NCBI RefSeq assembly: GCF_030734285.1 | Contig: NZ_CP132294.1 | Location: forward strand, 3,782,001-3,846,000 | Source of the DNA: Natronococcus sp. AD-5 | GTDB taxonomy: Archaea > Halobacteriota > Halobacteria > Halobacteriales > Natrialbaceae | Direction of reading: 5' to 3' | DNA: 64,000 nucleotides | Shown: positions 1-64,000 of the stretch, piece by piece | Layout of the letters: each line of letters begins with the position of its first letter | Position numbering within the stretch: position 1 is the first letter of the stretch | Translations under genes and position numbers: made by a program | The notes under the pieces: model-generated | Told to the model about the DNA's origin: nothing | The model's database searches: none | What the model saw: only the letters and a program-made list of their open reading frames with translations

Positions 1-246
1 TATTTTGGTCATAATGAGAAGAAGAGTGAACTCGATGACTTTGACGAGAAGGTATTTCAATATACGACGGTGCTCTATGCTGGCGCGATTATCGCACTGT
101 CAGCACCGGTACAGGGTTATCTCTATCCTAATCAGAAAGCACTACTTGTTTCGGGTGGCGTCTCGCTCGTGGCGTTGGTATTTTCTTATCTCGCATTCAC
201 CAAAATTAGGAAGATTATTGATACGTCGGTGAAATTGTATAACTAG
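1..246 (+). CDS. Membrane protein, C-terminal part (5' end outside window)
   Basis: The frame is open from the first base to the TAG at 244-246 and gives the last 81 residues of a protein. A charged stretch is followed by two hydrophobic segments (about residues 26-44 and 52-68 of the visible part), then a short basic and polar tail ending in LYN. This looks like a two-helix membrane anchor at the C-terminus. The next gene, an SMC-like ATPase, starts at the very next base, so the two are surely co-transcribed and probably translationally coupled. In ABC-ATPase defence loci a membrane protein often acts as effector, so that is a reasonable guess for its role. No family can be assigned from this fragment. 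Confidence 0.7.
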   Translation, partial: YFGHNEKKSELDDFDEKVFQYTTVLYAGAIIALSAPVQGYLYPNQKALLVSGGVSLVALVFSYLAFTKIRKIIDTSVKLYN

Positions 247-1980
247 ATGAAAGTTAGTGAGATCCATGCACGGCAATTTGCAAAGGATGAATACGGGGGA
301 TTCGAGCACACAAACGTTGCTGGCCAAAATCTCCTTGTCTACGGAGGAAATCGTACCGGAAAGACGCTAACCTTCAACGCGATCCTCTACAATCTTCTCG
401 GGCCACGACATACCATTGATCTCTCTACAGGCAGGCAGAACGATGTTCGACTGAAGTTTGATGACGACGTGGAATTCCAACGAGCGCAGGCTGGGGCAAT
501 GTTTCGCAGGAACGGGACGGAAGAAACGGGGGATACAGCACAGGACTCATTTGCAGAATGGTTCGGTGACGAGATAGACGGGACGATCAATCGGTCGGAC
601 ATCATCAAAGCTCACTTCCTCCATTCGCACATCGATAGAATGCCGCTGAGCCGGCTGTCAAAGCAAGATCGACTTGCAATTATTCGCTCTGTTGCCGATA
701 TCGAGTCACAAGAGCAGATCGAGGAGTTAGAGGGGCAGCTCGAAGAGCTCGAGGATTCAATCAATGAAGATCGAGAAGATCGTCGCCGTCTCATCGAGGA
801 TCGTCAGCAGTTACAGCGCGAGCAGAGCAGTGCGCAAAACCAGCTGGAAAAGTATGTGCAGTTGCGGGAACTCCATGAATCCGGCGAGTTAACTGAAATA
901 ACGGATCTACTGCTTTCCAACGAGAAAATCCAAGAGCAACTCGCAGACCTCTCTCGAGAAGAGGAGTTCCTACGACAAAAGCGCCGAAGCAAACAGAAGC
1001 AGAAGTCACAATGGGAACGGTATCGGCAGGCCGAGAGACACAGTCTGATTGCTGAAGCGGTTAATGACTTTGTCTGCCCCGCTTGCGGAGATCGCGTTGA
1101 TACTGAGTTAGCTGAGAGTCGACTTTCACGGCATAGGTGTCCGTTCTGCGCTGTGGATGACCGTGCAGACTCCCTCGAGACCAATTTGGACGATAAGATT
1201 AGTCGTTCTGAAGAGGAACTCGAAGAAATCGAATCCGAGCTCGAAGAAATCACGGCGGATCTAGATGAAGTCGATGAACGCATGGATGAGCTTCGAGAGC
1301 AACAGCCGGAACTTAGCGATGTTGATGGTCCCATTGAGACCGTTATTCGGGAGAACGACTATGAGGTTGACCAGATTGTCGCTGAGACTACTGACGAGCT
1401 CGAACGATACGAGAGCACGATGACGCGAGCGGAGACAGCACTTGAAGAAACGAACACTCAGATAGAGGACCTTGATACCCAAATCGAGGATAAGGAAGAC
1501 CACTACCGATCATTAGCCGAGGAATTGGAGGAACAACGCCAGGCGAGCATCGAAGCAGAAATCGATGAGTTCGGGGAAGCGTGGCTGGACTCGTTCCAGA
1601 GTGCAGCAGGTGAAATTGGGCTCGAAATCCGGATTACGGAAGATGGTGAAATCGAGATTCCTGGGAATGAATCTCCACGGAGTTATGATCAGGCAGGCGA
1701 TTTGAGTGACGCAGAGATCACGTTCCTCAATATCACGTTTGCTGTTACGCTCAATGACTTCGCCCGCCAGTCTGGATTGACTGACTGGAAAACGATTGTC
1801 CTCGATGAGCCGTTCTCAAATCTCGATTCAGAGGGGGAAGAAAACCTCCTTGAATTCATCCGGGAACGCGAGCAACAGTTCATCTGCACCTCTTCGGACG
1901 AAACGTTCCTGGACGAGTTCGATAAGCACGGCGAGTTACCGAGACACACTATTCAGTCATCACTTACGAGGTTCTCATAA
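247..1980 (+). CDS. SMC/Rad50-like ATPase with zinc hook (archaea-specific SMC-related type)
   Basis: A 577-residue ABC ATPase of the SMC/Rad50 kind. The P-loop GGNRTGKT is at residues 33-40. Two long Glu-rich coiled-coil arms surround a four-cysteine hook (C277-x2-C280 and C298-x2-C301). A C-terminal lobe carries a signature-like region near residue 490 and Walker B with catalytic Glu (LDEP, 519-522) followed by the D-loop SNLD. It is shorter than true SMC or Rad50 and matches the family I know as archaea-specific SMC-related protein (name from memory). The gene abuts the membrane protein upstream, and its last base overlaps the next gene. Such ATPases are the sensor or motor subunit in Lamassu and ABC-3C type defence systems. 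Its role here is inferred from that context. Confidence 0.85.
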   Translation: MKVSEIHARQFAKDEYGGFEHTNVAGQNLLVYGGNRTGKTLTFNAILYNLLGPRHTIDLSTGRQNDVRLKFDDDVEFQRAQAGAMFRRNGTEETGDTAQDSFAEWFGDEIDGTINRSDIIKAHFLHSHIDRMPLSRLSKQDRLAIIRSVADIESQEQIEELEGQLEELEDSINEDREDRRRLIEDRQQLQREQSSAQNQLEKYVQLRELHESGELTEITDLLLSNEKIQEQLADLSREEEFLRQKRRSKQKQKSQWERYRQAERHSLIAEAVNDFVCPACGDRVDTELAESRLSRHRCPFCAVDDRADSLETNLDDKISRSEEELEEIESELEEITADLDEVDERMDELREQQPELSDVDGPIETVIRENDYEVDQIVAETTDELERYESTMTRAETALEETNTQIEDLDTQIEDKEDHYRSLAEELEEQRQASIEAEIDEFGEAWLDSFQSAAGEIGLEIRITEDGEIEIPGNESPRSYDQAGDLSDAEITFLNITFAVTLNDFARQSGLTDWKTIVLDEPFSNLDSEGEENLLEFIREREQQFICTSSDETFLDEFDKHGELPRHTIQSSLTRFS

Positions 1981-2447
1981 TGGAGGACGACGAGAACTAT
2001 ACGATGGATGGTAAGGAGGCAAAGAATCATCCACACCTCCTAATGTTGGATGCGTTCGAAGGAGAAATTGATGGCGAACTGAAGTTCAATAAGGTCCTCT
2101 ACAAATACCGTGAGGCGGCAGTCGAGAAAGACGACTGGGAATTCGACCGAGAACAATGGGGACCGACCGATCCGGGATTCACCAGTATCATGCAGTCACT
2201 CGATGAACTGGATGTGACGGAGTTGGAGGAAGTAGATCGGATGCATTTGTTCAGGCTGACTAGTAAAGGGAGAGATGTTGCTGGCGGGCTCCGACGAGGA
2301 CTTGATAAGCTTCAGCCGGATTTCTCGGAGAAGGCCTCTGTGATACACTCGATAGCCGAACAGGATAAGGACCGCTCGGGTTCTGAGATCGAACAAGACG
2401 ATATTATTCAAGAGGCGAAAGAAGAGACAGAAGGAAGCCAAGTATGA
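1980..2447 (+). CDS. Small winged-helix-like partner of the ATPase
   Basis: A 155-residue acidic protein whose ATG overlaps the last base of the ATPase stop codon (TAATG), so the two are translationally coupled. Residues about 20-100 have a winged-helix look: a helix beginning LLMLDAF, a segment ending in WGPTDPGF, and a later FRLTSKGRDVA strand and helix. This order recalls DUF4065/YwgA-like winged helices. The last 40 residues are charged and probably disordered. In ABC-3C loci a small 'middle component' sits beside the ATPase, and this gene fits that place. No catalytic residues are visible, and DNA binding or bridging between ATPase and effector is an inference. Confidence 0.7.
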   Translation: MEDDENYTMDGKEAKNHPHLLMLDAFEGEIDGELKFNKVLYKYREAAVEKDDWEFDREQWGPTDPGFTSIMQSLDELDVTELEEVDRMHLFRLTSKGRDVAGGLRRGLDKLQPDFSEKASVIHSIAEQDKDRSGSEIEQDDIIQEAKEETEGSQV

Positions 2448-2507
2448 GCCTGGATTGAATGCTTTCCTCTGAGGGGATCTCCGTCTTCTGGGATAGACCC
2501 TAAATTT

Positions 2508-2733
2508 CAGCGGTCTATACTTCCAAAACCCTACCCCTTAAGGAATACACATTACGAACAGCGCCTGTGACGTGGGTCTGTAGGGGTTCGAGAGGGGTAT
2601 CAGAAAAAATTCGAAGCGGCGAATCGTATTAACGATTAATACGTTTTGTTTCGTCGAATACTCTTACGGACAGGCGGCTCTGTTGAAATCCCTTCTTCAG
2701 CTGCGATTTTGCCTGAAACAGCTGCCACGTAGA
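2508..2733 (+). repeat. Non-coding repeat block A (homologous to 13571-13750)
   Basis: The 394-base gap after the ATPase module has no gene. It shares ordered blocks with the gap at 13571-13750: TAAATTT-CAG, a CCCTAC/GTAGGGGTT inverted pair (2524-2538 and 2577-2588), and a terminal stretch 2686-2733 that is about 80 percent identical by eye to 13687-13744 (CTCTGTTG, TTCTTCAG, CTGAAACAGCT, ACGTAGA). A 19-base palindrome (2625-2643) sits inside. The CTGTTG block recalls ends of halophile insertion sequences, but no transposase is present. Confidence 0.6.
2625..2643. repeat. 19-bp palindrome, copy 1
   Basis: CGTATTAACGATTAATACG has perfect 8-base arms and a 3-base centre. The exact reverse complement occurs at 5043-5061 and a variant at 15119-15137. 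The copies bracket the 708-residue gene and reappear before the small Cys protein, which suggests a binding site for an element-encoded protein. Confidence 0.7.
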
Positions 2734-2808
2734 GATGCGAGCTTAGCGCTGGTATCCTGATCAGAACAGACGAATAAACGGTCGCAATTTCGTTTACCTG
2801 GTTGCCTT

Positions 2809-2820
2809 TGGGTTTATTTT
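2809..2820 (+). promoter_or_regulatory. TATA-like box for the DUF4209-like gene
   Basis: A TTTATTTT tract lies about 28 bases upstream of the ATG at 2842. This is the spacing seen in haloarchaeal promoters of leaderless or near-leaderless genes. It suggests that the large gene has its own promoter rather than being read only from the ATPase operon. Confidence 0.4.
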
Positions 2821-2841
2821 GGTTGAGGGAAACAGGGAGAT

Positions 2842-4968
2842 ATGGTCAGGTTATTAGATAGTCTTGATAGAGCACAGGGTGATCCTGAGAAGGATATTCA
2901 TTTTGCCCTCGAGTTAGGGCAACTTTTTAATTCAATTGAACGAGACGAGGATCTGGACGAGGATACACAGTTACATCTTGAGGAGATGGAAGGAGAGTAT
3001 CTGCTTCCGGACCTCGTTGAGTACCTAACGGACTGGTACGGTGAGGAGGAGTTTGAGTCCGCACGAGAAGCACTATCTCTTTTGGAAGACGGGATTGATG
3101 ATGCAGTGGACAATAATTGGTTGCAGGTCGCCACGCAATATCATCACCGTCTCATCAGTCTCAAGGCTGGACTCGCAGGCCATGACGTCAGTGACGAAAT
3201 AGACCAAGTATTGGACTACTTGGAACGCAACTACCACTCTATCTCATTGCAGTTCATTATTTCAGTCATCGAGATTGTATTCGCCAATCTTGATGACGTT
3301 TCGGCGTCGGATGCCGACCGCTGGGAACAGCTGATCAAGGATATTGCAGCGTCGCACCGGTCAGCGAACCGGTTTGATCAGCAGCGAGAGTATCTCCGGT
3401 TACTTCGTCGGCTGAAAGTCAAGTGTGAGGAGAGTACAGATACTGTGGAGGAGCAGTTGATCGACTCGTACCGAGATGAAGCTGACCTCGCGGCCACCGA
3501 CAGTGACCTGCGAAAATCCGATATCCTCCAAAGTGGCGTCAGTGAATGCAGCCAGTACATGAATGATGCCACGAAGCGAGAGTGGAAACAAGAGGCACTG
3601 CAAGCACGTCGCAGAGGCAGTCAGAATGAACTCACAGAGTTGAGTCTTGATGACCTTGATGTGGATGGATTCGGCGATGAAGACCTTGAGGAGGCAGTCT
3701 TTCAAGAAATGGAAGAGCTTACTCAGGTGTACGTCGACTGGTTTAAAGGAGTTAAAGAAACCTGGGGATCGAGCACATACGCCCTCTATTGCTTAGCACT
3801 CTCACGTAGTCCTATCCCAGATCCGAATCGTATTCGTCTCTCCACCGAACAGTACGTGTTCTCAGAACTAGTGCAACGCAATATTATCTCACCGGAGGCA
3901 CATACTTACTCAGTGGATCCATCAGACGTAGATACGATTCCTAGCAGCTATAGTCATGCGGCAGCAACTAGAATGAGTTCACTTGGTAACGCTCTCTATC
4001 AATTAATGAAAGAAGGCCATCTCTCGGCCACTGACTTTATCGCCTTATTTCGGATTGGCAACTCATTGTCGCCTGATACTGAGGCATTCATCACTGATGG
4101 ACTCTTTGACTTATTCAACGACAACCACGTCCAAGCGCTGTTTGTGCTTGTTCCACATCTGGAGGCTGTCATTGTAGACACCTTAGAGTCTATCGGCCGA
4201 CCGGCATACACAATTACCGAGCAGGGTACACAACAGCAACTACTCGGTGGATTATTCATCGAGGGTAGCGACCTGTTCGGGAGTGACTATGCGATGTATC
4301 TACGCTACAGGTATACCAGCCGCGAAGGAACCAACCTTCGGAATCGATTATCCCACGGCCAGTTACGATACAGGAATGCAATCTATCTGAATTCGGTTTT
4401 GACCTTGTTCGACATAGTGAAATGTATGATTTGCTTGAACATCTCCCCCTACTTGGAACGATTTACGATACCAAATCGAACCTTGTCGCCATCAACACAC
4501 TATAACCAGCCAACAGACCTCTCATTGTTCACAGATTTAAATAAGCAAATTGTTGGATATGGCCGATCAGAAGATGGTCATTCCATCTTAGTACTACGTG
4601 AGGATCGTCACAATGAGGTTACTGAACTATTTCTTGATAAGGGTCGGATTGAAAGATACCGTATCGATGGTGTTGGTCATTCACGAGAAGAACTACGAAC
4701 TAAGATTGATCAACTCCGGGAAGATCATCCGATCATTCCCGAGGAAATCAATCATTCCTGGCTTGACCGAGACGACCTAATCTTAGAGGCGATTATGGAA
4801 ATCATTGAAGAGGAAATAGATTCCGACAGTAGATCACTCAATAAGGAAATGCTCTTTGAGAAGGCTAAGACGCGTGGTATTGACGAAAGTAGAGCACGGC
4901 TCTCCCTCCGTCTTTTAGAGGAAGATGGAGTGATTGAGCAGGCGGAAGATACAGTATCCCTTTCTTGA
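2842..4968 (+). CDS. DUF4209-like protein with HEPN-type RN(x)3H motif
   Basis: A 708-residue, mostly helical, acidic protein. Residues 500-506 read RNRLSHG, which fits the R-x4-H core of HEPN ribonucleases and the RN-x2-x-HG signature I associate with DUF4209. The surrounding helices match that fold by eye. The last 50 residues look like a small winged helix (LNKEMLFEKAKTRG, then LRLLEEDGVIE). The gene lies 394 bases after the ATPase module, in the same direction, and is flanked by copies of a 19-bp palindrome. HEPN RNases are common effectors in toxin and abortive-infection systems, so it may be the effector of the locus or a separate defence gene. The lack of tight coupling leaves that open. 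Confidence 0.65.
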   Translation: MVRLLDSLDRAQGDPEKDIHFALELGQLFNSIERDEDLDEDTQLHLEEMEGEYLLPDLVEYLTDWYGEEEFESAREALSLLEDGIDDAVDNNWLQVATQYHHRLISLKAGLAGHDVSDEIDQVLDYLERNYHSISLQFIISVIEIVFANLDDVSASDADRWEQLIKDIAASHRSANRFDQQREYLRLLRRLKVKCEESTDTVEEQLIDSYRDEADLAATDSDLRKSDILQSGVSECSQYMNDATKREWKQEALQARRRGSQNELTELSLDDLDVDGFGDEDLEEAVFQEMEELTQVYVDWFKGVKETWGSSTYALYCLALSRSPIPDPNRIRLSTEQYVFSELVQRNIISPEAHTYSVDPSDVDTIPSSYSHAAATRMSSLGNALYQLMKEGHLSATDFIALFRIGNSLSPDTEAFITDGLFDLFNDNHVQALFVLVPHLEAVIVDTLESIGRPAYTITEQGTQQQLLGGLFIEGSDLFGSDYAMYLRYRYTSREGTNLRNRLSHGQLRYRNAIYLNSVLTLFDIVKCMICLNISPYLERFTIPNRTLSPSTHYNQPTDLSLFTDLNKQIVGYGRSEDGHSILVLREDRHNEVTELFLDKGRIERYRIDGVGHSREELRTKIDQLREDHPIIPEEINHSWLDRDDLILEAIMEIIEEEIDSDSRSLNKEMLFEKAKTRGIDESRARLSLRLLEEDGVIEQAEDTVSLS

Positions 4969-5042
4969 TTACTAATCATATTATTAGAACATACCCTAGA
5001 CAACTGCGAACGATTCTGAATATTACCCCGTCTGTCCAAAAG

Positions 5043-5061
5043 CGTATTAATCGTTAATACG
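5043..5061. repeat. 19-bp palindrome, copy 2 (inverted)
   Basis: CGTATTAATCGTTAATACG is the exact reverse complement of the copy at 2625-2643. It lies between the converging ends of the DUF4209-like gene and the serine recombinase gene, 12 bases beyond the recombinase stop codon. Confidence 0.7.
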
Positions 5062-5072
5062 CAATCTGGCCG

Positions 5073-5849
5073 TCAGAACATCGCCTCCAGGTCGGTGTGC
5101 TCTTCTGCGACTTGTCTGTAGACATCGAGTCGGTCAAGCATGAGATCGAACGCAGCGCAAGGAGATGGGATATCGAACTGATTGCCGACCCTGTACTTCG
5201 ATTTATCTGTTGTGTGATATTCGTTGAGCGCACTGATCACAGTTGAGAACTCCTTATGGTGTTCTTCGTGTTCTTCGATTGGTTTCCACTCGTCATCCTC
5301 AATCTTCACCCCACGCGGAGGACATCCCACCGGAAGACCCTGCAGTCGTCGCTCTTTGATCATATTTTTGGAGGCCTCCCGTGCCTCTTCGATCTTCATC
5401 TGGTCGATCATCTTCATTTGACCTTCCATCCCAACTGCCGCAGCTCGCTTGGTCCCGTCGTCCGATTGCTTGAATTCCTGGACGACCTTCTGCAGGCCAG
5501 TGGGATTGACCATAATGATATCGACGTCTACTCCGTGTCTGTCATAGAATCGTTGTTCGATATCATCGATGGACTTCCCGCGAGACAGACGGTTCCCCTT
5601 CCGAATCAGGATAGTCGAGAGGAGTGGGTCCTCCTTTATCTTTTCAACCAGTTCACCGAACTCTTCTCGTCCGAAGGGATCGGTAGATCCTGAGACGTTG
5701 GCGTCTTGGAACCACCCAACGAGTCTGTAACCGTTTTCCTCGCAATGACGTACGATCTCCTGTTTCTGGTTTTGAAGGGACGTGTCCTCTTCTTCGCTGT
5801 TTGTCTGTGAGATACGACCATAACCGACGACTCTGATGTTTCTACTCAT
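5073..5849 (-). CDS. Serine recombinase (resolvase/invertase family)
   Basis: A 258-residue protein with an N-terminal resolvase catalytic domain. The nucleophile is S14 in the YGRIS motif, followed by SLQNQ and the basic RKGNRLSRG stretch near residue 90, typical of site-specific serine recombinases. Residues 170-185 (GLPVGCPPRG) and the C-terminal helices probably bind DNA, but the large C-terminal domain of serine integrases is missing. It is therefore closer to a resolvase or small invertase than to a phage integrase. It stands alone on the minus strand with a hairpin-rich region upstream (5944-6163) that could hold its target sites or operator. A role in resolving or inverting element DNA is inferred. 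Confidence 0.85.
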   Translation of the reverse strand: MSRNIRVVGYGRISQTNSEEEDTSLQNQKQEIVRHCEENGYRLVGWFQDANVSGSTDPFGREEFGELVEKIKEDPLLSTILIRKGNRLSRGKSIDDIEQRFYDRHGVDVDIIMVNPTGLQKVVQEFKQSDDGTKRAAAVGMEGQMKMIDQMKIEEAREASKNMIKERRLQGLPVGCPPRGVKIEDDEWKPIEEHEEHHKEFSTVISALNEYHTTDKSKYRVGNQFDIPSPCAAFDLMLDRLDVYRQVAEEHTDLEAMF

Positions 5850-5943
5850 TGCTGTATTAGATTACGTGATATTCGTAAACTACACACCCGTTTTCCGACC
5901 GTAATTGGCCGTAATGGACACCCCGAGACAGCTGGATTCAGGG

Positions 5944-6163
5944 GTCTAAGGTTTCTGGGGGCGAAACCTTATGGTACCTCCGTACCCTAAGGCCGATCAA
6001 ACTTTACTCGGAGGGGGAATTCCGGTGTACTGAGGTCTGTTGTTACTGTTCATCAATTCTCGTAACTTTTTGAGAGCGGCGGATTTCACCGAAAGATTTC
6101 GGGCTCCTACCTACGCGCGCGCGTATTAAATGTAGGGTAGGTACGCCGGTATTTTGGGCGTAC
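5944..6163. promoter_or_regulatory. Cluster of inverted repeats upstream of the recombinase
   Basis: The 460-base gap 5850-6309 has no gene but is rich in symmetry. AAGGTTTC (5948-5955) pairs with GAAACCTT (5963-5970). CCTTATGGTAC (5967-5977) pairs with GTACCCTAAGG (5982-5992) with one mismatch. The two pairs share the CCTT at 5967-5970, so they exclude each other. GTACGCC (6141-6147) pairs with GGCGTAC (6157-6163), and CCTACCTAC near 6110 pairs imperfectly with GTAGGGTAGG near 6132. This could be a recombination site, a replication origin or an operator array. Confidence 0.5.
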
Positions 6164-6309
6164 GCCCGTAATTTGATGATTCCACACCGGCGATGTCACC
6201 GTGTTTTCCGGTCTTTGGATGCCGTAATTCTCCCGTAATATACATCGTGTACGTACGTGGTCGCGCTCGATTTCATGTAATCCTAGTGAAGAACTTAGGA
6301 AAGAAGCGT

Positions 6310-6576
6310 CTATCCTTTGACAAAGTGTACGACATTCCTATGCGGCTTCTCGAATCGTACCCACAAGACGCCATAGGCCATCGTAGCCATCCCGAGAATC
6401 ACCAACCAGACGTTGCCGGTCTGAATCAGGAAGAAGGCGATCACAAGACCGGCGAATCCGAACATTGCTTCTTTGGTGGTATAGATCCGGACCCACCACG
6501 TCTCCACTTTCTCTGGGTAGAAGTGGAGTGCGACGAGCATGAACAGAACGATACCACCCATGATCACTGCACTCAT
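6310..6576 (-). CDS. Small membrane protein, three TM segments
   Basis: An 88-residue protein, last gene of the minus-strand set. Hydrophobic segments lie at about residues 3-19, 36-52 and 55-72, separated by a short charged loop (FYPEKVETWW) and followed by a basic tail. It starts at an ATGA overlap with the gene before it. I recognise no family. Small multi-helix membrane proteins of this size include capsid proteins of membrane-containing archaeal viruses and accessory subunits of secretion complexes. Neither can be shown here. Confidence 0.7.
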   Translation of the reverse strand: MSAVIMGGIVLFMLVALHFYPEKVETWWVRIYTTKEAMFGFAGLVIAFFLIQTGNVWLVILGMATMAYGVLWVRFEKPHRNVVHFVKG

Positions 6577-6776
6577 CGTGCACCCCCACTCTTTCGGCCG
6601 TTCTTGAGGAGTCGATGGAATCTGTCGAGAATCAGATACCCGACGTAGACAACAATCAAGACTAATGCGATTGCAATGGTGCTACCTGCCGTGAAGACCG
6701 ATGTGATCAAGACGAGAATGACACCGAGCCATACGAACCATCCCCCAAGGGAAGAGGGGAGTTTGACATCGATCAT
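6573..6776 (-). CDS. Small membrane protein, two TM segments
   Basis: A 67-residue protein with two hydrophobic helices (about residues 11-29 and 32-50) and a basic C-terminus (RFHRLLKNGRKSGGAR) that should stay inside the cell. Start and stop overlap both neighbours by four bases (ATGA), so the three genes 7726-6310 are translationally coupled and likely made together. Its size and two-helix layout recall major capsid proteins of spindle-shaped and pleomorphic archaeal viruses. The likeness is only structural, and no sequence family is recognised. Confidence 0.7.
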   Translation of the reverse strand: MIDVKLPSSLGGWFVWLGVILVLITSVFTAGSTIAIALVLIVVYVGYLILDRFHRLLKNGRKSGGAR

Positions 6777-7726
6777 TCTCCACCACCTCCACCACTGCCC
6801 GTGAGAGACTTCATCCGCGTGGGAATTTGGGACATATCGTTCACCGTGAGGACAGTCTCGTCCATCATCCCAACCTTGTGTCTGTAGTAGACCTTCGGAT
6901 TCTCTCTCTGCTCATCGAGGTTCTTGAACAGAATATGGGCGTGTGGTCCCTCTTCTTCCTCAATGCAGACGTCATCGATGTCAGCTTTGGTATTGCACTT
7001 GGGCACGGGAATCTTGTCGCCAACTGGGACCGGTCTGTCTGGTTCATAGACGACGTGGATTTCCGTGGCATTCTCATCTCCGATTTTCGTATCCACGATT
7101 GTTGTCTCATTATCGATCTTGCCCTCGTTGATTGTCACTTCCTCCCACGTCTCGGCGGAAGACATAGTGGGCATCCCGGTTGCATTCGCAATTGTATCCT
7201 TGGCGCTGCTCCGCACACTGAAGATCGTTCCCGCCATTTTATCGATGGGATAGACGACAGACCCACGTTCCTCGAACTCAACAGTGACCTGCGTGTACTC
7301 CTCTCCATCGACCGTGACTCGTTCGAGGTCTGCCGTCTCATTCCCCTCCAAAGGTTCGAGATCCTCTTTCGGGCGAGGATCGAAGTAGTCCGTTGGGACC
7401 AGGAATTCGACTTCCTCCGATTCACCGTCAATGATGTCATCGTATTCGACCTTCAGGAAGTCATTCGTAGAATCCAAGACGAACTCCTCATATCCAACGT
7501 CGTCTGCCTTCTCAGCGACAGATACGTAGACTATCCGCTCTTGGGACTCATACATATCTGCAGTCACGCGACCTCCTCTGTCGTATTCTTTGAGCGTTTC
7601 TTCCTCTTCGAGCGCGTTGACAGGGTCTTTCTGTTCTGTTTCATCTGCCACCCCCAATCCGGCGGGGATTGAGAGTACCAGCAGACTCACCAGTACAAGA
7701 ACCTGTACCGTCTTTCGGCGTATCAT
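6773..7726 (-). CDS. Secreted acidic protein of unknown function
   Basis: A 317-residue protein. The start is taken at the ATG at 7726, two bases after the upstream gene's stop codon, because it gives a clean signal peptide: a basic MIRRKTVQ, a hydrophobic core of about 18 residues, then an acidic mature chain. The rest is rich in Asp, Glu, Thr and Val and looks like beta-sandwich extracellular domains. There is no C-terminal membrane helix; the chain ends in a Gly-rich tail. Tight coupling with two membrane proteins downstream suggests a surface or exported complex. No enzyme motif is visible. Confidence 0.7.
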   Translation of the reverse strand: MIRRKTVQVLVLVSLLVLSIPAGLGVADETEQKDPVNALEEEETLKEYDRGGRVTADMYESQERIVYVSVAEKADDVGYEEFVLDSTNDFLKVEYDDIIDGESEEVEFLVPTDYFDPRPKEDLEPLEGNETADLERVTVDGEEYTQVTVEFEERGSVVYPIDKMAGTIFSVRSSAKDTIANATGMPTMSSAETWEEVTINEGKIDNETTIVDTKIGDENATEIHVVYEPDRPVPVGDKIPVPKCNTKADIDDVCIEEEEGPHAHILFKNLDEQRENPKVYYRHKVGMMDETVLTVNDMSQIPTRMKSLTGSGGGGGE

Positions 7727-7728
7727 GG

Positions 7729-8094
7729 TTACATCTCCAGTCCGTCGTCTTTGACTTCCCAAAGTGGCCACGAGGACTCATCAACCGGCCACCAATCATC
7801 AACGGTCGGGATTAACCGAAGAAGTGGGAACCAGATTGCGATCATGAAGTAGATCACAGCTGCAGCGGTCAGGAACGTCCCTGAGGCGATGATCATCACA
7901 ACCGTCAATCCGAAGACTCCAGTAAGGTGGCCGGTTCTGTCGGCAAAGCCCAACCCTCGTGGAATGGTATCCCGACCCCAGACCAAGATACTCAGGATGC
8001 TTGGTGGGATGAGATGGGTGAGCTTGAAGTCCCTCGTTGTTTCTTTGACGTTTCCTCCCGTTCCTCTGATTTCGTCTGTTACTCTGTCTCGCAT
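7729..8094 (-). CDS. Membrane protein with two hydrophobic segments
   Basis: A 121-residue protein with a charged N-terminus, a weakly hydrophobic stretch near residues 27-38, and a strong paired hydrophobic region at about residues 58-92. A Trp-rich acidic tail (DDWWP, SSWPLWE) follows. The stop codon lies two bases before the start of the secreted protein gene. The upstream gap 8095-8221 carries GGGTAGGGGTTTCG, the reverse complement of a motif in repeat block B (13597-13611). No family is recognised, and it belongs with its neighbours as part of a membrane-surface gene set. Confidence 0.65.
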   Translation of the reverse strand: MRDRVTDEIRGTGGNVKETTRDFKLTHLIPPSILSILVWGRDTIPRGLGFADRTGHLTGVFGLTVVMIIASGTFLTAAAVIYFMIAIWFPLLRLIPTVDDWWPVDESSWPLWEVKDDGLEM

Positions 8095-8221
8095 GTCGAA
8101 TGTGACATTAAATTTTCATGATCTATACCGCGAAGGGGGTAGGGGTTTCGTAATATGCACTACTCTTGATACCTGTTCTACCCGAATTCAGGCGTCTCAG
8201 GGGCGGTGTCGAATAGTTACA

Positions 8222-8941
8222 TTAGAGGAAACCCCAGAGCATGGCTGCGTATCTGTCTCTGCGGCTTTCGAACCATGTATCCGACTTCCGAGCTGTCCAT
8301 GGATTATCGATTGCCTCGGCTTTCGAGTTTTCGTAGAATCCGACTTCCTCCCACCTCTCTCGGTGGTCAAGGAAAGACCCAAACTCCGCGAAGTTGGTCA
8401 CATCGACACCTTCTTTGTCGTCATCTGGAGTGTAATGGTGCCATGGGTCGACGACCTCAAGAGAGACATTTGTCCCATTGATCAGTGGGATGTCTTTCTC
8501 GATCACACCGACGGAGTGGTGGCCTTTCGTATACACGACTTCCTCGACGTCACCCGTGTCTGGGTTCACAAAGGTGATGCTTGGTTCGTGGTCCCAGAGG
8601 TGGGCATCGGAAGCCAAGAGCCCGGCGACTCTGTCTGTGATCCCGAGTTCCTCAAGACCCGCATTCTGGTTCGTGTACCGAGCCCAGTAGGAATATGCGT
8701 CTGTATCATGGTCGGGAGACTCGGCTTTCCAACCATACAGACCGATTAACTGGTCTCTGGATTCGGACCCGCGGGAGTACGCAAGATACGGCATGTACTC
8801 GCGCAGCTCGTCAAGGTCATCTGTTCGAGTGATCTCGTCTCCGTCATTCTCCCAGTCCCTCTCGGCAGCGGCACTGCCAGTGAGACCAAGAGATGTAGTC
8901 CCCATCGTTGCGATGAAGGCACGGCGACTATGTTCCGTCAT
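8222..8941 (-). CDS. Tat-exported protein of unknown function
   Basis: A 239-residue protein. The ATG at 8941 gives a twin-arginine signal (SRRAFIATMG followed by a mild hydrophobic run and a small-residue cleavage area ending SAAAERD), so it is probably exported folded, the common route in haloarchaea. The mature part is acidic, rich in Trp, Tyr and His, with no membrane helix and no motif I can assign to an enzyme. Its start lies four bases after the stop codon of the large surface protein, so the two are one transcript. It is likely a partner or cofactor-binding subunit of that protein, by position only. Confidence 0.65.
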   Translation of the reverse strand: MTEHSRRAFIATMGTTSLGLTGSAAAERDWENDGDEITRTDDLDELREYMPYLAYSRGSESRDQLIGLYGWKAESPDHDTDAYSYWARYTNQNAGLEELGITDRVAGLLASDAHLWDHEPSITFVNPDTGDVEEVVYTKGHHSVGVIEKDIPLINGTNVSLEVVDPWHHYTPDDDKEGVDVTNFAEFGSFLDHRERWEEVGFYENSKAEAIDNPWTARKSDTWFESRRDRYAAMLWGFL

Positions 8942-8945
8942 TTGA

Positions 8946-11900
8946 TCACCCGATGTATGGGAGTTTGCCGAATTTCTGGTTGAAGCTGTGCTTAACTTCA
9001 TCCCAGAAGCTGGGATCTTCGTTGACATCGACCGTCACAGACCCATCACTGTCCGTGTGGGTGTACATGACGACCTTTCCGTTATCGCGTTCCTGGAGTT
9101 CTCCGTACCGAGTCTCGCCATCCCAGGTGACAGCGTGGCCATCGACGTAGACCAGTGAATTGTCGCTCAGGGAGTCGAAGTGGAGCGTCAGGGGGACGTT
9201 CGATTGGGCCTGGCGTTCGTCGTGACCCTCGTAGACATCGATGTTCAGGCGGTGGTCAGTTCCAGTGAGCTTTTCGCTTGGGTTGATGTTGAGATCCGAG
9301 GGAACCTTGTTTTGGGGTGCGATTGCCTCGATATCGATTGAGGTTCGCGAGGTCTCGACTCGAGCAGAGTGGAGCTTGTCGCCAATGACGGCGTGGTCTT
9401 CTCCATCGGCAGACGTTGCTCGAATCGTTGCCGGGTCATCCCGACCCTCTTCCTTGACCTTGAGCCGTTCACTGACAACGAATTGATCGCCAGTGGTGGA
9501 CTCGATGGTCAGTCGGATGAAGTGGTTCCCCTGTTCTGCTGCCTCGAAGGAGACCTCATCATCGTCAACGGTCGTATTGACCTGCTGGCCGTCCGGCGCG
9601 GAGACCTCTGCATCGACGACCTGCTGGAAGTTCTCATCGGCGTTGACGGTCATGTAGATCATCTCACCCGGTCCAGGACTCAGCGTGTTGAACTGGATGG
9701 ACTCGATGTCAGGAGATTCACCCTCGAACTTCGGATTCTCAACTGGGACACGGTCATCGAGGTGGCCGTCTTCGCCAGCTGCCTGAATCCGGATGTTGAA
9801 GTCCTTCTCGCTGTTGACGGGGTAGTCCTCGATCACGAGAACGTCCGACGAGGAGAAGATTCCACCTTGCGACTCGATGGACCAGTACTCTTCGTCGATT
9901 TTCTCATGGGACCCGTCTGCATAGTGGACCTCCGGAACGACGGTATCAGAGTCAATACCTCCCGGAATGTTGTACTCCGCGTTCAGCAGACCGTCATCAA
10001 CGTCAGCGGGGTCTTCTGGGAGTTTAGGTGGCTCAACTGTTTGTGCGTTGGCAAGGGCCACCTGCATCGTTCGGGTTTCATCCTCGAGTTCGGTATTCGA
10101 GAGAGACTCCGCGTCCTGGATGGAACCGAAGTCAGACCGATCGAGGTATTCGTCTTCCGCGTTCGGGACCGTCTCAACGAGAGTTGCATGGTCTTCATAG
10201 ACTCGTTCGAGTGAGGAACGTTCCATTTCATCGAAGCGTTCATTGTACTCGGTCTGGAGGTCATCTACGGTCTCGTTGAGGCGTTCTTCCTCAAGGAATT
10301 CCTGCAGGTCCGCGAAGAAGTCAATATCCTCTACCGGAACACTTGGAGTCTGGTAGACGGTGACCTCCACGTTCTCTGCAGACGAGTCAACTGTCTCAGG
10401 GACAGGAGACGGAAGATGGAACGGTCCATCGTATCCGCTTGTCTCTGCCTCTCTGAGATCCTCAAGGGATGGATCCTCGACACCTTCGAGCGCCGTCCCG
10501 TCTGCCTTCATCGCCCGCACGTCAACGGTGACGACATTGTCAGGCATCTCGAGGTTGAACTCCCCGTTTGCGTCCGTTTGCGTCGTCTGTCGAACGAGGT
10601 GTTCTTGGTCGAGTCTACTCTGGATTTCTTCTGCGCGTTCGGTGAGCTGGTCTGCCTCGTCACGGAGGTCAGACTCGAACGTCTCCCAGAGTTCGTCAGG
10701 GTCACCAACGACAACGGTGACTGCCTTTTCCGGACTGTCTTCCTGATGGATCTGGTAGACACCTCTCGGGAGTTCAGCCCGAGCCGTGTGCCATTCCCGG
10801 TCATCCCGGATAGTTCGGCCCTCAACGACGTTGAGTTGGGTGTCGTACGTCGTAGAGTCCAACGTCTCACCAGTTGGACCAATCTTCTCAACGACGAAGG
10901 TTCCCTTCATAGGGGCACCTGGATGGGAAGACCGGACAGGCGACGTATCCGTGAATCCGCCTTCATCTTTACTGGGATCCCACAGTGAGAGAATCAACTC
11001 TTCATCCTCTTCGACGTGGATGCGTGGTTCGTCAACCTCCTCAGAGAAGATCGTGGTTCTACCGAAGCCCCAGTCTTCCTTCTTGTGAACCATAGGATAA
11101 GTTCCGTCAACGTCAGACGTGAACTCATCAAGATCCATCATCCCTTCGTCTGCCTCATAGGAGTCTTGGAAGTTGTCCCATTCGTCAGGGATTGGGTCCG
11201 TGAGTTCATCTCGAAGGTCTTGGGCCTGTTCCTCAAAGGGTTCCGCAGCATCCGGATTGAGGGCGGATTCTGCAACCCCCCATCCCTCGACGGTGGCATT
11301 GGAGACAGGGTCGCCGTGTTGATTCACAACTTGACCAGACGGATGGTCAGCACCTGCACTCGATACTGCGAAGTCGTCGAGGTGGATGTCTTCCTCTTCC
11401 GAACTCAGACTCGACCAGTGGTCGTAGTCAACTTTGAGTTGAGTCTGTTCGGGATCGAGGCTCCCAGTCAGATCGGCAGTATCCACAAGATTGCCATCCC
11501 GGTAGAGGTAGACGCTCTCTCCGTCCGCCTCGACCTTGATATCTTCCCAGGACCCTCTGACAGGATCTCCCGTGGTCGAACTGTTTTCCACGAGAGACCC
11601 AGCGAGTTTGCCATCCGCATTATACGTGTTCCTGAATCGGACGTGGTTCTCGCCGTCAGTTAGCTCAACGTGGAGCTTACCTCCCGTTGTATCGGCGTCA
11701 TTATTACTGAACCTCTGGGAGAAGGAGAATGAGAACATTTCCCCATCGTCAATGACACCAGGGTTGGTTTCTGCATTGCCACTGTCACCGTCGGCATAAC
11801 CCCAGACGTGCAGGGAGGTGTCACCGTCAGATGCGTACGTTGTATCTGTCTCTGCATTGCCTGAGAGAGTCCACTCAGACATATCACCCTCAAAGGAGTA

Positions 11901-12065
11901 GTACAACGCATCATCACCCTCATGGTCGCTTGCTGTAACTGTTCCACTACCTCCAAGATCCATGACTCCTCCCAGTCCTGATGTGACGATCAAGACCGAG
12001 AAGAGGACAGCCATGAACTGTTTCCTTGGAAGTGATTTTCTTGCCGCTCGTAATCTCTGTATCAT
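8946..12065 (-). CDS. Large secreted modular surface protein
   Basis: A protein of about 1040 residues. A start at 12065 (MIQRLRAARK) or 12089 gives a basic N-terminus and a signal-like hydrophobic segment. Next comes a region like a concanavalin A/LamG sandwich (roughly residues 55-245), then two short carboxypeptidase-regulatory-like repeats (GQVVNQHGDPVSNATV near 255 and TDANGEFNLEMPDN near 505). A helical, Glu-rich stretch (about 590-660) and several Ig-like beta regions follow. No transmembrane helix is seen at the C-terminus, so anchoring would need a partner. It is the dominant product of the gene set and could act in adhesion, as a viral spike or in the cell surface layer. The modular layout is seen directly; the role is not. 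Confidence 0.65.
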   Translation of the reverse strand: MIQRLRAARKSLPRKQFMAVLFSVLIVTSGLGGVMDLGGSGTVTASDHEGDDALYYSFEGDMSEWTLSGNAETDTTYASDGDTSLHVWGYADGDSGNAETNPGVIDDGEMFSFSFSQRFSNNDADTTGGKLHVELTDGENHVRFRNTYNADGKLAGSLVENSSTTGDPVRGSWEDIKVEADGESVYLYRDGNLVDTADLTGSLDPEQTQLKVDYDHWSSLSSEEEDIHLDDFAVSSAGADHPSGQVVNQHGDPVSNATVEGWGVAESALNPDAAEPFEEQAQDLRDELTDPIPDEWDNFQDSYEADEGMMDLDEFTSDVDGTYPMVHKKEDWGFGRTTIFSEEVDEPRIHVEEDEELILSLWDPSKDEGGFTDTSPVRSSHPGAPMKGTFVVEKIGPTGETLDSTTYDTQLNVVEGRTIRDDREWHTARAELPRGVYQIHQEDSPEKAVTVVVGDPDELWETFESDLRDEADQLTERAEEIQSRLDQEHLVRQTTQTDANGEFNLEMPDNVVTVDVRAMKADGTALEGVEDPSLEDLREAETSGYDGPFHLPSPVPETVDSSAENVEVTVYQTPSVPVEDIDFFADLQEFLEEERLNETVDDLQTEYNERFDEMERSSLERVYEDHATLVETVPNAEDEYLDRSDFGSIQDAESLSNTELEDETRTMQVALANAQTVEPPKLPEDPADVDDGLLNAEYNIPGGIDSDTVVPEVHYADGSHEKIDEEYWSIESQGGIFSSSDVLVIEDYPVNSEKDFNIRIQAAGEDGHLDDRVPVENPKFEGESPDIESIQFNTLSPGPGEMIYMTVNADENFQQVVDAEVSAPDGQQVNTTVDDDEVSFEAAEQGNHFIRLTIESTTGDQFVVSERLKVKEEGRDDPATIRATSADGEDHAVIGDKLHSARVETSRTSIDIEAIAPQNKVPSDLNINPSEKLTGTDHRLNIDVYEGHDERQAQSNVPLTLHFDSLSDNSLVYVDGHAVTWDGETRYGELQERDNGKVVMYTHTDSDGSVTVDVNEDPSFWDEVKHSFNQKFGKLPYIG

Positions 12066-12154
12066 GTAGTATCTATGATCTATCCGCATTCGGTACGACT
12101 CAAGAATTAGACACCATTGGCGGTGGGATTCCGCCCCACAGAGACAGGTTCTGG

Positions 12155-12844
12155 TCAGTCACCTGCGATCTCAATGCCAGGTTGGTTGAAATCAGGCAGA
12201 TGGGAGTTATCGACGTCTTCGTGTGATTCAGGATAATCATCCGCGTTTTCGATCATATCTTCGACGAAGAATTCGGGTTCTTTCGGCTCGTACTCAATCA
12301 CGTCTGCGTGTTTGTTCACTACATATTTCAAGAGGTCCCGAGGTTTGGCAAACTGGTCTTCTGGCCTGTTCGAGTCCAGGAGTTTCAGGAACTCGACGAC
12401 CATGCCCTTCTTATCGACACGCACTCGCCGATCGTCACTGAGCTTCTTCCCGATCTCCACGAGTGCCTCCTTGAGTTCCTCGTCAGTGAACTCCTCCTTG
12501 TAGACCGTCTCGTGGTATTCGACACCGCATTCGCAGATCGGGTACGATCCATACCGCGCAGACAATGACCCGTCAACATCGTCACGTCGGCCGCCATCGG
12601 AGTCGAAGTGGGTTGTCTTCCCGCCAAGACCCCGGATGCGTCTCTTTTGCCTCCGAATGGCCTTCTCCTTGAGAGAATTCGTTGGATTGTCCTGATCCCG
12701 GTCGTAGACGTTGGCACTGTCTACGTCTCCGGGTCTGTCCATCACTCCGCGAAGGATGTACCCCTCTTTGACTCAGTTGAAGCAGTTGTAACAGATGTTC
12801 GGACATTGCTTTACTCGCTCGTTCCAGACTTGCGGTCCAGGCAT
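12155..12844 (-). pseudogene. Cys-containing protein gene interrupted by an in-frame TGA
   Basis: A frame opens at the ATG at 12844 and codes for 23 residues with a C-x3-C-x2-C cluster (CPNICYNC). It meets TGA at 12775-12773 and then runs on without a stop for more than 200 residues in the same frame. The downstream part has another Cys pair (CECG, about 70 residues into the downstream part) that could complete a zinc site. A GTG/ATG at 12745/12742 could restart translation to give a 196-residue protein. One TGG to TGA change would explain the break. The alternative is two separate genes, a 23-residue peptide and a 196-residue protein. Its role in the gene set is unknown. Confidence 0.5.
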
Positions 12845-12926
12845 TCTTATCACCGAAGATACCGACGACTAATGGCGGTCATACAGCGACTCCGAAGAGC
12901 CAGCTCGTACAACCAAGGCTTGCTTC

Positions 12927-13181
12927 TCAGAACGGAACCCAGTTGAACGATCCCTCTCCCGTCCAGAGCCATCTCATATTGCCAGAGGCATGGTCCCAGA
13001 CAGCCGAAGAGATCAATGCGTTCCACTCCGCTTCATTCCCCATAATGAGGGTGTAGAGTGCGTTCAGGGCGAAGAGCACAACGCCAATCAGAAGCGCGAG
13101 TGGGTAGAGTACGACGTGGTACAATGGGATGTAGAAGATCCCAATGGCCACTCGCTTCACCATTCCCGGTCTGTCTGACAT
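12927..13181 (-). CDS. Small membrane protein
   Basis: An 84-residue protein with a long hydrophobic region (about residues 10-46, probably two helices) and a soluble Trp-rich C-terminus. Its ATG overlaps the TAA of the preceding 39-residue gene by one base (TAATG), which ties it to the start of the minus-strand set. No family is recognised. With the proteins at 7729, 6573 and 6310, it makes four small membrane proteins in one transcript alongside three exported proteins. Confidence 0.65.
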   Translation of the reverse strand: MSDRPGMVKRVAIGIFYIPLYHVVLYPLALLIGVVLFALNALYTLIMGNEAEWNALISSAVWDHASGNMRWLWTGEGSFNWVPF

Positions 13182-13300
13182 TAGATCTCAACTCCGAACT
13201 CGTCAACGATCGCCTCTTGCCACGTTCTGTCGCCCTTCACACTCTTGAGCCGATCGTACGTCTCCTCATCGAATGGCGCGTTCAAATGCTTGAAATTCAT
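13181..13300 (-). CDS. 39-residue VapB/DUF7557-like small protein
   Basis: A short gene of 39 residues, from ATG at 13300 to TAA at 13183-13181, overlapping the next gene as TAATG. The sequence MNFKHLNAPFDEETYDRLKS followed by VKGDRTWQEAIVDEFG has the form of small haloarchaeal VapB or ribbon-helix-helix-type proteins (DUF7557-like, name from memory). It is the first gene after a TATA-like box and may regulate the whole operon. No toxin partner such as a PIN protein is adjacent, so a toxin-antitoxin role is not supported. Confidence 0.6.
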   Translation of the reverse strand: MNFKHLNAPFDEETYDRLKSVKGDRTWQEAIVDEFGVEI

Positions 13301-13321
13301 CAGCCTCAGTAGTTACTAAGT

Positions 13322-13337
13322 TTCCTTATACTTTAGT
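13322..13337 (-). promoter_or_regulatory. TATA-like promoter of the minus-strand surface operon
   Basis: On the minus strand the sequence ACTAAAGTATAAGG lies about 25-35 bases upstream of the ATG at 13300, at the usual distance for a haloarchaeal TATA box with a short or no leader. It would drive the gene set from 13300 down to 6310. Confidence 0.4.
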
Positions 13338-13570
13338 CCTTATTCTTAGCTTGTAGGTATGGCTGCAGATAAGAGTTAAAATGAACTGGCGCGTACCTGT
13401 TAGTGCGGGTAGATTGTGCCCGTCTCAGGTGATCACAGGCAGCCGCAAGCTCTGTTGTGTTTCGCCTCCAACAAATCACAATCCACCAAGGTCCCCACAC
13501 TTGGTGGCATGGTATGATAAGTTAAATCGCCTCAACAGCACCTCAAGCGATCGATCTGCCTCCCCGAAGG

Positions 13571-13750
13571 CATTAAATTTTCAGTGTCTCTACTACGAAA
13601 CCCCTACCCGTTTTCCAATTGACACGGTATACAGGCCCTGAGACATAGGTCTGTAGGTGTCTGAAAACGGGAAGAAAGAATACTAGTTCTGTTGTAATCT
13701 TATTCTTCAGATATTATTTTGTCTGAAACAGCTATTACGTAGATGAGTGA
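13571..13750 (+). repeat. Non-coding repeat block B (homologous to 2508-2733)
   Basis: The gap 13338-13891 holds no convincing gene. Its middle part repeats the order of block A: a TAAATTTTCAG stretch, CGAAACCCCTACCCG (13597-13611), GGTCTGTAGG (13648-13657), and the terminal CTGTTG, TTCTTCAG, CTGAAACAGCT, ACGTAGA series (13687-13744). The rest of the gap (13338-13570 and 13751-13891) shows nothing clear. Confidence 0.6.
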
Positions 13751-13891
13751 ACGAAACAGGGATTCTTCTCCAATTATAAATATGCTGAACGAGGTGTGTT
13801 GAATATACAGAATAAGTGAATAGAGTAATATCTAACGAGAAGTGACCCGTTTGGAGGCACGGTAAAGTCGCTTCCCCGCGAAATAGACCGC

Positions 13892-14551
13892 ATGAGCGTT
13901 ATCGTTGAATTCACCCTCTCGACAGAGGATTTCGTCTTCGGATCGACACTCGCTACGGTTGAGGACATGACTATCGAACTCGAAGCTATTGTCCCAACGG
14001 CCGACTCTATCGTCCCGTACTTCTGGACGACTGGGGAGGATTTCAAATCGTTTGAACGACATGTTCTCTCGGATCCGAATATCAAAAGTATCACGCAACT
14101 TGACCGGATCGACGAGACGGCACTGTACCGCGCTGAATGGATTGAGGATGTGAACAGCCCTCTCAACGGACTTGCAGAGACCGAGGCCGTCGTTCTCGAA
14201 GCGATGTCCACAAAAGAGGATTGGTACTTCCGTGCACGCTTTCTCAACCACGATTTGCTCGGACAGTTCTACAACTTCTGCACTGAAAATGACATTTCAA
14301 TACATGTTGAACGCGTCTACACACTCACAGAGGCCTCGCGGGCCGGACAGATCTTCGAACTTACACCCGAACAGCGCGAAGCAATCGTTCTCGCCGTCCA
14401 ATACGGTTACTTCAAAGTCCCGCGAAAAACTACTCTTTCGGAGATCGCCGACGAGTTAGGTATCTCCCAACAGGCTGCCTCCAAGCGCGTCCGGCGGGGT
14501 GCTGACAAGGTACTTCGGGGCGCCTTGCTCACTCCAAGCGAACGTTTGTAA
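13892..14551 (+). CDS. HTH_10 (bacterio-opsin activator type) transcription regulator
   Basis: A 219-residue haloarchaeal regulator. The C-terminal HTH_10 domain runs from about residue 155 (LTPEQREAIVLA) to 208. Its YGYFKVPR turn and GISQQAASKRVRRG recognition helix are hallmarks of the Bat family. The N-terminal 150 residues are a small-molecule or ligand-sensing domain of the kind usual in this family. It lies within the accessory region, diverges from the secreted/membrane operon (start 13300) across a gap of about 590 bases, and could control that operon or the element's own genes. The inducing signal cannot be read from sequence. Confidence 0.85.
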   Translation: MSVIVEFTLSTEDFVFGSTLATVEDMTIELEAIVPTADSIVPYFWTTGEDFKSFERHVLSDPNIKSITQLDRIDETALYRAEWIEDVNSPLNGLAETEAVVLEAMSTKEDWYFRARFLNHDLLGQFYNFCTENDISIHVERVYTLTEASRAGQIFELTPEQREAIVLAVQYGYFKVPRKTTLSEIADELGISQQAASKRVRRGADKVLRGALLTPSERL

Positions 14552-14650
14552 TCGAGTAGGCCCCCTATATTACTGACCCTCATTTGCCCATAAACTCGTG
14601 GTTATAACCACCCAAGTTTGGAAATGTGGGCGTAGTTTTCATCTACGCTA

Positions 14651-14995
14651 ATGGGTCCCATTGCTAACATCGGTACATTTGAAAGTGTATGCAATTTATT
14701 ATCACATCCGACGCGACGGGCGCTCTTGCATATGCTCTGGGAGATCGAGACACCAACGACGGTCGAGACCGTAGCTTGCGCTCTCGTTGATGCCGATGGG
14801 AGCCAATCAGATGGAGCCGAACAGACAGAGGAAATAAAACAACTCGAGATAGCATTATACCACGTTCACCTACCGAAGATGGCGGACGTAGGTGTGATCA
14901 ACTACGATCCCAGAACGGGGACGATCAGAACAAACGACACCACCTATATCGCCTACAACGTGTTAGACCACGTCCTAAGTGAGAACGATTTTTGA
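14651..14995 (+). CDS. Winged-helix regulator, DUF7344-like
   Basis: A 114-residue protein with the layout of the halobacterial DUF7344 winged helix (name from memory). An opening helix is followed by SHPTRRALLHML. Then comes a helix with a His and Leu-rich pattern, ALYHVHLPKMADVGVINYD, in which the chain turns into the wing. It lies 99 bases after the HTH_10 gene in the same direction. Similar regulators are abundant in haloarchaea, and a relative is encoded at 25513-25959. Its target is unknown. Confidence 0.7.
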   Translation: MGPIANIGTFESVCNLLSHPTRRALLHMLWEIETPTTVETVACALVDADGSQSDGAEQTEEIKQLEIALYHVHLPKMADVGVINYDPRTGTIRTNDTTYIAYNVLDHVLSENDF

Positions 14996-15118
14996 CAGAT
15001 ACTGAGTAGGTTACTGGGAGTGTGGGACATCCTTCACCTATACGTAACACGGCTCTCAAGAACTTATCAAGACTAGAGGATCCCAACAGAGCCAGAATAC
15101 AAAGAACGTCCAGAATCG

Positions 15119-15137
15119 CGTATTAGTGGTTAATACG
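15119..15137. repeat. 19-bp palindrome, copy 3 (variant)
   Basis: CGTATTAGTGGTTAATACG differs from the other two copies mainly in the centre. CAACAGAGCC (15084-15093) lies 25 bases before it. Read on the minus strand this gives palindrome then GGCTCTGTTG, the same order and nearly the same spacing as in block A (2625-2643 then 2685-2694). It also sits about 40 bases upstream of a TATA box, where an operator could act. Confidence 0.6.
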
Positions 15138-15172
15138 CCCCTATACCATTACCCTGAAAAGTTAAAGCTAAG

Positions 15173-15187
15173 TGATATAATATACTA
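15173..15187 (+). promoter_or_regulatory. TATA-like promoter before the structured leader
   Basis: The run TGATATAATATACT is the clearest TATA-like sequence in this gap. Transcription would begin near 15205, leaving a leader of about 170 bases before the ATG at 15373. That is unusual for haloarchaea, where leaderless transcripts are common. Confidence 0.4.
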
Positions 15188-15251
15188 GTAAATAGTAACG
15201 GTCGAAGTGAAACTCTTTGGCCGTGACGGATAGAATACTTGGGTCTATCCG

Positions 15252-15329
15252 GGTCAGCTCACTGACCGACAATCTCCGCATGGAGGATTGACCCATGGGC
15301 CGGTCAACCCTCCTTCACCTACGTGGAGG
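15252..15329 (+). promoter_or_regulatory. Hairpin-rich leader with mutually exclusive stems
   Basis: Four stems are visible. GGTCAG/CTGACC is at 15252-15267, CAATCTCC/GGAGGATTG at 15270-15290, GAGGATTGACC/GGTCAACCCTC at 15283-15312, and CCTCC/GGAGG at 15309-15329. Neighbouring stems share an arm, so forming one breaks the next, as in attenuators and riboswitches. It lies between a TATA-like box and a small Cys protein gene. An independent small RNA is the alternative. The rest of the 14996-15372 gap shows no gene. Confidence 0.45.
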
Positions 15330-15372
15330 TTGTCTCCCCCAGGTGTTGCTCTTAACAGTAAACTGATTAGCC

Positions 15373-15588
15373 ATGAGTAGTCCTGACTCTAAAGATGCGA
15401 AGTACGGAAAGAAACATGACCAAGCAAAGACTGTCCATCTGATCCAAGGACAGAACGGACGAACGTTCTGCCGGAAGGGAGGGATGGGTGAATTATACGA
15501 ATTCCGTCACGAGGTCTCAGGGCACTACAACATGTGCAAGACCTGTCTTCGTGCGAAGTCTGCCATTCCGAAGGCGACGGCAGAGTAG
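15373..15588 (+). CDS. Small Cys/His protein, possible zinc binder
   Basis: A 71-residue basic protein. After a polar N-terminus it has TVHLIQGQNGRTFCR, then HEVSGHYNMCKTCLRAKSA. The three cysteines (one single, one C-x2-C) with nearby His residues could bind one zinc ion. Compact proteins of this type are common in archaeal plasmids and viruses and often bind nucleic acid. The hairpin-rich leader just upstream suggests regulation at the RNA level. I recognise no named family. Confidence 0.6.
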   Translation: MSSPDSKDAKYGKKHDQAKTVHLIQGQNGRTFCRKGGMGELYEFRHEVSGHYNMCKTCLRAKSAIPKATAE

Positions 15589-16077
15589 ACGACATTTTTC
15601 ATTGACCATACCTACCGAATGTAAGTAAGGCTTATATGTAAGGGTATTTTACTGTAAGGTAAGTTGTTAACGGGACTTGGTCCTGAACCTGAGAAGTGGC
15701 CCATAGAAGTACCATGAGCAACACCTGGTCGCTAAGGAGTAACCAACCTCCGGAATGCGTGTCAGTGAGTGTCGACTGGGGCTTGAAATATACCAAACTG
15801 CCGCTGCGGACCTATTCGAAACATCGGTAGTTGATGGATAGATCGGTATCCCCCTTGAGGGGAGACATCCGTTTGAAAGCAATCCCGATACAACCAACCA
15901 GAAAGGGGATTGTGAGTAGGGATACGGGCTATGTCCCCGGAATCCATGGTCAGGGTCTCTGGACGGGCGAGGTAGAGAATGGTGATATAAAAATTACATG
16001 GGAGGCTACTTTACCACCCTTGTTGTAGTATATATAATACTGAATTAAAGTAGTAATATGATATCTATTGTTTCTTC
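15589..16077. other. Intergenic stretch without a convincing gene
   Basis: No frame here has the acidic composition of the neighbouring genes. A run of GTAAG-type words lies at 15620-15665 and an AT-rich tract near 16030-16060. Minus-strand frames at 15667-15947 contain one hydrophobic stretch but lack other coding features. It may be a decayed gene. Confidence 0.4.
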
Positions 16078-16279
16078 GTCTTCCGCATGTCCTCCATCCT
16101 CAATTCGTTATCTCTTCGGAAGACTTTTTCTCCTTTCGTATTCCTCAGAAGACAAAGGTCTTCTGCACGTCTGATTCTTCGTCTTCCGCCCATTCGACAT
16201 CCCAGCGGAAGACTCATCATTATCGGGTCTGTCTCCGCATGGCATACCACACCGGAAGACCCATACTGAAACCGTCTTC
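16078..16279. repeat. Cluster of eight GAAGAC/GTCTTC motifs (iteron-like)
   Basis: GAAGAC or its complement begins at 16078, 16119, 16148, 16158, 16181, 16208, 16255 and 16274, mostly as CGGAAGAC or GTCTTCCG. Four copies are in each orientation within about 200 bases, just beyond the end of the TS-like gene. The density is far above that of the surrounding DNA. Iteron-like arrays mark replication origins, partition sites or operators. An origin for the element is one possibility; no initiator gene lies beside it in the window. Confidence 0.55.
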
Positions 16280-16348
16280 TACTCCGCTCTGAAGGCTCAA
16301 CTCGTCGTTTTTTGTCTATAGACAAATGTTAACCGTACTAAACGGATC

Positions 16349-17068
16349 TCAACTCGTCTGTCCATCCGAGAGCACCGAATATAGACGTCGAGCATCCCCA
16401 TCATTCCGGAAGATCGAGTTATTCGCAGTCTCCAGTATATATCCTGGTTCGTATTCCGTCTGTCGGCACATCTCTGCATGCAGCAGCGCAAGACTGATGA
16501 GATTCCCATAGCACTTCGTATCGACATACTGGCTGCGGAACGTCGCGTAGAGATGCAGTCTATTTCGTCGGGGTTTGAACTGGAGCTGCGTCAGACACGG
16601 GATGTTGGGTTCGAGTGGCTTGCCGTCGGTCGCCTTCTCGAGATCCGGTTCGAGCTGGAAGGACTGCGCAACGAGTGCGTTTGTGGTCTGCCCGTGGTTA
16701 CCTTGTTTGAGACGATCAGCGATTAGTTGAGGTTGGTTACGCGGCTCCGTTAGTCTGGAAGCGTACAGACCCTTGAATAACTCCTCGATACGGTCTTGCA
16801 CCCAGTAGCGGCCCGTACTACCGTCGGTAAACTCGAAGTTCTCGAAGCGGCTGAGGGCCTCTCCTGCGTTGACGATCTCGGCCCAGTTGGTGCGTTCCAG
16901 TGAGAAATCGGTGTAGTCGGTCGAGGATACAGGCTCAGAGATATGGACGACGTGATAGTCGTGCGGGAAGAGCCCGTGAAGTCGAGACTTGAGGAGTGCG
17001 GTATATGCTGCCCCGACATCGGGCGCGCTGATGTATGGTGTTATCTCGGACGGTACCATACTAGACAT
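16349..17068 (-). CDS. Thymidylate-synthase-fold protein
   Basis: A 239-residue protein whose C-terminal half follows the thymidylate synthase pattern. NIPCLTQLQF places a Cys (C158) where TS has its catalytic PC. RNRLHLYATFRSQ gives the strand and the conserved Arg-Ser pair near residue 178-179, and a helix and EPGYILETANNSIF match the end of the TS core. It is shorter at the N-terminus than ThyA. TS-fold relatives in viruses methylate or hydroxymethylate dUMP or dCMP to modify DNA, and some haloarchaeal relatives are uncharacterised. The start may be at 17068 or the ATG at 17059. It diverges from a winged-helix coiled-coil gene. Confidence 0.6.
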   Translation of the reverse strand: MSSMVPSEITPYISAPDVGAAYTALLKSRLHGLFPHDYHVVHISEPVSSTDYTDFSLERTNWAEIVNAGEALSRFENFEFTDGSTGRYWVQDRIEELFKGLYASRLTEPRNQPQLIADRLKQGNHGQTTNALVAQSFQLEPDLEKATDGKPLEPNIPCLTQLQFKPRRNRLHLYATFRSQYVDTKCYGNLISLALLHAEMCRQTEYEPGYILETANNSIFRNDGDARRLYSVLSDGQTS

Positions 17069-17158
17069 AAGTTATCTGACAATTTAACGCTTGGGGGTGG
17101 CGAACACCCGAAAGTCAGGTACATGTATAAAATTTTGGGTGACGTTCTCGCCGCAAGA

Positions 17159-17168
17159 CTTTTATCGG
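17159..17168 (+). promoter_or_regulatory. TATA-like box of the winged-helix coiled-coil gene
   Basis: CTTTTATCGG lies about 30 bases before the ATG at 17196. That spacing supports 17196 as the start rather than the longer open frame from 17091. Confidence 0.4.
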
Positions 17169-17195
17169 AAGTCCGTCTGTTGCTTGCCGGTCATC

Positions 17196-17987
17196 ATGCC
17201 AGTAGACAAATCTACAGAAGAATGGCGAAACGGATCAGGTGCGGGTGCAACCACCTACATCCTGCATGACTTCCTTCTAGACGGTGAAAACCGAGAGAAG
17301 GCCTTCACCGCCGAAGAAGTAGCCGAGTGGGTATACGAAAACCACGCTGACTTCCCCCCTGTCACGCTCTGTCGTGCATATGCGGAGGGCAATGAAGAGC
17401 CGTTGGTGGGTCATGTTGCGAGTCTGCTTGCGCGTATGGACGAGCATGGAAGGGTCACCAGTAGAACCGTTGAACAGGAAGGTGTCAGAGAGAAGAGATG
17501 CTACACGTCGGGATTTCATACGGATCGTCCATCCGATGTGGTGGAGGCACTCGAGGATCTCGAGACAAAAGTCGGAAGGCTCGAATCAAAGCTGGAAAGG
17601 ATGGATGGTACCCCGGAAGGCGGGTCCGCCCAGTTCGATCAGGATACCGAAGGCGCCAACCTGAATCCCGACAAACTCGACATGGTCTCGAGCCATATCA
17701 CTGCGCTCTATCACAATAGCTCGGCATTCACTAAGAGAGTCAAGCATCTTGAGAATCAATTAGACCAATACGAGTCGGAGTCTGAAGCAAGGATCACATC
17801 GCTCCACGAGGAGATCGAAGAAATCGATGACGACACCAAATATGTCGAAAGAATAACAGGGGACCATAGTAATTGCATCTATAATCTTAGACGGAGAGTG
17901 GGGGTACTTGAACAGAAATTGCAGCTGGAAATTCCGGAATACCTTGAAGACCCAGAAGACCTCCCATTCCCCGAAGACGTAGAATAG
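17196..17987 (+). CDS. Winged-helix protein with C-terminal coiled coils
   Basis: A 263-residue acidic protein. Residues about 15-100 look like a winged helix: a helix TYILHDFLLDG, then FTAEEVAEWVYEN, and a later LLARMDEHGRVTS wing. After residue 115 come two coiled-coil runs (EALEDLETKVGRLESKLERM and a longer one from about 170 to 245) joined by a Gly and Ser-rich linker. This is the shape of haloarchaeal DNA-binding proteins that dimerise through a coiled coil. It diverges from the TS-fold gene with about 130 bases between the starts, so it may regulate that gene. Confidence 0.65.
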   Translation: MPVDKSTEEWRNGSGAGATTYILHDFLLDGENREKAFTAEEVAEWVYENHADFPPVTLCRAYAEGNEEPLVGHVASLLARMDEHGRVTSRTVEQEGVREKRCYTSGFHTDRPSDVVEALEDLETKVGRLESKLERMDGTPEGGSAQFDQDTEGANLNPDKLDMVSSHITALYHNSSAFTKRVKHLENQLDQYESESEARITSLHEEIEEIDDDTKYVERITGDHSNCIYNLRRRVGVLEQKLQLEIPEYLEDPEDLPFPEDVE

Positions 17988-18210
17988 ACGACTAACTCAC
18001 CGAGGTGCGTACTCCATCTGCTGGTTGATCTTGGCTGCCGGTAGATGGGCGTAGAAGCACAGCAAACCGGAAGTGGATAATGATCCGCCTCCGCTGGCAT
18101 TCTTGTGTCTCCGGTACATCTAATCACACACGGACAGTGATTGACGCCGGAGTTTGAGGGAAAATTCGTCTAGAAGGGGTCTATCGCGGGAAGACGCGGG
18201 GCTCTATTTC

Positions 18211-18257
18211 CGGCGGACTCAAGATCCGCTCTCGTAGGAGTTCGTGGGTTCGATTCC
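18211..18257 (+). other. tRNA-Leu(CAA) 3' fragment, probable attachment site
   Basis: GCGGA-CTCAAGA-TCCGC (18213-18229) is a perfect anticodon stem and loop with anticodon CAA. It is followed by a variable-arm segment and GTGGGTTCGATTCC, the first part of a T arm. The acceptor half and the 5' half of a tRNA are missing and the end is degraded. Such a fragment is what remains on one side after an element integrates into a tRNA gene. The remainder of 17988-18487 holds no gene that I can support. Confidence 0.7.
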
Positions 18258-18487
18258 TTCACAACACTATTCTAGCGATAAATGACGTATTGTATGGACT
18301 TGAACTGGCTCAAGAGTAGACGAAGCTCGGTCGATATTGGTTGTGATTGACCGAAAGACCGAGGGTGCTTCTCGTTGAACTACGAGTGAACCGACCGATG
18401 GCGGCGACCCTCTGACACGCCGTGTATGACTACGAAATTGGGCTGCTGCTAATCCGCCGTTATGTCCGGGGGATAGCAGACTGAAAA

Positions 18488-19237
18488 CTACCCGACGTCG
18501 TGGTCCGCGGAGTTGTCCCGGGGCTCGTAGTCGAGGACCTCGCGGGCGCGGTCGATCGAGTAGTACTTGCGGTCGTTATCGGAGATGCCGTAGACGATCT
18601 CGTACTCGTAGTTGGCGCGGATACAGCGGTCGAACAGGTGCGCGCAGTCCCGGTAGGAGAGCCACATCGCCTGGCCGCGCTCGTAATCGATCGGCGGGTG
18701 TCCCTTCGTGAGGTTACCGATGCGGACGCAGACGACCGAGAGCCCGTATTCGTCGTGATAGTACCGGCCGAGGGATTCGCCGGCGGCCTTCGAGACGCCG
18801 TAGAGGTTGCCCGGACGGGGGAGTTCCGTCCCGTCGAGGAGGTAGTCGTCGTGGGGGCGGTACATGTCGGGGGTTCGTTCCTCGGTTTCGTAGGCGCCGA
18901 CGGCGTGGTTCGAGGAGGCGAAGACGACCTTCTCGACGTCCCTGTCGGCGGCGGCCTCGAAAACGGTCTGGGTGCCGTCGATGTTGTTCGTCAGGACGCT
19001 ATCCCACGGTGCTTCCGGACGCGGGTCGCCCGCGAGGTGGATCACGACGTCGATCCCCTCCATCGCCTCGCGCATCGTCTCGTCGTCGGTGATGTCCCCG
19101 ACGACGAACTCGCCCGGCTGGTCGTCCGTCGGCGGGTCGCGGTCCATCAGACGCCACTCGTGCTCGTCGGCGAGGTCGCTGAGGATGGCCTGTCCGACTC
19201 GCCCCGCAGCCCCCGTCAGCAGGACTGACTGTGCCAT
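18488..19237 (-). CDS. azf: NAD-dependent glucose-6-phosphate dehydrogenase (Azf type)
   Basis: A 249-residue extended short-chain dehydrogenase. TGAAGRVG near residue 9 is the Rossmann NAD-binding loop, and the catalytic Tyr-Lys pair sits in the YGVSK motif around residue 144. The sequence agrees with Azf, the haloarchaeal enzyme that oxidises glucose-6-phosphate with NAD at the start of the oxidative pentose phosphate pathway. The start at 19237 (MAQSVLLTGA) fits the family better than the longer open frame. Members of the wider epimerase/dehydratase family look alike, so the substrate is inferred from memory of the family. Confidence 0.7.
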   Translation of the reverse strand: MAQSVLLTGAAGRVGQAILSDLADEHEWRLMDRDPPTDDQPGEFVVGDITDDETMREAMEGIDVVIHLAGDPRPEAPWDSVLTNNIDGTQTVFEAAADRDVEKVVFASSNHAVGAYETEERTPDMYRPHDDYLLDGTELPRPGNLYGVSKAAGESLGRYYHDEYGLSVVCVRIGNLTKGHPPIDYERGQAMWLSYRDCAHLFDRCIRANYEYEIVYGISDNDRKYYSIDRAREVLDYEPRDNSADHDVG

Positions 19238-19378
19238 TCGTTCGGTGTGAGGGAAAGCGTCGATAAGTAACGTGCGATTCCACGCCGACCTGATCTTCAC
19301 TCTCACACCCGTGGACCTCGTTCGACCCCAGTCGCCGGCACCGGAATCCCCTTCCCGACCGCGCTCGAGCCATTACGT

Positions 19379-19741
19379 ATGTCCGATTCGACGCCCACCG
19401 ACGCGGAGGCCGCCTGCTTCGAGGCCGGCATCAAGTTCGGTTCGCTGTACCACCAGTTCGCCGGCACGCCGCTCTCGCTCGAGAGCGCGTCCAGCCTCGA
19501 GTCGGCCATCGAGGAGGCGATCGAGAACCAGCCCCACTGCGCCGCGGTGACCGTCGAGATTCGGCGGGACGAACTCGAGGCCGAACTCGCCGAGTCGACC
19601 GCCGACTACACCGAACTGACGGGCCGCTTTCTCGAGGTCGAGATCGCCGTCGACTACGCGGGTTGCGAGGTCGTCACCCGCATGGAAATGGAAGACGGCT
19701 ACCCGTTGATGCGACTCGAGTCGGTCCGCGACGCCGCGTGA
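19379..19741 (+). CDS. mptD: Archaeal dihydroneopterin aldolase (MptD family)
   Basis: A 120-residue protein of the archaeal MptD family (formerly DUF372). FEAGIKFGSLYHQFAGTPLS near residues 14-34 is the conserved core. Family members cleave 7,8-dihydroneopterin to 6-hydroxymethyl-dihydropterin and glycolaldehyde in folate and methanopterin biosynthesis, acting in the cytoplasm. Length matches the family (about 115-125 residues). It diverges from azf and precedes a small unrelated haloarchaeal gene, so there is no pathway operon here. Confidence 0.8.
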   Translation: MSDSTPTDAEAACFEAGIKFGSLYHQFAGTPLSLESASSLESAIEEAIENQPHCAAVTVEIRRDELEAELAESTADYTELTGRFLEVEIAVDYAGCEVVTRMEMEDGYPLMRLESVRDAA

Positions 19742-19869
19742 ACGCCGTCGCTTCCACGACCTTCCTTTCGAAATCCGCCCGCCGTTTCGGCGATATCGGG
19801 CCACCCGTGGCGGTTTTCACTTTCACTTTCGGGCGATCTTTTAAACGCGGTGCGCGTGAAAGGGATGAC

Positions 19870-20358
19870 ATGAGTCAAGCGACGCTCGGCGACGACGACG
19901 AACTGTTCGGCGAAGCGGCCAGCGAGATGCGCGAGGACGTCGAATCCTCGCTCGAAGAGGCCTGGAACGCCCTTCCCGAGGCCGACGACGTCTGGGAGAC
20001 CGACGCCGAGAACGTGCTCGGCGTGCTCAACGCCCTCAAGTCCGCGCTCGACGCCGGCGACGCCGAGGAACACCTCCGCGACGCCAAGAAGTGGTACACG
20101 ATGGGGCAGCGCGCGGACGCCTTCGAGGACGCCGACGACCTCGAGGCGGAGATCGAATCCCTCGAGGAGGCCATCGCGGACATTTCCGAGGCCGGCGAGC
20201 AGGTCGGCGACCTCACCGCGACGATTCCGTCGCTTCGCGGGACGCTCGAGGACGCCGGGCCCGCGGACGAGGACGACGAAACCGCTGCGGCCGACGAGGA
20301 TGACGACGAAATCGACGAGGCGGCGTCGGAGGACGAAGAAGCTGAAGCCGAGGAGTGA
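19870..20358 (+). CDS. Haloarchaeal conserved protein (DUF5790-like)
   Basis: A 162-residue, extremely acidic and helical protein. It opens MSQATLGDDDELFGEAASEM. The central part is probably a small helical bundle with a WNALPEADDVWETDAENV segment, and the last 40 residues are almost only Asp, Glu and Ala. It matches the halobacterial family I know as DUF5790 (from memory). No enzyme or DNA-binding motif is visible. It stands alone in its direction before a convergent creatininase gene. Confidence 0.7.
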   Translation: MSQATLGDDDELFGEAASEMREDVESSLEEAWNALPEADDVWETDAENVLGVLNALKSALDAGDAEEHLRDAKKWYTMGQRADAFEDADDLEAEIESLEEAIADISEAGEQVGDLTATIPSLRGTLEDAGPADEDDETAAADEDDDEIDEAASEDEEAEAEE

Positions 20359-20442
20359 ACCGCGTCACTCGCTCGTTCACCGTCGGTCTCCGGCAGTAGC
20401 CACCGCAATCGCCTGCGGTAGCGTCCCGTCGTTCACCCCTCG

Positions 20443-21180
20443 CTACCGCCGTTCGGGCCGGGAGACGTCCTGGTCGGCGACGGCCTCGAGGAGTCGACCT
20501 AACGCCGCTGCCGCCAGCTCGAGTAGCTCTTCTCCCCGCCGTTCGTCGCCGTCGGCCGGATCGCCGACGACCCCGTTGTCGGTGAACTCCGCCGAATCGT
20601 ACGCCAGGTTCGCGTAGCTGACCCACTCGCCCCAGCCGTCCGCGGCGCCCGCTCTCGCGTCCTCGAGTCGGTCCTCGCGGACGAGGTCGGGATCGACGCG
20701 TCGAAGCATCGCCGTCTCGAGGGGGCCGCCGTGGCCCATGTCGCTCGAGTGCTCGCCGACGGCCTGGAACCAGGTGAACGGGACGGCGTACGCCTCGCCG
20801 CTTCGCGTCAGTCGGCCGCCGACCTCTCGCAGCGCGTCGACGTTGCCGCCGTGGCCGTTGACGAGCACGACGCGGTCGAAGCCGTGGTGGGCGAGGCTCT
20901 CGACCGATTCCCGGACGTAGCTCCGGAAGGTGTCCTCGGTGACCCACATCGTCCCGGGAAACTGGCGGTGCTCCTCGGCGATGCCGACCGGAATCGCGGG
21001 CGCTCGGACGACGTCGCGATCGAACTCCTCGAGCGCCGCGTCGGCCACCGCCTCGGCGGTGAGCACGTCGGTCCCGAGCGGGGCGTGGGGACCGTGCTGT
21101 TCGGTGCTGCCGACGGGAACGACCGCGAGGTCCGTCTCGAGGTCCCGCACGTCCGTCCACGTTGCCTCCGAGAGGTGCAT
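20443..21180 (-). CDS. Creatininase-family amidohydrolase
   Basis: A 245-residue protein of the creatininase superfamily. The metal-binding signatures are complete: GSTEQHGPHAPLGTD (residues 24-38, giving Glu, His and Asp ligands), VNGHGGN around 113-119, and DMGHGGPLET around 148-157. In archaea, members include the formamide hydrolase ArfB (MJ0116 type) of riboflavin and F420 biosynthesis. Others cut creatinine or modify peptides. The start at 21180 (MHLSEATW) is favoured because it begins the first conserved strand. Which amide it cleaves cannot be told from sequence. Confidence 0.8.
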   Translation of the reverse strand: MHLSEATWTDVRDLETDLAVVPVGSTEQHGPHAPLGTDVLTAEAVADAALEEFDRDVVRAPAIPVGIAEEHRQFPGTMWVTEDTFRSYVRESVESLAHHGFDRVVLVNGHGGNVDALREVGGRLTRSGEAYAVPFTWFQAVGEHSSDMGHGGPLETAMLRRVDPDLVREDRLEDARAGAADGWGEWVSYANLAYDSAEFTDNGVVGDPADGDERRGEELLELAAAALGRLLEAVADQDVSRPERR

Positions 21181-21324
21181 GGGTGAGTGCACCGACCGCG
21201 CGAGCATGAAACCCCCGGTGGCGGTTCGGCAGTCGAGACGGCCGAGACGGACGTCGTACGCGCGTTCGATCCAGTGGCGTACGCAGGCTTAACTTGTTTC
21301 CTGCCCCTGGAACATTATTCACCC

Positions 21325-21669
21325 ATGAGCAACGACAACCGCGAACTCGGCGTCGAACTCGGCGACCTGGGCGACAAACTCGAGAATCACGAGTACCCGG
21401 CGACCCAGGACGAACTGTTCGACGAGTACGGTGACGAGGAGGTCGAGATGGGCGAGGAGACGATGACGTTCGAGGAACTTATCGGCCCGCTCAACGAAGA
21501 CGAGTACGAGTCTTACGGCGAGGTCGAGCAGGCCATCATGAACATGGTCAGCGACGAGGCCATCGGCCGAAAGAATTACAGCGACCGTACACCGCCCGCG
21601 ACGGGCGAAGACAGGCAGGACGAGGGCGCGCCGGATCAGGAGAACCAGCGCGAACAGGAGTCGTTCTAA
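21325..21669 (+). CDS. Haloarchaeal conserved protein (DUF5789-like)
   Basis: A 114-residue acidic protein. It opens MSNDNRELGVELGDLGDKLE and then carries HEYPATQDELFDEYGDEEVE and a helical GEVEQAIMNMVSDEAIGRKN segment, the pattern of the halobacterial DUF5789 family (name from memory). The C-terminal 25 residues are polar and probably disordered. Its stop codon overlaps the stop codon of the convergent ABC exporter gene by four bases. No function is known for the family. Confidence 0.75.
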   Translation: MSNDNRELGVELGDLGDKLENHEYPATQDELFDEYGDEEVEMGEETMTFEELIGPLNEDEYESYGEVEQAIMNMVSDEAIGRKNYSDRTPPATGEDRQDEGAPDQENQREQESF

Positions 21670-23594
21670 TCGTCGCCGGCGTCGACTTCGGTTCGAGCCT
21701 GACGACGCTGGGCCCGCTCGATAAATTCTTGCGGTAGTTCGTCGATCTCTCCGGCCTGAACGCCCCAGAGGTGGGCGTAGAGGCCGTCGTTCGCCAGCAG
21801 GTCCTCGTGGGTACCGCGCTCGACGATCCGGCCGTCCTCGAGGACGAGGATCTGATCGGCGTCCTTGATCGTCGAGAGGCGGTGGGCGATGGCGAACGTG
21901 GTCCGCTCTTCGGTCAGGTCGTCGATCGAGCGCTGGATGAGCATCTCGGTCTCGGTGTCGACGTCGCTGGTTGCCTCGTCCAGAATCAGGATATGAGGGT
22001 CTTTGAGCACCGCGCGAGCGATGGCGATCCGCTGGCGCTGGCCGCCGGAAAGCTTGACGCCGCGTTCACCGACCATGGTGTCGTAGCCGTCGGGGAGGTT
22101 CCGGATGAAGTCGTGGGCCTCCGCCGCCTTGGCGGCGTCGACGATCTCCTCGCGGCTCGCTTCGAAGGTGCCGTAGGTAACGTTCTCCTCGACGGTGCCG
22201 TAGAAGAGGAACGAGTCCTGGCCGACGTACCCCATCGAACGGCGCAGACTCGGCAGCGAGACGTCGCGAATATCTCGATCGTCGATCCGGATCTCGCCCC
22301 CGTCGACGTCGTGCATCCGGAGCAGCAGCTTGAGCACCGTCGACTTTCCCGCCCCGGTTGGCCCCACGATCGCGACCGTCTCGCCGCCCGGCACGTCGAA
22401 GGAGACGCCGTCGATGATGACCTCGTCGTCGGTGTAGCCGAAGGTGACGTCCTCGTACTCGACGCGGCCGTCCGCGACTTCGAGCGGGTCGGCGCCGGCA
22501 TCCTCCTCGATGCGCCCCGTCTCGTCCATCAGACCGAAGATCCGCTCGCTCGAGGCCTCCGCACGCTGGTACATATTGATCACTTGCCCGAACTGGGCCA
22601 TGGGCCACACGAGCTGCTGGGTCAGGAGGATGAACGTCGCGAACTGGCCGACATCGAGCGTCCCGGTGAACGGGCCGGGAGCACCCTGGAACACCCAGTA
22701 GCCCCCTACGAGGAAGGTGAGCACGAATCCGATCCCCGAGATCAGCTGCAGGCCGGGAAAGAACTTGATCCGGAGGTTGATCGCCCCCCAGTTGGTGTCG
22801 AAGTACTTCCGGGAGACGTCGTCGACGCGGTCGGACTCGTACTCCTCGGTGTTGCTCGCCTTGATCACCTGGATGCCGCCGAGGTTGTTCTCGAGTCGAG
22901 AGTTGACCTTCCCGACCGAGGAACGGACGGCAGCGTACTTCGGCTGGATCTTTTTGACGAAGACGTAGGTGAACGCGGCGATCAGCGGCACCGGTGCGAC
23001 CGAGACGAGTGCGAGCTGCGGGTTGATCGTAAAGAGAACCCCGCCGACGCCGATCACCATCACGCCGAGCCGGAACGCGGAGTTCAGTCCGTCGTTGAGG
23101 AACCGCTCGAGTTGGTTGACGTCGTTCGAGAGAATGGACATCATCTCGCCGGTCTGCTTGTCGGCGAAGAACTCCATGTCCAGCCGCTGCATCTTGTCGT
23201 AGGTGTCGGTACGCACGTCGTGTTGGATGTCCTGTGCGAACGAGTTGAACCCCCAGTTACGAACCCAGTGAAACGCCGCTCCGATAAGAAACGACAGTGC
23301 GATAATGAGGACGGTGAACACGAACTGTTCGGTCTGGTCCGTCGGGAGCCAGGGATCCGGAACGAACTGGATGCTAAACGCTCGTTCTTGGAGGAAGATC
23401 GCGTCGATCGCCACGCCGAGCAAGATCGGTGGAACGAGATCGAGCAGTCGCGCCAGTACGCTGCCGGTGATGCCGGCGGTCACCGAAAACCAGTAGGGAC
23501 GACCGTATTCGAAGATCAGCCGCTTCATCGGGCTGTCGATGTTTTCCCGTTGTTCTTCGAAGGGATCGTCCTCTTCCCAGTCGACGCTATTCAT
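21666..23594 (-). CDS. ABC exporter, fused permease and ATPase
   Basis: A 642-residue half-transporter. Residues about 30-340 form the six-helix exporter membrane domain. The C-terminal nucleotide-binding domain has Walker A GPTGAGKST (411-419), the Q-loop near 459, signature LSGGQ (515-519), Walker B ILILDEATSD (534-543) and the H-loop His near 573. It is of the MsbA/BmrA multidrug or lipid exporter type and should work as a homodimer in the cytoplasmic membrane. No second half-transporter is adjacent. The cargo cannot be assigned. Confidence 0.9.
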   Translation of the reverse strand: MNSVDWEEDDPFEEQRENIDSPMKRLIFEYGRPYWFSVTAGITGSVLARLLDLVPPILLGVAIDAIFLQERAFSIQFVPDPWLPTDQTEQFVFTVLIIALSFLIGAAFHWVRNWGFNSFAQDIQHDVRTDTYDKMQRLDMEFFADKQTGEMMSILSNDVNQLERFLNDGLNSAFRLGVMVIGVGGVLFTINPQLALVSVAPVPLIAAFTYVFVKKIQPKYAAVRSSVGKVNSRLENNLGGIQVIKASNTEEYESDRVDDVSRKYFDTNWGAINLRIKFFPGLQLISGIGFVLTFLVGGYWVFQGAPGPFTGTLDVGQFATFILLTQQLVWPMAQFGQVINMYQRAEASSERIFGLMDETGRIEEDAGADPLEVADGRVEYEDVTFGYTDDEVIIDGVSFDVPGGETVAIVGPTGAGKSTVLKLLLRMHDVDGGEIRIDDRDIRDVSLPSLRRSMGYVGQDSFLFYGTVEENVTYGTFEASREEIVDAAKAAEAHDFIRNLPDGYDTMVGERGVKLSGGQRQRIAIARAVLKDPHILILDEATSDVDTETEMLIQRSIDDLTEERTTFAIAHRLSTIKDADQILVLEDGRIVERGTHEDLLANDGLYAHLWGVQAGEIDELPQEFIERAQRRQARTEVDAGDD

Positions 23595-23677
23595 TGCATT
23601 CGTCTCTGTGACCCCCGGTCATAAGAGTTCCCTACGAATCGAAATAGGTCGCTGCGCACAACTGCCACGCGGACGCT

Positions 23678-24178
23678 TTATTCGTCGTCCTCGAGGTCGA
23701 TCTCGACCTCGTCACCCGGCTCGACGTCGGTTTCGTTCGCGTAGCCGAGGGGCACCTCGAGTACCCACTGCGCCTCGCCCGAGTACTCCCGTTCGTTGCC
23801 GTCATCGTCGGGCCCGGGTTCGGGAGCGTGGTGGATCGTCGTAATCTCGCGGTCGGCGCCGATGAAGATGATGTCGATGCCGAAGTCCATGTTTCGCATA
23901 ACGTACGTTCGCTCGTCCTCGCCGCCGTGAACGAACAGCATTGCTTCGCCCGACTCGAGGGAATCGTGATCGCTCAACCCGGTGTATCGCTCGCCGGGGG
24001 TATCCGCGACCTCGGCGTCGACGACGGCTTTCGGTTCGCCGTCGTCGTCGAGGATCCGGACTTCGGTCCGCTCTTCGCTCCAGGGCGCCGCCACGACGCC
24101 CAGCTGGACGAGGAGCATTCCGACGACGGCGACGGCGGCGACGACGAGCAGCCCGTTCCGGACCCGCTCGAGGACCAT
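23678..24178 (-). CDS. DUF192 family secreted or membrane-anchored protein
   Basis: A 166-residue protein with an N-terminal hydrophobic segment (about residues 9-30) that serves as signal or anchor. A DUF192 (COG1430) domain from about 38 to 160 follows, with the family landmarks GERYTGLSD, MLFVHGGEDERTYVMRNM and FGIDIIFIGADREI. DUF192 proteins are small beta-barrel proteins found outside the membrane in bacteria and archaea, and no biochemical activity is established. The gene is monocistronic, with tRNA-Val diverging upstream. Confidence 0.85.
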   Translation of the reverse strand: MVLERVRNGLLVVAAVAVVGMLLVQLGVVAAPWSEERTEVRILDDDGEPKAVVDAEVADTPGERYTGLSDHDSLESGEAMLFVHGGEDERTYVMRNMDFGIDIIFIGADREITTIHHAPEPGPDDDGNEREYSGEAQWVLEVPLGYANETDVEPGDEVEIDLEDDE

Positions 24179-24238
24179 GCCACACGTCCGACTCGAGAAA
24201 GTAAAGGTTATTCGGGCGGGGTTATTTGTCCCAGGTGC

Positions 24239-24312
24239 GGGCTCGTGGTCTAGCTGGTTATGACGCGGCCCTTACAAGGCCGAGGCCGGTGGTTCGAACC
24301 CGCCCGAGCCCA
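24239..24312 (+). tRNA. tRNA-Val (anticodon UAC)
   Basis: A complete 74-nt cloverleaf. Acceptor stem GGGCTCG/CGAGCCC encloses a D arm with GGTCTAGCTGG. The anticodon loop CTTACAA gives UAC and is closed by GGCC/GGCC, and the T arm is GGTTCGAACC-like. The discriminator base is A. A degenerate copy of its 3' end lies 43 bases downstream. Confidence 0.95.
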
Positions 24313-24354
24313 CTATCGCTGCTGGGAGCAATACGTGAGCAGCAGCACCGTGAT

Positions 24355-24386
24355 GCGGGTGGCGGTTCGAACCCGTCCGAGCCCCA
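24355..24386 (+). repeat. Partial copy of the tRNA-Val 3' end
   Basis: GTGGCGGTTCGAACCCGTCC plus GAGCCCC repeats the T arm and acceptor end of the tRNA-Val just upstream with a few changes. The 5' half is absent. A GCTGCT/AGCAGC hairpin fills the space between the two. This is the footprint expected from an element that entered and left the tRNA gene. The rest of 24387-24615 shows nothing. Confidence 0.65.
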
Positions 24387-24615
24387 TAACCCGCCGGAGG
24401 AGGGTACAGTTCGAAGCCAGCTATATACAGACGGCGGAAACGGTTTCCTCGATCCGTAACCGGAGACGAGTACGAGTTACGGAGCACCTTCTCTCCAGGC
24501 GGTATTGGGCGTCGTATTTGCGCATCTACCGTTCGTTTGTATCAGTACGGCCTTCGACGAACCGACGCGATCCGGCTGTAGACGGCGCGCGCCGCTTGAG
24601 GAGGCGGAACGCCAT

Positions 24616-24812
24616 GTGACCGTACGAGAAGCGGTCGAAGACGCGATTTTTAACGCGGTCGAAACGCTGCTCCTGCTTGGGTTCGCACTTGCGCTCGTCT
24701 GGGTCGGTGCGTCGATGGCGTTTTCGGGGTCGCCAGCGGTGTCGTCCTCGTCGCGTTCGTTCTCGCTGCCGTCACCCTCGAGGTCGTCCCGCCGCTGCGT
24801 GACCGACTCTGA
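24616..24812 (+). pseudogene. Two-TM membrane protein gene with a frameshift
   Basis: From GTG 24616 the frame gives VTVREAVEDAIFNAVETLLL and a hydrophobic helix up to about 24718. The good coding signal then moves to another frame (VFGVASGVVLVAFVLAAVTL, then EVVPPLRDRL) and ends at TGA 24810-24812. The shift falls at a TTTT run (24721-24724), and one extra T would restore a continuous protein of about 65 residues with two membrane helices. It is either a recent single-base deletion or a sequencing error. The stop lies two bases before the end of the convergent gene. No family name is known to me. Confidence 0.6.
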
Positions 24813-24813
24813 C

Positions 24814-25080
24814 TCACTCGCCGTCGCGGTCGTCGGCGCCCGACTCGTCCTCTCGTCGCTCGGCTCCGAACGTGATCGTGAACCCGGGCGGGAGTTCGAT
24901 CTTCCGCAGTTCGACGCCGAAGGCGACGAGCAACAGGACGAGGGCGCCGAAGAAGACGGCCGTCGGTCGGCCGTCCATCCAGACGACGAACGCCGCCAGG
25001 GCGACGGTCAGGATCGCGAAAAACGTGCGCTTGAACGCGGTCCATCGGGCGCTCGAGGTGGGGGACGTGTTCGAATTCAT
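24814..25080 (-). CDS. Small membrane protein, two TM segments
   Basis: An 88-residue protein starting at the ATG at 25080. A short polar N-terminus leads into two hydrophobic helices (about residues 18-35 and 40-56) with a brief WMDGRPT turn between them. A 30-residue charged cytoplasmic tail follows. The start is chosen because the longer open frame upstream is Arg-rich and unlike haloarchaeal protein. No family is recognised. It converges on the frameshifted membrane-protein gene. Confidence 0.6.
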   Translation of the reverse strand: MNSNTSPTSSARWTAFKRTFFAILTVALAAFVVWMDGRPTAVFFGALVLLLVAFGVELRKIELPPGFTITFGAERREDESGADDRDGE

Positions 25081-25512
25081 GGTGTCTCTGGGGAGGGGAC
25101 GCCGGTGAGTCACTAGCGATACAGGCTCGGAAGCCGGCCGCAGCACGCGGGAGCGACCGCGCAACGGTTCGGCGGACCGTCGTGACCGTTCGTTTCTACT
25201 CGTCAGCACTATATTACTCTCCGTTCCCGCGTTCCGAAAATTCCGATATCGAGTATTACGTCGTTTCAGTCGGTGTACGGTCGGAAAGTGAGTCCTTTCG
25301 CCGTTTCCGTTTCGCGTCCGATACCGATAGCCGCGTCTCGAGCGAACCGCGGTCGATTTCAGGCGCGCGGAGCGACCGCTGGTCACGGGTGCCTGCTCGG
25401 TGAAAAAGCGGCTCCGGACGAGTTAGCGACTCGGAACGGACGGCGGCAGGACGTCAGGAGTCCGCGCGTAGCGCGTCATTGCGCGGAGTAGAACCGTCAT
25501 AGTGCGGGGAAG
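25081..25512. other. Intergenic stretch, no gene seen
   Basis: Frames here are Arg and Ser-rich shadows without start signals. It presumably holds the promoter of the small membrane protein and the end of the DUF7344-like gene. No repeats stand out. Confidence 0.5.
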
Positions 25513-25959
25513 TCAGTGCTTGAGCCTGGCGACGTTCTCTCGAATCTGTCCGATGAGTCCACCCTCGGATTCGGCCTCGAGCGCGGCGTGGAGCGTCGAG
25601 TTCTCCGGTTCGTCCTTGACGACGATGCGGAGATACGGCTCGAGTTGTCTAAAGTTATCCGACAGGACGACGGTGTGATTCTCCTCGTCGTGGTCGACGA
25701 CGCCCGCGTCGGCCAGTTTCGGGACGTGACACTGCACCGACGAGACGTAAACGCTCTTGTATTCGTTTTTCGCGACCTCGTCGGGCGGAACGTCGTGTTC
25801 CCAGCCGGCGACCTGTTCGGCAACCCTCGAGAGCTCGATCGGCCCTTCTCGGCCCCGAAGCGCGTACAGGAGATACCGCCGGCGACGGTTCGCCAACAGC
25901 TCGAGGATCGTGTCGGCCGAGAGCTCCTGCGCATCTTGATCCGAGCCAAGTGCTGCCAT
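25513..25959 (-). CDS. DUF7344-like winged-helix regulator
   Basis: A 148-residue protein of the halobacterial DUF7344 type (name from memory). ILELLANRRRRYLLYALRG forms the first helices, followed by LSRVAEQVAGWE and the SSVQCHVPKLADAGVVDHDE helix and wing. The last 50 residues are a short helical extension. These proteins are thought to act as DNA-binding transcription regulators. It is monocistronic, and the gap to tRNA-Phe (25960-26183) holds no gene. Confidence 0.75.
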   Translation of the reverse strand: MAALGSDQDAQELSADTILELLANRRRRYLLYALRGREGPIELSRVAEQVAGWEHDVPPDEVAKNEYKSVYVSSVQCHVPKLADAGVVDHDEENHTVVLSDNFRQLEPYLRIVVKDEPENSTLHAALEAESEGGLIGQIRENVARLKH

Positions 25960-26183
25960 AACATACTGTTACCCGCCAGAGCGGAAAAGGGTGTCTTGAA
26001 TATCCGCAAATCCAACAGACGGCGGTAAATCGTCGGTGTACCCGCCATTATACTCTCCGTTACTGCTCGACGCTCGGCCTACTGACGAGTAGTCTAACCG
26101 GAATCGGAACGTTCTGTCAGCGCGCTCGAGTACTGACTCGGATTCGAAATCCTTTTTTATACCATGGACGGAGATAGAGGTAA

Positions 26184-26257
26184 GCCGCCTTAGCTCAGAC
26201 TGGGAGAGCACTCGACTGAAGATCGAGCTGTCCCCGGTTCAAATCCGGGAGGCGGCA
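26184..26257 (+). tRNA. tRNA-Phe (anticodon GAA)
   Basis: A complete 74-nt tRNA. Acceptor stem GCCGCCT/AGGCGGC is followed by a D arm TAGCTCAGACTGGGAGAGCA, an anticodon loop CTGAAGA in an ACTCGA/TCGAGC context, and T arm CCGGTTCAAATCCGG. It is the integration site of the element that follows, and its 3' sequence recurs at 30107-30127. Confidence 0.95.
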
Positions 26258-26443
26258 TCCTCTCACCGCTCGATTGATGACCGACAGCGTCCGCGCCCTC
26301 CTGCGATTCCGTCATCCCTCGTGCGAGTTCAACCGGTGACTGGACGCACCCCGCCACGTCCGGCGTTCTGTAATGACCGAAACGTCCTCGGGGAACCTAG
26401 TTCTTTTGCTCGGAGTTGGGAACCCCGAGCCGTCGGTGAGCCG

Positions 26444-26460
26444 GTAAACACACGCGCCGC
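26444..26460 (+). repeat. 17-bp inverted repeat, left copy
   Basis: GTAAACACACGCGCCGC is exactly the reverse complement of 27955-27971. The core GTAAACACACGC occurs again at 26750-26761 and, inverted, at 28927-28938. The copies thus flank the threonine-synthase-like gene in opposite orientation and recur beside the integrase gene end. Confidence 0.7.
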
Positions 26461-26780
26461 GGCACTAACGATACCAGCAGAGTCTCGTCACCGACGTATC
26501 GAGCCGACCACTCACTGACAGGGTGGACTGTATTCGACGCGACTGGGCGACCCTTCTCCAAAGGCCGCCGCGCCATCCGCTTTTTTATATCACGCTGACA
26601 AGCCCCTCGTTGAAGGTGGGCAGGCCGCTCGCGGAATCATTCTTGGTCTGGACCCAGCCCATGATGTCATATATCTGTTATTTAGGGCAGTGGCTCGCTG
26701 AAATAAAAGTCACCTCCACCGAAGACGGAGCATCCCCCTGCGAAGATGAGTAAACACACGCCGACGCAGACTCCGTCGGG

Positions 26781-27860
26781 TTACGTTTTCAATCCATGCC
26801 CTGTGAGTGGCATCACCACGTCTGCATCTGGCTCAAGCGTTCCACGTTCTTGATACGCCGCAAGTGCCGCAGGCGCAATCGCTGAGGTCGGTTCCACGTA
26901 GAACCCGTGTGAGTGGAGTCGGTCTAACTCCGTTTGCACATCATCTTCCGTAATCGCAATCGCATCCCCATCGGTTTCAGCAATCGCGTTCAGGAGTTGT
27001 TGTTTTCGTGTCGGCTCCCGTATCTGGATGCCATCTGCGACATCGTTCTCACTCTCGGGAACCGCGTTGAGTTCGCTCGCAATCGGGGCATATCCTGCGG
27101 CCTGCGCTCCGAGCAGACGTGGAACTGAATCAATCCACCCCGCTTCAGACAACGCTTTGAATCCACGGTACACGCCTAAGAACAGAGTTCCATGGCCGAG
27201 CGGCATCACAATCGCATCAGGGACGTCCCAATCACGTTGGAGTGCGACTTCATACGCGAACGTCGCCGTCCCTGCAAAGAACGCTGGACTCCACGAATGA
27301 CTTGCGTACCACGCATCGCCCGATTCAACAGCCTCGATGCAGGCATCGGTCACGGCTTGGCGTCCGCCTTCGATTCGAACAGGCGTTGCACCGGTCCGTT
27401 CGATGGCTCGGAGCTTCCCTTCTTTTACCTCAGCTGGAACGTAAATCTCCGCCTCAAGTCCAGCGCGGGCCGCGTAGGTTGCGATGGCGGCACCTGCATT
27501 CCCTGATGAATCTTCGACGACCCGTTCTGCGCCACACGCAAGTGCGTGGCTAATCGTAGTGGTTGCACCCCGGTCCTTGAAGCTACCCGTTGGCGAGACG
27601 TATTCCAGTTTAAACTGCGCATCCCACGCCGATGACGAAACCAGCGGCGTCATTCCTTCGCCGAGAGAGGGCCCCTTCTCGACGGGAATGAACATATCGA
27701 ACGACCAGAGTCCATCCCGCGTATCAAACTTAGCCGGGTCTGGCTGGTCGGTTGACGGAAGCGGTTGCTCAGCAAAATCGAGTACACCACCGCATTCACA
27801 CCGCCATCGGTCGGCATACGTCCGCCCACACGAAGAACAGACGAGTTCCACGGTAACCAT
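26781..27860 (-). CDS. Threonine-synthase-like PLP enzyme
   Basis: A 359-residue fold-type II PLP enzyme. A small N-terminal zinc ribbon (C8, C11, C21, C23) precedes the catalytic domain. K95 in PTGSFKDRG is the pyridoxal lysine, SSGNAG (118-123) binds the phosphate, and a Gly-rich MPLGHGTLF loop lies near 220. The closest known family is threonine synthase, which converts O-phosphohomoserine to threonine. A related lyase or synthase acting on another amino acid is equally possible. It is carried inside the tRNA-Phe element between inverted repeats, so it is probably mobile cargo rather than the housekeeping thrC. Confidence 0.75.
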   Translation of the reverse strand: MVTVELVCSSCGRTYADRWRCECGGVLDFAEQPLPSTDQPDPAKFDTRDGLWSFDMFIPVEKGPSLGEGMTPLVSSSAWDAQFKLEYVSPTGSFKDRGATTTISHALACGAERVVEDSSGNAGAAIATYAARAGLEAEIYVPAEVKEGKLRAIERTGATPVRIEGGRQAVTDACIEAVESGDAWYASHSWSPAFFAGTATFAYEVALQRDWDVPDAIVMPLGHGTLFLGVYRGFKALSEAGWIDSVPRLLGAQAAGYAPIASELNAVPESENDVADGIQIREPTRKQQLLNAIAETDGDAIAITEDDVQTELDRLHSHGFYVEPTSAIAPAALAAYQERGTLEPDADVVMPLTGHGLKT

Positions 27861-27954
27861 GCACTCTCTGGGTTACGTATCCCGGAATATGTTTCGGAGC
27901 AGGTATCGCAACTGCTGGCTCAGGACGGACGACGAGAGCGGTGCGTGGCCGGTG

Positions 27955-27971
27955 GCGGCGCGTGTGTTTAC
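27955..27971 (-). repeat. 17-bp inverted repeat, right copy
   Basis: Reverse complement of 26444-26460. It lies 94 bases beyond the start codon of the threonine-synthase-like gene and opens a GC-rich, hairpin-prone stretch. Confidence 0.7.
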
Positions 27972-28666
27972 CCGCTTCGAGGTGGACCGTGCCGTCACTC
28001 GCCGGAGCCGCGGGGCCGTCAGTTGTCACCCACCGGGGAGTCAGCGCGAAACCGTGGTACCGCCGAGATGCGGAGACGACCCCATGTAAAGAAGGAAACA
28101 TAACCGCCCGAGGACGGTCGAAGCGTGTCCTCGCCTCGTCTGAGCCCCAGACGGGCAAACGGTAAGGGGTGGTTCCCCCTGTGACACGGCGGGCACCGAC
28201 ACTCGTGGAACACCGACCAGTACCGAGAATTTTACGATTTAAACCTTTAACAGCAGATGGCCGGACGTTCGTAATCTCACACTCTTTCGCCGGGACCGGG
28301 ACGTTATGCCCTGACACCGCCTTTCGGCCCTCGAGCGTCACGATTGCTGTGGATGCACTACGTGGCGGTATTCGGCGGTCTATATAGCTCTACATAGAGT
28401 CCGTGTTCTGGAGCCGTAGGAAGCGGAGGACTTTTTTGGGGGCTACGCCCCTTTTTTGAGGGGGTGATGGTACGTTAAAGCGGTCTCCCTGTGTTTACTA
28501 AGCTCTCAAAAGGGGTGACCTCAAGTACAGGTCGCGGCGCTCGCCGTGTTGACGCGAGCCGTCCGCTGACCCCTGCCGTGGAGGTCGGCTCACAGGATGC
28601 ACAGTGCCTCCTTGTAACCCTCGTCATGAGTGGAAGTTGATTCAGCGGTCAGACCAGCACTCATAG
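27972..28666. other. Non-coding GC-rich stretch, possible insertion-sequence remnant
   Basis: No frame in this stretch of nearly 700 bases has haloarchaeal coding character. Its GC-rich, structured start recalls the non-coding right ends of IS200/IS605-type elements of haloarchaea, whose transposase gene would have been lost. That likeness is from memory and weak. A symmetric hairpin with T-runs lies at 28431-28457. Confidence 0.35.
28431..28457. terminator. Hairpin flanked by T-runs
   Basis: GGGGC-TAC-GCCCC is bordered by TTTTTT on both sides. On the plus strand this is a stem followed by a T-run, which can stop archaeal transcription. On the minus strand the runs become A, so any terminator would work for plus-strand transcripts only. 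Confidence 0.35.
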
Positions 28667-28843
28667 AATCCGCTGAGCGACACGAGACGACGCGCTGAGC
28701 GAGTTTTTGCTTCGCCAAGTGTATATTCATCATCCGAGGGTGCTGGAGCCGCGCAGGAAGCGGCTGAGCGACTTTATGAATCTTACGGTGTTGAAGTGCC
28801 TGTCTTGGAAGGGAAAACAGAAGCTTACGAACATCCACAGTAA
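28667..28843 (+). pseudogene. C-terminal remnant of an unidentified protein gene
   Basis: The frame from 28667 to TAA 28841-28843 reads like the end of a normal acidic haloarchaeal protein (SSSEGAGAAQEAAERLYESY followed by GVEVPVLEGKTEAYEHPQ). It is preceded at 28664 by an in-frame TAG and has no start codon or upstream extension. It looks like the last 58 residues of a gene cut off by insertion or deletion. The family is not recognised. A chance open frame cannot be ruled out. Confidence 0.35.
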
Positions 28844-28954
28844 GTGGGATATAGTTTACGTTCGTTAAATACGAGGGTTGGTCGTGCCGGCCGACCACTG
28901 TGCTTGAAGCGGAGTTGGTGGCTGCCGCGTGTGTTTACCCACTGGAGGAAGGGG

Positions 28955-29968
28955 TTAGAGTCCTTCGAGATACCCCCGACGCTGTTCCATCTTCTCCTCT
29001 TCGGTCAGTTGCGAGTAGTGCTTTTCGAGGGTTTCTGGTGAGGAGTTCACCCGGTCGGCCACGACTTGCTTCGGGACCTCGTTCCGCAACAGTCGGGTGA
29101 TTGACCCTCGCCGTATGTCGTGGGGTGAGACGCTCGACGGACACTTGCTCGCCTGCGTGTAGGTCGCCGCTTCACAGGAGTCAGGGGCACGACCATGGGG
29201 ACAGTCCTCCCCATAGGCACACGGTCGAGTCACGGCGTACACCATCTCCCGAATCTTCGACCGGTGCATCCGTCCGTACCGGGTCGTGAACAGCGGCTCT
29301 CGTCCGTGGTCGTCGGTCACGTCGTCCCGAGTCACTTCGATGTAATCCTCCAGCACGTCGCACACGTCTTCGGAGAGGGCACAGATTCGCTCGCCCGACT
29401 GCTTGTTCTTGAGGTGAGTCCCGTTGTCGGGTCGATGCCGGATTGCGAGCGCCTGCTCCTCAGGGTCGAAGTCAGACACGTCGAGCGAGTGGGCGGCCCC
29501 CATACGGCAACCCGTATGCCACAGTACCGTGACGAGGGTGTGGCGCTTCGAGGCGTACTCGTACTTGCCGAGGTAGTCGAGGACCTGTTCGGCCCTGTCG
29601 GAGTCGAGCATACTGTTGCTGACTGCTTCCTCGTCCTCGACCGTGGGGACGAGAATCTTGTCGTGCAAGCCCTGCTCGACGCCGTTGATGGATTCGAGGA
29701 ACTTGACGAACACGCGGAGCGTCGAGAGTTGCCCCTTGAGGGTGATTTTCTTCAGGTCGCCGTCCTCTTTCCGCCACAGTCGGTACTCGTGGAGCGAGCG
29801 GGCAGTTAGGTCGTTCAGGTTCGTGATGCCCTCTTGCTCACACCACTGGACGAACGGCTTGAGGCGGTAGTGGTAGCCTTGTAACGTCGCTTCTGCAACT
29901 TCTGCGCGGCGTTGTGCAAGGAACATCTCCTTTGCTTCAGTCGGGGTGATGGGTTCGAGTTCTGCCAT
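28955..29968 (-). CDS. Tyrosine integrase of the tRNA-Phe element
   Basis: A 337-residue integrase with a complete active site. R155 lies in HTGCRMGA, H283 and R286 in PHDIRRG, and the nucleophile Y318 in EKHYSQ. The N-terminal 110 residues form the core-binding SAM-like domain. Between the two catalytic boxes lies a four-Cys segment (C250, C256, C265, C276) that could bind zinc and is typical of many haloarchaeal integrases. The gene sits at the right end of the element, 76 bases before the first tRNA-Phe fragment, as expected for an enzyme acting on that site. Confidence 0.9.
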   Translation of the reverse strand: MAELEPITPTEAKEMFLAQRRAEVAEATLQGYHYRLKPFVQWCEQEGITNLNDLTARSLHEYRLWRKEDGDLKKITLKGQLSTLRVFVKFLESINGVEQGLHDKILVPTVEDEEAVSNSMLDSDRAEQVLDYLGKYEYASKRHTLVTVLWHTGCRMGAAHSLDVSDFDPEEQALAIRHRPDNGTHLKNKQSGERICALSEDVCDVLEDYIEVTRDDVTDDHGREPLFTTRYGRMHRSKIREMVYAVTRPCAYGEDCPHGRAPDSCEAATYTQASKCPSSVSPHDIRRGSITRLLRNEVPKQVVADRVNSSPETLEKHYSQLTEEEKMEQRRGYLEGL

Positions 29969-30044
29969 GGTTGGTCACCGCAGAACACCGGGCATGGCGG
30001 AGCTTAGCTGAGGCAGACAACCTTGACTGAGGGGGTGTCGGCCC

Positions 30045-30127
30045 GAGCTGTCCCCGTCCCCGCGAGCGTCAGCGAGCGGGGAGTCGGCGAGCTTCGCTCG
30101 CCGGGAGTTCAAATCCGGGAGGCGGCA
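30045..30127 (+). repeat. tRNA-Phe 3' half split by an insert (right attachment site)
   Basis: GAGCTGTCCCCG (30045-30056) and GTTCAAATCCGGGAGGCGGC (30107-30126) are the two sides of the tRNA-Phe 3' half, separated here by 50 bases that fold into hairpins such as GGCGAGC-TTC-GCTCGCC. The second part equals the tRNA end exactly and is the likely attachment site for the integrase. Confidence 0.75.
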
Positions 30128-30228
30128 CTTCTCACGGCGAACAACTTCGTGAGGCGTGAGAATGCGATCTGACCGGATTTGGACTAAACTGAGGTTCTGC
30201 GAGCAACGCGAGCGGGTTCTCAGGCGTA

Positions 30229-30315
30229 GTTCATAATCCGGGAGGCGGCATCCCGATTTTACGCGATTCTCACTCGAGAAGTTACTGGACTCGACTGAAG
30301 ATCGAGCTGTTCCCG
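30229..30315 (+). repeat. Two further tRNA-Phe fragments
   Basis: GTTCATAATCCGGGAGGCGG (30229-30248) is the tRNA-Phe end with one extra base. CTCGACTGAAGATCGAGC (30290-30307) followed by TGTTCCCG repeats its anticodon arm. Neither is part of a complete tRNA. They look like scars of earlier integrations at the same gene. The gap 29969-30324 contains no protein gene. Confidence 0.7.
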
Positions 30316-30324
30316 CGAGTGCGT

Positions 30325-30780
30325 TCAGTCGCCCGTGTAGACGACGACGGTGCCGCCGGCCACGTCTCCGACGCGCTGATGGTCGTCAGTCGCGTACGCG
30401 GCGACGATTCCGACGAGGTAGAATACCGGAAGACTGTCTATCAGTCGGAGTACGTTTCGGACGACGGCGGCTCGCCACGTGATCGGCGACCCGTCGGCCT
30501 GTACGACGACGATTCCGCGCAGGTACTTGCCGACCGTCATCCCGTAGTATCCTTCGAACGCCGACTGATAGAGGAGGAGCGCCGGTAACGCCGCGAACTG
30601 TAACGCGACGATTGCACCGATCCAGCCGCCGAGTGCCCCGCCTACGAACACCGATCCACCGATGTACCCGAGAAGGGCCACGACCACACCGACGAGCAGT
30701 CCGTCTACCAGTAACGCTTCGAAGCGACGATCAAAGACACCGGCGTGCCGGTCCAGGTTCGGAGTTAGGTGCCGTTCCAT
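30325..30780 (-). CDS. RDD family membrane protein
   Basis: A 151-residue protein with the RDD layout. RRFEALLVDGLLVG begins the first helix (the family Arg and Asp), a second and third hydrophobic stretch follow, and YGMTVGKYLRGIVVV is the conserved loop before the last helix. The protein ends RVGDVAGGTVVVY. RDD proteins are small integral membrane proteins, some shown to act as Na+/H+ or related transporters. The substrate here is unknown. It is the first chromosomal gene after the tRNA-Phe element. Confidence 0.85.
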   Translation of the reverse strand: MERHLTPNLDRHAGVFDRRFEALLVDGLLVGVVVALLGYIGGSVFVGGALGGWIGAIVALQFAALPALLLYQSAFEGYYGMTVGKYLRGIVVVQADGSPITWRAAVVRNVLRLIDSLPVFYLVGIVAAYATDDHQRVGDVAGGTVVVYTGD

Positions 30781-30952
30781 GCTGTTTATCCAGTAATATA
30801 TGTTTAATTACCTTTTCGTATCACTTCCAGCTTGTCGGGCTATCAGAAACTAAACCCACCGAGGCAAGGGGGCGCTTCACGGAAAAACGACCTCGAGAGG
30901 TAATCTCCCTCGTTCGTCGTGAACGAGTACAGGTCGGCGTCGCGGGAGCCGT

Positions 30953-32500
30953 TCAGCGTCGAACTTCGAAGCCCCACCGCAACCGAGCGTCGTTCGTCGG
31001 CGGATCCGCGAAGGCGACGACGACCGCCTCGCTATCGGCTTGAGCGACGTGAAAGCCCGTCGCCGCATCGCTTTCCGCCCAGACGTTTCGGACGGTGGGG
31101 GTGACGTCGAGGCCGTGCGGAAGGACGAACTCGGTCGTCTCGCCGTCGCCCACGGCTTCTGCCGTTCCGACGGACTCCGTCTTCAGGCCGGCGTTGTCTC
31201 GCACGACGGCCGGGAAAGCGTCGGCCTCGAGCGGCGTACATTCGTGGAACTGGTTCTCGGTGATCGCCACGGAATCGTGGTCGGCCGCGAAGGCGATTCC
31301 GGTATCCTGAGACCCCGCTGCGCCGGAGATGTGGCACCCGGAAACCGTCACGCGGGCCGCGCCGTCGCCGAAGCGGATCCCCGGTGCGCCACCGTCGCGA
31401 CCGTTGTCGTAGACGTCGCAGTCGGCCAGTCGGAGATCCGATCCGCCGTCCGCGAAGGCGACACCCGGGCCGCCGTTGTCGAAGACGCGACAGTCCGTTA
31501 CGGCGACGTCGGCGGTCCGCTCGTCCGTCGCGATACGGACGCCCGCGCCGTCGTTGGCGGAAATCTGGCTGGTCGAGACGTCGATCGCCGCGTTCTCGTC
31601 GGCCTCCGTCACGTGAACTCCGTGACCGCCGTTCTCGGTCACGTGACAGCCGTCGATCCGGTGTTCGCGGGCCGAAAACGGCGGCGGATTGATGTCGAGA
31701 CCCATCTCGCCCTTCCCGTCGATCACGATCCCGTCCTCCTCGTTCGCGTGCGCCGAGCAGTTCGAGAAACGAGTCCGACGATCCGCGGAAGTTCGGAGCC
31801 CGACGCGGTTGCCGATCGCCGTACACCCGTGGACGAAGAAGTGACCGGCGTGGCGTTCGTTCTCCTGTTCGCCCGTCGCCTGGTTCTCGAACATGATACC
31901 GTTGTTCCCGTTGTCGCGGGCGTGACAGTCGGCGACGACGACCGGTTCGGCGTCGGCCGCGAGCCCGGTTCCGATGCCGATCCCGTTCGAACCGATGTTG
32001 AGCCCGTCGCGAGCGGCGTCGAAGTTTCGTCCGCAGTCCTCCGCGACGCACCCCTGGACGAGACTATCGACCATCATATCGGTCCCGATCCCGGTTGCCG
32101 CCGAGCCGTACGCGTGAACGCCGACGATTCGACAGCGGCGGACGTGCTGATAGTAGATACACTTCTCGCCCGGATCGTACGATTCGTCGCCCGGAACGCC
32201 GGAGGCGTCGACGGTCAGGTGCTCGACGGCGAGATCCGTCACCGGTTCGCTCGGCTCGCCGGATCCCTCGAGGGCGGCGAATCCCTCGCCCTCGGCCCGG
32301 ATCCTCGTCGCGCCCGTCCCGTCGCCGACCAGGTGGACGCGCGAACGGTGGGTGATCGGTCCGCCGATCCGGTACTCCCCGGCCGGGAGATAGACGCGGT
32401 CGCCGCCCGCCTCGTGGGCGTCGTCCACGGCCGCCTGGATCGCGTCGCGGTCGTCGTCGGTGCCGTCGCCGCTCGCCCCGTACTCGGTCACTGATCGCAT
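30953..32500 (-). CDS. Right-handed parallel beta-helix protein (pectate-lyase-like)
   Basis: A 515-residue protein starting at the ATG at 32500 (MRSVTEYGASGDG). The opening GASGDGTDDDRDAIQAAVD and LPAGEYRIGGPI are the classic start of pectate-lyase superfamily beta-helices. Many short turns with the pattern V-x-D-C-x-V-x-D-N-G follow, such as DCRVFDNGGPG and DCDVYDNGRDGG. No signal peptide is seen. Such proteins bind or cleave polysaccharides, and some only bind. Catalytic residues cannot be assigned. It is transcribed alone, divergent from the aldo/keto reductase. Confidence 0.8.
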   Translation of the reverse strand: MRSVTEYGASGDGTDDDRDAIQAAVDDAHEAGGDRVYLPAGEYRIGGPITHRSRVHLVGDGTGATRIRAEGEGFAALEGSGEPSEPVTDLAVEHLTVDASGVPGDESYDPGEKCIYYQHVRRCRIVGVHAYGSAATGIGTDMMVDSLVQGCVAEDCGRNFDAARDGLNIGSNGIGIGTGLAADAEPVVVADCHARDNGNNGIMFENQATGEQENERHAGHFFVHGCTAIGNRVGLRTSADRRTRFSNCSAHANEEDGIVIDGKGEMGLDINPPPFSAREHRIDGCHVTENGGHGVHVTEADENAAIDVSTSQISANDGAGVRIATDERTADVAVTDCRVFDNGGPGVAFADGGSDLRLADCDVYDNGRDGGAPGIRFGDGAARVTVSGCHISGAAGSQDTGIAFAADHDSVAITENQFHECTPLEADAFPAVVRDNAGLKTESVGTAEAVGDGETTEFVLPHGLDVTPTVRNVWAESDAATGFHVAQADSEAVVVAFADPPTNDARLRWGFEVRR

Positions 32501-32660
32501 CGGAAACAACGTCGGCGGGGCAGAAAATAACGGTTATCGTTAGCACAGTAAACGGCGGTGACCGACCCGGACGCGCCTCGAGACGGATCCCGCCGATGGA
32601 TACCGGCAGACGAACGGTCAACCGTTTTCAGCCGCTTCCCGGTACCACGCTGTGAGACAG

Positions 32661-33503
32661 ATGAACGAAAACGACACGTTCGACGTCGGCGAGACGACCG
32701 TTCACCGGCTGGGATTCGGCGCGATGCGCCTCTGCGGCGACGAGATCATCGGCCCGCCGGACGACGAAGAGACCGCGCGCGAGGTACTCCAGCGGGCCGT
32801 CGAACTCGGCGTCGACCTCGTCGACACGGCCGACTCCTACGGCCCCGGAGTGAGCGAACGGCTCGTCGGCGAGGTGATCGGCGACTCCGACGACGTTCTG
32901 GTCGCGACGAAGGCGGGACTGCTTCGCAACACCGACGGCGAGTGGCTTGCCCACGGCGAGCCGGACTACATCCGGAACCAGGTACTCGCGTCGCTCGACC
33001 GGCTGCGAACCGGCACCATCGACCTCTACCAGTTCCACCGACCCGATCCGGATACGCCGTTCGAGGACTCGGTCCAGACGTTCGCCGAACTCAAAGACGA
33101 GGGGCTGGTCCGTCAGGTCGGCCTCAGCAACGTCTCCGTCGAGCAACTCGAGACCGCCCGCGATCACGTCGACGTCGCGACCGTCCAGAACCGGTACAAC
33201 GTGGCGGACCGATCGGAGGCGGACGTGCTCGAGGCGTGCGAGGAGCACGGGATCGGGTTCATCCCCTGGGCGCCCATCGACGGCGACGACCTCGACGAAC
33301 ACGGCGACCTGCTCGACGAGATCGTCGACGACCACGACGCGACGCGGCGCCAAGTCGCGCTGGCGTGGCTCCTCGAACGGTCGGACGTTATTCTCCCGAT
33401 TCCGGGAACCTCGGATCCCGACCACCTCGAGGCGAACATCGCCGCCTCGCGGCTGTCGCTGGACGACGAGGCGGTCCGGCGACTGACCGAGGCCGGGAAC
33501 TGA
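32661..33503 (+). CDS. Aldo/keto reductase
   Basis: A 280-residue TIM-barrel oxidoreductase. The catalytic tetrad is present as D55, Y60, K84 and H126 (DTADSYG, TKAG, FHRPD). The NADPH-binding end IPGTSDPDHLEANI lies near residue 250. The ATG at 32661 is preferred over a GTG nine bases upstream. It belongs to the AKR group that acts on small aldehydes and sugars, and the substrate is not deducible. It diverges from the beta-helix gene, and the two may be related in sugar metabolism, but only by position. Confidence 0.9.
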   Translation: MNENDTFDVGETTVHRLGFGAMRLCGDEIIGPPDDEETAREVLQRAVELGVDLVDTADSYGPGVSERLVGEVIGDSDDVLVATKAGLLRNTDGEWLAHGEPDYIRNQVLASLDRLRTGTIDLYQFHRPDPDTPFEDSVQTFAELKDEGLVRQVGLSNVSVEQLETARDHVDVATVQNRYNVADRSEADVLEACEEHGIGFIPWAPIDGDDLDEHGDLLDEIVDDHDATRRQVALAWLLERSDVILPIPGTSDPDHLEANIAASRLSLDDEAVRRLTEAGN

Positions 33504-33578
33504 TCCGACCGGGAAGTGCGAGCGTCGTCGATCGCCCACGGACCGACGACCCGGAACTCGACGGGGAGACGGTCAGTC

Positions 33579-34856
33579 TCATCCGTCGAACCGGTTCGCG
33601 ATCTGCTGAGAGAGCTCGGTGAGGTACACGGAGCCCCAGACCGCGGCGACGACGGCGCCGACGAGGTCGAACAGGAGGTCGACGATCGTGTCGCTGATGC
33701 CGTGCTGGGCGACGACCGCCTGGATGCCGAGTCGCTGTGCGCTCTCGTCGATGACGAACTCCATGAGTTCCCAGACCACGCCGAACGCAAGGACGAACAC
33801 GAGGATGAACGCGAACAGCATCGTCGGCGGGAAGTAGACCTCGTCGGTGTGGAGGTCGATGGCCCGAACGACCGCGTACCCCGCCGCGGCGACGATCGAC
33901 GCGGAGACCGTGTGCGTCAGGCTGTCCCACGAGCCGATAATCCCGTACAGTCCGGCCGAACCGAGCACGTGGAGGAAGACGGCCGCCGTGAGCCAGAACG
34001 CGAGTCCCGGCTCGATCGGCAGCCGGTAGTCGCGCTCGAGGAGCGCCGGCAGGAACGTGATCGCGAGCGCGATCGCGGCGTTCGCGATCGTCGTCAGGTC
34101 GCGACCGACGAGGCCGTACAGCAGGAGGACGGCGAGCGTCACCTGCAGGACGCGGGCGAGTCGCCGAACGGTCGGATCGGGAACGTCCAGTCGACCGCCG
34201 AGCAGCGGCGGCACCGGAACCGCTTCGCCGTCGGGTGCGGATCCCAGCGAACTCTCCTTCCGCTCGGTGACGCGCTCCGTGTGTTCCCGAAAGTGCCGGT
34301 CGAAGACGACGCCGGCGAGGAGTCCGGCGACCGCCGCGTAGGCGAAGTCGATCATCATCGCGCGGTTGGCCGCGTCCTGCGAGCGCCCGCCGAGGACGTA
34401 CGCGGTCCCGAACGTGACGTCCGAAACCCACTGGGCGACGTTCCACGCCCCGGCGACGGCGAGGGTCGTGAGCACGACCAGAACGACCGCGAACGAGTGG
34501 TTCATCCTGACCGGCGTGAACCGGTGGATCTCGACGGCGGCGACGAGCGCGACGGCGGCGACGGCGACGTAGACGGCAACGGTCGTCAGGGGTGACTCGC
34601 CGAGTATCGTCGCGTCGACGACGGGGACCAGGACGAGGACCAGCAGTTCCCAGGGCGGCATCACCAGCGGATCTCGAAACGCGACCGCCGGAGCGAGCAC
34701 GATGACGACCGCGAATCCCGTGAACGCGAACCAGCGGTAGGAGCCGTCGAGCGCGTGATTGATCGCCAGCACGGCGAGGACGGTCACGAGCACCCAGCCG
34801 AGGGCCGCGTTCCGTTGCGGCGCGTCGAGTACGTTACCGGGTCGAGCGTCCGCCAT
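33579..34856 (-). CDS. Polytopic membrane protein (DUF2238/YjdF-like domain)
   Basis: A 425-residue protein with about ten hydrophobic segments. The C-terminal half has WDSLTHTVSASIVAAAGYAV and FGVVWELMEFVIDE, close to the YjdF/DUF2238 family, in which a conserved His and Glu lie within helices. The N-terminal half looks like a weaker copy (FGTAYVLGGRSQDAANRAMM), suggesting an internal duplication. A soluble linker separates them near residues 195-235. The activity of the family is unknown. The gene is monocistronic. Confidence 0.7.
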   Translation of the reverse strand: MADARPGNVLDAPQRNAALGWVLVTVLAVLAINHALDGSYRWFAFTGFAVVIVLAPAVAFRDPLVMPPWELLVLVLVPVVDATILGESPLTTVAVYVAVAAVALVAAVEIHRFTPVRMNHSFAVVLVVLTTLAVAGAWNVAQWVSDVTFGTAYVLGGRSQDAANRAMMIDFAYAAVAGLLAGVVFDRHFREHTERVTERKESSLGSAPDGEAVPVPPLLGGRLDVPDPTVRRLARVLQVTLAVLLLYGLVGRDLTTIANAAIALAITFLPALLERDYRLPIEPGLAFWLTAAVFLHVLGSAGLYGIIGSWDSLTHTVSASIVAAAGYAVVRAIDLHTDEVYFPPTMLFAFILVFVLAFGVVWELMEFVIDESAQRLGIQAVVAQHGISDTIVDLLFDLVGAVVAAVWGSVYLTELSQQIANRFDG

Positions 34857-35071
34857 ACGCGTACTACGGGTCGGAGACCCTAAACGCGAGAGCCTGAATG
34901 GTGGACACCTGTCGTTTCACGAGGGCACTTGGACCGCTTCGCGCCCGCTACTCGCCGACGAACGCGCCTTCGGGCCGCTTCCAAGTCCGGACGGTACGGC
35001 TCCGTTCGACGGGAGGCGCTGCTCGCCTCGGAGAGTTGCCTTTAGGAGACCGTCCGACGTACGATTCGCGT

Positions 35072-35410
35072 ATGGGTTACGACACGGCATCGAAGTCGGA
35101 CGTCGAATCGGTCGTTCCGGAGGACGCCGGCGGAATGTGGTTCCTCAAGGACGCGCTCGGGGCGGACCAGTTGGGTCTGACGGTGCTCGAGCTCGAGCCC
35201 GGCGAGCGGGGGATGGAACACGACGAGACCGGAACCGGCCAGGAAGAGGTCTACTACGTCGTCGAGGGGACCGTCGAGGTCGAACTGGAGGACGAGACGG
35301 TCACGCTCGAATCGGAGGACGCGATTCGACTCGATCCCGACGAAACCCGCCAGATCCACAACAGCGGTAACGAGCGGACGATGCTCGTGCTGGCCGGCGC
35401 ACCGCTATAA
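35072..35410 (+). CDS. Cupin domain protein
   Basis: A 112-residue single-domain cupin. The first motif is represented by HDETGTGQEEVYYVVEGTVE and the second by RLDPDETRQIHNSG. The metal site would use H51, a Glu of QEEVYYV and H96. A TATA-like CCTTTAG and a short spacer precede the ATG. Small cupins of this type serve as isomerases, dioxygenases or sugar-binding proteins, and no choice can be made. Its 3' end overlaps the convergent SnoaL-like gene by six bases. Confidence 0.85.
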   Translation: MGYDTASKSDVESVVPEDAGGMWFLKDALGADQLGLTVLELEPGERGMEHDETGTGQEEVYYVVEGTVEVELEDETVTLESEDAIRLDPDETRQIHNSGNERTMLVLAGAPL

Positions 35411-35869
35411 GAGCGGGCGCTCTCGAATCGCCCTCGATCGGGTCCCGCTCGAGGGGGCGATTCCGAGCTGTTGGAACATCCCGAACAGATCGAAATTCGC
35501 CCAGCGCTCCGCGACTTTTCCGTCTTCCACTCGAACGACGCCGATTCCCATAATGTCGATCTCGTTTCCGGTCGGTTCCAGGCCCATAAACGTCCCCTCG
35601 TGCGTTCCGGTAACTCGTCCCCAGAAGGCCGCCTTGTCGCCTTCGACGATGTACTCCTCGACGTCGTACCGCAGGTCCGGAAAGGCGTTCCGGTAGTCCC
35701 GAATGAATCGTTTGAACTCCTCGAGGCCTTCCGCACCGTCAACTGTCGGATCGTGATACAACTGGTCTTTCGTCAGTACGTCGTCCATTCGGCCGGTATT
35801 CCCCTCGTTCCACGCGTCTTCGACGTACTTGCGGGCGATCTGTTTCGTCCGTTCGCCGTCGAGCGTCAC
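35405..35869 (-). CDS. SnoaL-like ester-cyclase family protein
   Basis: A 154-residue protein with the NTF2-like fold of the SnoaL/ester cyclase family. Its landmarks are VEDAWNEGNTGRMDDVLT, HDPTVDGAEGLEEFKRFI, the FPDLRYDVEEYIVEGDKAA strand pair, and GTHEGTFMGLEPTGNEIDI. Family members act as cyclases or isomerases on polyketide-like substrates or simply bind ligands. Its stop overlaps the cupin gene on the other strand. No biosynthetic cluster is nearby, so a general housekeeping or detoxifying role is as likely. Confidence 0.8.
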   Translation of the reverse strand: MTLDGERTKQIARKYVEDAWNEGNTGRMDDVLTKDQLYHDPTVDGAEGLEEFKRFIRDYRNAFPDLRYDVEEYIVEGDKAAFWGRVTGTHEGTFMGLEPTGNEIDIMGIGVVRVEDGKVAERWANFDLFGMFQQLGIAPSSGTRSRAIRERPLL

Positions 35870-35930
35870 AACTCAGTTACGGCCGAATAGCTAATCAGTG
35901 TGCCGCGGTTCCGGGATTCGGGGACGAGAC

Positions 35931-36009
35931 GGTCCGGGTCCGAGAATCGAACTTCGGTCGTTCCGATCGCGTTGCTCGCTTCACTCTCTGGTTCGATTCT
36001 CGGACGGAC
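35931..36009. repeat. Partial copies of the tRNA-His 3' end, direct and inverted
   Basis: GGTCCGGGTCCGAGAATCG (35931-35949) repeats the start of the tRNA-His region at 36041 with one change. GGTTCGATTCTCGGACGGAC (35990-36009) is an inverted, shortened copy. Together they form a hairpin about 80 bases long beside the intact tRNA gene. It resembles the scars at tRNA-Val and tRNA-Phe. Confidence 0.6.
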
Positions 36010-36041
36010 TCTTGACTCCTCAGTGAAGTCGTCGTCAAAAG

Positions 36042-36114
36042 GTCCGGGTGCGAGAATCGAACCCGCGTCTCAGCCTCCACAAGGCTGAAGGATAACCACT
36101 ACCCCAACCCGGAC
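36042..36114 (-). tRNA. tRNA-His (anticodon GUG)
   Basis: On the minus strand the sequence folds as a 73-nt cloverleaf. Acceptor stem GTCCGGG pairs with the 3' side CCCGGAC, and the D arm contains GGGGTAGTGGTTATCC. The anticodon stem CAGCC/GGCTG encloses TTGTGGA (anticodon GUG), and the T arm is GCGGGTTCGATTCTCGC. Confidence 0.95.
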
Positions 36115-36257
36115 ACGCTTACACTTACTTCTACATGCGGTTGGCCTAAAATACGTTACGACTCGAGGACGGGACTGTGCGACTCCGTGCCGTGCGTTTT
36201 CGCGGCCGTCGACGACCGGGACGCTTTTCGGCCGGCCGCTCGTATAACCGTCAACGC

Positions 36258-36713
36258 GTGGCTATCACCGACAAGATCTACGTCAAGAACCACCGCCAGC
36301 TCAGCTCCCAGCTCGAGACGAACATCCCGAAAGGGGCGTTCAAGGGCTCGACGCTTGACGTGCTCTTCCAGGGCGAGGGACTCGAGAAGTTAGACGAGGC
36401 GACCCGCGAGCGGGTACTCGACTTCTCGAGCGACTTCCTCGACTGCGCCTGCGACAACAATCCCTACTGCGGCTGTCCGGAGCGGAAGTTCATCCGGTAC
36501 CTGCTCGAACTCCGCGCCCAGGGGCTCGGTCCGAACGCCATCGTCGACGTCATGACCGACGACTACATGGTCTACGCCTACTCCGGCGACATCCTGTCGT
36601 TCCTCGACAGCGGCGTCCGCACGCTCGAGGCGGCGGAGGGGCTCGCACGGGTCGAGGGCACGGACGAAATGCACGACGAGATCCGACAGACGAAACGGGA
36701 TCTCGCGAAGTAA
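36258..36713 (+). CDS. Haloarchaeal conserved protein (DUF5814-like)
   Basis: A 151-residue protein with a GTG start at 36258, chosen because VAITDKIYVKNHRQLSSQLE is the conserved beginning. A Cys-rich centre CACDNNPYCGCPERKF with four cysteines probably binds zinc, followed by a helical LLELRAQGLGPNAIVDVMTD region. It resembles the haloarchaeal domain I know as DUF5814 (name from memory), which I associate with helicases. Here it stands alone next to tRNA-His and converges on an RHH gene. A nucleic-acid role is plausible but not shown. Confidence 0.65.
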   Translation: MAITDKIYVKNHRQLSSQLETNIPKGAFKGSTLDVLFQGEGLEKLDEATRERVLDFSSDFLDCACDNNPYCGCPERKFIRYLLELRAQGLGPNAIVDVMTDDYMVYAYSGDILSFLDSGVRTLEAAEGLARVEGTDEMHDEIRQTKRDLAK

Positions 36714-36716
36714 CGC

Positions 36717-37124
36717 TCAGCGCAGCTGCGAGGGACCGTCGGCGTCGTCGAGATCGTCGAGCAGGAGCACCTCGTCTTCCTCGCCCTCGAGTCGGTCCTG
36801 TAGCTCGTTGACGTAGGCCTTGTACTCGTCGAGCTGTTCGCGCAAGTGGTCGGCCTCGAGCTCTAAGCGCTCGTGTTCGCGGATGAAGCTCTTGGGGACC
36901 TCGACGGTCGGGGGAAACGAAAGGTTTCCGTCCGCGTCCGTCTCGCCCGCCTCGAGATCGGCCTCCGGGACCACGGCGACCCGGCCGTCGTGGTCGACGA
37001 GCAGGTCGACGTAGTCGCGGAAGACCGCGGACAACGAGATGTCGCGCTCCTCGGCGATGTCCTGCAGCGCCTCGAAGGCGTCCTCGTTCACGCGAAACGA
37101 GATCGTCTTGTTCTTGTTGCCCAT
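36717..37124 (-). CDS. Ribbon-helix-helix regulator with coiled-coil tail
   Basis: A protein of about 135 residues. The first 45 (NKTISFRVNEDAFEALQDIA, then ISLSAVFRDYVDLLV) are a CopG/RHH DNA-binding domain. A linker leads to a strong coiled coil (ERLELEADHLREQLDEYKAY) and an acidic end. A TTAAATA box centred near 37153 lies about 29 bases before the ATG at 37124. That favours this leaderless start over the ATG at 37139, which would lie only 14 bases from the box. It follows the RPA genes in the same direction but has its own promoter. Its targets are unknown. Confidence 0.75.
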   Translation of the reverse strand: MGNKNKTISFRVNEDAFEALQDIAEERDISLSAVFRDYVDLLVDHDGRVAVVPEADLEAGETDADGNLSFPPTVEVPKSFIREHERLELEADHLREQLDEYKAYVNELQDRLEGEEDEVLLLDDLDDADGPSQLR

Positions 37125-37257
37125 CGGTACGATATTCATCGGGCAACGTATTTAACCGTTTGTCAGACGATCGCACTGTGCGTTCGTCGTGACGTGGTCC
37201 GTCTCCCGATCGATCGCGAACGAAAAGAAACGGTGTGCGGTGTGTCAGCCGTCGATC

Positions 37258-37893
37258 TTAGGCCGTCGCTTCGGCGTCCTCGACGTCCTCGAGGCTCTCG
37301 AGGGCCTGGATCACGTCGTTCCGGTAGTTGACGACCGGCGAGTCGTAGCGCTCGCGGGCCATCTGCGCGTACTCGTTGGTCGGCGCGGTGGAGCCGGTTT
37401 CGGGGGCTTCCTGTTCGTTTTCCCACTCCTCGAAGGCCTCGATGCGATCGAGGGTGCGCTCGGCCGTTTCGACGACCCAGCGGTCGCGGGTGTCCTCGTC
37501 GACGACCGCGATGGACTCGGGACGGACGGAGACGTTGACGTTTCCGTCGTCGGTCTCGAAGGTCCGCGGTTTGCCGACGATCGCGACGTAAGCCGGCGGC
37601 TCCGTATCGCGGAGGACGGAGGCCGCCTCGGGCTGGTACTGTCCGGCGTAGACGAAGAACGTCCCCGTCGGGTCGACGACGCGTCCGCGCCAGTACTCGC
37701 TGTCCTCGCCGACGTCCTCGGTCTCGGTCAGCGTGCCGACGATGAACACGCGGTTCGCGCGGTCGCCAGTCGGGAGTAGCGCGTAGTTTGGCGCGCGTTC
37801 GTCGTCGCTTTCTTTGAACGTGTACGTCGAATCGTTGAATTCGGAGGCGAAGACGCGACGCGCGACTTCGCGGGTGAGTTCTGCCTGGGACAT
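37258..37893 (-). CDS. RPA-associated protein (COG3390)
   Basis: A 211-residue protein of the COG3390 family found in haloarchaea as the partner encoded beside RPA genes. An N-terminal OB-fold (roughly residues 30-115, with NRVFIVGTLTETEDVG and WRGRVVDPTGTFFVYAGQY) is followed by a conserved helical C-terminus (YAQMARERYDSPVVNYRNDV). Genetic work in Haloferax links these partners to their cognate RPA in DNA repair. One base separates its start from the RPA stop codon, so the two are co-translated. Numbering as rpap3 is likely but not certain. Confidence 0.85.
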   Translation of the reverse strand: MSQAELTREVARRVFASEFNDSTYTFKESDDERAPNYALLPTGDRANRVFIVGTLTETEDVGEDSEYWRGRVVDPTGTFFVYAGQYQPEAASVLRDTEPPAYVAIVGKPRTFETDDGNVNVSVRPESIAVVDEDTRDRWVVETAERTLDRIEAFEEWENEQEAPETGSTAPTNEYAQMARERYDSPVVNYRNDVIQALESLEDVEDAEATA

Positions 37894-37894
37894 G

Positions 37895-38824
37895 TTACAT
37901 CGACCTCGCTTTGATCAGCAGCTGTTCGGCGTCGGCCGGCCCGTCGAGTTCCTCGACGTCGTCGGCGAGGACGTAACGGCCGAACGTCGGCCCCTCGATG
38001 CGGTAGTAGGTGCCGACGATCTGGTCTCGGATCTCGTCGGCGACCACGGTCGTATCGAGCGCGTCCATCGCCATGTCCTTGGCCTCCTCAAGGCTGATTC
38101 CGGTCAGCCCTTCGGTGGCGTCCTTGTCGAAGATGACCTCGTGGGCGTCGAGGCCGTCGTCGACGACGGCCTTGATGCGGAGGTCGAACTCGCCTTCGAC
38201 CTCACCGTGTTCGTTACACCGTCCGTTCTGGAGCACTCGAGTGCAGTTCTCCTTCGGGCAGCGCTTGATGAGCCCGCTGCCGCTTTGCATGTCCACGAGG
38301 GCGCCCTCGATTTCGCTCGTGTCGTCGCCGACCTCGAGGTCCTCGTCGAGTTCCTCGACGACGGTCGTGCTGTTGAGTTTGACCGAGTATCGTCCCTGGT
38401 ACTCGTCGGTGACGACGTTACGGAGTTCGTAGACGCCGCCCTCGTCGAGACTCGGGAGCTCGGATTTCGCCCACTTGGTGAACTTGATCGTCCCCGTCGG
38501 GTCGCCCAGCAGGCCGACCTGCGCGACGGAGTCGCTCCGGGGCTCCCACAGCTCGATGACCTTGGCCGTGAGGTCGATCCACTGCTCGGGCTCGTCGACG
38601 TCCTCGATCTTCGCGGCCTCGCTCGAGCCGCCTGCGAGGTCCTCGCGCTCGAGGCCGGCTTCCTCGAGGTAGTGGTTGGTGACGCTCCGGCGCGCCTCGT
38701 CGATCGGCACTTTGTACTCGTCGACGAGCGTCGTCAGTCGATCCTCGACGTCGTCGACGCTGACGTCGATGTGGTCCGAAAACTGGTCGTGTATGTCGTC
38801 CGCGTGCTGTCGTACGTCGCTCAT
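37895..38824 (-). CDS. Replication protein A, single-stranded DNA-binding (RPA3-like)
   Basis: A 309-residue archaeal RPA. A small helical N-terminus precedes an OB-fold (about residues 75-165, with GLLGDPTGTIKFTKWAK and YELRNVVTDEYQGRYSVKLN). A Cys/His zinc finger CPKENCTRVLQNGRCNEHG and a second OB-like region follow. It coats single-stranded DNA in replication and repair. The ATG at 38824 is favoured because AGGAGGAGG lies just before it, and a TTTAAATAC box near 38882 puts the transcript start between 38824 and the ATG at 38866. The partner gene follows directly. The single-OB plus zinc layout suggests Haloferax Rpa3. Confidence 0.85.
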   Translation of the reverse strand: MSDVRQHADDIHDQFSDHIDVSVDDVEDRLTTLVDEYKVPIDEARRSVTNHYLEEAGLEREDLAGGSSEAAKIEDVDEPEQWIDLTAKVIELWEPRSDSVAQVGLLGDPTGTIKFTKWAKSELPSLDEGGVYELRNVVTDEYQGRYSVKLNSTTVVEELDEDLEVGDDTSEIEGALVDMQSGSGLIKRCPKENCTRVLQNGRCNEHGEVEGEFDLRIKAVVDDGLDAHEVIFDKDATEGLTGISLEEAKDMAMDALDTTVVADEIRDQIVGTYYRIEGPTFGRYVLADDVEELDGPADAEQLLIKARSM

Positions 38825-38973
38825 TGTGTCACGCCTCCTCCTTGGTTTCACTGGGAGGCATACCATGGTTCGCTCCCGATCGTATTTAAACTGCCGCCAC
38901 CGGAGTGAAAGTGAACCTCGAGCGCCGACGTGCAGGTCGACGGATCGGCGTGTCGTACGCGCTCAGCCGTCAG

Positions 38974-40218
38974 CTACGGCGATTCGACGTCGACCTCGAC
39001 GGCGTTCGGCAGAACGGCGTTCGCGGCGTAACCGCCCTCGTTCCAGGGGAACTCGTCGTCCTCGAGCGCATCTCGCCACGCGTCGGGATTCGAAATGCGC
39101 ATCGGTTGTCGTCGGCCCCGTTCGTCGGTCGCGCGCGACGCGAGTACGTGCGTCCCCGGCGTCGCGTCCCACCCGCAGCGAAACAGCCGCCACGCGCCCG
39201 CGTAGTCGGGGCCGAACAGCTCCGCCTCGTCCCACGTATCGCCGCCGTCGGTCGAGACCTCGACCCCCGCGACGTCGTCGTCGCCGGCCCACGCCACGCC
39301 GGTGATTTCGACCGTTCCGTCGTCGGGGACGGAGACGGGCGATTCGCCGTTCGGCGCCCCGATGAGCGACATCACGGTCTGGTCGAACGCGTACGGATGC
39401 GCCGGCTCGCCCGTCTCGAGTTGTTCCCACGTATCGCCCGTCTCGACGGTTTCGTTCGACTCCGGCTCGACGTCGGCGGGATGGATCCGGTAAGACTTCT
39501 GCTGCCAGTAGGCGTGCTCGCCGGGTCGATCCAGGGAGTTCTCGACGACCATCGTGTCCATCAGCCGGAGCTCTTCGACCCACTTGACGCTGTTCACGCC
39601 GTACCAGCCGGGGACGATCATCCGAACCGGGAAGCCGTGTTCGGGCGGCAGCGGCCGGCCGTTCATCTCGTGGGCGAGGATGCAGTCGTCGAGCGCCTTC
39701 GAGAGCGGGATCGACCGCGCGAAGACGTCGTCGCCGTCGGACGGATCGCCGCCGATAGCCGTGAGCCACGTCCCGTCGGCCACGTCCTCCAGCTGATCGT
39801 GCAGCACGGAACTGATCGGCGTTCCGGTCCAGACGGCCGTCCCGGCGGCCTCGTTTCCCCACTGGACGCTTCCCGTCTCCGGTCGGTGCTGTCCGCGACC
39901 GTTCCCGGCGCACTCCATCGTGTGCGCGACCGCGACGGTCGGGAACTCGCCTTTGAGTTCGGATAGTGAGTACCCTCCCTCGAGATCACCCGTCAGCGAC
40001 ACGCGCCAGGAGTCAGCGTCGGCGTCGGGGATATCGTTTCGGTGACAGACGAAGTGCTCCTCGACGGGCGTCAGCCAGTTCGCGTAGGTATCCCTGCTGA
40101 CCGCGCCGACGACGGTGTACTTGTCGGCCTCGTCGCGCGTCTCTCGCACCCCGTCCTTTCGCTCGAGGATCGCATCGATCTCGTCGTGGCGGTTCTCTCG
40201 AGGCTGTTCTGTGGCCAT
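38974..40218 (-). CDS. Sulfite-oxidase-family molybdopterin enzyme
   Basis: A 414-residue protein of the sulfite oxidase family. The molybdenum-ligand cysteine is C103 in TMECAGNGR. HGFPVRMIVPGWYGVNSVKW (about 195-215) is the pterin-binding core, and the last 120 residues form the Ig-like dimerisation domain (TVEITGVAWAGDDDV, then AWRLFRCGWDA). No heme domain, signal peptide or Tat motif is seen, so a cytoplasmic, heme-free enzyme is suggested. Substrate could be sulfite or another S- or N-oxide, and the physiological partner is unknown. The gene is monocistronic. Confidence 0.85.
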   Translation of the reverse strand: MATEQPRENRHDEIDAILERKDGVRETRDEADKYTVVGAVSRDTYANWLTPVEEHFVCHRNDIPDADADSWRVSLTGDLEGGYSLSELKGEFPTVAVAHTMECAGNGRGQHRPETGSVQWGNEAAGTAVWTGTPISSVLHDQLEDVADGTWLTAIGGDPSDGDDVFARSIPLSKALDDCILAHEMNGRPLPPEHGFPVRMIVPGWYGVNSVKWVEELRLMDTMVVENSLDRPGEHAYWQQKSYRIHPADVEPESNETVETGDTWEQLETGEPAHPYAFDQTVMSLIGAPNGESPVSVPDDGTVEITGVAWAGDDDVAGVEVSTDGGDTWDEAELFGPDYAGAWRLFRCGWDATPGTHVLASRATDERGRRQPMRISNPDAWRDALEDDEFPWNEGGYAANAVLPNAVEVDVESP

Positions 40219-40351
40219 GGATATCGTACCACACGAAGCGAAAAAGTCCTTCTCCACGACTGGCGCTCGGCGTCTCCCTGGGCGCGAAACGGATCCGGGG
40301 ACGGGGCCGCCGGCGACGGGACTATGTGGCCGCCCGCCCAACGGGACGACG

Positions 40352-40663
40352 ATGTCGGACCGTCGTCGGCTCGAGCGATTCCTCCGAACGAAGCTCCGGA
40401 AGGCGGGCGAGCGATACGAAGCGGTGCGCGAATCGACCGACGGACAGCTCGACGAAGCCCGGGACGCCTACGAGTCAGCGCGGAACGCCCGCGGGCTCCC
40501 GACGGACGAGGAGGACCGCGTCAAGATCGTCTGCCGGCGCTACGCGGAACGACGGGCGGCCACGCTCGACGACCAGTATCGACCGGCCTGTTACGAGGCG
40601 GGCCACCCGGACTGCGAGGGCTGCGCCGAAGACGTCCGCGAGGGCCGGATCGAAACCTGGTGA
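40352..40663 (+). CDS. Small haloarchaeal protein (DUF7091-like)
   Basis: A 103-residue protein. A basic helical N-terminus (RRRLERFLRTKLRKAGERYE) and a long charged helix lead to a short Cys-containing end (CYEAGHPDCEGCAEDVREGR), where C-x7-C-x2-C could hold metal. It matches the halobacterial family I know as DUF7091 (from memory). No function is known. It diverges from the sulfite-oxidase-family gene and precedes a nucleotidyltransferase remnant. Confidence 0.7.
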   Translation: MSDRRRLERFLRTKLRKAGERYEAVRESTDGQLDEARDAYESARNARGLPTDEEDRVKIVCRRYAERRAATLDDQYRPACYEAGHPDCEGCAEDVREGRIETW

Positions 40664-40669
40664 CCGCCG

Positions 40670-40857
40670 ATGGGGTTCCCCATCGTCGCCTGCGTCCTCG
40701 CTGACGGAACCGGTACCCGACTCTATCCGGCGAGTCGACCCGGCCGACCGAAACAGTTTCTCACGCTGAGTGGTTGGTGACCGGTCGCTGCTCTCGGACG
40801 CTCGAGCGCACCCGGTTCGCCGACGAACGGTCCGTCCTCGGAACCCGACGAGGAAGG
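40670..40857 (+). pseudogene. N-terminal remnant of a mannose-1-phosphate guanylyltransferase-type gene
   Basis: ATG 40670 opens IVACVLADGTGTRLYPASRP and then PKQFLTLSG, the nucleotide-binding start of sugar-1-phosphate nucleotidyltransferases, but TGA follows at 40778-40780. The next residues of the family continue in other frames: DRSLL from about 40780, then RTLERTRFADERSVLGT from about 40797. At least two frameshifts and the loss of more than 250 downstream residues show a decayed gene. The usual GGTGTR has become DGTGTR. Confidence 0.7.
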
Positions 40858-40879
40858 GCGGTGAGCCGGTCGGTCGCCG

Positions 40880-41119
40880 TCACTCGTCGTCTCGATCGTC
40901 CCGCGTCACGACCCGCTCGACGATGGAACGGTCACTGCCGTCGTAGACGTACGTTGCCTCCTCGTCCTCGTCGAGCGTCTCCCGGTGGCTCCCGTCGCAG
41001 AACGGGAACGAGTCCGAGAGGCCGCACTGGCAGATCGCGACGTCTCCCTTCTCGCCGTCGATATCCGACGGATCGAGTTTCCGCGGACCGGTTTCCTCGA
41101 GTTCGACCAGTCGTGTCAT
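40880..41119 (-). CDS. CDGSH-type iron-sulfur protein
   Basis: A 79-residue protein with the complete CDGSH signature: C30, C32, C41 and H45 in CQCGLSDSFPFCDGSH, which bind a 2Fe-2S cluster through three Cys and one His. The N-terminal part (TRLVELEETGPRKLDPSDID) is the short beta region usual in prokaryotic small CDGSH proteins. It should act in electron transfer or redox sensing in the cytoplasm. It is monocistronic. Confidence 0.9.
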   Translation of the reverse strand: MTRLVELEETGPRKLDPSDIDGEKGDVAICQCGLSDSFPFCDGSHRETLDEDEEATYVYDGSDRSIVERVVTRDDRDDE

Positions 41120-41254
41120 CGGTGGACGTCGGGGCCGGAGCGACGAAAACGTTCGCTTCGGCGGTCGATCGAGGCGACACCCGTTCGCCGCCGAATAATT
41201 TCGGCGAACGATAAGGTACTTGACTCCGGTCCCGAATTCAGACGTGTAGCAGCG

Positions 41255-41548
41255 ATGAGTTTCCCCGCCGTCGAAACGCTTACCGCGATCGCCCTCGCCG
41301 TCGTCAAGACGCTCGTCCTCGTCGTCGGAAGCGCGATCACGTACTTCGCGTTCAAGGCCTACCGCCGAACGCGGCAGCCGGCGCTGGGATACCTCGCGGG
41401 GGGATTCGGCCTCGTCACGCTCGGACTCGTTCTGGCCGGCGTCCTCCACGAACTCCTCGGCGTCCCGCTCGAGACGGGCATCTTCCTCGAGAGCCTGCTG
41501 GTACTCGCGGGCTTTCTCGTGATCGCCTACTCGCTGTCGGTCTCCTGA
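41255..41548 (+). CDS. Small membrane protein (DUF7521-like)
   Basis: A 97-residue protein with three hydrophobic helices (about residues 10-33, 45-66 and 75-94). A conserved FKAYRRTRQPALGYLAGGFG loop lies between the first two. This matches the halobacterial three-helix family I know as DUF7521 (from memory). It has no charged catalytic residues. In haloarchaea such genes are often near winged-helix regulators; here it lies beside the CDGSH gene. Confidence 0.7.
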   Translation: MSFPAVETLTAIALAVVKTLVLVVGSAITYFAFKAYRRTRQPALGYLAGGFGLVTLGLVLAGVLHELLGVPLETGIFLESLLVLAGFLVIAYSLSVS

Positions 41549-41671
41549 CAGGCCCTCCTTCCCGACACGCTAGCGTCGACAGTTCCGCGTCCGTTTATGT
41601 CCGGTCACGCGATCGGTCCCTGCAGTCTCCTGCGGTGACTATACAGTTTTTCGTACTGACTCCGCGTACGC

Positions 41672-41911
41672 ATGTGTGCAACCTTCACCGGCGACGACGA
41701 AGGAAAACGCGTCGTCAACGCGAATGGCGATGCGGTCGGCATCGTCAGCGACGTCGAACGCGGAACGGCCTACGTCGATCCCGATCCGGGTATCACGGAT
41801 ACGATCAAGTCCCGACTCGGCTGGGGCGACGCCGACGAGGAAACCTATCCGCTCAACGACGACAACGTGAACGCCGTCACCGGCGACGAGATTCGGTTGA
41901 AGCGCCTCTGA
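41672..41911 (+). CDS. Small PRC-barrel-like protein
   Basis: A 79-residue acidic protein. After MCATFTGDDEG it reads VNANGDAVGIVSDVERGTAYV followed by DPDPGI, the beta-strand pattern of PRC-barrel domains found in haloarchaeal stress and RNA-related proteins. A short linker with GWGD and a final strand (VTGDEIRLKRL) complete the fold. Function is unknown. It lies between the membrane protein and the amidase in the same direction but with its own spacing. Confidence 0.65.
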   Translation: MCATFTGDDEGKRVVNANGDAVGIVSDVERGTAYVDPDPGITDTIKSRLGWGDADEETYPLNDDNVNAVTGDEIRLKRL

Positions 41912-42103
41912 GTCGCGTCCGGGCCCGCCGTGAGAAGAACCAGCGCTCGAGCGTAGAGCGCTGTCGGCGCCTCGGCGTACCGACCCGTCGTCTCCTCTTC
42001 CTCCCCCGTTGCGAATCCCTGGAGCCACGGCGACGGCGATCGACGTCCGTTGCTTGCCAGTGCCACCTCCGCCCACTTTACCGAAACGAACGATTGACCG
42101 TGT

Positions 42104-43603
42104 ATGCCCATGCGGCCACCGACGAAAGCGGCCTTCGACGAACTCGGAGAAGAACTATTTCTGGATCTCACCGACGAGGAACTCGAGTTCTTCGTCGAGA
42201 TGGCCGAGCGAAAGATGGAGTCGTACGAGACGGTCACGTCTTACGCTCCGGAGCCGCGTCTCGGCGGCGCCGAGCGTCGTGAACGAAGTTCGGGACGACG
42301 CCTCTCGAGCGACGAGGATCCGCACAACGCGTGGGTGACGCAGTGTTTCGTCGCCGGCGACGACGGGGGCGACCTCGACGGCTGGGAGATCGGGATCAAG
42401 GACAACGTCTGCGTCGCCGGCGTCGAGATGACCTGCGGATCGCAGGTCGTCGAAGGGTACGTCCCGAACCGCGACGCGACCGTCGTCTCGCGCCTGCTCG
42501 AGGCGGGCGCGGACGTCGTCGGCAAGACGAACATGGACGACATGGCGATGACCTCCACGGGCCACAGCGCGTTCGGTCCCGTGTTGAACCCCCACGACGA
42601 CGACCACCTCGCGGGCGGCTCGAGCGGCGGCAGCGCGGTCGCCGTCGTCGAGGGCGCGGTCGACGCCGCGATCGGGAGCGACCAGGGCGGCAGCGTCCGC
42701 GTCCCCGCGGCGTTCTGCGGCATCGTCGGCCACAAGCCGACGTACGGGCTCGTGCCGTACACCGGGTGTATCGGTATCGAGCACACGATCGATCATCCGG
42801 GACCGATGGGTCCCGACGTCGAGAGCGTCGCCCGGGTCCTCTCGGCGATCGCGGGCAGCAACGAACGCAACCTTCGATCCCACAGTCCGGTCCCCGTCGA
42901 GCGGTACGAGAACGCGCTCGACGGCGACGTCTCCGACCTCTCGATCGGCGTTCTCGAGGAGGGGTTCGATCGACCGGGTGCCGACGAGGACGTTCTCGAA
43001 ACCGCGAGGGCGGCGATCGACCGGCTCGCGGAGCGAGGCGCGTCGGTCGACGACGTCTCCGTCCCGATGCATCTCGATGCGGGGGACATCCACGAGGTCT
43101 GCACCTCGGAAGGTCTGCTTGACGCGATGACGGGCGAAGGGGTCGGACACGGGTGGAAAGCGTGGTACAACCGATCGTGGGTCGAAACGTTCGGAAAGGC
43201 CCGGCGGGCGCAGAGCGACGACTTCCCCGCCCGCCTCAAACTACTGTTGCTCATGGGGGCGTACACGAACCGCGAGTATCACTCGCGGTACTACGCGCGC
43301 GGCATGAATCTCGTCGTCGAACTCACGAAGCGGTACGACGAGGTGTTCGCCCGCTATGACCTGCTCGCGATGCCGACGACGCTCGAGACGGCCCTCGAAC
43401 GCCGTCCGGACCAGGACGAGCACGATCGGCTGCGACACACCGAGATCCGCCACAATACGATGCCGTTCAACAGAACCGGTCACCCCGCCGTCAGCGTTCC
43501 GGCGGGCGAAGTCGACGGCCTCCCCGTCGGGCTCATGCTCGTCGGCCCCCGGTTCGACGATGCGACGGTGCTGAACGCGGCGCACGCGCTCGAATCCGCG
43601 TGA
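42104..43603 (+). CDS. Amidase of the amidase-signature family
   Basis: A 499-residue amidase-signature hydrolase. The Ser-cisSer-Lys triad is visible: K99 in GIKDNVC, the Ser pair 173-174 in GGSSGGS, and the nucleophile S197 in GSDQGGSVRVPA. Length and the C-terminal NRTGHPAVSVPAGEVDGLPV motif fit the family. It lacks the neighbours (GatB, GatC) that would make it the tRNA-Gln amidotransferase subunit, so it more likely cuts a small amide such as indoleacetamide, a nitrile-derived amide or a urea derivative. It should be cytoplasmic. Confidence 0.85.
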   Translation: MPMRPPTKAAFDELGEELFLDLTDEELEFFVEMAERKMESYETVTSYAPEPRLGGAERRERSSGRRLSSDEDPHNAWVTQCFVAGDDGGDLDGWEIGIKDNVCVAGVEMTCGSQVVEGYVPNRDATVVSRLLEAGADVVGKTNMDDMAMTSTGHSAFGPVLNPHDDDHLAGGSSGGSAVAVVEGAVDAAIGSDQGGSVRVPAAFCGIVGHKPTYGLVPYTGCIGIEHTIDHPGPMGPDVESVARVLSAIAGSNERNLRSHSPVPVERYENALDGDVSDLSIGVLEEGFDRPGADEDVLETARAAIDRLAERGASVDDVSVPMHLDAGDIHEVCTSEGLLDAMTGEGVGHGWKAWYNRSWVETFGKARRAQSDDFPARLKLLLLMGAYTNREYHSRYYARGMNLVVELTKRYDEVFARYDLLAMPTTLETALERRPDQDEHDRLRHTEIRHNTMPFNRTGHPAVSVPAGEVDGLPVGLMLVGPRFDDATVLNAAHALESA

Positions 43604-43694
43604 CGTTTGGCGGGACGGCGGCTCGAGGCGGTAGGTTCGGCGCTCGAGAACGAACTGAGAAATTACGATTGTTTCTGGACCCGGACCGCGGATC

Positions 43695-44600
43695 TCACTG
43701 CTCCACCCCGCCGTCGAGCGGCGTCGAATCCGCCTTGACTGACGCGTAGACCCGTTTGGCCCACTCGCGGGCGAGGGGCGAGTCCGTATCGACGAACGCC
43801 TGCATCAGCCCCGTCTCGTCGTCGTATCCTCCGATTCCGACGCGCCCATCGAAGATCGCAAGACCGTAGGGCAACGTCTCGCGGGTCCAAAGCGTTAACT
43901 GTCCGTGATCGATCGCCTCGCTCGCTCGGGTCGGGTACGTGCCAAATAGTTTCTCGACGATATGGGGTGTATAAATAATCTCGCTCTCGGTAGCGTCGAA
44001 TATCTGTTGGTAGAATTCACCGATGCTCAACGGCGCCATGTGTGTCGTGTTGAACCCGCGGAACGTCTCCGCCTCTTCCACGAGCGAGATGAACCGCTCG
44101 ACCGGCCGATACGGAACGGCCGGTTCCGCGACAGTCACGGTCGCGTCGACCATCGGTTCGATGGCGAACTCTGCGTGATGCGGGCAGATTACGTCCAACA
44201 GCGGCCCCATCCGGTGAGCGGTGCTCACGTTCGCTTCGAATCTCAGTACTTCATCGGTGATCGCCTCGCCACGTCCCGTCAACTGGAACCGGCCATCGAC
44301 CTTCTCGGCGAATCCCTGTTCGCCGAGCCACTTCGTCAAGCGGTGACTCGTCGCCCGCGAGACGTCGAGGCGTTCCTCGATCTCTCGACGGTCTAACGGC
44401 TCCTCGCGGAGCGCTTCGAGAACCGGACCGTGGCGCACGATGTCGCCGAGACGGTCCGGGTCGATACGGTCGCCAGCCGCGTCGAGACGCTTGCCCAGAT
44501 ATTTCTGGTTTCGCGCGTTCTGCAAGACGGCCTCTAGAATCGGCGACGCAGGCGGTTTGAACACGAGGTCGGACGATCGGTCGTCGTCAGGGGATCCCAT
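43695..44600 (-). CDS. Winged-helix regulator with FilR1-type effector domain
   Basis: A protein of about 300 residues. An N-terminal winged helix (EALREEPLDRREIEERLDVS, then SHRLTKWLGEQGFAEKVDG) is followed by the FilR1-type middle and C-terminal domain (PVERFISLVEEAETFRGFNT, GEFYQQIFDATESEIIYT, then LPYGLAIFDGRVGIGGYDDE). This layout is common among haloarchaeal repressors. The start may be at 44600 (MGSPDDDRSS) or 44630. It diverges from a methyltransferase gene across a short spacer, a typical regulator-target arrangement. Confidence 0.85.
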   Translation of the reverse strand: MGSPDDDRSSDLVFKPPASPILEAVLQNARNQKYLGKRLDAAGDRIDPDRLGDIVRHGPVLEALREEPLDRREIEERLDVSRATSHRLTKWLGEQGFAEKVDGRFQLTGRGEAITDEVLRFEANVSTAHRMGPLLDVICPHHAEFAIEPMVDATVTVAEPAVPYRPVERFISLVEEAETFRGFNTTHMAPLSIGEFYQQIFDATESEIIYTPHIVEKLFGTYPTRASEAIDHGQLTLWTRETLPYGLAIFDGRVGIGGYDDETGLMQAFVDTDSPLAREWAKRVYASVKADSTPLDGGVEQ

Positions 44601-44726
44601 ATCATTCACTAACTCGACATAAGGTAGCACGGATAGTAACTCTATCCCGTATACGACGCGAAATTCCGCTCACGCACTGAAACGGCGTTCACGCCGTCGA
44701 ACGTCGTCTCCGTGAATGAGGCCAAT

Positions 44727-45833
44727 ATGTCTGCCGCCCACAGTCCAGGCATGGCGCCACCAACTATCGCCGACGAACTGGTTGACGAAGAAAAATTAGA
44801 CGAACTCGCCGGAATGGCCGTCAACGAGCTAGGGGCGGCCTATTACGCACCACTGATCGTCATCGGCGACAGGCTCGGCCTCTACGACGCGTTGGCCGAC
44901 GGCGGACCGCTCCTGCCCGTCGAGTTGGCCGAGCGGACCGATACCGTGGAACCGTACGTCACCGAGTGGCTCGCTGCGGGAGCGGCTGGCGGATACGTCA
45001 CCTACGATTCCGAGACGGGACGTTACAGCCTCACACCCGAACAAGCGGCGTTGCTGGCCGATGAAGACAGCCCCGCCTTCCTCGCTGGCGGGTTCCAGGG
45101 GTTGATGGGCTATCAGAAGCGCCTCTCAGAGATCGAAGCCGACTTCCGAACCGGCCAGGGCGTGGGCTGGCACGAGCAAGACGAGGACGTGTGTCACGGA
45201 ACCGAGCGCTTCTACCGGCCCAGCTATGAGACTAATCTCGTCGATGAGTGGATCCCCGCGCTCGACGGAATGGGCGCGAGGCTCAGGGCGGGTGCGCGCG
45301 TGGCCGACGTGGGCTGCGGTCACGGTGCATCGACGATCATCATGGCCGAGGCCTTTCCCGATTCGGAGTTCGTCGCCATCGATTACCACGATCACTCGAT
45401 CGAGGTGGCCCGCGAGCGAGCGGAAGAAACTGGTGTCGCAGACCGTATCAGCTTCGAGGTGGCGACCGCGAAGGAGTACGACGGGGCAGACTACGACCTC
45501 GTGATGATGTTCGACGCGTACCACGACATGGGTGATCCGAACGGCGTGGCGTCGCACGTCCGGGAGACGCTCGCCGACGACGGGACGTGGATGTTGGTCG
45601 AACCGTTCGCCAACGATCAGATCGAGGACAATCTGAACCCGGTGGGCAGGGCGTTCTACTGCGCCTCGACGATGGCCTGTGTACCGAACTCGCTCGCCCA
45701 GGGCGGCGACCCCGTACTGGGAGCACAGGCTGGCGAAGCGCGTCTCCGTGAGGTGATCACTGAGGGCGGGTTCGCGCGGGTCCGTCGAGCGACTGCGACG
45801 CCGTTCAACCTCGTACTCGAAGCGAGACCGTGA
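44727..45833 (+). CDS. Class I SAM-dependent methyltransferase with N-terminal winged helix
   Basis: A protein of about 368 residues. The N-terminal 110 residues are a dimerisation/winged-helix domain like that of plant-type and bacterial O-methyltransferases (LIVIGDRLGLYDALADGGPL, ELAERTDTVEPYVTEWLAAG). The SAM-binding loop is DVGCGHGASTIIMAEAFPDS near residue 190, followed by FVAIDYHDHSIEVA and the post-motif DLVMMFDAYHDM. Related proteins methylate small metabolites. The start could be the GTG at 44712 or ATG at 44727. It is divergent from a FilR1-type regulator, which may control it. Confidence 0.85.
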   Translation: MSAAHSPGMAPPTIADELVDEEKLDELAGMAVNELGAAYYAPLIVIGDRLGLYDALADGGPLLPVELAERTDTVEPYVTEWLAAGAAGGYVTYDSETGRYSLTPEQAALLADEDSPAFLAGGFQGLMGYQKRLSEIEADFRTGQGVGWHEQDEDVCHGTERFYRPSYETNLVDEWIPALDGMGARLRAGARVADVGCGHGASTIIMAEAFPDSEFVAIDYHDHSIEVARERAEETGVADRISFEVATAKEYDGADYDLVMMFDAYHDMGDPNGVASHVRETLADDGTWMLVEPFANDQIEDNLNPVGRAFYCASTMACVPNSLAQGGDPVLGAQAGEARLREVITEGGFARVRRATATPFNLVLEARP

Positions 45834-46132
45834 CGCGCCCGTCCCAATCGTCGGCGGTTCAGCGTGTACTACTGAGTATGATAGGCCACCGGGTGTTCTG
45901 CTGGTCGTCGAGACTGACGGCGCGCGCCACGCCGATCACAGAGTTCCGCCAAAAAGGATTCTAAACAAGGGTGATTCACTCATTCTAACCCCTGCCAGAG
46001 CTCGTAGGTATTAGCACTCACAAATTCCGTAGCTGCAGCTCGCTCGTGATAGAAGCAACAATACGATAAGAGCCTAGGCCGGGATTCTAGTCGAATGGTT
46101 AAATCCTGTGCGGCTGTGGTACTTTGACACGA
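45834..46132. other. Intergenic stretch before the recombinase homologue
   Basis: No gene is visible. Composition becomes AT-richer after about 45950. The short TTCTAGTCGAATGGTTAAAT (46088-46107) is reminiscent of a tRNA D arm, but no stems close around it. Confidence 0.4.
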
Positions 46133-47443
46133 ATGAGTAAACGGGATCGAATCACCGATCTTCGGGACCGAATCCGGGACGGAGGAGCGGCCCACTACTA
46201 CGACGGCGAGCAGTACACCGGCGACTCGATCTCCGATGAGGACGTCGACTCGCTCCTCCTCTTCTCGGACCAGCTCGACCTTCACGACTACTCCGACAAC
46301 CGTCACGAGAAGTTGCTCCGGCATGTTGTTCGAGCAGCCGAAAAGGTCGGTGGCCTGTCCGACGCCCTCGAGGAGCGCGAGGCCGCCGAGGATATCGTCC
46401 GCTGGATCAATCGCACCTACGACAAGCCCCGGACGAAGTGTGACTACCGCCTCGCCATCCGAGCGTTCGGAAAGCACGCACTCCGACTCGGTCCGAAGGG
46501 GGATCCCCCCGAGTCGATCGAGTGGATGTCCGCAAACACACCGCGGAACTATAACCCGCAGCCTTCGCGAGCGGACATGCTCCACTGGCAGGAAGACGTC
46601 CTCCCGCTCATCAACGATGGGACGACGAACGCTCGAAACAAGGCGCTCTTCGCCGTCCAGTTCGAAGGAGGGTTCCGGCCCCATTGCGAGCTCTACGAGC
46701 TCCGCGTCGGCGATGTCAAGAAGACCGCGTACGGAACCGAGATCGAGGTCGACGGGAAGACCGGTGAGCGGTCGGTCACCATGATTCTCGCGGTCCCCTA
46801 CCTGAACCGCTGGCTCGGCGACCATCACCCGTACCCGGACGACGACTCCTACCTCTGGGTGAAGCACAACGGCGAGCGGATGTCTTACACGACGTTCATG
46901 CGGTATTTCAAACGAGCCGCCGACCGGATCGGACTCGACAAACCGGTGACCCCGAAGAACTTCCGGAAGTCGAACGCGACCTGGCTGGCGAAGCTCGGGA
47001 AGAACGAGAGCTTCATCGAGGACCGTCAGGGGCGAAAGCGCGGGAGCGACGCGATTTCCCACTACGTCGCGATGTACGGCGACGACCGAGCGAAGGAGTA
47101 CGCCGAGCTCCACGGTCAGGATGTCGAGACGGAGGACCCCGCCGACTACACCCCTGTACGGTGCCTGAACTGCACCCAGAAGACGCCCCGCGACAAGGCG
47201 GTCTGCATGTGGTGCAATCATGCCCTTTCCCACGACGCCGCCGAGGACCTCGAACAAACGGAGGAGACCGTCAAGCAGCTTGCACTCCAGGCGGTCGCCG
47301 ACGACCCATCGGTTATGGAGGAGATCCAGGACCGCCAGACCATCGTGAATCTGCTGCTCGAGGACGAGGAATTCTACCGGCAGGCGCTCTCGATGGCCGC
47401 CGAGATCGAGAGTGCCCCCGACGTCCGAGCCGACGGCGGGTGA
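46133..47443 (+). CDS. Tyrosine recombinase homologue with C-terminal zinc ribbon
   Basis: A 436-residue integrase-like protein. The N-terminal half is a SAM-like core-binding domain. R182 in GGFRPHCELYEL is the first catalytic Arg. The second box PKNFRKS has R278, but Lys275 stands where His is usual. Y311 or Y315 in SHYVAMYG would be the nucleophile. A C-terminal C4 zinc ribbon (C344, C347, C358, C361) and a helical tail follow. Haloarchaeal proteins of this form accompany plasmids and islands. It opens the segment carrying the giant-protein cluster, so it may have brought that segment in. Confidence 0.8.
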   Translation: MSKRDRITDLRDRIRDGGAAHYYDGEQYTGDSISDEDVDSLLLFSDQLDLHDYSDNRHEKLLRHVVRAAEKVGGLSDALEEREAAEDIVRWINRTYDKPRTKCDYRLAIRAFGKHALRLGPKGDPPESIEWMSANTPRNYNPQPSRADMLHWQEDVLPLINDGTTNARNKALFAVQFEGGFRPHCELYELRVGDVKKTAYGTEIEVDGKTGERSVTMILAVPYLNRWLGDHHPYPDDDSYLWVKHNGERMSYTTFMRYFKRAADRIGLDKPVTPKNFRKSNATWLAKLGKNESFIEDRQGRKRGSDAISHYVAMYGDDRAKEYAELHGQDVETEDPADYTPVRCLNCTQKTPRDKAVCMWCNHALSHDAAEDLEQTEETVKQLALQAVADDPSVMEEIQDRQTIVNLLLEDEEFYRQALSMAAEIESAPDVRADGG

Positions 47444-47520
47444 CGCGCTCACTGTCGCTCCCCTCCGCTGGCGATTGCCTCAAGCTCGTCCTTCAGGTCC
47501 TCCAAGTCCTTCTCGGGGGT

Positions 47521-47949
47521 GTGTCGGTCAAGATCCCCGTCGGCGAGGACGTCACCTTCAGCGACGTCGAGGCCGAGTACGACAGCTACGGTGAAGCGGC
47601 ACGTGCGGCGACGTACCTCACCGAGCGCGCTCCGGGGGCCGGCATCTTCGAGACCGCCGACTACCTCAACGTCAACGCGCCACCCGCCGACTGGGGACCG
47701 GCCCCGATGGCGATCACGCGGCCATCGCGCGTCTACCGAATGTGCGCCCACCACGAGGGCAGCCACATCGAACTCGAAGACGAGATCTGGGCCCTCATGG
47801 CCGAGGGCGACATCCCGGACGACGAGGGGACGGACCGCCGCGCGGTCGTTGACGGGAAGGTGAGCGTGTCGCCGCTGACCGCACCGCACACCGTCGAGCG
47901 CCACGAGGCCATGAACGACCTCGCGGCAGCGTACACGGATTCGGGGTAG
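47521..47949 (+). CDS. Hypothetical acidic protein
   Basis: A 142-residue protein from the GTG at 47521; no better start is visible. It reads VKIPVGEDVTFSDVEAEYDS, then YGEAARAATYLTERAPGAGI, and has a Cys/His pair (CAHHEGSH) near its centre. The composition is typically haloarchaeal. It follows the recombinase homologue by 77 bases in the same direction and precedes the giant-protein cluster. No family is recognised. A role with the recombinase is possible by position only. Confidence 0.55.
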   Translation: MSVKIPVGEDVTFSDVEAEYDSYGEAARAATYLTERAPGAGIFETADYLNVNAPPADWGPAPMAITRPSRVYRMCAHHEGSHIELEDEIWALMAEGDIPDDEGTDRRAVVDGKVSVSPLTAPHTVERHEAMNDLAAAYTDSG

Positions 47950-48371
47950 TGAGCCGAGCGCACTACGATCGTCGTCTCGCGGCTGGAGCCGGCCCCGCAC
48001 CGCATCCGCCGACCTGACCCCGGTTGCACAGTGACAGCAGGTAAGTTTATCTATGAGTGGAGTTAACACACAACGAATGGGACGAACGGCGTGGCGCCGC
48101 AGGTGTCTCGCCGGTGCCGTCCGCGGCACCAGGACAGCGAGAACGGGAAGAAGCGAAGCTGTGGGTCGTTCGACCGGCCTCGGTCGATCGGTTGGGCGAT
48201 CGTTGCGGATCCAGGTCGTTCTCACCTCGTGTGTCTTCGGTCATCGTCAGGCATCGTTCGACGAACGTCTCCGGAAACCTACCTGGATCCTGTCGATCAT
48301 GGACCACCGCGACACGCACGAACGGTCTGACGCCAACGAACGCCGGCATTGGTGGCCGAGGAGGTGGTGAC
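47950..48371. other. Leader region of the giant-protein cluster
   Basis: No gene of haloarchaeal composition is present; open frames here are Arg and Ser-rich. A TTTATC sequence near 48045 could be a TATA box. That would leave a long untranslated leader, which is unusual for this group. A basic 105-residue open frame (48053-48370) exists but is not convincing. Confidence 0.45.
48359..48366 (+). promoter_or_regulatory. Ribosome binding site setting the GTG start at 48372
   Basis: AGGAGGTG ends five bases before the GTG at 48372. It is a strong match to the 16S rRNA end and the main reason to place the start of the first giant gene there rather than further upstream in the open frame. Confidence 0.6.
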
Positions 48372-51005
48372 GTGGGCGCCAGCGACGGGACCTCTCCGAA
48401 CGAGCGTACCAGCTTCGCGACGACCTTCGAATGGGAGGGAGCCGTCGGAGACGCGAAGGACCTCCACGACGCGTACGAGTCCGCACTCGAGAAATTCGCC
48501 CAGTTCGAGCAGAAAAACGCCGACAAGATACTGCTCTGGTCGGTCATCAGGGAGCTCCTCGTCGAATCGGAGACGGAAGAGGACGTCGACGTCGACGACC
48601 TGTTCAAGGCGCTCGGGATGCCTTCGGGCGACGGTCGACCCGTCGCTACGAGAATCGACGACGATTTGAAAATCGAGCGCGCGATTGGGTTACTCACCCG
48701 GGGGGCGAGCGTCCAGTCAGCAATCAACCTCGTGAACGCGACGTCCCCCTCGGGCGCGTCGTTCGTGCAGTTCGGACGCGCGTACGTCATTCGGCAGGTC
48801 GCGATCGACGTGCGGGCCTACGAATTGATTCGGTTTCTGAAGACCGGAGACTCCGACGCGAAGACGTCGTCACTCGAGGCGCTGACGGCCCTCGGGCCTG
48901 CCGACCTCGGCTTCGGCAACGACTTCTACGCGAAGTTCACCCGGTATCCGTACGTCCACCAGGTGGCCATCGCGAAGCGACTCACGGGCGACCTGGACAA
49001 GTGCAACGTCGGCCGCGAGTTCCTGGCCGACCTCTTCGAGTACCGGCGCGAGGCGATCTTCGACCCATTCGGGTTCGTCCCTCCCCTCCCCATCCTGGGG
49101 GAGGACAACGGATACCACCCGGATGGCGTCTTCATCGACGACGTGCGGCCGCCTGAAGTCGAGCCCCTTCCGTTCAACAGAGAAACCGTCAGCGTCCTCG
49201 TCAAAGACCTGGACGGACTCGAGCCGTACTACACGAGCGACTTCCGCCTTCGAGTCACCGACGAGGCGAACGAGGCCGCCGTTTCGTTCGGGACGTGCCT
49301 GGGCGAGTTGCACGCACAGTTGCTGCCCGGCCTCGGGTACTTCTACGGGACGCGGATCAACGACGACGCGTACATGGGTGGGGTCACCACCGGTCGTAAC
49401 GAGCCTCCAATTCAGGTGTTTCTGGAGTTCACGCTGGGTGTCGTCTCGGTCTACGCGACCGACGCACTCCTGCGGGACGTCGTCGGGAAGATCGACGGCG
49501 GCCTCGGTCCGGACGGCTGGGCGCACGATCCCCTGGAGCGGTATCGCACCACCGGCGAGTTCTCTCTCAAGGACGTCACAAACCTCGCCGCCGTCATCGC
49601 GAGCGGCGGTGACACGTTCTTCAACACGCTCAAGCTCCGTGGGTCGTCACTGACGACGACCTTGAAGGGGGTCCTGTCCATCTTGGTGACGCTCCAGCTA
49701 CTCACGAACTTCGACGATATCGGTCGGCTGGACGCCGCCGCCAGACTAGACCTCGCCATGAACGTGGCCGGGGCGTTCGCCGACCTCGGGGGCATCGTGG
49801 CACTCAAGTTCAGGCAGTTGGGTTTCTACGCCAATCTCGCCAGCGTCGCACTGAACGGCCTGGCCGCTATATTCAACATCCTGCAGATGGTCAAGGAGTT
49901 CGCCGAGGGAGACGACGCCGGAATCGGCTACGGTATGTCGGCCGTCGGGGCGGGCATCTTCGTCGGATTCTCCCTCTACGCGAAGTCGGCGACGGCTGCG
50001 GGGGCCGCGAAGGCCGGGGTCTCGGCGCTCGCGGCTGGGTTCTGGCTGACGATCGCCGTGTTGCTGATCGTCGGCGGGACGATCCTCGCCATCTACCTCC
50101 AGGACGGACCGTTCGAGGAGTGGCTGGAGAAGACGTACTTCGGGACCGGCTGGAGCGGGCTGGATGCCGTCGACTTCGTCGATCCCTCGCCTGTAAACGG
50201 GACGTACGGCTACAAGAACGTGGTTCCCGCGGCCGAGGGCTACGGCGTCGGGACCGACGGTGGGAACTTCGTTCGGCAGGTTTCGACGCTGATCAGCGAC
50301 TCCCGGTCCCTCCGCATCACGAGGATGGATATCGGAAAGGAGGGACGAGACGGGGAAAATCACTGGCGTGGCCACTTCACGATCGAACCGAAGAACGACC
50401 AGATCCTGGCGGACGGACACCTATTTCTCCGACCGATCCCGGTCTACGAGCGGAGCGGCCACCGGGTTGCCCCGGGACAGTTCAGGTACGCCGACCCCGT
50501 CTCCGATAGCTGTATCCACCGTTTCAGTCTCACCGACGACGAGGACACCGTCTCTCTCGAGTCGAAAACCGACATCAGCGTCGAGTTCCCGGCGTTTCGG
50601 GCCGGGCTCGAAGCCTTCAACCTCCACTGGCTGCTCGAAGCCATGGGCGAGCACAGGGAAGCGGACTTCGGTACCGGCCACATCGACCTGGAGATCGTCG
50701 ACGTCGAACGCGAGACGAATGACGACGACGAGGAAGTGATCAAGAAGTGGGAAGCGAAGCTGTGGGACACGTCCTCGTTCGATCCCGACGCGTGGACGCC
50801 GCCTGACAGCGTGGACGCCATCTTCGGCCTTCCGGGGAGCGGATCGGGTTCGAACACGTACTACGTCGAGCTCATCTACGTGCCGCCGAAGCTGGCGCGA
50901 GCGATGCGGTCGGACGGGACGTTCTGGTTCCGCGCCGAAGAGCTCCCGACGGTCACTCGCACGCGCCGAAGCATCAGACGCCAGGACGGGAGCGGGTTCT
51001 TCTAA
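48372..51005 (+). CDS. Giant-cluster protein 1, VasX/BTH_I2691-like toxin candidate
   Basis: An 877-residue protein. Residues 1-400 are soluble and acidic, with mixed helices. From about 425 to 592 several hydrophobic helices occur, ending in DAGIGYGMSAVGAGIFVGFS, FWLTIAVLLIVGGTILAIYL and QDGPFEEWLEKTYFG. This order (Gly-rich helix pair, membrane hairpin, then D-x2-[LF]-E-x-WL-x4-FG) is close to the C-terminal pore-forming part of the type VI secretion toxins VasX and BTH_I2691. Another soluble beta-rich region (595-877) follows, which those toxins lack. It begins a run of four coupled genes. No immunity protein is obvious. The toxin reading is from memory of the family and unverified. Confidence 0.6.
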   Translation: MGASDGTSPNERTSFATTFEWEGAVGDAKDLHDAYESALEKFAQFEQKNADKILLWSVIRELLVESETEEDVDVDDLFKALGMPSGDGRPVATRIDDDLKIERAIGLLTRGASVQSAINLVNATSPSGASFVQFGRAYVIRQVAIDVRAYELIRFLKTGDSDAKTSSLEALTALGPADLGFGNDFYAKFTRYPYVHQVAIAKRLTGDLDKCNVGREFLADLFEYRREAIFDPFGFVPPLPILGEDNGYHPDGVFIDDVRPPEVEPLPFNRETVSVLVKDLDGLEPYYTSDFRLRVTDEANEAAVSFGTCLGELHAQLLPGLGYFYGTRINDDAYMGGVTTGRNEPPIQVFLEFTLGVVSVYATDALLRDVVGKIDGGLGPDGWAHDPLERYRTTGEFSLKDVTNLAAVIASGGDTFFNTLKLRGSSLTTTLKGVLSILVTLQLLTNFDDIGRLDAAARLDLAMNVAGAFADLGGIVALKFRQLGFYANLASVALNGLAAIFNILQMVKEFAEGDDAGIGYGMSAVGAGIFVGFSLYAKSATAAGAAKAGVSALAAGFWLTIAVLLIVGGTILAIYLQDGPFEEWLEKTYFGTGWSGLDAVDFVDPSPVNGTYGYKNVVPAAEGYGVGTDGGNFVRQVSTLISDSRSLRITRMDIGKEGRDGENHWRGHFTIEPKNDQILADGHLFLRPIPVYERSGHRVAPGQFRYADPVSDSCIHRFSLTDDEDTVSLESKTDISVEFPAFRAGLEAFNLHWLLEAMGEHREADFGTGHIDLEIVDVERETNDDDEEVIKKWEAKLWDTSSFDPDAWTPPDSVDAIFGLPGSGSGSNTYYVELIYVPPKLARAMRSDGTFWFRAEELPTVTRTRRSIRRQDGSGFF

Positions 51006-54000
51006 TGAGTCGACGGGCGGACGCCAGCCGGTTCAGTACCCAAGAGCGTCTCCTCCTCGAACTGGCACGCGTCGTCGAGCCGCTCGAGGCTGCGGTAGCT
51101 GGCAGCACGGTGGGAATGTCGACGTTCCTCGACCGAACGGGACTCGGCCGGACGCTGCTCGACGAGGAGGCAGAGACGATCCGCCGGACCATCGAGGACG
51201 ACGTCGGCGACGGGCTGGCGAGGATACGGACCGAACTATTCGACCCGATTCGAGCGGGCGAGGACGTTTCGGCAGGCGACCTCGACTACCCGGCGCTGCT
51301 CGCCGCCGTCGGCGACGTCTACGCAGGGATCGGCGACCTTCGCCGACTGGAGTTCCAGAACGTCGACGCCGAGACTGTCGCAGACCGTGTCTTCGATTAC
51401 CTGCTCGTGCGATACCTGGACCGGTACCATCGCGACGTCCACGACGCGCTGGCCCTGCTGAGGGCCGTCGACGAGGGACCGCCCCCGTCGTTCGACGTCG
51501 ACCGGATCCTCGCCGGGCTACGGGAGCCGACGCGCCTTCCCGAGGAAGTGTTCGGCTGGGGAACGGACGAGTTCACGGGGTTCCTGGCGCTTTACTACGT
51601 CCACGAGCTGTGTTGGCGGTTCAGCCTGCCGGCGACGCTCTCGGACCCACCGGTCGAGGTCCTCGAGGACCTGCTCGAACGGGACGTCGAGGAGACGGAA
51701 GTCGAACGAGAACTCCAGATCCCTGTGTTGAGCGTCATCGACGACCGGGGAACCGCGACCGTCGGCGTCCGCGTCGTCCCCCTCCCCGGGAAGACGGCGA
51801 ACGCCCTCCCTGGCCTCGCAGTCATTCCCTTTGGCGTGACCGGCGCGTCGGAGTCGGTCGACGTCGGCGACGGCTGGACGTTCAACGTCGAGAGCAGCGC
51901 CGAACAGACCGACTGGGGTATCGGCGTGTGGCCGGACGACCAATCGGGCAGCTCCCGCACCGAGATGATCGGGAAGGGCGAACTCCCGCCGGAGGTCGTC
52001 ACGACCGCCTCGCTCACGTACGACGGGTCGGTCACTGACTACGACGAGAAACCGCTCCTCGGCGACCCGGACGGCAGCCGGATCGCGGTGCGGTACGCGG
52101 AGCTGAACGGGTCCATCGAGTTCGAGGACGGCGAGGCGATCTTCCGCGTTACACTCCCCGCACGGGGGACACTCGCGGTCGACCCCGAGGCCGTCGACGA
52201 CTTCCTCGCGTCGGTCCTCCCGGCACGCGGCCTCGTCTACGACTTCGACGTGACCGTCGGCTGGTCGTCGAATCGGGGGCTGTTCTTCGAACGTGGGAGC
52301 GGCCTCGAGGTATCGCTTCCGCAACATCGGCGCGTCGGGCCGGTCCGCCTCACCGAACTCTATCTCGGCGTCGTCGCCAGCGAGGACGCAGACAAGGTGC
52401 GCCTGGAAGGGTCGGCGTCGGCGGACGTCGAGTTGGGACCGGTCACCGGGACGATCACGCGGACCGGCGTCGCCGCGGACGTGCAATTTCCCGAGGACCG
52501 CGACGGAAACCTCGGGCCAATCGACCTCGACGTCGGGGTCGAACCCCCCGACGGGATCGGCATCTCGATCGACACCGGCGTCGTCACCGGCGGCGGGTTC
52601 CTCCGGTTCGATCCCGATCGGGAGCGCTACGCCGGCGTCGTCCAGCTCCAGGTCGGCGACCTCGCGCTCAACGCGGTCGGGTTGCTGACGACGCGCCTGC
52701 CCGACGGGAGCGAGGGCTTCTCGCTTCTGGTCCTGGTCGCCGGCGAGTTCACGCCCGTCCGACTCGGGCTGGGCTTTACGTTGAACGGCGTCGGCGGGCT
52801 CTTCGGCGTCAACCGGACGGTGCACTCGGCCGCGCTCGGAGACGCCGTCCGCCGGGGCTCGCTCGACTCCATCCTGTTCCCCGAGGATCCGGTCGCGAAC
52901 GCGACGCGGATCGTCAGCGACCTCGGGGAGGTGTTCCCGCCGAAACGCGACCACCACGTCTTCGGGCCCATGGCGAAGATCGCCTGGGGTACCCCGCCGC
53001 TCGTCACCGCCGACCTCGGCCTCGTCGTCCAGTTACCGTCCTCGACCGTGACCGTCCTCGGGCGCGTCAACGCGACGCTGCCGGCCCAGGTCGACGAACC
53101 CCTCGTCGACCTGACCGTGAACGTCGCGGGCCAGGTCGTCCCGGACGAACAGCGCGCCGCGTTCGACGCCTCGCTGACCGACTCCCGCGTCGGGACGTGG
53201 ACGGCCTCCGGCGACGCGGCGCTGCGCTCGCGGTGGGGCGACCGGCCGTGGTTCCTGCTGGCCGTCGGCGGCGTCAACCCGCGATACGATCCGCCGACGG
53301 ACCTCCCGGACCTCGATCGGATCTCGATCACGGGGACGCCGCCGACCGGGTTTCCCCGGCTGGAGATCGAGGGCTACGTCGCCCTCACCTCGAATACGGC
53401 ACAGACGGGCGCCGACGTCTGGCTGCAGGCGTCGGCGGGACCGGCGACCGTGACGGGCGAGATCGGGTTCGACGCCCTCTTTCAGTTCGATCCGTTCGAG
53501 TTCGTCGTCGACTTCGCCGCGACCGTCGCGGTCGAAGTGTACGGGAAGGGTCTCTCGCTCGGGCTCGACGGTACGGTCTCCGGCCCCTCCCCGTGGCGCG
53601 TCACCGGCACCATCCACATCGACCTGTGGTTCACCGACATCTCGGCGTCCGTGAACGTCTCGGTCGGTGCGGAACGGCCGCGCGAGCCGCTACCGTCGAC
53701 GCAGGTCATGCCACAGCTCGTCTCGGCGTTCGAGAACCCGGACAACTGGACGGCACAGCGCCCGGCCGGCGGGCAGTCGGTCGTGAGCCTGCGCGACGTC
53801 GACGCAGACGGGCAGGTCCTCGCACACCCGCTCGGCCGGCTCGGCGTCCGACAGACGGTGGTTCCACTGGACTTCGAACTCGATCGGGTTGGCAACACGC
53901 GACCAGGCGACTTCACGCGGTTTTCGATCGACGAGATCGCGATCGAGGGACCCGACGGGGAGCCCTCGCCGCTCGCCGTCGAGCGGACGCTCAGAGAGCA

Positions 54001-54700
54001 CTTCGCCCCGGCGCAGTACGAACGGCTCACCGACGCGGAGAAGCTGTCACGGCCCGCGTTCGAGCAACTGCCGGCAGGGCGCGAGGTGACACCCGACGGG
54101 GTGTTCTACGGCGCCGAGACGAGTGTCGACCTCGCGGCCAACGCCCGAACGACGACGTTAACCTACGAGACCAGCGTCGTCGACGAACGGCGAGACGTCC
54201 GTTCCGAGGAACTCGCGGCGCTCGGGAGCTTCGCCTCCGAGGCAGACGCGGTCGTCTCGATCCCGGCGCGGACGGCCGACGCGCTGGCCGACGTGAGCGC
54301 GGTCGCCCGCGCCGAGACCAGAACCACGGGCGCCGCACGGTTCCGGCATCGAGAGCGACCGTCCGGCCCTGCCGGTCCGGACGGATCGACGGTGCTCGAA
54401 TCGGCCCCCTCGACGCCCGGCGAGGCCGTCCTGTCTGGCCCCGTCTCGATGGACGACGCAGGCTACGTCGTCGCCCGGACCGCGGACCTCGCACCGACGG
54501 CCATCGGTTCCCTCGACGAGCGTCCACGGACGATGGGACGCACCGAGGCCGAGCAGGCGCTCGAACGCCACCTGGCGAACCACCCGGCAGACGAGGGCGA
54601 CCTTCGCGTGGTCGAGGCGAGCGCGGTCCGGGGGATGGACCGAAGCGCGGCCGACGACCGACCGGGCGCGTCACTGAGCGCAGCGGGGCTGCAGCGATGA
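51005..54700 (+). CDS. Giant-cluster protein 2, DUF6603 domain protein
   Basis: A 1231-residue protein whose start overlaps the previous stop codon (TAATG). Residues 1-250 are helical. From about 360 to 900 the chain is a long series of beta strands. A stretch from about 580 contains LGFTLNGVGGLFGVNRTVHS, DSILFPEDPVANATRIVSDL, FGPMAKIAWGTPPLVTADLG and YVALTSNTAQTG, which agree with the domain I know as DUF6603. The last 300 residues are looser and acidic. DUF6603 proteins are large, found in bacteria, fungi and some archaea, and have no known activity. The fold looks like an extended beta scaffold. Confidence 0.75.
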   Translation: MSRRADASRFSTQERLLLELARVVEPLEAAVAGSTVGMSTFLDRTGLGRTLLDEEAETIRRTIEDDVGDGLARIRTELFDPIRAGEDVSAGDLDYPALLAAVGDVYAGIGDLRRLEFQNVDAETVADRVFDYLLVRYLDRYHRDVHDALALLRAVDEGPPPSFDVDRILAGLREPTRLPEEVFGWGTDEFTGFLALYYVHELCWRFSLPATLSDPPVEVLEDLLERDVEETEVERELQIPVLSVIDDRGTATVGVRVVPLPGKTANALPGLAVIPFGVTGASESVDVGDGWTFNVESSAEQTDWGIGVWPDDQSGSSRTEMIGKGELPPEVVTTASLTYDGSVTDYDEKPLLGDPDGSRIAVRYAELNGSIEFEDGEAIFRVTLPARGTLAVDPEAVDDFLASVLPARGLVYDFDVTVGWSSNRGLFFERGSGLEVSLPQHRRVGPVRLTELYLGVVASEDADKVRLEGSASADVELGPVTGTITRTGVAADVQFPEDRDGNLGPIDLDVGVEPPDGIGISIDTGVVTGGGFLRFDPDRERYAGVVQLQVGDLALNAVGLLTTRLPDGSEGFSLLVLVAGEFTPVRLGLGFTLNGVGGLFGVNRTVHSAALGDAVRRGSLDSILFPEDPVANATRIVSDLGEVFPPKRDHHVFGPMAKIAWGTPPLVTADLGLVVQLPSSTVTVLGRVNATLPAQVDEPLVDLTVNVAGQVVPDEQRAAFDASLTDSRVGTWTASGDAALRSRWGDRPWFLLAVGGVNPRYDPPTDLPDLDRISITGTPPTGFPRLEIEGYVALTSNTAQTGADVWLQASAGPATVTGEIGFDALFQFDPFEFVVDFAATVAVEVYGKGLSLGLDGTVSGPSPWRVTGTIHIDLWFTDISASVNVSVGAERPREPLPSTQVMPQLVSAFENPDNWTAQRPAGGQSVVSLRDVDADGQVLAHPLGRLGVRQTVVPLDFELDRVGNTRPGDFTRFSIDEIAIEGPDGEPSPLAVERTLREHFAPAQYERLTDAEKLSRPAFEQLPAGREVTPDGVFYGAETSVDLAANARTTTLTYETSVVDERRDVRSEELAALGSFASEADAVVSIPARTADALADVSAVARAETRTTGAARFRHRERPSGPAGPDGSTVLESAPSTPGEAVLSGPVSMDDAGYVVARTADLAPTAIGSLDERPRTMGRTEAEQALERHLANHPADEGDLRVVEASAVRGMDRSAADDRPGASLSAAGLQR

Positions 54701-57700
54701 ACGGGGCCGATCCGACGCTGGCGCACTCCGTGGGTCGACGGACGGAGTACACGTTCTATCCGATAGTTCGGCGGGGGTACCGACCGACGGACACCTTCGA
54801 CGGATCGACCGACGCCGCGGACGCGGGCTCGCTCGGCGTCGACCTGACCGTGCGGGGGAGCGGCGAGGGCGGCGAGCGGACCGAGACGGCACACGCGTCG
54901 ATCAGGATGTACGGTCCGGGCGACGTCGTCGGCGTCGACCGCCGGCAGATCGTGCGCGTCGAGCCGAGCGACGACGCCCAGGGGTTCCCGCCGAACCGGT
55001 TCCCGCACGTCGAGTTCGACCGGCCGGACCTCCCGTGGCTGTTCAGCCCGCAGCGAGCGGACGAGGCCGGCCGGACGAACCCCTGGCTCTCGCTCGTCTG
55101 CGTCGAGCGCGATCGCGACGCGGTGCGGCTCGACCCGCCGGGGACCGGCCCGCTTCCGGTCCTCGAGGCGCCGGCCGCACAGCTTCCCGATCCGACGGAG
55201 GCCTGGGCCTGGGCGCACGCCCAGGTGACGGGCGCACACGACCCCGACGAGGAGTTCACCCGGACGTCCAACAGGACGGTCTCGCGGCTGCTGTGTCCGC
55301 GCAACCTCGACGAGGCGACGGCCTACGTCGCCTGCGTGGTGCCCACGTTCGAAGCCGGGCGGCGTGCGGGCCTCGGCACCGCTCCCGTCGACGACGCGAA
55401 CGAGGACCGCGACCGGCGCTCGCTGGCGTGGGACGAGGACGCCGACGGGACGGTGCGGCTCCCGGTCTACTACAGCTGGGAGTTCCACACCGGCCCGAAA
55501 GGCGACTTCGAGTCGCTCGTCCGGGAGCTAGAGCCCGTCGACTTCGGCCCGGAGGTCGGCTATCGCACCATCGACGTGGGCGACCCCGGTCCGGCCGTGC
55601 TCTCGATCTCGGGGGGCGAGGACGCGACCGTCTCGCTCGGCGGCGCCCTCAAATCCGCCGACGCCACCGGCGACGCCTACGGCGAGTCCCACCGGGAGAC
55701 GTTTCGGTCGCTGCTCGACGAGCCGGCGGGGATCGACGAGTCGGACGGGATACCGGTCGTGGGACCGCCGACGTACGGCAAGTGGCACGCCGGCGTGTCC
55801 AGACTCGAAGCACCGCCGTCGACAAATCAGCGCGACGGTGCGGCCGACGACTATCCGGCGTGGCTCCACACCCTGAACACCGACCCGCGGTATCGCATCG
55901 CGGCGGCGCTGGGCGCCGAGACAGTCCGGACGCGACAGGAGGAGCTGCTGGCGTCGGCGTGGGAACAGGTCGGCGACCTCCGGGAGCTGAACGACCGGCT
56001 TCGCGGGATGCGACTCGGGCGAGCTGGCCTCTCTCGGAATTATGCAGCGCTGGAAACCGCGGGCTCCGGAACGTTGCTGCAGTTCAGCGCGCCGGTACAG
56101 GATCGGCTGCCCGTCTCGACGAGCGGACTGCAGGGCGACCACGTCCTCGCACGGGCCTCCAACACGGAGGCCGTGACCCTACGGACGTACCTCAATCAAA
56201 CGCCGCTGCCCGATGGCGCAACCTCGCCGGCGTTCCGCCGACTCACCCGGTCGAACGGTCCGCTCGCACGGCGAGCGACCGCGGACTTCGAGGCCGGGTC
56301 CATCGTCGAACGACTGGCGACGAATCGTGGGCCAGGCGTGACTCTCGAGGGCCTCGACCGGCGCGTGCGCGCCACCGGGGAGCCGAGCGAGGACGGCGAG
56401 CCGGTCGCGGCGGAGACCGTCGACAGGGGCGGGCTCACGGCGGAGTCGCTCGTCGAGACGCTGGCGGACCCGACGGAGGCCGCCGAGGAGGCTATCGTGG
56501 ACGACGTCAGGTTTCTGCCAGACCGGGGCCAGGTAACCGAGCCGTCGTCGCCCGCGTGGCTGACCGACGACCGAGGCGAGCCGATGACGGTCGCGGAGGC
56601 CGAGGCGTTTCACACCGACGCAGAGGGGGACGACGCGAACGACATCCTCGTCGCCAGGACGGTCGGTCGGGTCCGCCGCGCGAAGGCACAGGCGCTACGC
56701 GCCCGGTCGCGTGGGCTGGCGCTCAGGCTGGCACTTCGGGACGCGTCGCCGGGCGAGCCGGATGTCGATTCGCCGGGCAGGCCGGACGCCGACGTTGTCG
56801 CAGGGGCGGTCGAAGACAGTCGGGCGCTGGTGGCGGCCTGCGAACGCCTCGGGGAAGACGCGGTCCCAGCGCTGGCGGACCTGCTCTCCGAACTCGCGGA
56901 GCCGCCGCGGCCGGCAGCGGTCTCGGGGGAGCTGACCCCGGATCGCGTCGAATCGGTGCTCGACCGCCTCCGCGAGACCCACGACGACCTCCTGGCGACC
57001 GTGGGGACGGTGCGGTCTGATCTCCAGGCCGGCGAGTTCGACAGCGACGCCGTCCGAAGGTCGCTTTCGTCGGCCGACGAGCACCTCTCGAGGTTCCTCG
57101 ACGCGCTCGACGCGATCGAGGGAGACGTCGATACCGGCCCGTCGCGGCCATCCTCGACGCTGGCCACGGCCGGTGGGACTGCAGCGGCTGAGGCCGCCCA
57201 GGCGGCGGAATCGATTGAGGAGGTGACGGACACGACCGAGCAGGCGACGGAATCGGAGGAACCCGGCGCACGCGTTGCACGCCCGGACGAGGAGCCGGCG
57301 CTCGACCTGGCGGGTGTACAGGCCGGGTTGCCGTCGCAGCTGGATCCGAGCGACGAACTCGCCGAGCTGGCGGTGGATCTCTCGGGCATTTCACACCTCC
57401 GAGAGCAGGACGATGCGACCGAGACGGTCCTCGCCAGTCTGACGTTCACCGAGCCGATGTTCCGGTCGCTCCTGGAACTCGGCCCCGAGTACCTGCTCCC
57501 CGGCGTGGGATTAGTCCCGAAGAACGCGATGGGTGCCCTCGAGACCAACCCGCGGTTCGTCGAGGCGTACATGGTCGGCTTGAACCACGAGATGGCCCGC
57601 GAGCTGACCTGGCGACGGTTTCCGACCGATCAACGGGGGACGTACTTCCGGCAGTTCTGGGACCATCACGGGAACCCGGCGGCCCTGTCGACGGCCGACG

Positions 57701-58953
57701 CGGCCGACGTCGACCCGCTCCACGAGTGGGACGGCAACGACCTCGGGGAGAACGGTCCCGGCCGGCGTCGAATCACACAGCGGGCACAACAGGAACAGCA
57801 GGCACAACAGGAACAGCAGGATCAGCAGGCAGATCCAGGCGATCCGACAGACGACGGGATGGTGGTGTTGCTGATCCGGGGCGAGCTGCTCCGGCGCTAC
57901 CCGGAGACGACGATATACGCCGTCAAGGCCGTCGAAGACGACGGCGACCGGGTCCCCGCGCTCCCCAACACGCACGTCTCGCGTGCCGACCTCCCGGGCG
58001 ATCGCGACCGACTGCGGGCCGAGCGACGCGTAGACGACGGTCCGGGGGGCCCGAAGGTCCCGCCCGAGGGACCGGTCCAGCCGGAGCCGATGCCGCCGAT
58101 CGATCCGCAGCCACCGGATCACACGGACCCGCGACCCCCCTTCGATCCCCAGCCGACGCCGCCCGATCGGACGGATCCACGGCCGCCGAGCGACCCCGGA
58201 CCGACCCCGCCGGACGACGAGGCGCTCCCCGGACCGCCGGACCAGGGCGTCCCGGCCGACGACGTCGTGTTCCCGTCGTTCCGGGGGACGCTCGATCCCG
58301 ACGTCACGTTCCTGGGCTTCGACCTCTCCGTCGAGCAGGCCGTCGCCGGCCCGTACCACAGCGGTGGGCCGAAGGAGGGCGACCCCCACGACGAGGCGGA
58401 CGAAGGGTGGTTTTTCGTCCTCGAGGAAGCCCCCGGGGACGTCCGGTTCGGCCTCGACGAGGACCAGGGCGACGTCGGTTCGACGCCGTACGGCGTCACC
58501 GCCACCGTCGACGGCCGGCGGGAGACCAACCGCCTCCAGGACGCGGCGGATCGTCAGGGCGCTGAAGTCGGGTGGAGCGTGCTCTCGTGGGGTCACCTGG
58601 TGACCGAGCACGGCGGGAACGGCGGGAGTGACGACGCGGTGGCCGCTATCTCGCACGCGTCCGTGGCCGACAGCCGGCCGGGGAGGGAGCAGTGGGCGGT
58701 CGAGGCAGGCGTCCGCTACAGCGAGACCGGGGACGACGAGTGGACGTCGGCCGACGCTGCGGCGTGGGGCACGAACGCTGCCCACATGGCGCGAATCACC
58801 TGGCAGCAGCCGGTTCGGGTGGCCGTCCACGCGGACGACGTGCTCTCCGCAGGTGACACACCACCAGCGTCGATCGGCGAGGAGGCCGACGAGACGCACT
58901 TAGGCGGCGACGACACCGAAGAGACGGCGAACTCCGGCGGTGAGGACCAGTGA
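54697..58953 (+). CDS. Giant-cluster protein 3, unknown function
   Basis: A 1418-residue protein starting at an ATGA overlap. Residues 1-400 include WLSLVCVERDRDAVRL, RLLCPRNLDEATAYVACVVP followed by TFEAGRRAGLG, and LPVYYSWEFHTGPKGDFESL. These phrases recur in large uncharacterised bacterial proteins that I associate with DUF6603 neighbours. Helical regions follow (about 620-940). A Gln-rich run lies at 1029-1045, then LLIRGELLRRYPETTIYAVK, a Pro-rich repeat linker (about 1129-1176) and a final beta domain. There is no signal peptide or membrane helix. The layout suggests a structural or baseplate-like protein, which is inference. Confidence 0.65.
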   Translation: MNGADPTLAHSVGRRTEYTFYPIVRRGYRPTDTFDGSTDAADAGSLGVDLTVRGSGEGGERTETAHASIRMYGPGDVVGVDRRQIVRVEPSDDAQGFPPNRFPHVEFDRPDLPWLFSPQRADEAGRTNPWLSLVCVERDRDAVRLDPPGTGPLPVLEAPAAQLPDPTEAWAWAHAQVTGAHDPDEEFTRTSNRTVSRLLCPRNLDEATAYVACVVPTFEAGRRAGLGTAPVDDANEDRDRRSLAWDEDADGTVRLPVYYSWEFHTGPKGDFESLVRELEPVDFGPEVGYRTIDVGDPGPAVLSISGGEDATVSLGGALKSADATGDAYGESHRETFRSLLDEPAGIDESDGIPVVGPPTYGKWHAGVSRLEAPPSTNQRDGAADDYPAWLHTLNTDPRYRIAAALGAETVRTRQEELLASAWEQVGDLRELNDRLRGMRLGRAGLSRNYAALETAGSGTLLQFSAPVQDRLPVSTSGLQGDHVLARASNTEAVTLRTYLNQTPLPDGATSPAFRRLTRSNGPLARRATADFEAGSIVERLATNRGPGVTLEGLDRRVRATGEPSEDGEPVAAETVDRGGLTAESLVETLADPTEAAEEAIVDDVRFLPDRGQVTEPSSPAWLTDDRGEPMTVAEAEAFHTDAEGDDANDILVARTVGRVRRAKAQALRARSRGLALRLALRDASPGEPDVDSPGRPDADVVAGAVEDSRALVAACERLGEDAVPALADLLSELAEPPRPAAVSGELTPDRVESVLDRLRETHDDLLATVGTVRSDLQAGEFDSDAVRRSLSSADEHLSRFLDALDAIEGDVDTGPSRPSSTLATAGGTAAAEAAQAAESIEEVTDTTEQATESEEPGARVARPDEEPALDLAGVQAGLPSQLDPSDELAELAVDLSGISHLREQDDATETVLASLTFTEPMFRSLLELGPEYLLPGVGLVPKNAMGALETNPRFVEAYMVGLNHEMARELTWRRFPTDQRGTYFRQFWDHHGNPAALSTADAADVDPLHEWDGNDLGENGPGRRRITQRAQQEQQAQQEQQDQQADPGDPTDDGMVVLLIRGELLRRYPETTIYAVKAVEDDGDRVPALPNTHVSRADLPGDRDRLRAERRVDDGPGGPKVPPEGPVQPEPMPPIDPQPPDHTDPRPPFDPQPTPPDRTDPRPPSDPGPTPPDDEALPGPPDQGVPADDVVFPSFRGTLDPDVTFLGFDLSVEQAVAGPYHSGGPKEGDPHDEADEGWFFVLEEAPGDVRFGLDEDQGDVGSTPYGVTATVDGRRETNRLQDAADRQGAEVGWSVLSWGHLVTEHGGNGGSDDAVAAISHASVADSRPGREQWAVEAGVRYSETGDDEWTSADAAAWGTNAAHMARITWQQPVRVAVHADDVLSAGDTPPASIGEEADETHLGGDDTEETANSGGEDQ

Positions 58954-61900
58954 GTGACGTATCGATGCGCGACCGGCTCGCGCGACTCCGGGCGGAGTGG
59001 CGGACCGCCGAGCGCGAGCGCAACCGGGTCGGGATGGTCCTGGCGGCACTCACCGCACACCGCGAGGCCGTCGACCGGGGCGAACAGGTCGGGTCGCACC
59101 ACTCACTCTCCGCTGCCTTCGAGGGATTCGGTCCGGCAGACGGGGAGACCGACAGGCGAGAGACGCTCTCGTATCTGACCGTCCCGCTCGCGCGGCCGGG
59201 CGACGAGAACGCACGGACCGCGTTCGACCGGATTCGATCTACCGCGCTGACCGTAGACGCGTCGGCCTTCGTGGACGCGCTGGCGGCCTACGTCACGGCC
59301 GACGGCGACTGGGCCGCCGTCACAGCTGCCTTCGAGTCGGTACTCGCGGCGGCCCGGCGGGGCTCGCGGACGGACGCCGTGGCACTGCTCGACGACCTCG
59401 TGACCGTATTCGAGGTCGCGACCGAGGCCGCTCTGGCCTACCGCGACGACCGCCTCGAGCGGGTGAACGAGGTCGTCAAACCGGCGTACGTCGACGAGAC
59501 GGATCCGGTCGCGGACCTCGACGGCCAGCCGGTTGCGCTCCTGCCGGTGCGCTTGGAGACCAGGTTCGTGGGGTCCGACGACGACAGCGACGCAGCGACG
59601 GACGAACTCCGCATCAGAGTCTACCCGGATCAGATCCACGTCGACTCACACGAACCAGAGCTGACCGACGACGAGGTCCACTGGGGGCGGACGTTCTGGA
59701 CGCGGACCTGGCTGGCCTGTCACAAGCAGGTCGACCGGTGGGACGGGGCTGGCGGTAGCGATGCCACGTGGATTCCACCGGATCCCGAGGCCGTGCCGGC
59801 CGAGTTTCGCACGCTCGTGGCGGACCTCGACCCGGCCGACTTCCAGCCTGGCGAGGCGGGCTATCGGGAGATCAAGACGGCGGCCTGGCGACAGCTCGTC
59901 GACCGGTTCAGCACGGAGCGAGCCGGCTGGGTCGTTCGCGCGACGGCACCCGAGACGGTCGCGGAGCAACTGCTCGGTGGGCCGATGCCCGGATCGGAAC
60001 CGGCCGAGATCCCTGCGCTCTTGTTCCCGCCGGTCGATCGGCGGCCCTCCTCGTGGACGTCCCAGCCCCGCGCGCGCCTGCTACCAGACCGCTGGGTGGC
60101 GTCGCTCGCCTGGCGGGACGCGGACGGCGACGGCCACACGAGGACTGTCGTCGGCCCGGCGATCCGCGAGCCCCTGCCCGTCGGACCGAGTCCGGAGGGG
60201 GTCTCGACGTGGCGCCGCGACGGCGAGGCGGCCGACGCGGTCGATCCCGACGCGGACGCGCCACCCGGCATGGAGTGGATGGTGGACTACGCCGAGGCCG
60301 CGGCGGCTGGCATGGCCCTGACTGTGGACCTCTCGGAACTGCCGGGATTCGACGCCGAGCGCGGGTTCACGCGCGTCGTCGTACTCGGCGCGCGGGGCTC
60401 GACGGACGCCGACGCCGGTGCGGAGCGACTGGCGGCCTTGCTCGAGGCACACCACTACACCGACGGCCTGGCGGTCCTCCCGCAGGGGACCGCCACGAAC
60501 GTTTTCGACGAGGCGTCCGGGTACTCGTCGGCCGACAACCCCGCGGAGAGCGTCGACAGGGTGGCGGGGCCGCCGTCCGTGACGCCGGAGGACGGAACGG
60601 ACGGCGATCGACTGGCTCGAGCCTTCGGATTCACCGTCGACGAGGACGACCGACACGTGTTCGGTCGCGTCGCGAACGCCGACGGGACCGAGCAACGCGA
60701 CGCCCGGTACGCCAACTCGGCACTGTGGCCGGCGACGATCGGGTACTTCCTCCAGCACCTGCTCGTCCCGAACGAGTGGGTCACCACCGACAGCCTCTGG
60801 GAGGAAGGCGGCGGGGACACCCTCTCGACCGACCAGCGACGGGCACGGCTGGAGGCGCTGCTCCCGTGGGTGGAGGCCTATCGCGACCACTTCGTGGAGT
60901 ACGTCCGCGCTCGCGGTCCGCTCCCGGCGATCCGCGTCGGCACACAACCGTACGGCGTCCTGCCGACGGGAGCGCTCGAACCGGCCACCGACCCGACAGT
61001 CGCGCCGGGGAGCGACCCGGACAAGGGAGCCCCCAGTGCCGCGCTACCGGTGGACGGGCGGGTGCCCGCCGACCTCGCCGGGTGGCTGCGTCGGTTCGAG
61101 TCGACGTGGGCCGGGGCCGTCGAGGAACTCCCATGGACGACCGGCGATCTGGACGACGAGACGCTCGTCGGGATCCTCCAGCGCGAGGGACTCTCCCACG
61201 ACGTCGTGACCCGCCGGTACCTGACCGCGGGATCCAGGTCCGAACTGGCGACACACCGCGCCGGAATCCGTGAGACCCTCCTGACGCACGACATGACCGA
61301 ACTCGATCCGCGGCTCGTGAACCTCCGCTTTGCGGGCCTGTCGTCGTCTGTGGGTGGGACCGGCCGGACGCCGATCGATGGGGACGGTGGACCGCTGGCG
61401 TCCGTCGAAACGATTGCACCGTCGGCCTTCGTGGACGACGACGCGGCCAGGACCATCGAGGCCCTCGTCTCGCGGCCACCGGACGCTGTCCGGAAGCTGG
61501 GGGTGGACCTGGACGCCGAGACGCGTCGGGCGGTGCTCGCCGCGATGTCGCCGTCGGCGTCGAACGTCTCCGACTCCGACGTGGACGTCACCGACGTGGT
61601 CGACCGGATGCTCGACGACGCGGACGACCTCGATCCTGCTACGACGGGACAGATCGAGGAGGTACTCGAGGCCGTCGAGGCCGCGATTGACGACGGGGCC
61701 GACGACCCGCTCCAGCCGGACTCGCTCCTGGAGGTACTCCTGTACTACGCGACGATGCACGCGTACCTGAACGCTCGCGTCCGGCTGGGGACGCGCGTCG
61801 ACGATCACGGGGTCCTCGCACCGGACCCCCTGTTCTACCTGCCCAGCCCGATTCCGCAGATCCCTGGTGACTCCCCGTATCACGCGGCGCTCGAGGACAC

Positions 61901-64000
61901 CGTCCCCGAGGAGTTGACTGCTCACCCTGCCGTGGCGTCCGGCGACAGCTACGGCGACGCGCTCTTCGAGGGGGCCGTCGGCTCTGCGGGACCCACGTCG
62001 CTCGAGCCCCGCCTGAGCGAGTTCGCCGATAGCCTGTCGTACCTGGCCGACCGCCCGCCATCGGTCCTCGCGACCGCGATGGTCGAGTCGCTGGACCTCG
62101 CGAGCCATCGGCTGGACGCCTGGTGGACGTCACTGTCGACCCGGCGGCTGGCCGAACTGCGCGACCGACAGGCCCACTGGGAACCGACCGTGGACGGGTA
62201 CGACGAGTGGGTGATCGACGGAGATCGATCCAGCGGCGATGACGGGCCGGCGGACGCGGGTGACGGCGAGGGCGCTGCCACCAGCGACGACGAGAGGGCC
62301 ACCGATCGTCTCGACGGCGCGGAGCCGTCGTCACCAGGGATCCACGTCGGCGCGTACGGGTTCGTCGAGGACCTCGCCGCCGATCCACCCGAGACGGACG
62401 GCGAGTACGTCCACGCCCCGTCGCTCCAGCACGCGACGACGGCCTCGCTGCTGCGCAGTGGCTACCTCGCCCACGCCGACGACTCGATGGAAGATGCGCT
62501 CACAGTCGACCTCTCCGCCGACCGGGTCCGTGAGGCCCTCGGGCTCGTCTACGGCGTCCGCGACGGGCAGTCCCTCGGTGAGCAACTCGGGTACCGGTTC
62601 GAGCGGGGCCTGGTGGATCACACGGTCGCGGACGGGGCCGAAGTGAACGTCAGGCAGTACCGCAACGCCTTCCGCGAGGCGTTTCCCGCCGGGCAGCCTT
62701 CGAACTCGGCGGACACGACGGCCGACGCGGAGGCAGCTGCCGTCACCGGGGACCCGGGAGACGCCGCCACGAGGGACGTCGTCGACGGGTACGCGCTCGT
62801 TCGCGAGTGGGAGGAGTATCCCTTCGGCCGCAACGATCTCCCCTCGCAGGACGGCGACGAGTTCGCGGTCCTCCAGTCTATCGTCTCCGAACTCGCCGAC
62901 GCGCTCGACGCCGTCGGGGACCTGCTCACGGCCGAGAGCGTCCACCAGCTCGGAAAGGGAAACTTCGAGCGCACCGCCGCGTCCGTGGACGCGCTCGCGG
63001 CAGGAACGACACCGCCGAACCCGGACGTCGTCCGGACGCCGCGAGACGGGATCGGCGTCACGCACCGCTCTGTCGTCCTCTTTGGCGACCCCAGGACCCA
63101 GACGACATCCGCCGAGTGGCCGACGTCGACCCCGGTTCCGATCACCGACTACCCTGCCGGTCACCGACAAGTCGACCCGGACGCCGCCGCCGACGCCGGC
63201 CCGTCCAGTGTGGATGGAAGCGCGGAGGGGGCATCGGCCGTCTTCCAGGTCCGCAGCGAGGCCGAGCCCGCGCTGGACGCCTGGATCGGCGACGTGCTCC
63301 CCGCGCCGGCCGACGTCGAGTTCCGTGCCACGTACCGATGGCCGATCGCGGACGACGAGACGACCATCGACACCGACGACGGAACTCCCGGGCCACAGCA
63401 CGTGGTCGACCGGACGGTCACCCTAGACGAACTGGCTCTGGGCCCGCTCGATCTCCTCGCCCTGGGCGAGGCCGGGGACCGAGCGGCCGGCTCCGAATTC
63501 GAGGCGCGTGCTGCCTACTACCTGCGCCGCGACCGGCCCGCGAACGACCCGCCGATCCCGGCTGACGCGACGGTCGAGGTCGCCACCACGGAGACCGGAC
63601 GGGACGACGCCGTCCCGGTCGCCGACCTCCTCGCGGCCGTCCGGAGTCTCCGGGAGCTTGTCTTCGAGGGGCGAGCGGTGGACGGGACCGACCTGGCCCA
63701 CCCGCCGAGCGCGACGGATCCCGGGTACACCCAGGAGTGCCTCGAGGCACTTCGCGACCGGGCAGACGCTGCCGAGGCGACGCTCGCGTCGGTTCGAGCC
63801 GGCCTCGAGAACCGCCTCGCGGTCCTCAACCCGCCCGGCGAGGTCGGTTCGCTCCTCTCGCAGCTCGACGACGTCGCGACCGCCACCGACGCGTTCGTCG
63901 ACCGGGTGCCCGTCGATCGGCTCGTCGACGCGTCGGGCGACCTGACGGGTGACCTCGAGGCCGACCTCGAAACGCTGGCCGGGCGTCTCGCAGACCGTGA
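58950..64000 (+). CDS. Giant-cluster protein 4, unknown function (3' end outside window)
   Basis: The frame from GTG 58950 (GTGA overlap; ATG 58965 is an alternative) stays open for 1683 codons to the window's end. It contains ALLPVRLETRFVGSD, DELRIRVYPDQIHVDSHEPE, TFWTRTWLACHKQ and, near residue 655, GPLPAIRVGTQPYGVLPTG. I recall these motifs from very large bacterial proteins of unknown function. The rest alternates helical and beta regions, with acidic linkers such as residues 1090-1125. No signal, membrane helix or enzyme site is evident. As the largest of four coupled genes it is probably the main structural component. Confidence 0.7.
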   Translation, partial: MSDVSMRDRLARLRAEWRTAERERNRVGMVLAALTAHREAVDRGEQVGSHHSLSAAFEGFGPADGETDRRETLSYLTVPLARPGDENARTAFDRIRSTALTVDASAFVDALAAYVTADGDWAAVTAAFESVLAAARRGSRTDAVALLDDLVTVFEVATEAALAYRDDRLERVNEVVKPAYVDETDPVADLDGQPVALLPVRLETRFVGSDDDSDAATDELRIRVYPDQIHVDSHEPELTDDEVHWGRTFWTRTWLACHKQVDRWDGAGGSDATWIPPDPEAVPAEFRTLVADLDPADFQPGEAGYREIKTAAWRQLVDRFSTERAGWVVRATAPETVAEQLLGGPMPGSEPAEIPALLFPPVDRRPSSWTSQPRARLLPDRWVASLAWRDADGDGHTRTVVGPAIREPLPVGPSPEGVSTWRRDGEAADAVDPDADAPPGMEWMVDYAEAAAAGMALTVDLSELPGFDAERGFTRVVVLGARGSTDADAGAERLAALLEAHHYTDGLAVLPQGTATNVFDEASGYSSADNPAESVDRVAGPPSVTPEDGTDGDRLARAFGFTVDEDDRHVFGRVANADGTEQRDARYANSALWPATIGYFLQHLLVPNEWVTTDSLWEEGGGDTLSTDQRRARLEALLPWVEAYRDHFVEYVRARGPLPAIRVGTQPYGVLPTGALEPATDPTVAPGSDPDKGAPSAALPVDGRVPADLAGWLRRFESTWAGAVEELPWTTGDLDDETLVGILQREGLSHDVVTRRYLTAGSRSELATHRAGIRETLLTHDMTELDPRLVNLRFAGLSSSVGGTGRTPIDGDGGPLASVETIAPSAFVDDDAARTIEALVSRPPDAVRKLGVDLDAETRRAVLAAMSPSASNVSDSDVDVTDVVDRMLDDADDLDPATTGQIEEVLEAVEAAIDDGADDPLQPDSLLEVLLYYATMHAYLNARVRLGTRVDDHGVLAPDPLFYLPSPIPQIPGDSPYHAALEDTVPEELTAHPAVASGDSYGDALFEGAVGSAGPTSLEPRLSEFADSLSYLADRPPSVLATAMVESLDLASHRLDAWWTSLSTRRLAELRDRQAHWEPTVDGYDEWVIDGDRSSGDDGPADAGDGEGAATSDDERATDRLDGAEPSSPGIHVGAYGFVEDLAADPPETDGEYVHAPSLQHATTASLLRSGYLAHADDSMEDALTVDLSADRVREALGLVYGVRDGQSLGEQLGYRFERGLVDHTVADGAEVNVRQYRNAFREAFPAGQPSNSADTTADAEAAAVTGDPGDAATRDVVDGYALVREWEEYPFGRNDLPSQDGDEFAVLQSIVSELADALDAVGDLLTAESVHQLGKGNFERTAASVDALAAGTTPPNPDVVRTPRDGIGVTHRSVVLFGDPRTQTTSAEWPTSTPVPITDYPAGHRQVDPDAAADAGPSSVDGSAEGASAVFQVRSEAEPALDAWIGDVLPAPADVEFRATYRWPIADDETTIDTDDGTPGPQHVVDRTVTLDELALGPLDLLALGEAGDRAAGSEFEARAAYYLRRDRPANDPPIPADATVEVATTETGRDDAVPVADLLAAVRSLRELVFEGRAVDGTDLAHPPSATDPGYTQECLEALRDRADAAEATLASVRAGLENRLAVLNPPGEVGSLLSQLDDVATATDAFVDRVPVDRLVDASGDLTGDLEADLETLAGRLADR

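Follow-up and report, generated by a model that had tools for sequence, protein, structure and literature searches.

The nine minus-strand genes at positions 13300-6310 of the window, a 64,000-nucleotide stretch of the Natronococcus sp. AD-5 chromosome, probably (we put the probability at roughly 0.78) form a reduced envelope module for plasmid vesicles (PVs), of the same kind as in pR1SE and other apHPVs, on a 23-kb integrative element. The plasmid pR1SE (apHRPV1, KX687704) of Halorubrum lacusprofundi R1S1 spreads in vesicles containing plasmid-encoded proteins, and is the sole plasmid shown to travel in vesicles with its own proteins (PMC10818511). All of its core products except ORF25 have been detected in PVs, those of ORF6, ORF8 and ORF17 by mass spectrometry (PMC10818511). 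The initial annotation had read the nine genes as an uncharacterised virion-like or surface apparatus. The homologues of these three vesicle proteins fit such an apparatus, but it is not uncharacterised, since it belongs to the plasmid vesicle kind described in 2017 and 2023.

All nine ORFs are present and intact in the ORF calls of the window, including the four small membrane proteins, the Sec- and Tat-exported proteins, the CxC protein and the 39-aa gene proposed earlier. The operon's first gene, encoding a 39-aa putative regulator (13181..13300), overlaps the gene for an 84-aa membrane protein of the pR1SE ORF10 family (12927..13181) by a single base at 13181, the only 1-base overlap in the operon. 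The 196-aa CxC protein (12155..12745) follows, and then the counterpart of pR1SE ORF6, a large Sec-exported surface protein of 1047 aa (8946..12089), or 1,039 aa from the likely ATG at 12065, in good agreement with the 1040-residue modular surface protein first predicted. The likely ATG (8941) of the Tat-exported ORF8 homologue (8222..9028; 268 aa, 239 aa from that start) lies 4 nt past the ORF6 stop codon. Beyond a promoter-like intergenic region (8095..8221) are an ORF14-family small membrane protein of 121 aa with TMs (7729..8094), the Sec-exported surface protein homologous to ORF17 (6773..7771; 332 aa, or 317 aa from the likely ATG at 7726), and the small membrane proteins of the ORF18 family (67 aa, TM; 6573..6776) and ORF19 family (88 aa, TM; 6310..6576). 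Instead of several four-base overlaps, there are exactly two, at 6773-6776 and 6573-6576. The 127-bp gap between 8222 and 8094 carries a promoter-proximal repeat also present upstream of the operon (direct/inverted repeats D6 and I15, sequences inspected at 8095-8221 and 13571-13609). Thus, the genes are probably arranged in two transcription units, 39aa-84aa-196aa-1039aa-239aa and 121aa-317aa-67aa-88aa.

For seven of the nine genes, other haloarchaea carry homologues whose order is mostly conserved, and the other two have homologues in a sister element. Given these homologues, and the purifying selection on ORF17 (dN/dS ~0.16-0.24), the ORFs are not chance occurrences. Values for ORF14 and ORF18 were ~0.2-0.34 where dS could be estimated, all dN/dS values being rough because synonymous changes are close to saturation. 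Pfam and NCBIfam searches with the nine genes returned nothing above cut-off, which argues against an already described secretion or respiratory complex.

The closest relative of the ORF6 homologue is on a Halosolutus plasmid (48% identity, E ~1e-230; 2e-229 in a second comparison), and pR1SE ORF6 itself was matched at E 3e-72, so the ORF6 marker of apHPVs is present. Homologues of the 1047-aa protein are carried by 18 haloarchaeal plasmids, pR1SE among them, and by 39 of the 391 class genomes; none was found in phages. The ORF8 homologue matches pR1SE ORF8 (phmmer 1.7e-12) and Halosolutus ORF8 (9e-31), so this apHPV marker is present too, and ORF8 genes occur in 44 of the 391 class genomes. 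The ORF14-family protein matches pR1SE ORF14 (phmmer 1.5e-7, plus alignment), and the 84-aa protein clusters by phmmer with pR1SE ORF10. Direct sequence matches to pR1SE and to Halopiger cover ORF6, ORF8 and ORF14, and those to Halosolutus cover ORF6 and ORF8. A novel enveloped virus, in the form of a pleolipovirus-like provirus, is an alternative. Like this element, pleolipoviruses are small and encode membrane and exported proteins, and both the ratio of envelope proteins and the integrase would fit a virus. However, no homologous gene was detectable in the phage records (50,697 searched) or PHROGs, IMG/VR scans gave no match, virus-type replication and spike genes were not found, and the homologues are on plasmids; we consider a virus very improbable. 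By these phage and PHROG searches, the earlier view that the operon is unlike known pleolipovirus or pilus operons probably holds; the gene order it proposed to search for is mostly kept in other haloarchaea.

The conserved C-terminal part of the ORF6 homologue is modelled as tandem Ig-like domains (mostly pLDDT 80-94; 68 for the whole model), and the variable N-terminal part has a weak LamG/CBM-like signal, its 240 residues being modelled with low confidence. A fold search with ORF6 returned generic Ig-like tandem matches only. For ORF8, all 27 homologues have an RR motif near the start, supporting the start at 8941, and the RR and H114-x-x-D117-x-E119 are invariant. Its AlphaFold model matched eight necrosis/ethylene-inducing-protein-like (NLP) entries at VIA Z 11.2-12.6, with the next unrelated fold at 3.6 and nothing significant among viral predicted structures. 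ORF8 thus has an NLP-like fold, as reported for pR1SE ORF8, and by sequence pattern the invariant H-x-x-D-x-E together with H141 (24-28 homologues) resembles the acidic/His metal site of NLPs.

Comparison with other haloarchaea revealed that the PV packaging cluster has another lineage, not reported before and present in at least 15 genomes, which we call type B (we introduce the labels type A and type B here). In 12 genomes with an ORF17 like that of the window, ORF17-18-19 is followed by a conserved gene set that is related to cluster 2 of pR1SE, a match made for the most part by comparing profiles: the ATPase corresponds to ORF25 (98.4%), and precedes counterparts of ORF20 (99.9%), ORF22 (97.3%), ORF23 (95.3%) and ORF24 (94.2%). 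In a 15 by 9 profile-comparison matrix, only positionally expected pairs exceeded 40%. Type-A HMMs built here scored below 50 bits on the ORF17, ORF21, ORF23 and ORF24 counterparts in all 12 genomes, and 50 bits is the score that the 2023 survey used for its search of NCBI genomes (PMC10818511). Type B is therefore too divergent for a 50-bit screen with type-A profiles. Examples are the Salinigranum rubrum plasmid CP026314 (39,196 bp), Halomontanus rarus NZ_CP135527 and Natronorubrum daqingense NZ_CP019330. The two types are intermixed in the trees of ORF6 and ORF8, so that origin cannot be read clearly from cluster 1.

Among apHPV-type elements, those of type B have the ORF17, ORF18 and ORF19 nearest in sequence to the window's. 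The ORF17 homologue shares 21-36% identity with type-B ORF17, and 50% and 46% with those of the compact elements described below. The type-A ORF17 HMM misses it, leaving it under the 50-bit marker level, and its link to the pR1SE-type ORF17 family (98.5% probability, E 3e-15) is detectable by profile-profile comparison only. The ORF18-family protein scores 22.2 bits with the type-A ORF18 HMM (E 1.8e-5) and is weak by sequence against the pR1SE family (hhalign probability 46%), but its position and 4-bp overlap are those of pR1SE. The ORF19-family protein falls, also by alignment, within a type-B family of 11 genomes; its match to type-A ORF19 is weak by sequence, at 88.6% by profile-profile comparison. 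Type-B homologues likewise join the phmmer cluster of the 84-aa ORF10-family protein. Overall, the element resembles pR1SE in having homologous ORF6, 8, 10, 14, 17, 18 and 19, in the relative order 6-8-14-17-18-19 with the ORF17/18/19 overlaps (order and overlaps that also match type-B elements), and in the Tat signal and NLP-like fold of ORF8. It differs from pR1SE in its divergent ORF17 and in its extra 39-aa and CxC genes. The 39-aa gene has a homologue at the equivalent operon position of a sister element in genome G047 (L150:10326-10442, E 2e-13), and the CxC protein, which was not found on apHPVs, is 56% identical to L150:10442-11140 of the same genome; a plasmid search with it gave no match. 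By profile comparison, the CxC protein matched neither ORF21 nor the type-B equivalent of ORF21, and weak matches to UCR_14kD and IcmW were both under cut-off.

The operon sits on a tyrosine-integrase element of ~23.07 kb, inserted in the chromosome at the 3´ end of an NAD-epimerase gene. The 94-bp att direct repeat, which consists of this 3´ end, is present in two identical copies 23.07 kb apart, attR at 18500..18593 and, beyond the left edge of the window beside the integrase, attL at -4576..-4481. In two genomes of the same genus the left flank directly abuts the epimerase gene and the element is absent; this genome additionally has ~800 bp separating its left flank from attL. The integrase, the att repeat and these empty sites together mark it out as a discrete element. 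G+C content is ~49-56% in the operon region compared with 58-73% in the remaining window from 19 kb onward. The element also carries a serine recombinase, or resolvase (5073..5849, minus strand; PF00239 1.6e-16), and, at 16349..17068 on the same strand, a 239-aa protein with a thymidylate synthase (TS)-like match below cut-off (TIGR03283 E 1.4e-8). Defence-like genes, for an LmuB-like SMC and PDC-S39, were observed on the element as well. Unlike pR1SE, it is a 23-kb integrated element that brings along a tyrosine integrase and a serine recombinase.

A further difference from pR1SE is the absence of ORF7, ORF9, ORF13, ORF15 and ORF20-25, none of which was found in the element. There is no S8 peptidase of the ORF7 type beside ORF6, the rest of the genome having generic subtilases only; the ORF21, ORF23 and ORF24 markers had neither type-A HMM matches nor type-B counterparts in the element; and a search of the whole genome found no ORF25-type ATPase of type A or type B. 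Type-B elements have for the most part kept ORF7-9 and an entire, though divergent, cluster 2, ATPase included, so that the window element differs from them in ORF7, ORF9 and cluster 2 past ORF19. Of the 18 genomes searched that have a window-like ORF17, 15 carry the type-B ATPase; the three lacking it are this genome, G137 and G064. The lack of enzymes pointed out initially is therefore real, and informative, given that the missing ones include the protease and ATPase of the known PV system. Under the published rule, an apHPV is listed with at least three of six markers (PMC10818511). Only two, ORF6 and ORF8, count here; by these criteria the element is not a complete apHPV, and the 2023 survey would probably not have included it even as an incomplete one.

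Lucking et al. suggested decay for elements with cluster 1 only, and an integrated apHPV in decay could likewise explain the missing genes, the rearranged ORF10, and the ORF7/ORF8 fragments with stops on this genome's second replicon. We think a remnant unlikely, given nine intact ORFs with tight junctions, purifying selection, identical att repeats, and a family of four elements whose common backbone and palindrome are unlike the outcome of random loss.

That family shares a 19-bp palindrome, CGTATTANNNRTTAATACG, with five copies in this genome, all within the element (2625..2643, 5043..5061 and 15119..15137 in the window, where 0 are expected by chance). Among 125 family genomes, it occurs elsewhere only in G064 (one copy), G137 (two) and G047 (one), and a reversed-sequence control had no match in the same genomes. 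A single IMG/VR match is attributable to chance, being in an AT-rich contig (27% GC) with only weak integrase similarity to the compact elements. The copies in G064 and in G137 (Natribaculum breve TRM20010, NZ_CP095390), whose related element has the same att site and its own repeat, fall inside their compact elements; the G047 element was missed by protein searches and traced through the palindrome alone. All three share the integrase, palindrome, TS-like gene (69-76% identity across elements; G047 copy E 2e-125), ORF14 and ORF18 with the window element. ORF6/8/10 are missing from those of G137 and G064, which also have no clear ORF19. The G047 element shares the 39-aa gene, CxC gene and ORF19 too, and lacks ORF6, ORF8, ORF10 and ORF17, and any exported protein; its ORF14 and ORF18 are 6 bp apart at a clean junction, where ORF17 sits in the window element. 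From these subsets, the integrase, TS-like gene, palindrome, ORF14 (in all four) and ORF18 form a constant backbone, with a varying complement of exported proteins.

The four compact elements, from four genera, thus carry differing subsets of PV membrane and surface genes, and none has the ATPase. This pattern makes the reduced module possibly a PV satellite: unable to package itself, it would ride in, or remodel, helper apHPV vesicles, contributing surface and membrane subunits itself while borrowing the protease and ATPase. We regard this tentatively as a sub-mechanism of the reduced module, so its probability overlaps with, and is well below, that of the main reading. The integrase and palindrome common to all four, the abundance of apHPV genes in the class (as for ORF8 above) and the decayed ORF7/ORF8 pieces on this genome's second replicon argue for it; against it, searches of G137, G064 and G047 revealed no present-day helper, and no common packaging signal was found. 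A second repeat (TTCTTCAG...ACGTAGA) was rejected as such a signal, being dispersed among unrelated genomes. For the four elements as a group, it is a little more doubtful still that they are satellites with variable vesicle subsets and without DNA loading, spreading or interfering via helper vesicles as phage satellites do with capsids.

Since G047 keeps only ORF14, ORF18 and ORF19 of the PV genes, compact elements may not build a particle at all, and may have another role. One such role would be exclusion or immunity, in which membrane-displayed PV envelope proteins keep rival apHPVs or viruses from entering or leaving. The G047 subset and the defence-like LmuB-like SMC and PDC-S39 genes on the window element would suit it, but receptor-type exported ORF6 and ORF8 are retained here, and we know of no precedent in the PV family; we judge it improbable, more so than a remnant.

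Taking the operon as a reduced PV module, gene content suggests that the element may produce vesicles. Induction or excision would be followed by assembly of ORF10, 14, 18 and 19, the small membrane proteins, in the cell membrane, while ORF6 and ORF17, via Sec, and ORF8, via Tat, would reach the outer face for surface, receptor-binding and membrane-perturbing roles. Together they could shape vesicles, or modify those of the host or of a co-resident apHPV. The 2023 survey predicted that the ORF25-type ATPase recruits plasmid DNA into vesicles (PMC10818511). Because the genome lacks both the type-A and the type-B PV packaging ATPase, loading of element DNA would have to be absent, unspecific or helper-supplied; vesicles might not load the element, might depend on a helper, or the proteins might serve another use such as exclusion. 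With ORF7, ORF9 and ORF20-25 missing, the gene set might not suffice.

The survey listed 34 elements with cluster 1 only and suggested that they might be remnants (PMC10818511). We infer that many of these are type B. Such elements may thus represent a second lineage with all of its parts, in which case candidate vesicle plasmids would be more numerous and more diverse than known so far. We know of no earlier satellite of a vesicle-borne plasmid; if the compact elements are satellites, they would be the first. The natural reduced set, with its sister subsets, turns the question of which genes a vesicle requires into a deletion-and-complementation test, and suggests that such vesicle systems can be reduced to forms that depend on others or have been repurposed.

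Two genes of the element resemble components of defence systems. The first encodes an SMC-like ATPase of 577 aa (window 247-2447) that matches the LmuB-like protein of Lamassu in PADLOC (E 1.3e-26) and has a weak ASRP match. It is accompanied by a 155-aa partner, and a copy in the related Natribaculum element is 90% identical. The ATPase and its partner are possibly defence cargo. The second gene (window 2842-4968) encodes a DUF4209 protein of 708 aa that matches the PADLOC candidate PDC-S39 (E 4.7e-19).

Within the left end of the element, a type IV pilin-like gene adjoins the integrase (L044:16726-17112; window about -3273). Further out, the left flank is separated from attL by about 800 bp carrying a DUF7344-like ORF (L044; window -5381 to -4580). 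This stretch is missing from relatives, and is possibly the scar of an earlier integration at the same site.

ORF6, the large surface protein gene of apHPV, also has homologues in four other stretches (L025, L026, L032, and L058), without adjoining ORF7 or ORF8 in the sequence read; three of the four are close relatives of each other, in different genomes. On a plasmid of Halosolutus, ORF6 is present as a tandem pair (L022:15819-22682).

Decayed fragments of apHPV ORF8 and ORF7 lie on the organism's own second replicon (C2:580771-581019, in L087). About 7 kb from these pieces is one copy (C2:587990) of a 41-70 bp repeat, TTCTTCAG...ACGTAGA, which occurs twice in the element (window 2681-2743 and 13690-13759) and in one to three copies in each of five other genomes. 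The sequence is perhaps a small mobile repeat.
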